Source of the DNA: Phytoactinopolyspora endophytica
Lineage (GTDB): Bacteria > Actinomycetota > Actinomycetes > Jiangellales > Jiangellaceae
DNA: 18,475 nucleotides
Direction: 5' to 3'
Assembly: GCF_004138495.1 (NCBI RefSeq)
Contig: NZ_ML142857.1
Location: 103,543 to 122,017 of the forward strand
Part shown: piece by piece, positions 1 to 18,475 of the stretch
Numbering within the stretch: position 1 is the stretch's first letter
Layout: each line of letters begins with the position of its first letter
Translations under genes and position numbers: made by a program
Notes under the pieces: model-generated
Seen by the model: only the letters and a program-made list of their open reading frames with translations
What the model was told of the DNA's origin: nothing
The model's database searches: none

Positions 1-1268
1 TCGAGCGCCTTCTCCAGCATCTTCTGCGCGTCGGCATGGCCATAGGCACGGGCGGCGTCGTCGGCGGCTCGCAGCGTCGCACGGAATGCGCGCTCGTGCT
101 CGCCCGAGTTGTACCAATGATGCGCGACGGCGATCGAGGCCGAACCCGACTGCACCAACTCTGGGCGCTGCTCGATCATCCCGGCATAGCGCGCGTGGTA
201 CCGCGCGTGCGCGCCAGGAAGGACGTCCTCGTGCAGCACCTCGCGCAGCAGTGCATGCCGGAACGCATACCCCGACCCGTCGACCCGGAGAACGCCGGCG
301 GACAGCGCCTCCCTCAGCGCGTCGTCGAGTGCGGATGCATCGAGCTCGGAGACAGCGGCGAGCAGCGCGTGGTCGACGCGGTTGCCGCCGATGGCGAGCA
401 ACCGCAGAACTTCCTGCGTGGACTCCGGCAGCTGTTCGCCCCGGACCAGGAGGACGTCACGCAGCGAGTCCGGGAGCACGTCGTAGGAGGTGTCGGCCCC
501 GGCGCTCACCAGCTCCTCGATGATGAACGGGTTACCTTCGCTGCGCTCGTGGATCTTCACCACGACCGACGGCTCTGGCCGGCGTCCCAGCAGCGCCGTC
601 AGCAGCTCGGCCACTTGCGGACGCGACAGCCTCGGGAGGTCGATGCGGCGGACATGACGCAACCGCTCCAGCTCCGCCAAGACGGGACGCAGCTTATGGA
701 ACCGGCCGACCTCGTCGCCGCGGTAGGTACCCACGATCAGCACGCGCGCCGAGCGCAACGCCCGCACCACGAAACGCAGCAGGTCATTGGTAGATCGGTC
801 GGCCCAGTGGATGTCCTCGATCACCAGCACGAGCGGCTGTTCGACGGAGACCCGCTCCAGTACGACGGCGACCATCTCCAACAGCCGCCCACGTCCCTCG
901 GCGACATTCTCAGGCCCGGCTCCAAGCTCGGGCAAAAGGTGCGCGATCACGTCGCGTCCCGGCCCGGCAAGCTCCAGAAACCGCTCGGTGCCGAGCTGGG
1001 ACAGCAGCTCACGCATGATGCCGATGATCGGCCCGTACGGTAGGCCGCTGTCCCCCAGCTCGATGCACTGCCCGAACACCACGCTCGCGCCGGCGGCTCT
1101 TGCACGCTCGGCGAACTCGGTGACCAGGCGGGTCTTTCCGACGCCCGCTTCACCGCTGACCAGGACCGTGGCCGGATTGCCGGCGATGGCACGGTCGAGG
1201 GCGGCGCCCAGCTGGTCGAGCTCGCCGACACGTCCGACGAGGCTGAATTCGACTGGGGCCGCCACCAC
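1..1268 (-). CDS. LuxR/MalT-type large ATPase transcriptional regulator, N-terminal part (3' end outside window)
   Basis: Reading leftward from a GTG (1268, or the adjacent GTG at 1265), an open frame runs off the left edge after about 422 codons. The start follows an in-frame TAG at 1289-1287. Residues 39-46 are a Walker A motif (GEAGVGKT). A Walker B-like string LVLVIEDIHWAD follows about 110 residues later, and a SEGNPF motif comes after that. This order is typical of the AAA/STAND ATPase core of large LuxR-family (LAL) regulators, which carry a C-terminal LuxR helix-turn-helix after TPR-like repeats. The visible end (ALLREVLHEDVLPG onward, then Ala/Arg-rich helices) fits the ATPase-to-TPR junction. 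The DNA-binding end is not in the window, so a guanylate-cyclase-type or SARP-like relative cannot be excluded. No strong ribosome site is visible; GGGAAG lies upstream. Its target is unknown. Confidence 0.85.
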   Translation of the reverse strand, partial: MVAAPVEFSLVGRVGELDQLGAALDRAIAGNPATVLVSGEAGVGKTRLVTEFAERARAAGASVVFGQCIELGDSGLPYGPIIGIMRELLSQLGTERFLELAGPGRDVIAHLLPELGAGPENVAEGRGRLLEMVAVVLERVSVEQPLVLVIEDIHWADRSTNDLLRFVVRALRSARVLIVGTYRGDEVGRFHKLRPVLAELERLRHVRRIDLPRLSRPQVAELLTALLGRRPEPSVVVKIHERSEGNPFIIEELVSAGADTSYDVLPDSLRDVLLVRGEQLPESTQEVLRLLAIGGNRVDHALLAAVSELDASALDDALREALSAGVLRVDGSGYAFRHALLREVLHEDVLPGAHARYHARYAGMIEQRPELVQSGSASIAVAHHWYNSGEHERAFRATLRAADDAARAYGHADAQKMLEKAL

Positions 1269-1333
1269 GTGGCTATCTTCCCACTTCTAGGGGTGGGATC
1301 ACTACGCCGCGGCCTAGGCCCGCCGGTCACGCG

Positions 1334-2341
1334 TCAGCGCGGAAGGGCGTTCAGGTACTCCGCGAATCCCTCCAGACCGTCGATGTTCCGCGGCCCGCTG
1401 ATGCCCTCGTTGAAGTTCATGACGTAGAAGTTGTCCTCCTGCACGGCCGGGAGCTCGCTGGTGATGGGTGATGTCCTCAGGAACTCGATCTTCTCCTCGG
1501 CCGGCTGGTCCCCGTAGTCGAGGATGATGATGACTTCCGGCTCCGCCTCGACGACCGCCTCCCAGCCGACCTGGGTCCAGCGAGCCTCCAGGTCAGCGAA
1601 GATGTTCCGGCCGCCGGCGAACTCGATGATCTGGTTCGGCGGCACCTGGTTGCCCGCCGTGAACGGCTGGTCGGTGCCCGAGTCATACAGGAACACGGGG
1701 ACGGGCTCACCGTCCGGCGCCTGTTCCTGGACGGCCTCGACGCGCTCCCGGAAACCGGCGACGACCTCCTCGGCCCGTTCCTCGACGCCGAAGATCTGCC
1801 CGAGGCGTTCCAGATCGGTGTAGAGCGCTTCGAACGGTTCGATCTCTTCCGGGAAGCCTGGATAGTTGAAGCACGACTCGGCATGCATGAAGCTCTGGAT
1901 GCCGAGTCCGTCGAGGATCTCCGGCGTGATGCCGCGCTGGTCGCTGAAGCCTGAGTTCCAGCCGGCCACGACGAAATCGGCCTCCGCGTCGACCACCAGT
2001 TCCCGGTTGAGCAGGTCGTCGCTGAGGAACTCGACCTGCTCGTACTCCGACGCCCACGGCGATTCGGAGACCGGCGGGTTGGCCGGCGGCATCACGTAGC
2101 CGTGCACGTGGTCGGTCAGACCCAGGACGAACAGCTTGTCCGCGCTTCCGGCCTCGTAGACCACCGCTCGCTCCGGCGTGGTGTACTCGACCGGCTCGCC
2201 GCACCGGTTGACGGTGACGGCCTGGGACTCGTCGCCGGACTCCACGTCCGCTCCACAGGCGGTGAGCACGAATGCGCCGACCGCCAACGGCAGGACAGCC
2301 GTGTGCATCGGAGCGAGACGTTTCGGCGAGCGGAATGTCAT
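1334..2341 (-). CDS. Metal-chelate (Fe/B12/F420-0 type) ABC transporter substrate-binding lipoprotein
   Basis: 335 residues. The N-terminus has a basic start, a hydrophobic stretch and a lipobox LTAC with Cys29 as the lipid anchor, so the mature protein should be tethered outside the membrane. The rest has the shape of a class III (BtuF/FhuD-like) binding protein: CGEPVEYTTPERAVVYEAG at the first strand, ADFVVAGWNSGF in the N lobe, a long linker helix (about LERLGQIFGVEERAEEVVAGF), and a C lobe with PEVIIILDYG. It is the last gene of a three-gene operon. Its ATG overlaps the TGA of the ATPase (ATGA), implying translational coupling. The ligand is not readable from sequence. Related actinobacterial families have been named as iron-siderophore, cobalamin and putative F420-0 transporters. 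The metal-type operator upstream favours a metallophore. Confidence 0.9.
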   Translation of the reverse strand: MTFRSPKRLAPMHTAVLPLAVGAFVLTACGADVESGDESQAVTVNRCGEPVEYTTPERAVVYEAGSADKLFVLGLTDHVHGYVMPPANPPVSESPWASEYEQVEFLSDDLLNRELVVDAEADFVVAGWNSGFSDQRGITPEILDGLGIQSFMHAESCFNYPGFPEEIEPFEALYTDLERLGQIFGVEERAEEVVAGFRERVEAVQEQAPDGEPVPVFLYDSGTDQPFTAGNQVPPNQIIEFAGGRNIFADLEARWTQVGWEAVVEAEPEVIIILDYGDQPAEEKIEFLRTSPITSELPAVQEDNFYVMNFNEGISGPRNIDGLEGFAEYLNALPR

Positions 2342-3132
2342 CGTGTGTGTCCTCTCATCGCGCTGGACGACTCCAGCGAGTACAGGAGCTGCGGAGCGCC
2401 GCTCAACGGGTGCGGCACGACGTTCGCGGCGACACCGAAGACGTCTCGCACCAGTTCTTCGGTCAGCACCTCGCTCGGCGTGCCCTCGGCGACCACCCGT
2501 CCGTCGTCCAGGACGCCCAGGCGGTCACACGCCGCCGCCGCGAGGTTCAGGTCGTGCAGGACCACCAGGACCGTGAGATCGCCGCCCTTGAGCATGGAGA
2601 GCAACTCGATCTGGTGACGCACGTCCAGATGGTTGGTCGGCTCGTCCAGCACCAGGATCTCCGGTTCCTGGACCAGCGCCCGGGCCACCAGCACCCGCTG
2701 ACGCTCGCCTCCGGACAGCGCCAGCACACCGCGGGAGGCCAGGTGAGCGACGTCGAGCCGGTGCATCGCCTCCCGGCAGAGCTCGCTCTCCCGCTCGGTC
2801 AACGGTTCGTTTCCGTGCTTGTGCGGCGCCCGCCCCAGGGCGACCACCTCTTCCACGGTGAAGTCGAGGTCGGTCCCGCCCTCCTGGGTGAGCGCGGACA
2901 GGCGCCGGGCGCCGTCTCGCAGGCTCAGGCCGGTGAGGTCCTCGCCGCCGAACCACACCGTTCCGCGGCTGGGCTTGAGCGCTCGATACACGCACCGCAA
3001 CGCCGTGGACTTTCCGCTGCCGTTCGGCCCGACGAGCCCCACGATCCTGCCGTCCGGGACGTCGAGGGAAAGGTCCTGGATGAGGTCGTGGCCGTCGATG
3101 GTGACTCCGAGGGAGTCGAGCCGCAGATCCAT
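2338..3132 (-). CDS. Metal-chelate ABC transporter ATP-binding protein (FecE/FhuC-like)
   Basis: 264 residues, normal for the family. All nucleotide-binding motifs are present in order: Walker A GPNGSGKST (35-43), Q-loop Gln83, signature LSGGERQ (139-145), Walker B ILVLDEP (159-165) and switch His193 (VVLHDLN). It powers import by the adjacent permease from the cytoplasmic face. Its ATG lies one base after the permease stop, and its own TGA overlaps the start of the binding protein, so the three genes are surely co-translated. The C-terminal extension (PHPLSGAPQLLYSLESSS) resembles the tail of iron-siderophore ATPases. No motif is missing, so the importer should be active. Confidence 0.95.
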   Translation of the reverse strand: MDLRLDSLGVTIDGHDLIQDLSLDVPDGRIVGLVGPNGSGKSTALRCVYRALKPSRGTVWFGGEDLTGLSLRDGARRLSALTQEGGTDLDFTVEEVVALGRAPHKHGNEPLTERESELCREAMHRLDVAHLASRGVLALSGGERQRVLVARALVQEPEILVLDEPTNHLDVRHQIELLSMLKGGDLTVLVVLHDLNLAAAACDRLGVLDDGRVVAEGTPSEVLTEELVRDVFGVAANVVPHPLSGAPQLLYSLESSSAMRGHTR

Positions 3133-3133
3133 C

Positions 3134-4273
3134 TCAGCGGCCCCCGAACAGGTAGCCGCGCCGTCGCATCAGCGTGATAAAGACCGGCACACCCACCAGG
3201 GCCGTGATGACCCCGAGTGGCAGCTCGCGCGGAGCGACCAGCGTCCGCGAGACCAGGTCGACCCAGACCATGAAGATCGCCCCTGCGAGCGGCGCGATCG
3301 TGAACACCCTCGCGTGGCCGGCTCCGACGACGATGCGCACCAGATGCGGCATGACCAGGCCGACGAATCCGATCGCACCGCTGACGGCGACCATGGCACC
3401 GGTCACCAGGGAGGTGAGCACGAACAACCCCCGGCGCATCTTCGCGGCGTCGACGCCCAGACTGGCGGCGGTCTCGTCGCCCATGGCCATGACGTCGAGC
3501 CTGCGGCCGTTCCTGCGCAGCACGACGATGGCCGCCAGCACCGCACCGACCACCACCGGCAGCGATCCCCACGTCGCGGCGCCGAAGCTGCCCATCGTCC
3601 AGAACAGCACCGTGCTGGTGGCTTCGCTCGACGGCGCGAAGTAGACGATCACGCTCATCACGGCCTGGAAGCCGAACGACATCGCGACGCCGGTCAGCAC
3701 CAGTCTCAGCGGCGTGACCCCGGTACGCCCGTACGCCGCCGTGTACACCAGCGCCGATGCGAGCAGTGCACCGAGGAACGCGCCCACGGACACCGCGTAG
3801 ATCCCCATCGCGGTCAGCACGCCGAACACGCTGACCGTCACCGCGCCCACGGACGCGCCCGACGAGACGCCGAGCACGAACGGGTCGGCCAGCGCGTTGC
3901 GCACCATGGCCTGGATGGCCACGCCGACCACGCTCAGCCCGGCACCGACGACCACGGCCAGCAGCACCCGCGGGGTGCGGATCTGCCACACGATCTGGTA
4001 GGTGGTGGCCTCATCGGCGCCGATCCGCCCTCCGGTGACACCCGCCCAGATGTACCGCGCGGTGTCCGCGGGCGAGATGACGGCCGGCCCGAGTCCGACG
4101 GCGAGCAGCACCGAGCCGACGAGGGCGATGCTCAGGACGATGGCAGCGACCGTGATACCCGTCGGCGACCCGAACCGGCGCACCGGAGCCGACGTCTGGC
4201 GCGGCTGCCGATCATCAGGCACGGCCGGCACTGAAGGGTCGGTGGTGTGCGCCGAGACCGGAGACGAGCTCAC
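3134..4273 (-). CDS. FecCD-family ABC transporter permease (metal-chelate importer)
   Basis: 379 residues starting with GTG at 4273, with GGAGG about 11 bases upstream. The first 40 or so residues are polar and Pro-rich. They are followed by about ten hydrophobic segments typical of FecCD/BtuC permeases. Family landmarks include RTPRVLLAVVVGAGLSVVG, NALADPFVLGVSSGAS, the cytoplasmic coupling region ETAASLGVD, GAIGFVGLVMPHLVR and a final APRELPLGVITALVGVPVF. A single permease suggests a homodimer with two ATPases. It is the first gene of the importer operon, directly downstream of the promoter and Zur/Fur-like box at 4342-4371. The operon carries no siderophore biosynthesis gene, so the chelate may come from elsewhere in the genome or from other organisms. 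Confidence 0.93.
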   Translation of the reverse strand: MSSSPVSAHTTDPSVPAVPDDRQPRQTSAPVRRFGSPTGITVAAIVLSIALVGSVLLAVGLGPAVISPADTARYIWAGVTGGRIGADEATTYQIVWQIRTPRVLLAVVVGAGLSVVGVAIQAMVRNALADPFVLGVSSGASVGAVTVSVFGVLTAMGIYAVSVGAFLGALLASALVYTAAYGRTGVTPLRLVLTGVAMSFGFQAVMSVIVYFAPSSEATSTVLFWTMGSFGAATWGSLPVVVGAVLAAIVVLRRNGRRLDVMAMGDETAASLGVDAAKMRRGLFVLTSLVTGAMVAVSGAIGFVGLVMPHLVRIVVGAGHARVFTIAPLAGAIFMVWVDLVSRTLVAPRELPLGVITALVGVPVFITLMRRRGYLFGGR

Positions 4274-4341
4274 GTTTTCGCTGACCTCCGGTCACTTCCA
4301 CACGACGAACCGGCGACCGTCGCCGATTCGGAACCATTCTG

Positions 4342-4371
4342 ACTATAAATAACGATTCTCACTATTATCAA
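4342..4371 (-). promoter_or_regulatory. Importer operon promoter with embedded Zur/Fur-type boxes
   Basis: Read on the minus strand, TTGATA (4371-4366) and TATAGT (4347-4342) are spaced by 18 bases, a good housekeeping-type promoter about 70 bases before the permease GTG. The spacer contains TGAGAATCGTTATTT (4361-4347), a near match to the 7-1-7 palindrome TGATAATGATTATCA bound by Zur/Fur proteins. A second perfect half-site TGATAAT (4370-4364) overlaps the -35. A repressor bound here would block RNA polymerase. Actinobacterial DtxR/IdeR iron boxes look different (TTAGGTTAG-type), so Zur is the better guess. Confidence 0.65.
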
Positions 4372-4395
4372 ATTCGGTTCAGCGCGGTCCGGGAC

Positions 4396-4432
4396 ATGCC
4401 TCGCAGCCTGAACCGGAAGATGCCTCGCAGCC
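4396..4432. repeat. 13-bp direct repeat pair
   Basis: ATGCCTCGCAGCC occurs at 4396-4408 and exactly again at 4420-4432 (period 24). The pair lies between the methyltransferase stop and the importer promoter. I see no gene in this stretch. It may be a small duplication or a pair of binding sites. Confidence 0.6.
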
Positions 4433-4452
4433 CCAGATGACGAGGGGTAGCG

Positions 4453-5208
4453 CTAGCCCGCCGACGCGTCAGCACCGGTCGCCACCATGGCGGCGACAAC
4501 GGCCTGCTCCTCGCGTCGCCAGACGACGCCGGCCTCGTCGAACCCGGCGTCGGCCAGCGATCTCATGTGCCACGAACCCGGCGGATACCAATCAGCGGAG
4601 GTCAGGCCAGAGCCACGCTCACGCAGCACGGACGCAAGCCGCGGATCGGACGCGATCCCCTTCCACCAGTCCTGCCAGGTATGCCGGGGACCAGAGCGCT
4701 CCTCACGCCGGACAGCCAGCCGCGCCGTCATCGTCGCAAGGTTGTCCTCGGCCATGCGATCGGCGTTGCAGAACAATCCACCCGGCGCGATCACCTGCCT
4801 GATCTCGCCGTAGAGCACGCGCAGGCGATCCGGCGGCAGGCAATGCAGCGAGGTAGCGGTGACGACAGCGTCGTACGAGTCGTACGGCAGCGCCGCGACC
4901 CAGTCGCCGGCACCGAGATCCGCCCGGACCACGTTGACCGTCGGCGCGACCGAGGCCGACGCGATCGCGAGCAATACCGGGTCGAGATCGAGAAGCGTGA
5001 CGTCGATGCCGGGGAAACGCCGGGTCAAACGTCGGGAGAGTGATCCGGTGCCACCGGCCAGGTCGAGCACGCGACCATGCTCAGCCCCTACTGCCTCGAC
5101 GGAGTCCAGCAACGCCGTGAACGCGCTCTCGCGATAGGGCAGATACGTCTCTTGCTGCAGGTCCCACGTCCGTTGCAGCTCCTCTGCGACAGCCGGCTCC
5201 AGCATCAC
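4453..5208 (-). CDS. Class I SAM-dependent methyltransferase
   Basis: 251 residues from GTG at 5208; an ATG at 5205 is an equally good start, with GGAG at 5217-5214. Motif I (VLDLAGGTGSL, residues 47-57) is the glycine-rich SAM loop. LLDLDP (72-77) supplies the acidic residue for the ribose. Later motifs are YDAVVTATSLHCLP and a motif III-like APGGLFCNAD. The protein is cytoplasmic and of the UbiE/ubiquinone-type fold. The substrate cannot be told. A Zur/Fur-like box sits right upstream, and it precedes a metal-chelate importer on the same strand, so its work may be tied to metal limitation, for example modifying a metallophore. That link is inference. Confidence 0.88.
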   Translation of the reverse strand: MMLEPAVAEELQRTWDLQQETYLPYRESAFTALLDSVEAVGAEHGRVLDLAGGTGSLSRRLTRRFPGIDVTLLDLDPVLLAIASASVAPTVNVVRADLGAGDWVAALPYDSYDAVVTATSLHCLPPDRLRVLYGEIRQVIAPGGLFCNADRMAEDNLATMTARLAVRREERSGPRHTWQDWWKGIASDPRLASVLRERGSGLTSADWYPPGSWHMRSLADAGFDEAGVVWRREEQAVVAAMVATGADASAG

Positions 5209-5226
5209 GACCGCTCCAATATCTAA

Positions 5227-5241
5227 TCAGAATCATTATCA
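5227..5241 (-). promoter_or_regulatory. Zur/Fur-type operator upstream of methyltransferase
   Basis: The minus strand reads TGATAATGATTCTGA, matching 13 of 15 positions of the palindrome TGATAATGATTATCA. It ends about 19 bases before the GTG start, where a bound repressor would block transcription. It is the strongest of the metal-type boxes in the window and lies in a short AT-rich island inside GC-rich DNA. Confidence 0.7.
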
Positions 5242-5260
5242 CTCTTACTGTAGCCTGCGC

Positions 5261-5311
5261 TCCCAGCCCGGCCCGGCCCAGCCAGCCCGAGCCCAGCCCA
5301 GCCCAGCCCAT
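5261..5311. repeat. Low-complexity GCCCA/GCCCG repeat tract
   Basis: About 50 bases are built of GCCC-plus-one units, including four exact tandem copies of GCCCA at 5291-5310, and end in the palindrome GCCCATGGGC. The tract fills the divergent space between the methyltransferase operator and the XRE-cupin promoter. No protein is supported here. Such tracts can change in copy number by slippage. Confidence 0.75.
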
Positions 5312-5340
5312 GGGCGATACTGACGCGCACCAGGGCGAGG

Positions 5341-5369
5341 TTGACAAAGGTCGTTGCTGAAACTGCAAT
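5341..5369 (+). promoter_or_regulatory. Promoter of XRE-cupin gene with overlapping inverted repeat
   Basis: TTGACA (5341-5346), a 17-base spacer and TGCAAT (5364-5369) form a recognisable promoter. The expected start of transcription, about 7 bases on, falls at the ATG at 5376, so the mRNA is probably leaderless. The 15-base TTGCTGAAACTGCAA (5354-5368) is an inverted repeat with half-sites TTGCnG/CnGCAA covering the -10, a candidate self-operator. Confidence 0.55.
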
Positions 5370-5375
5370 TGATGC

Positions 5376-5960
5376 ATGGAGGACGAGTTCAACACCGTGC
5401 TGGAGGAGGTCGGCCCGCGGCTGCGCACTCTCCGGCAGCGCAGCGGCATGACTCTCGCTACGCTGTCCGAGACCACAGGCATCACCGTCAGCACCCTGTC
5501 GCGGCTGGAGTCCGGCCACCGGAGACCGACACTGGAGCTGTTGCTCCCACTGGCCAAGGCCTACGACGTCCCACTGGATGAGCTGGTCAATGCCCCGTCG
5601 ACCGGTGATCCACGGGTGTACATGCGGCCCGTGCATCGAGACCACATGACGGTGATCCCGCTGACGCGCAAGCCCGGTGGGCTGCAGGCGTTCAAGCAGA
5701 TCCTGCACCCCGGAAACAACGACCGCGAGCCCGATCTGCGGTCCCACGAGGGCTACCACTGGCTCTACGTGCTCAATGGGCGGCTCCGCCTCATCCTGGG
5801 CGAGCACGACCTCGTCCTCCCTCCCGGCGAGGTCGCGGAGTTCGACACCCATCTACCCCACTGGTTCGGAAACGCCGACGACCAGCCGGTCGAGTATCTG
5901 AGCATCCTCGGGCCTCAGGGCGAGCGTTTCCACATCCGGGCCCGCCCCCGCGGCAACTGA
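5376..5960 (+). CDS. XRE-family transcriptional regulator with C-terminal cupin domain
   Basis: 194 residues. Residues 12-72 form a classical XRE/HTH_3 DNA-binding domain, with helices visible in GMTLATLSETTGITVSTLSR and ending LDELV. A linker follows, then a cupin beta-barrel (about 100-187) with LRSHEGYHWLYVLNGRL, LPPGEVAEFDTHLPHWFGN and VEYLSILGP. His124, His128, His159 and His162 could hold a metal or line a small-ligand pocket. This domain order is that of the SutR/PuuR-type regulators, in which the cupin senses a metabolite. There is no ribosome site before the ATG, and the promoter spacing suggests leaderless translation. It is convergent with the beta-lactamase-like gene (10 bases apart) and divergent from the methyltransferase, so it may act on itself or on the latter. 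The target is unknown. Confidence 0.92.
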   Translation: MEDEFNTVLEEVGPRLRTLRQRSGMTLATLSETTGITVSTLSRLESGHRRPTLELLLPLAKAYDVPLDELVNAPSTGDPRVYMRPVHRDHMTVIPLTRKPGGLQAFKQILHPGNNDREPDLRSHEGYHWLYVLNGRLRLILGEHDLVLPPGEVAEFDTHLPHWFGNADDQPVEYLSILGPQGERFHIRARPRGN

Positions 5961-5970
5961 CCCGGTGCCC

Positions 5971-6879
5971 TCAGATCCAGGCCGAGCGGAGCTGATCGCG
6001 CAACGCCCGCGCGACGCGGGCCATCGTCGCCTCGGCGCCGGGCTGATTGATCGCGGCGACACGGGACTCCGTCAACGCGGCGACGGCGAACGTCTGCCCG
6101 TCGCTGTGCTCGACGACACCGATCTCATGCCGGAGGTTGAGCAAGGTCCCCGTCTTGGACGACCACCTGGAGACGTCCGAGCTGAAGTCCGGGCCGAGCC
6201 GCTGTCTGATGACATTGTTCGCCATCAGCTCCCGTACCCGGGCGCACGTTTCGGGCGCTATCGACGACGGCGCCCACAACGCTTGCAGCAGATCCACGAA
6301 CGCCCTGGCCGAGCCGGAGCTCGCGTGAGTCACGTCCAGCTGGGGTATCCGGTGGCCATGGCCATCCGTCCCGGCGGCGATGGCGATCGCATGGGCCAGG
6401 TCGGCGTCGTCATCGTCGAATCGATGGGCCGGGGTGTCGGTGAGGTCGCTGAGCGTGTGGCGGACCGTGACGCCACGGATACCCAGCCGGCGCAGTGTGG
6501 ACGTGACCTCCGCCGGCGAGGTCAGCGTGAACAGCGCGTCCGCGGCTGTGTTGTCGCTGACGGACGTGCTGAGGTACAGCAGGTCGTCCACGGCGACGCT
6601 GACCGGGTGGTGGAATTTGCTCACGCCGGTGGGCCCCGTGGCCGCGAGCCTGCCCGGCTGGAGCTCGACGTAGGTCGCACCGTCCAGGTCACCGGACCGG
6701 ATCCGCTCGAGGATGGCGATGGCGAGCGGAATCTTCACGAGCGAGGCAGCCGGGAACACCAGGTCCGGCTCGATGCCGATCTCTTCCCCGGACTGTAGGT
6801 CACGCACCAGGAACGAGCCCCGCAGGCCCGCATCGTCGAGGTCGTGCCGCAGATCCCGGACCAGCCTCTCGGCGGTCAT
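5971..6879 (-). CDS. BlaB-like cytoplasmic class A beta-lactamase homologue (probable accessory regulator)
   Basis: 302 residues. It has the serine beta-lactamase fold motifs S46-L-V-K49, S108-D-N110 and K242-T-G244. There is no signal peptide, so it should stay in the cytoplasm. Where hydrolytic class A enzymes carry ExELN (Glu166 and Asn170), this protein reads TVRHTLSDL, so the deacylating glutamate is not evident. The ATG overlaps the TGA of the LysR gene (ATGA), meaning the two are translated together. In Streptomyces cacaoi an equivalent protein, BlaB, is encoded with the LysR regulator BlaA beside blaL, and both are reported to be needed for induction. I infer a sensing or signalling role rather than resistance by hydrolysis. 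A weak esterase-type activity is the alternative. Confidence 0.88.
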   Translation of the reverse strand: MTAERLVRDLRHDLDDAGLRGSFLVRDLQSGEEIGIEPDLVFPAASLVKIPLAIAILERIRSGDLDGATYVELQPGRLAATGPTGVSKFHHPVSVAVDDLLYLSTSVSDNTAADALFTLTSPAEVTSTLRRLGIRGVTVRHTLSDLTDTPAHRFDDDDADLAHAIAIAAGTDGHGHRIPQLDVTHASSGSARAFVDLLQALWAPSSIAPETCARVRELMANNVIRQRLGPDFSSDVSRWSSKTGTLLNLRHEIGVVEHSDGQTFAVAALTESRVAAINQPGAEATMARVARALRDQLRSAWI

Positions 6880-7829
6880 TGGGCCACCGCCCCGGCCCTG
6901 TCGTGCACGTCGTCGACGGCCCCTGCGTAGTCAACGGCCTCGGTGTCGTCGCGCGGAGTGGCACCGAGACAGCGAGCGAGCGCCGTCGACAGCCGCGTCC
7001 GGATGCGCTCGGCATCCGAGGGGGCATCCGCCGCCAGGTCGAAACCGCGCGCCAGGCGGACCTCGCCGATGGGTCGCCAGAACAGGCCGAGTTCCACTGC
7101 CTGTTGAGGCGAGCAGAGCAACAAGTCCATCGAGGCGAGTGCTTCCGCCGCCGCCGCGACGAGCGATGAGGCGACCGTGACCTGGGCGGGAGCCAGCCCG
7201 GCGGCATCGCGGACCCGGGTCAGGCGGTCCCGGACGTGCGGAACGTCGTCTTCCGGCTGGATCCAGACTCTTCGCTTCGCCCCTGTGTCGTATCGGCCGG
7301 CGCGAAGTGATTCCAGGTAGATCGTGTCGGACCGTGGTTCGGCCATACCAGCGAGTCCCAGCGGCACCGACCAGAACGCCTCGGACGGTGGCACGGCGAC
7401 GAGCGCGACACGAACCTCGAGGCCGCGCACCAGCTCGGCCCGTTCCGCAGGCGGCGCCGCGCAGAGGTCGAGGCTCAGACCTTGCTCTCGGGCATCGGCA
7501 GCCAGCTGAGCCAGATCGCTCGCCGTGCAGAGGTCCGGAACGGCGAGGCGCATCGGCCTCAGCTTGGCCCGCTCGGCGTCGTACTCCACGGCTTCGGCCA
7601 GCTGAACCAACCGCCTCGCGGATGGAAGCATGTCCCGCCCGAACGGCGTCAGTGTCGCTCCGCGCGATCTCCGGTCGAACAGCCGCTCACCGAAGTGCGC
7701 CTCGAGCGCCGCCACCCGGCGGCTCGCGACGGACTGCGGCACCCGGGCGGCCGCCGCGCCCACCGTAAAGCTACCTCGCTCGCTCACCTTCACGAACACT
7801 CTGCAGGCGCTGACAAGATCCACGACCAC
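6876..7829 (-). CDS. BlaA-like LysR-family transcriptional regulator
   Basis: 317 residues from GTG at 7829. The third codon, GTG at 7823, gives VDLVSACRVFVKV, closer to the usual LysR start. The N-terminal winged HTH (about 5-65) is clear: VSERGSFTVGAAAARVPQSVASRRVAALE, then GERLFDR and LTPFGRDMLPSARRL. The remaining 220 or so residues are the co-inducer domain. It is divergent from the class A beta-lactamase across about 144 bases and coupled by a 4-base overlap to the BlaB-like gene. A T-N11-A palindrome (7835-7849) lies just upstream of its own start, consistent with autoregulation and divergent control. By analogy with AmpR/BlaA it should activate beta-lactamase expression when wall stress is sensed. 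Confidence 0.92.
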   Translation of the reverse strand: MVVDLVSACRVFVKVSERGSFTVGAAAARVPQSVASRRVAALEAHFGERLFDRRSRGATLTPFGRDMLPSARRLVQLAEAVEYDAERAKLRPMRLAVPDLCTASDLAQLAADAREQGLSLDLCAAPPAERAELVRGLEVRVALVAVPPSEAFWSVPLGLAGMAEPRSDTIYLESLRAGRYDTGAKRRVWIQPEDDVPHVRDRLTRVRDAAGLAPAQVTVASSLVAAAAEALASMDLLLCSPQQAVELGLFWRPIGEVRLARGFDLAADAPSDAERIRTRLSTALARCLGATPRDDTEAVDYAGAVDDVHDRAGAVAQ

Positions 7830-7834
7830 ACGTT

Positions 7835-7856
7835 ATGCGATTTCGGCATCGAATGC
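7835..7856. promoter_or_regulatory. LysR-type T-N11-A operator in beta-lactamase divergent region
   Basis: ATGC-N7-GCAT (7835-7849) is a palindrome with T at 7836 and A at 7848, exactly the T-N11-A signature of LysR proteins. It interleaves with a second palindrome GCAT-CGA-ATGC (7846-7856) sharing the GCAT arm. It lies 6-20 bases upstream of the regulator start and about 120 bases before the beta-lactamase ATG. Confidence 0.55.
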
Positions 7857-7973
7857 GCCTGCTCTGTCTTCGACGGCATGATCCTGGCAGAGCAGGCTGG
7901 ATCGCGGGTCAGACCCTCCCGGGTCGCACGCACGACCCGAGACCGAACGCACGACACCGAACGGAACCTCCTC

Positions 7974-8942
7974 ATGCGCACCTCTCTGCCTGCCCGTCGC
8001 GCACTCATCGCCGTCCTGGCGCTGGCCCCGATCGCCGGCTGCTCCACCTCGGACGACTCGTCCGGATCCTCCACCGACGCCCCGACGGCACCACAAGGCT
8101 CCCAGGCCCCGGAAGCCGCCCAGAGCTCCCCACCAGACGCATCGCCCGAGGCCCAAGAGTCAGACCTCGACGCACTCTTCTCCGAGCTGGAGAACGAGTT
8201 CGACGCCCGGCTCGGGGTCTACGCCGTCGATACCGGCACGGAAAGCACCGTCGCCTTCCGCGAGGACGAGCGCTTCGCCTACGCCTCGACGCACAAGGTG
8301 CTATCCGCGGCGGTGGTGCTGGACCAGAACTCCATCGACGACCTCGAGGAGACCGTGACCTATAGCAGCGACGAACTGGCCGCTCATTCACCCATCACCG
8401 AACAGCACGTCGACACGGGGATGACGCTGCGCGAGCTGTGCGATGCGGCGCTCCGGTTCAGCGACAACACCGCCGCCAATCTCCTTCTGGAGGAGGTCGG
8501 CGGTCCGGACGGGCTGGAACGCGCGCTCGAGGAGCTCGGCGACGACGTCACCAGCGTGGACCGGTATGAGCCGGAGCTGAACGAGGCGGCCCCCGGAGAC
8601 ATCCGCGATACGAGCACACCGGATGCTCTCGCCACAGACCTGCTGAAGTACGCACTCGGCGACGTTCTGCCCGCTGAGCAACAGGGCATGCTCAACGACT
8701 GGCTTCGAGGGAACACGACGGGTGACACCCTGATCCGCGCCGGCGTACCGGCCGGTTGGGACGTCGGGGACCGGTCCGGTGCCGGAGGCTACGGGACGCG
8801 CAACAATATCGCCGTGATCTGGCCGCCGGACGAGGAGCCGATCGTCATGGCCGTCCTCTCCAGCAAGGATGAGGAGGACGCCGAGCACGACGACGCGCTC
8901 ATCGCCGAAGCCGCCGAGATCGCCCTCGACGCCTTGCGGTAA
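7974..8942 (+). CDS. bla: Class A beta-lactamase, lipoprotein (BlaL-like), with RSG instead of KTG
   Basis: 322 residues from ATG 7974. The frame stays open further upstream, but this ATG yields a proper lipoprotein signal (IAGC, Cys23) and upstream sequence is antisense to the LysR gene. A Ser/Pro/Ala-rich linker (about 24-62) precedes the catalytic domain. The acylation motif is S105-T-H-K108, then S163-D-N165. Glu199 and Asn203 in YEPELN are equivalents of Glu166 and Asn170. Asp266-Arg267-Ser268-Gly269 stands where most enzymes have Lys-Thr-Gly, as in CARB-type carbenicillinases. All catalytic residues are present, so it should hydrolyse penicillins at the cell surface. Cephalosporin or carbenicillin preference is not decidable here. 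Expression is probably induced by the divergent LysR and BlaB-like pair. A 19-bp hairpin follows the stop. Confidence 0.95.
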   Translation: MRTSLPARRALIAVLALAPIAGCSTSDDSSGSSTDAPTAPQGSQAPEAAQSSPPDASPEAQESDLDALFSELENEFDARLGVYAVDTGTESTVAFREDERFAYASTHKVLSAAVVLDQNSIDDLEETVTYSSDELAAHSPITEQHVDTGMTLRELCDAALRFSDNTAANLLLEEVGGPDGLERALEELGDDVTSVDRYEPELNEAAPGDIRDTSTPDALATDLLKYALGDVLPAEQQGMLNDWLRGNTTGDTLIRAGVPAGWDVGDRSGAGGYGTRNNIAVIWPPDEEPIVMAVLSSKDEEDAEHDDALIAEAAEIALDALR

Positions 8943-8968
8943 AGAGGATCGTTACCCGCCGGCGGCTC

Positions 8969-9020
8969 GGAGTCTACCGACATTGTCGAGGTCATGGCCC
9001 AGACAATGTCGGTAGACTCC
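8969..9020. terminator. 19-bp perfect inverted repeat after beta-lactamase
   Basis: GGAGTCTACCGACATTGTC (8969-8987) pairs perfectly with 9002-9020 across a 14-base loop. It starts 27 bases after the beta-lactamase stop and has no T tract, as is common for actinobacterial terminators. The arms are long and of mixed base content, so an intergenic repeat element is another possibility. Confidence 0.6.
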
Positions 9021-9084
9021 GCCAGCACACGGACGGCGATGACGCGTTTGAGCTCCAGCTCGGCGCCGGCGACCTGCGAGACGT

Positions 9085-9144
9085 CGTGGCCTCACGTAAC
9101 GCTCGTGGCGTGGCGGAAGCCGCCAATCGTTACGTCAGGCCACG
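9085..9144. repeat. 17-bp inverted repeat with inner hairpin and alternative pairing
   Basis: CGTGGCCTCACGTAACG (9085-9101) pairs with 9128-9144 with one mismatch. Between them TGGCGG-AAG-CCGCCA (9111-9125) forms its own hairpin. GCTCGTGGC (9101-9109) is also an exact complement of GCCACGAGC (9139-9147), so the right arm has two mutually exclusive partners. It could be a terminator or attenuator-like RNA, or a relic of a palindromic element. Confidence 0.55.
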
Positions 9145-9327
9145 AGCTCAGGGCCGCGCACCTGCTCGACCCCATGCTCCGGCGCGTGCGGCCTCCTCGA
9201 TGTGGACACCGAACGTACGGTCAGTTGGAATCAGCTGAATGACCGACGTTTTTGACGCGACATCGGCACGCGGAAGTGACAGAATTCACTTTGGCCGATT
9301 CGTCTATACCAATTGAAGGGAACGCAC

Positions 9328-9483
9328 GTGATCCGGGGGATCCTCGACCACGACAGCAACGGCTGGCGGGTCGAACTGTACGACACTGAACCATTGCGAC
9401 ACACAATCGTCGAGATCGACGCACTGCCCACCTGGGCGGACGCGTCGGCTGTCATGAAGAAGGCCTTCCACGTACTCACCTGA
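9328..9483 (+). CDS. Small hypothetical protein, 51 residues
   Basis: GTG at 9328 follows GAAGGGAA, a reasonable ribosome site. The product is 51 residues, beginning VIRGILDHDSNGWRVELYD and ending KKAFHVLT. Composition looks like a real folded protein: strongly G/C at third positions, alternating hydrophobic and charged residues (WRVELYD, HTIVEIDALPTWADAS) and no low-complexity runs. I do not recognise the family. It stands alone, with a palindrome (9274-9291) upstream and a stem-loop 29 bases after its stop, so it seems to be a self-contained transcription unit. It has no signal peptide or membrane segment. It could still be a remnant of a longer gene. Confidence 0.6.
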   Translation: MIRGILDHDSNGWRVELYDTEPLRHTIVEIDALPTWADASAVMKKAFHVLT

Positions 9484-9511
9484 GAGGCTCGGTCGACGCT
9501 CGCATGCGGTC

Positions 9512-9536
9512 GCCCCGGCCACCAGTTTGCCGGGGC
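9512..9536 (+). terminator. Stem-loop terminator after 51-residue gene
   Basis: GCCCCGGC (9512-9519) and GCCGGGGC (9529-9536) form a perfect 8-bp GC stem with a 9-base loop, 29 bases after the TGA of the small gene. There is no T tract. Confidence 0.55.
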
Positions 9537-9642
9537 TGACCCGGAGTAACAGCTCTGGGACGACGGCTTCCGTCTTGACCATGACGACATCCCCCTGCGT
9601 GGATGTTTCTGGCACGACGATTCGCTTGCGTCTGGGTTTCCA

Positions 9643-9834
9643 CTACCAGGGCACGATCTGGCGCTCATAGTTGAAGAAGAGCCCCGTTCCGGAATCGGTC
9701 TCAAGGGCGGTCCGGACAGCTACAACTGCGTCGTCGGCAGCGTCACCGGCACCGGGCGTGGCCAGTCCGCCGTTCAGCTCGGTCGCCCGGTAGCCGGGTC
9801 CGACCGCGTTGACCGCGATCCCGGCATCCTTCAG
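9643..9834 (-). pseudogene. C-terminal fragment of a short-chain dehydrogenase/reductase
   Basis: The minus strand encodes 63 residues: LKDAGIAVNAVGPGYRATEL, then NGGLATPGAGDAADDAVVAV, ending FFNYERQIVPW and TAG. This matches the last quarter of NAD(P)-dependent SDR carbonyl reductases, where I-x-VNAV-x-PGY-x-AT-x-LN is the region after the catalytic Tyr/Lys and FF...PW is the usual end. The frame is closed by TGA at 9837-9835. The Rossmann fold, Gly-rich loop and YxxxK catalytic motif are missing, and upstream is the STAS gene. It is therefore a non-functional stump left by deletion. Adjacent 9484-9642 and 9835-9906 hold no gene that I can support; 9858-9886 contains a small stem-loop that could end the STAS transcript. 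Confidence 0.85.
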
Positions 9835-9906
9835 TCAGTTTGTCGACCGGCTGTGATCGGCCGAAGCCACTTTCGGATAGCGGCCGTGACCGTCCTCGGC
9901 CTCTGC

Positions 9907-10281
9907 CTAAGCGCTGTGCCGAATCGCGTTCTCTCGGGCCGTCATCGATGCTTCGAGTGCTTCACCGATGTCGTCGTAGAAAGGCGGGTAGCAGTCGGGA
10001 GCCGCGTGTCTGACCCGAGAACGGAGACCGGATGCTTGCGTCACGATGCACAGGCTGCCGCCGCTCGACTGCGCACGGCGACACAGTGACGCCAATGCCG
10101 GCGCCGCCGATGCGTCGATCGCAGATACGTTGCGGAGATCCAGCACGATGTGGTCGCTGTCTGCCGCCGCTGATGCCGCACGGATCTGATCAACTCGGTG
10201 GACGTTGACGCTGCCACGGACCGCGACAATAACGCAACCTCCGAAGCCCAAACACCTGACAGTGGCACGATTCCCAGGCAC
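9907..10281 (-). CDS. STAS-domain protein (anti-sigma-factor antagonist-like)
   Basis: 124 residues if started at GTG 10281, which has an excellent ribosome site (GGAGGG, 6 bases before). An upstream in-frame ATG adds 17 residues without a good site and is less likely. Residues 15-95 match the STAS fold of SpoIIAA/RsbV: VIVAVRGSVNVHRVDQI, HIVLDLRNVSAID and then ASAAPALASLC. In SpoIIAA the phosphorylated Ser sits in DSSG; here the string is D56-A-S58-A, so the phospho-acceptor Ser is kept but the Gly is not. Such proteins bind anti-sigma factors and free a sigma factor. It is 78 bases downstream of the GAF-ANTAR gene on the same strand and probably shares its transcript. No kinase or sigma gene is in view. 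Confidence 0.82.
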   Translation of the reverse strand: MPGNRATVRCLGFGGCVIVAVRGSVNVHRVDQIRAASAAADSDHIVLDLRNVSAIDASAAPALASLCRRAQSSGGSLCIVTQASGLRSRVRHAAPDCYPPFYDDIGEALEASMTARENAIRHSA

Positions 10282-10359
10282 GTGACACCCTCCGCACAGT
10301 GGGAGCGATGTGGCTAATGCCTGACCACGCATCTAGAAAAGCAGATGGACGCACTGACA

Positions 10360-11073
10360 TCAAGTCCCTCGGGAAGCCTCCGTCGGCCGGTCATCGCTCG
10401 CCGGAAGGCTACGAGTGTCAACGACTTGCTGCGCGACACGTCTGAGCTTGATGTTGTAATTGCGCGAATAGCGGCGCAGCAACGCGAATGCACGCTCGGC
10501 GTCCAAGCCGTAGCGCTCCATCAGTATGCCTTGAGCCTGTCCAATCAACTGACGGGTGCCGATCGCCTCCCGCAAGCCGCGCTCCTCGTCGGCGGCGGCC
10601 AGTGCGACCGATGCATGTCGGGCAAAGATCTCGGCGACCTCGAAGTCGTCCTCCCCGAAGAACCCCGGCGTCTCATCGTAAAGATTGAGAGCGCCCAAGG
10701 TGGACTTCAGCGTGAACAGGCGGACTCCGATAGCGCTGCGCAGGCCGAGTTCCGCAACCCCATGGCCCCATGCCGGCCAGCGCTCCTCTGATTCGGTATC
10801 CGCGACGAGAAATGTGTCCTCATCCCACATCGCTCGCACGCACGGACCTTCGTCGAGCTCTGTCTGCAGCCGGTCAGACTCCGCGACCCTGGGATCTGTG
10901 GTCACGGCCGTCTCGATCCGCCCGCGCCCATACAGGAACATCACTCCAGCCGCGTCACAGCCGGTGGCTTCCCGCGCGTACTGGACGACCCGATCGAGCG
11001 TCTGCTCGATGTCGGGCTCGTTCTGCAGCTCGAGCGCCATCGTGGCGAACTCGTTCGAGTCCGGTTCGTTCAT
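10360..11073 (-). CDS. GAF and ANTAR domain-containing transcription antiterminator
   Basis: 237 residues from ATG 11073, chosen because GGGGAGG lies 7 bases upstream; the longer frame upstream is not needed. Residues 22-162 are a GAF sensor domain (ATGCDAAGVMFLYGRGRIETAV, DEGPCVRAM, GVRLFTLKSTLGALNLYDE, FARHASVALAAADE). A short helical linker leads to a C-terminal ANTAR domain (about 168-222) with GTRQLIGQAQGILMERYGLD and AFALLRRYSRNYNIKLRRVA. ANTAR proteins bind paired hairpins in nascent mRNA and prevent termination. Here the GAF domain would sense a small molecule or redox state. With the STAS gene next to it, it forms a stress-signalling pair. Its leader carries a 9-bp hairpin (11100-11120). 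Confidence 0.93.
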   Translation of the reverse strand: MNEPDSNEFATMALELQNEPDIEQTLDRVVQYAREATGCDAAGVMFLYGRGRIETAVTTDPRVAESDRLQTELDEGPCVRAMWDEDTFLVADTESEERWPAWGHGVAELGLRSAIGVRLFTLKSTLGALNLYDETPGFFGEDDFEVAEIFARHASVALAAADEERGLREAIGTRQLIGQAQGILMERYGLDAERAFALLRRYSRNYNIKLRRVAQQVVDTRSLPASDDRPTEASRGT

Positions 11074-11099
11074 GATCGGGCCTCCCCTCTGTGGTCTGG

Positions 11100-11120
11100 C
11101 GCTGCCGCATCGCGGCAGCG
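11100..11120 (-). promoter_or_regulatory. Hairpin in the leader of the GAF-ANTAR gene
   Basis: CGCTGCCGC (11100-11108) and GCGGCAGCG (11112-11120) form a perfect 9-bp stem with a 3-base loop, 27 bases upstream of the ATG. It might affect translation or be an attenuator. The short loop does not look like the six-base loops of known ANTAR RNA targets. The rest of 11074-11207 contains no gene. Confidence 0.45.
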
Positions 11121-11207
11121 ATTCGTGGATCGTACACCTGCTGGTGAACAGTGCACCGAAATGAGACCTGCAGGAGCGGGTGATCCCGGAAGCTCCCCGA
11201 CGACGGC

Positions 11208-12167
11208 TCAGGTGCCGTTGAGCTCCTCGACCACCGGCGCGAAACGCTCCATGATCGAGTCCGAGACAACGTAGTACGAGAATCCGAATTCCTTGCGCCG
11301 GGCACGCATCGTGTCCGCGATCCGCTCGACCGGTCCGATGAACACCGACGGCATGCTCAGCACCGCCTCTGCGGCCACCGAGCCCCAACCACGGCGCACG
11401 GCGAACTCCTCCGCTGTGCTCTTCACGTCGTCATTGACCCGCGGCGACACGAGCATCGACAGCTCGACCTCGTCGAACCGGCTGCCGGCCGCGTCCCGGA
11501 CCCATTCCAGCTTGCGTTTCATCGTCTCCGCGGTGCGCTCGGTGTACTCGCCGGAGATCGTCCCGTCGGGGACTGCCTTCGGGAGGATGCCGATGGTGTC
11601 GGCCTCCCGGCCGGCCATCCGCAGCATCCGCTCGCTTCCGGCGCCTACCAGCAGCGGCGGATGCGGCCGCTGGTGCGCCGCCGGGTACGTGCTCAGCGAC
11701 GTCACACAGTACTGACCGCCGCTGAACGTCGTCGGCTCACCACTCATCAGGCCCTTGAGGATGGAGACCGACTCGGCGAGCCGGTCGACGCGGGCGCCCG
11801 GAGCATCGAACGGCATGCCCGCCTGGTCGTACTCCTCGCGGTGCCAGCCGGCACCGATGCCGAGCTCGAGGCGCCCGCCGGAGATGTGGTCCAGCGTGGC
11901 CGCTTCCTTCGCCAGCATCACCGGGTGGCGGTAGTCATTGGCGAGCACGAGCGTCCCGATCCGTAGTGTGCGGGTTGCCGACGCCACGGCCGTGAGCGCC
12001 ACCAAGGGCGCCAGCTGGTCGCCGAAGGGCTCCCGGATGAAGTGATCGCGCAGCAAAAAGGTCGAGTATCCGAGCCTTTCCGCCGTGCGTGCGGTTCCCA
12101 GCAACATGTCCACCGTGCGCGCGTTCTCGCCGATCACGCCGAACCGGAAAGGCCGAAAGTTCGTCAT
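11208..12167 (-). CDS. LLM-class (probably F420-dependent) flavin oxidoreductase
   Basis: 319 residues from ATG 12167. An upstream in-frame extension of 152 codons is rejected because it lies over a different gene relic and is Arg/Ala-rich. The sequence FRFGVIGENARTVDMLLGTARTAERLGYSTFLLRDHF is the opening beta/alpha unit of bacterial luciferase-like TIM barrels. Further landmarks are TLRIGTLVLANDYRHPVMLAKEAATLD, SGGRLELGIGAGWHREEY and PLLVGAGSERMLRMAGREADTIGI. In actinobacteria this subgroup usually uses F420 and is related to mycobacterial MSMEG_2516-type proteins; an FMN enzyme is the alternative. The substrate is unknown. It is alone on its strand, with a weak ribosome site, and no F420 biosynthesis gene is in the window. 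Confidence 0.9.
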   Translation of the reverse strand: MTNFRPFRFGVIGENARTVDMLLGTARTAERLGYSTFLLRDHFIREPFGDQLAPLVALTAVASATRTLRIGTLVLANDYRHPVMLAKEAATLDHISGGRLELGIGAGWHREEYDQAGMPFDAPGARVDRLAESVSILKGLMSGEPTTFSGGQYCVTSLSTYPAAHQRPHPPLLVGAGSERMLRMAGREADTIGILPKAVPDGTISGEYTERTAETMKRKLEWVRDAAGSRFDEVELSMLVSPRVNDDVKSTAEEFAVRRGWGSVAAEAVLSMPSVFIGPVERIADTMRARRKEFGFSYYVVSDSIMERFAPVVEELNGT

Positions 12168-12334
12168 GTGTGCCGACGCTAGCCTTCGCCGCGGCGACCG
12201 ACTAGCGGATTTCGGACGCCGCATCGCACGGCTGCCGGGCGTCGGCACGGTCATTCTTCGCTCACCGGAGCCCTGCGGACTCGGAGGTCGCGGCAGAGAT
12301 GACATCGCTGTGGCCATGACGCCTGTCAGGCCGC
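12168..12334. other. Intergenic region upstream of LLM oxidoreductase
   Basis: 167 bases between the hydroxyacid dehydrogenase relic and the LLM gene. I see no gene and no clear -10/-35 pair. The promoter of the LLM gene must lie here or in the relic. Confidence 0.4.
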
Positions 12335-12619
12335 CTATGCCGACCTCGGGAGGTCGTTCAATCTGACCTCGTGCTGGAAGGGCTCGCCGCGCGCGTAGCG
12401 CTCGATCTCGGCGAGCGCGCTCTGGCCCAGGCGCCGCAGCTCGTTTCCGAGCGAGCCGGCGATGTGCGGCGTCAGCAACTCCCTCGGATGCCCATACAGC
12501 AGGTGACCGGCGGGCAGCGGCTCGGGCCCGGTCACGTCGAGGATCGCGTACAGCGGTCGCCTCTCCAATTCGGCGACGAGCGCGTCGTGGTCGACCAGGG
12601 ACCCACGCGCCTTGTGCGA
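12335..12619 (-). pseudogene. C-terminal fragment of a D-2-hydroxyacid dehydrogenase
   Basis: The minus strand encodes 94 residues (SHKARGSLVDHDALVAELER, then LYAILDVTGPEPLPAGHLLY, LLTPHIAGSLGNELRR, ending LPRSA). ARG-x-LVD, the LDV-x-x-x-EPLP string and TPHIAG with its catalytic His are hallmarks of the end of NAD-dependent D-2-hydroxyacid dehydrogenases, normally about 320-340 residues. In frame, TGA at 12622-12620 precedes the fragment, and the DUF2264 gene ends only 10 bases further up. More than two thirds of the enzyme, including the Gly-rich NAD motif, is gone. The fragment is on the strand of DUF2264 and was probably its operon partner before an internal deletion. Confidence 0.88.
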
Positions 12620-12632
12620 TCACTTCCGACGA

Positions 12633-14702
12633 TCACGCCGGGGCCACCGGGACGACGTCCCGAGCGCCATCGGGCCAGTGCACGACGACGCACTCGGTGC
12701 CATCCGGGCGCACGACGATCCGTGGCAGCCGTTGCCGACTCAAGGCACCAGACGACGCCAGACCGGTCAGCGTCACCAGGGCGGCCACGATCTCGCCCGG
12801 GCCGACGGAGGCGGTGGAGCGCGCCCAGGGCACAACGGACGACGGCCCGAGTGGATCCGCTCCCTCCAGGCGGACGGCTCCGACGTCGTCCAGGCCGCGC
12901 ACGCCCTGCACCGCCGACACGAGGCCGTCCGAGCGGCGTCGCACCCGGCTCTCCCCTCGCTCGCCAGCGTCCCCGTGCCTGTCGGGCTCGGGCGTCCCGA
13001 CGGCGAGGCCGTCCTCGCCTTCGGCGTCAGACGTCTCGACGACGAGGTCGTCCGGCTCGCCGGCCAGCGCCCAGCCTCCGACCCGCACGCGCCACGGTCC
13101 GGGATCGGAGGGCCACGGGCTCTCCTCGTTTGCCGGGCGATGCGCCGCCGTGCCGTCGTTCCGAACGTCGCCGTCGGCGTCGATCCACGCCAGGCGCAGC
13201 TCGACGGACCCGTGGACGACGGACGCGGTGGTGAACGTGGGCCCGTGCCGCACGCTGGCCCACGACGCACTGTCGCCGGCGGCTCCGGTCCCGCCATGAT
13301 CCAGCCAGTACGGCCGGCACCGGGAGACTGCGACGGTGGCGGCGAGATGGACGCGCTCGATGCCTCCTCGGTGCGACGGCAGACCGGCCGCGTCCAGCAG
13401 CGCCGTGTGCGACTCCACGGGCGCGGCGATCGTCTCGGGCAGCAGTTGCGGCGCGCTGTGCGTCGCGTATGACTGACGGCGATAGAACGGGTCGTCCGGT
13501 ACCGGCGCCGCGGCCGGATCCGGCAGCCGGTCGCTGCCGTGGTTGATCACCCGCACCACGCCGTCGTCGTGCGTCGTCTGAACCAGCCAGCCGGGTGCCT
13601 CGAGCAGCGTGATCGAGTCCCGCTCCCAGCTCAGCGGGGACTCCGGCTCGGCCGTCCACGCCGGATGGTCCGGCGGCAGAAGCAGGCCGAGGAACGCCTT
13701 GCTGGCCCAGTACGGCGACCCGGCCCCGGTGTAGAGCTGCCGGATCCGCGGAAACTCCCGATGCCAGCCGATCCGCAGCAGCCCGTCGTCGATCGCGGAA
13801 TGGTCGACGAAGTGCTGCATGACGGCCGACGTGATAGCCCTCGTCTGCCCGGGTGAGAGCGGCGTGGCGTCGGCGAGAGCGCCCGCCCAGAAGGGCGCGA
13901 GCATGGCGAACCGATACGTCAGCGACCGGCCCTGCAGCACCGGCGCGCCGTCGGGCGCCACCAGCAGCGCGGCCTGCTCGAGAAAGGCGGACATCCGGGC
14001 GCGATGCGTCTGCGCCAGGCCCGTCCCCCGGATCCGGGCGTCGAGCAGCGGATAGACGTGCCACGCCCAGCCGGCGTAGTAGTCGAAGCTCTGCAGGCGC
14101 CCGTCCCGGCCGGCCCCATCGGAGTACCAGCCATCCCCGACGTACAGCCGCTCCTGGAGCTCGGCGTTGCGGTCCAGGTCGTCCTGGCTCCACGGCCCGC
14201 CGACGGAGGCGAGGAACGATTCCACCACGTTCTGGAACCACAGCCAATTGTTGCCGTAGTCAGTGGTGCCGACGATGTCCGCGAGCCAATCGACGACGCG
14301 GGCCCGGGTGCCCTCATCGAGCTGGTCCCATAGCCACGGCCGGGTCTCCGAGAGCGCGATGACAATCGACGCGGCCTCGACGCGGGCCTGCCGACGCTCG
14401 ATCATCGTGGGCCAACGCTCGGCCGAGCCGGGGTCGGTCCCGCGCCGTAGGCCCTCCGCGTACTCCGCCAGCAGGCCGTGTGGGTCCTTCCCGTCCGCTC
14501 CGGCCACCCGGAACGCGGCCAGCAGGAAGGTACGCGCGAATCCCTCGAGCCCGTCGGACCAGAGCCCGGACGCGCTGGTCGGCCCGGGGAGGGTGATGAG
14601 GGCCCGGCCGTCGCCGGCATACGGGCGCACGGCGAGGAGCAGCCGGTCGGCCAGGTCTTCCCAGTGGCTACGCCGCCACAGCCGGAGCACGCGTACAGTC
14701 AC
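12633..14702 (-). CDS. DUF2264 family protein, probable glycoside-processing enzyme
   Basis: 689 residues from GTG 14702. Residues 12 to about 380 match the DUF2264 core, a helical barrel-like domain: WEDLADRLLLAVRPYAG, LPGPTSASGLWSDGLEGFAR, ETRPWLWDQLDE, DYGNNWLWFQNVVESFLASVGGPW, GWYSDGAGRDGRLQSFDYYAGWAWH and GSPYWASKAFLGLLLPPDHPAW. The C-terminal 300 residues look like beta-sandwich sequence. There is no signal peptide, so it acts in the cytoplasm, probably on imported oligosaccharides. As far as I recall, some members of this fold are placed in CAZy GH154 with beta-glucuronidase activity, but I cannot assign the substrate. It is divergent from the sugar-sensor regulator (126 bases) and upstream of a dehydrogenase relic. 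The neighbours suggest pectic-sugar breakdown. Confidence 0.87.
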   Translation of the reverse strand: MTVRVLRLWRRSHWEDLADRLLLAVRPYAGDGRALITLPGPTSASGLWSDGLEGFARTFLLAAFRVAGADGKDPHGLLAEYAEGLRRGTDPGSAERWPTMIERRQARVEAASIVIALSETRPWLWDQLDEGTRARVVDWLADIVGTTDYGNNWLWFQNVVESFLASVGGPWSQDDLDRNAELQERLYVGDGWYSDGAGRDGRLQSFDYYAGWAWHVYPLLDARIRGTGLAQTHRARMSAFLEQAALLVAPDGAPVLQGRSLTYRFAMLAPFWAGALADATPLSPGQTRAITSAVMQHFVDHSAIDDGLLRIGWHREFPRIRQLYTGAGSPYWASKAFLGLLLPPDHPAWTAEPESPLSWERDSITLLEAPGWLVQTTHDDGVVRVINHGSDRLPDPAAAPVPDDPFYRRQSYATHSAPQLLPETIAAPVESHTALLDAAGLPSHRGGIERVHLAATVAVSRCRPYWLDHGGTGAAGDSASWASVRHGPTFTTASVVHGSVELRLAWIDADGDVRNDGTAAHRPANEESPWPSDPGPWRVRVGGWALAGEPDDLVVETSDAEGEDGLAVGTPEPDRHGDAGERGESRVRRRSDGLVSAVQGVRGLDDVGAVRLEGADPLGPSSVVPWARSTASVGPGEIVAALVTLTGLASSGALSRQRLPRIVVRPDGTECVVVHWPDGARDVVPVAPA

Positions 14703-14750
14703 GCCCCTATTGTCCCGACGACGATCAGAGCGGACCCCGAAGCGGACAAA

Positions 14751-14777
14751 AAGCGACTTACGCGATCACCGTCGCTT
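14751..14777. promoter_or_regulatory. Candidate operator in DUF2264/regulator divergent region
   Basis: AAGCGAC (14751-14757) and GTCGCTT (14771-14777) are a perfect inverted repeat with a 20-base centre spacing, two helical turns, as expected for a dimeric repressor. A second weaker repeat, GGTTA (14779-14783) with TAACC (14793-14797), follows. Both lie between the two divergent genes and are candidates for binding by the regulator. Confidence 0.45.
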
Positions 14778-14828
14778 GGGTTACCGTCTCGTTAACCATC
14801 CCGCCACCGCCGCCACGGAAGGTCGTTC

Positions 14829-15896
14829 GTGCTGCCACGTGCCCGCCACGAGTTCTTGCTGCGCCGGCTCGAGCTGCATGAGAGCGTGCGGGCCAGCGAC
14901 ATCGCCGCGGAGCTCGGCGTCTCGCAGGTGACCATCCGACGCGACATCGACAAGCTCGACGCCGACGGCCTGCTCGCTCGCGTACACGGCGGCGCCTTGG
15001 CGGTGCGCAGCGCCGCGCTCAAGCCCACCGCCGCGCGGACCGTGGTCGGCGTCGTCGTCCCGTCGGCTACCGCCTACTACCCGGAGATCGTGCGCGGCAT
15101 GGAGACCGTCGCGGCGGCTTTGCGCATCCGGCTCGCACTGGGCATCTCGAACTACCGGCCGACGCTGGAACGGACCCGGGTCGAGCGACTCCTGGCACTC
15201 GGCGTCAAAGGGCTGGTGCTGACACCGACGACGAACAAGGAACAGCCCGACGACGTCGCTGCGTGGCTGGAGTCCATACCCGTGCCGGTGGTCGTGATGG
15301 AACGGCGCGTCGACGAGACTCCGATGGTGCGCGAACTGGACAGCGCGCGCACGGACCATATGCACGGTGCGCTGCTCGCCGTCGACCACCTCTGTCGACT
15401 CGGTCACACTCGCGTGGCCCTGGCCATCTTCGACCGGACGCCCACGGCGCAATGGATCAAGGCCGGATATCTCGAGGCCGTCGACCGGCTGAACCTGGAG
15501 CAAGCTCCGGTCGTCCCGCTTCCGAAGGGCGAAGACGACCCGCTGGCGCTTGCCGACGCCCTCGGCGGGTTGATCGACGCGTGCCTCTCGTCCCGGACGC
15601 GGGCCGTCCTGGCGCATACCGACTACCACGCCGCGCGCCTCGTTGAGCTGGCGCACGTGTGGGGGCTTCGGGTGCCGGAAGACCTCGCCGTCATCGCCTA
15701 CGACGACGAGCTCGCCGAACATGCCGCCGTCCCGCTCACCGCGGTAACGCCACCCCGCCGTGATCTCGGCCGGGAGGCCCTTCGGCTGCTGGCCAGCCGC
15801 ACCGACGCGGCGGACGAGGAAGCCGGACCGCCTCGCCACCTCCAGCTGCTTCCGCGACTGACCGTGCGCGAGTCCTGCGGTGCTCCCATGGCCTGA
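14829..15896 (+). CDS. Hybrid regulator: DeoR-type HTH fused to LacI-type sugar-binding domain
   Basis: 355 residues from GTG 14829, with GGAAGG about 6 bases upstream. Residues 1-58 are a DeoR/GlpR winged HTH: RHEFLLRRLELHESVRASDI, AAELGVSQVTIRRDIDKLDADGLLARVHGGA. From about residue 70, VGVVVPSATAYYPEIVRGMETVA begins a periplasmic-binding-protein-like sensor of the LacI/GalR class (LVLTPTTNKEQ, VVVMERRVDE, HLCRLGHTRVALAI, AVLAHTDYHAARLVELAHVWGLRVPEDLAVIAYDDE). Classical LacI proteins have a different HTH and hinge helix, and classical DeoR proteins bind phospho-sugars with another fold, so this is a domain swap. It faces DUF2264 and precedes the lyase-like gene, and is probably the local repressor answering to a pectic sugar. 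Confidence 0.92.
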   Translation: MLPRARHEFLLRRLELHESVRASDIAAELGVSQVTIRRDIDKLDADGLLARVHGGALAVRSAALKPTAARTVVGVVVPSATAYYPEIVRGMETVAAALRIRLALGISNYRPTLERTRVERLLALGVKGLVLTPTTNKEQPDDVAAWLESIPVPVVVMERRVDETPMVRELDSARTDHMHGALLAVDHLCRLGHTRVALAIFDRTPTAQWIKAGYLEAVDRLNLEQAPVVPLPKGEDDPLALADALGGLIDACLSSRTRAVLAHTDYHAARLVELAHVWGLRVPEDLAVIAYDDELAEHAAVPLTAVTPPRRDLGREALRLLASRTDAADEEAGPPRHLQLLPRLTVRESCGAPMA

Positions 15897-15958
15897 TCAT
15901 GGCTCCCATGATCATCAACGGTTAGCCCTGCTATGACCGGTTCAAGGGTTGATGATCA
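15894..15958. repeat. Triple TGATCAT-type inverted repeats after the regulator
   Basis: TGATCAT (15894-15900, including the regulator stop codon) pairs with ATGATCA (15908-15914) over 7 bases. The same element extended, TGATCATCAAC (15909-15919), pairs perfectly with GTTGATGATCA (15948-15958) over a 28-base gap. The middle copy has two possible partners. This may be a terminator or, since it also lies upstream of the lyase gene, a two-site operator. The remainder of 15897-16094 holds no gene. Confidence 0.5.
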
Positions 15959-16094
15959 CCGGAACTGTCCTGACGCACGAATATGAACGTTTTTGTCTGA
16001 TTCCGTTTCCGGTTGCGGCGGAGCTGCCACCATGGCCGCGTTCTCACCGCACGTTGACGCTAGTTCCCTGGTCCCCGGTCAAAGGAGACTCATC

Positions 16095-18475
16095 ATGGAA
16101 CGACAACTGTCAGTGTCCCGGCGGGACGTCCTACGGGCGTCGGTGGTGACCGGCGCGGCCGCGGCGTTTCCCTCGGTCGGCGGGATACCTGGCGCTGCGG
16201 GGGCCGAGGTGGACGCCGCAGCGAGTGCCGACCCGGTTGAACTGGGCTGGCTCGGCGGTGGACACCCGGCGATGACGCCTGGGACGACCTGGGGCGTGCC
16301 TTGGCCGCGAGGAGCCGTGCGCAAGAACGCCGACTTCGCGTTGTCCACGGCCGCGGGTGATCCGGTTCCGGTGCAGAGCTGGCCGCTGGCTTACTGGCCG
16401 GACGGCACGCTGAAATGGACCGGTCACGCCATGGGTGCCGGCACCGGCCTGGACGAGCGGTTCCGGATCGCCCCGGGCCGATCTGCCCGCCCCGACGACG
16501 TGGTCACCGCGCGGGAGCGACCCGGGAACCCACGCCGGGACATCCCACCCAGCGTGGTCGTCTCCACCGGCGTCGTCACCTGCAGAATCCCCACGAGCGG
16601 GACCACACTCATCACGAGCATCGAACGCGACGGCCAGGATCTCGCGACCGGCGGCGAGCTGGTCTGCGTGCTCCAGGACGGGCCCACGCCGCGCGACGGG
16701 CTCGGCACCGTCACCACCACGCGTTACACGGGCACGGTCGACGACGTCACGATCGAGCAGTCAGGGCCCGTGCGAGCCGTGGTCAAGGTCGAGGGCCGCT
16801 ACCACGGCGACGACGGCGGTGACCTGATGCCGTTCACCGTCCGGTTGTACTTCTACGCCGGTGGCGAGTCGGCGCGCGTCGTGCACTACTTCGTCTTCGA
16901 CGGCGACGCCAAGGCGGACTTCGTCCGGGGCCTCGGCATCCGTTGGCGGGTTCCCATGAGCGACGCGCACCATGACCGCCACGTCCGGTTCGTCGGGGAG
17001 GACGACGGCATCTGGGGCGAAGCGGTCCGGGTGCTGTCCGGACTGCGCCGCGACGTCGGCGGGCAGGTACTCCAGCAGCAGTTCGACGGCGTCGCCACCA
17101 ACCCTGTGGACACGTGGCCGTCGAGCGTGCGCAACGGCATCGACGACATCCCCCTGTGGAGCGACTTCAAGCTGGTGCAGGTGTCGGCCGACTCGTTCCA
17201 CGTCGCCAAGCGGACCGCGAACGACAGCGCGTGGCTGCTGCACGCCGGGCATGGCCGCCGGGCGCACGGCCTCGGTTGGATCGGCGGCCCCACCGGAGGC
17301 GGCGTCGCGTTCGGGCTGCGCGACTTCTGGGAACGCCACCCGACCCAGCTGGACATCCACGACGCGAGCAGCGACGAGGCGACCGTCACCGTCTGGTTCT
17401 GGTCGCCCGATGCGCCGGCCATGGACCTCCGGCACTACTCGAGCGAGCGGCACGGCCTGAGCCTGATCTACGAGGAGCCGGGGCGCGGCATCGACGACGT
17501 GGCGGCCACGCCGGAAGGCATCGTCCGCTCGCACGAGGTCATGCTCTGGGCGCTACCGGCCACCCCCAGCCGGGAGCGGCTGCTGGAACTCGCCGCAGCA
17601 CTACGGGAGCCTCCGCAGCTGGTGGCAGACCCGGAGTACTACCACTCGTTGCAGCCGTTCGGCGTGTGGTCGCTACCGGACCGGAGCACGGACACCAAGG
17701 ACGCGCTCGAGACCGACATCGACCGGAGAGTCGAGTTCTACCAGGGCCAGATCGAGCAGCGCCGGTGGTACGGGTTCTGGTTCCACGGCGACGTCATGCA
17801 CAGTTATGACACCACCAGGCACACCTGGCGTTACGACGTCGGCGGGTACGCCTGGGACAACGGCGAGCTCGCTCCCGACCAGGCGCTGTGGTACCAGTTC
17901 CTGCGCACGGGACACGCGGACGTGTTCCGGATGGCCGAGGCGATGACGCTGAACATCGCCGAGACGGCAGTCCATCACGCCGGCATGTTCGCCGGCCTCG
18001 GCTCCCGGCACAACGTCGTCCAGTGGGGCGATGGCGCGAAGGAAGCCAGGATCAGCGCGTCGCAGCTCAAGCGGTTCTACTACTACCTGACCGCCGACGA
18101 GCGAACCGGTGACTACCTGCGCTCCACGTTGCAGGTCGACGACACGATGCTGGCGGTGCCTCCGCTGCGTGAGGCCCTGCCGGATCCGTCGGGTGAGCGG
18201 TACATCGTGCGCATCGGCCCGGACTGGACCGCCATGGCCAGCAACTGGCTGACCGAGTGGGAACGCACGGGGGACTCGCACTACCGCGACCGGATCGAGC
18301 AGGGACTTCGCGACATCGCCGCCATGGACCTGGGCATGTTCACCGGCCAGGGCGGATCGGTCGCCTTCGATCCGGCCACCGGGGAGCTCAGCGACGTGGG
18401 CATCGGCCAGTCACCGTCGAACATCTCGCTGCTCTTCGGCGGTGACCAGATCTTCTACGAGATCGTCGACCTCGT
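16095..18475 (+). CDS. Tat-exported exo-rhamnogalacturonan lyase-like (PL26-type) protein, 3' end outside window
   Basis: 793 codons are visible from ATG 16095, with a strong AAAGGAG 7 bases upstream; the frame continues past the right edge. The N-terminus has a twin-arginine signal (SRRDVLR, Arg9-Arg10, then an Ala-rich hydrophobic stretch; likely cleavage near residue 36), so it is exported folded. The body resembles the large exo-rhamnogalacturonan lyase-type proteins: PVELGWLGGGHPAMTPGTTWGVPWPRG, VPVQSWPLAYWPDGTLKWTGHA, RLYFYAGGESARVVHYFVFDGD, and the third-domain RRWYGFWFHGDVMHSYDTTRHTWRYDVGGYAWDN, where His and Tyr/Arg residues line the active barrel in relatives. It probably releases disaccharides from rhamnogalacturonan I outside the cell; the exact substrate is inferred. 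It follows the sugar-sensing regulator by 198 bases. Confidence 0.85.
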   Translation, partial: MERQLSVSRRDVLRASVVTGAAAAFPSVGGIPGAAGAEVDAAASADPVELGWLGGGHPAMTPGTTWGVPWPRGAVRKNADFALSTAAGDPVPVQSWPLAYWPDGTLKWTGHAMGAGTGLDERFRIAPGRSARPDDVVTARERPGNPRRDIPPSVVVSTGVVTCRIPTSGTTLITSIERDGQDLATGGELVCVLQDGPTPRDGLGTVTTTRYTGTVDDVTIEQSGPVRAVVKVEGRYHGDDGGDLMPFTVRLYFYAGGESARVVHYFVFDGDAKADFVRGLGIRWRVPMSDAHHDRHVRFVGEDDGIWGEAVRVLSGLRRDVGGQVLQQQFDGVATNPVDTWPSSVRNGIDDIPLWSDFKLVQVSADSFHVAKRTANDSAWLLHAGHGRRAHGLGWIGGPTGGGVAFGLRDFWERHPTQLDIHDASSDEATVTVWFWSPDAPAMDLRHYSSERHGLSLIYEEPGRGIDDVAATPEGIVRSHEVMLWALPATPSRERLLELAAALREPPQLVADPEYYHSLQPFGVWSLPDRSTDTKDALETDIDRRVEFYQGQIEQRRWYGFWFHGDVMHSYDTTRHTWRYDVGGYAWDNGELAPDQALWYQFLRTGHADVFRMAEAMTLNIAETAVHHAGMFAGLGSRHNVVQWGDGAKEARISASQLKRFYYYLTADERTGDYLRSTLQVDDTMLAVPPLREALPDPSGERYIVRIGPDWTAMASNWLTEWERTGDSHYRDRIEQGLRDIAAMDLGMFTGQGGSVAFDPATGELSDVGIGQSPSNISLLFGGDQIFYEIVDL

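Follow-up and report, generated by a model that had tools for sequence, protein, structure and literature searches.

The window analysed here, a stretch of 18,475 nucleotides from Phytoactinopolyspora endophytica, carries on its minus strand a class I SAM-dependent methyltransferase gene (4453..5208) and, 179 bases further on, the three genes of an importer: a FecCD permease (3134..4273; PF01032, 9.5e-87), an ATPase (2338..3132; PF00005) and a substrate-binding lipoprotein (1334..2341). The methyltransferase may begin at the GTG at 5208 or at the ATG at 5205; the latter is the likely start, this choice and the transcription starts being guesses. Divergent from the methyltransferase lies an HTH-cupin regulator gene (5376-5960), whose start is about 130 bp from the methyltransferase box described below, and positions 5971-6879 hold a class A beta-lactamase-like gene that scores below the curated NCBIfam cut-off.

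Two predicted Zur boxes accompany these genes, both on the minus strand. The methyltransferase box, GAGTGATAATGATTCTGATTA (5224..5244), is the best in the window with 22.0 bits and includes TGATAATGATTCTGA (5227-5241), from which 21 bases lead to the likely ATG. The box of the importer promoter, TAGTGAGAATCGTTATTTATA (4344..4364; 21.6 bits), includes TGAGAATCGTTATTT (4347-4361); it is the weaker of the two, an imperfect palindrome that a strict pattern misses. The original prediction had named both boxes, the first just upstream of the methyltransferase, and both are present at the right coordinates, ranking first and second among the 18,455 positions scored. It had also placed the importer box and an extra TGATAAT half-site inside the spacer between the -35 and -10 elements. 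The box does fill the spacer of a sigma-70-type promoter, TTGATA-18-TATAGT (4342..4371, minus strand; 10/12, a consensus match only), whereas the half-site (4364-4370) overlaps the -35 element. Two such promoter-like sites were found, against 0.2 in shuffles. The half-site is part of an overlapping second Zur-like register, TGATAATAGTGAGAATCGTTA (4350..4370, minus strand), which is third in the window with 17.5 bits.

Zur-type character and conservation of the boxes

The boxes were scored with a motif obtained from elsewhere. A palindromic motif search in DNA upstream of rpmE2/rpmB2, the genes of zinc-free ribosomal proteins, in relatives (32 of 34 regions used) recovered a Zur-like 21-mer, and the Zur matrix was made up of 15 non-identical rpmE2/rpmB2 upstream sites, two from the window genome and none from the window. 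None of 300 position-permuted versions of this matrix reached 21.6 bits on the window, the highest value being 19.9. The pattern TGANAATNRTTNTNA, allowing up to two mismatches, has six matches in the window, two of which are one site read on both strands, compared with 0.57 expected; none of 200 shuffles reaches six. In the whole 7.6-Mb genome the strict pattern matches three times, at znuA, at the window methyltransferase and at a site beside rpmB2-rpmG2-rpsN2, and its reversed form, used as a control, does not match at all. A whole-genome scan with a sequence-only covariance model of the boxes gave no matches, known sites being missed too.

The conservation of the boxes was studied among 393 genomes of the class, 30 of which have a lipoprotein at least 53% identical to that of the window (group A). 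Upstream DNA was readable at 29 loci, corresponding to 28 group A genomes (the window and G057 were excluded) and to a divergent homologue at 44-51% in G313. A predicted box above 14 bits lies no more than 260 bp from the start of the permease at 25 of them (14.2-27.8 bits), in G051 with a Cys-free L36 gene between box and permease; among 1250 windows of 260 bp taken from the same 29 loci, 39 score above 14 bits, a count that includes the scored upstream windows. The other four importers (L070, L075, L076 and L164) have no direct box and follow, on the same strand, cobW-rpmB2-rpsN2 runs whose first gene is boxed at 24-27 bits; each of these runs would form one transcript with its importer. All 29 loci are thus linked to a box, four of them only via the upstream genes, and the original prediction passes the conservation test that it had proposed for itself. 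The lipoprotein tree unites 13 of its 15 rows from group A and G313 (88/90), with L174 and L175 pairing beside this main group (81/75); L175 and L190 are long branches, and a paralogue group with a member under a cobalamin riboswitch is separate (100/100). None of the ten other FecCD importers fetched (three from the paralogue group and seven from a group B) is boxed, the best score being 4.8 bits. That the boxes are chance AT-rich matches in GC-rich DNA, an idea suggested by the short, AT-rich motif and the imperfect importer palindrome, has a practically negligible probability given their presence at 29/29 importer loci and the yield of 3 Mb of first-order Markov sequence, in which one site exceeds 18 bits, three exceed 16 and seven exceed 14.

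The same motif is found at znuA, at cobW and at the genes of zinc-free ribosomal proteins, and this distribution, together with the opposition between the 29 box-linked importers and the ten unboxed ones, disfavors iron control and argues for zinc and Zur, as the original prediction had preferred. The window genome codes for four Fur-family proteins, so another regulator of this family, or Fur itself responding to iron, could be imagined to use the boxes. We consider this very improbable, as the genes just named share the motif, and the Fur paralogue encoded on contig C14 goes with a different palindrome, TGCGACnnnGTCGCA. A Zur homologue is present: the Fur-family protein at C5:349349 has as best matches 3mwm and 7vo0 ("putative metal uptake regulation protein"), both of which we take to be the S. 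coelicolor Zur, and 2o03 ("probable zinc uptake regulation protein FurB"). Its gene is divergent from znuA (PF01297), which has the box TGACAATGGTTGTCA. The boxes of znuA and of a DUF6506 gene in this genome are independent of the matrix; rpmE2 and rpmB2/cobW are also boxed, two of these sites having been used in the matrix. By their sequence, the predicted boxes at the importer and the methyltransferase are of the Zur type.

The Zur motif of S. coelicolor is given as tGaNNatSatNNtCa (PMC5472717), and the actinobacterial Zur regulon resembles the set found here both in its 7-1-7 box and in its members, which include znuA, zinc-free ribosomal proteins, cobW/yciC and a zincophore cluster (PMC5472717, PMC6103462). 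The sections of these two papers used here name the coelibactin genes, znuABC and others for S. coelicolor, and neither an importer of this family nor such a methyltransferase.

The importer ligand and a candidate zincophore cassette

The importer belongs to the FecCD type: PF01032, PF00005 and PF01497 all score above cut-off and the binding-protein fold matches. The best-scoring NCBIfam models for the three subunits are those of the F420-0 transporter (TIGR03868, TIGR03869 for the permease and TIGR03873 for the ATPase), all of them below their curated cut-offs (174/392, 277/437 and 275/372 bits). By the NCBI cut-offs, this is not an F420-0 ABC transporter, and the doubt that the original prediction had cast on F420-0 or iron labels is borne out by these scores and by the Zur-type boxes. 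Membership of the BtuCDF vitamin B12 importer is not supported by the models either, BtuC (213/334 bits) and BtuF (56/234 bits) both falling below cut-off.

The neighborhoods of the orthologues are more informative. Some adjoin zinc-free ribosomal genes, and others a mostly Zur-boxed biosynthetic cassette made up of a PrmC-like methyltransferase (FNPP motif, PF05175), a DUF364 protein, a GHMP kinase, an SbnA-like PLP enzyme and a divergent MFS pump. DUF364 is a family of putative heavy-metal chelation, and the PLP enzyme scores below the SbnA cut-off. The cassette lies beside the importer, whole or in part, at L156, L157, L164, L165, L169, L170, L171 and L174, and in part at L167 and L175; within the stretches fetched, L159, L160, L162 and L172 have the MFS pump only, and two genomes of the Jiangellaceae, G012 and G019, have kept the pump beside the importer. 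The gene of the PrmC-like methyltransferase was used as a marker of the cassette and searched in the 393 genomes (E 1e-30). It is present in 16 of them, including 14 of the 30 importer genomes (hypergeometric 8e-16, not corrected for kinship), and in nine of these 14 no more than 8 kb separates it from the lipoprotein gene. A box of at least 15 bits is found within 450 bp of 13 of the 16 marker genes; the exceptions are in G367, where the unboxed gene follows a boxed importer, G182 and G284. Only two genomes, G182 and G290, have the marker and no importer. The cassette is a candidate zincophore pathway, and the neighborhoods as a whole point to a zincophore-like ligand, as originally proposed.

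The marker was not found at E 1e-30 in the window genome or in any other genome of the Jiangellaceae searched, which suggests that the window organism uses the chelator rather than making it; for the window importer itself, the link to a zincophore is suggested by orthology, the marker being missing from its genome. The opine dehydrogenase family PF10100 had no match in the window genome and 59 others, the control genomes being silent too. No description of the importer family or of the cassette was recognized among the top-ranked results of searches in the open-licence literature.

Related arrangements have been described. Among the actinomycete opine-like zincophore clusters, those with FecCD importers only are presented as having an extra predicted methyltransferase, of PF13649 in eight cluster-1 BGCs, and MFS exporters as usual (PMC7438024). 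A PF13649 methyltransferase is common to these clusters and the window, and they may differ in the opine dehydrogenase, keeping in mind the silent controls of that search. The zinc island of M. avium ssp. paratuberculosis is reported to contain Zur boxes, a transporter, an MFS gene (sidG), metallophore genes and a type 12 methyltransferase, MAP3738c, which is induced by zinc starvation (PMC4298942). It resembles the window locus in its boxes, transporter and methyltransferase, and differs from it in its NRPS-type genes. The source presents MptABC as ABC ATPase/permease proteins, which we take to be another transporter type, and in the part of it used here MAP3738c is not marked with a box of its own, unlike the window methyltransferase.

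The neighborhoods have to be weighed against another possible cargo. The paralogue group is 39-57% identical to the importer, and a 51%-identical permease of G051 belonging to it stands under a cobalamin riboswitch (L190:6070-6284; RF00174, 99.7 bits), so that members of the family could have a corrinoid or cobalt compound as ligand. The Zur-controlled importer would then carry a corrinoid or cobalt complex, imported by zinc-starved cells to run zinc-sparing enzymes. The BtuC and BtuF models, themselves below cut-off, are among the next best after those of F420-0, and BtuF is among the fold neighbors of the binding protein. Yet neither the window nor eight orthologous loci searched have a riboswitch at the gathering threshold, scans of five cassette proteins gave no match to a corrinoid family, and the paralogues with the riboswitch-linked member form their own branch in the lipoprotein tree. 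A corrinoid or cobalt cargo thus appears distinctly unlikely next to the zincophore-like ligand. A cobalamin riboswitch was also considered for the L079 leader and was not borne out at the gathering threshold, L190 being the only one of three loci to have one. G051 holds both a Zur-boxed importer and the riboswitch-linked paralogous importer.

The methyltransferase and its association with the importer

The best Pfam match of the window methyltransferase is PF13649, and its best sequence and fold matches among those listed are CysG and BelI (PDB 9fd3 and 9fce), with 24-26% identity. These enzymes carry out carboxyl methylation in the cystargolide and belactosin pathways. The overall fold is common to all three proteins, while the second His of the CysG/BelI motif SIHHL is a Cys in the window protein (SLHCL) and the window family mostly has LHWL; this places the window enzyme outside the CysG/BelI family on the assumption that the consecutive His pair, mutated in deposited CysG entries, defines that family.

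Window-type methyltransferases are boxed in all three genomes of the genus with a match at E 1e-40 (G000, the window genome, G001 and G003), and they lie beside the importer in the window genome only, the boxed homologues of the other two being elsewhere. No homologue adjoins the importer at the 29 other loci, where the only match, a partial one (36%) in L156, lies about 4.5 kb from it; G004 has an importer and no window-type methyltransferase. The fixed unit of four genes that the original prediction implied is not supported by this distribution. Of 30 further homologues, none has a box of at least 15 bits, and the boxed homologues do not make up one clade. An upstream palindrome of 14.7 bits at the G202 methyltransferase was not counted as a Zur box.

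Other methyltransferases do occur beside the orthologous importers. Unrelated PF13649-type class I enzymes, of two further types, adjoin them at Zur-boxed positions in at least four loci, a lower bound since the motif search over the 29 loci was too narrow and there could be more. In L069 (2931-3806) and L073 (3050-3925) the gene is divergent from the importer and the gap is boxed; in L075 (3411-4124) and L076 (7882-8583) it lies between rpsN2 and the permease, a position occupied in L070 (7958-8530) by a shortened remnant of a methyltransferase gene. In addition, cousins of the window methyltransferase are found inside two Zur-boxed SBP-MT-permease-ATPase operons of another importer, one of which adjoins rpmE2/rpsN2/rpmB2/cobW. 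Given how frequent methyltransferases are in these genomes, a certain number of such neighbors would arise by chance alone. From gene order, the pairing of importer and methyltransferase is a recurrent one with different enzymes, which lends support to the idea of methylation as a partner of uptake and not to this particular gene set; the methylation may act on the ligand of the importer.

A different role would dissociate the enzyme from that ligand. Dithiol toxins such as gliotoxin and holomycin strip zinc and cause zinc starvation, and the methyltransferase could be a defence enzyme that methylates them. In G001 and G003 it is boxed although it lies away from the importer; the fungal GtmA is described as inactivating the dithiol gliotoxin through bis-thiomethylation (PMC10533825) and a dithiol oxidase induced by zinc starvation as protecting P. 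aeruginosa (PMC11317636). Against this, CysG and BelI are the closest in fold among the matches listed, with no thiol methyltransferase prominent there; in addition, unrelated methyltransferases adjoin the importer orthologues, and cousins lie within importer operons. A defence against toxins seems to us unlikely.

Proposed zinc response and further observations

In the proposed mechanism, zinc-loaded Zur would sit on both boxes and block the importer and methyltransferase promoters, and both would be switched on when zinc runs out. The lipoprotein, FecCD permease and ATPase would then import zinc as a complex with a zincophore, a small organic chelator, which in a number of actinomycetes may be made and exported by the mostly Zur-boxed cassette that often adjoins the importer. 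The window organism would rely on a chelator from other producers or on one made by a different route. In its zinc-starved cells the most likely substrate of the methyltransferase would be a small molecule with a carboxylate, amine or thiol group, which may be the imported chelator itself. We regard this explanation, taken as a whole, as fairly probable. A broader scenario is more tentative, and we would give it somewhat less than an even chance: the importer family could serve for uptake in an actinobacterial zincophore system that has not been described before, in which the SbnA-like enzyme, the GHMP kinase, the DUF364 protein and the PrmC-like methyltransferase build the chelator and the MFS pump exports it. 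The Jiangellaceae, with the importer only (two of them with the pump), would live on the chelators of their neighbors, and several would have independently recruited different zinc-controlled methyltransferases to process the foreign chelator. If so, the importer family would move from iron or F420 to zinc, a candidate zincophore pathway would be named, and users of a zinc chelator that are not its producers would have been found.

Several other genes of the window genome carry or neighbor boxes. The DUF6506 gene (L090:6760-7225, contig C2) has its own Zur box of 17.2 bits near the boxed rpmE2. A second Zur-like protein is encoded at C1:771766 with two Zur boxes nearby (L092), and on this contig (L003/L092) its gene is followed by that of an AztD-like protein, as judged by eye. 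A small zinc-ribbon protein (PF09723) with a Gly/Cys tail (L007:1183-1518, contig C16) is encoded behind a 20.3-bit Zur box beside rpmB2-rpmG2-rpsN2, and a similar PF09723 gene lies near the importer in G014 (L069:8406-8612). On contig C14, a Fur-family gene has as its neighbor a second FecCD importer, also accompanied by methyltransferases (L093:2536-6941). The palindrome found before the permease of this second importer, which is not a Zur box, is present at 8/8 loci: L093 (one base off), L080, L081, L082, L097, L098, L099 and L100.
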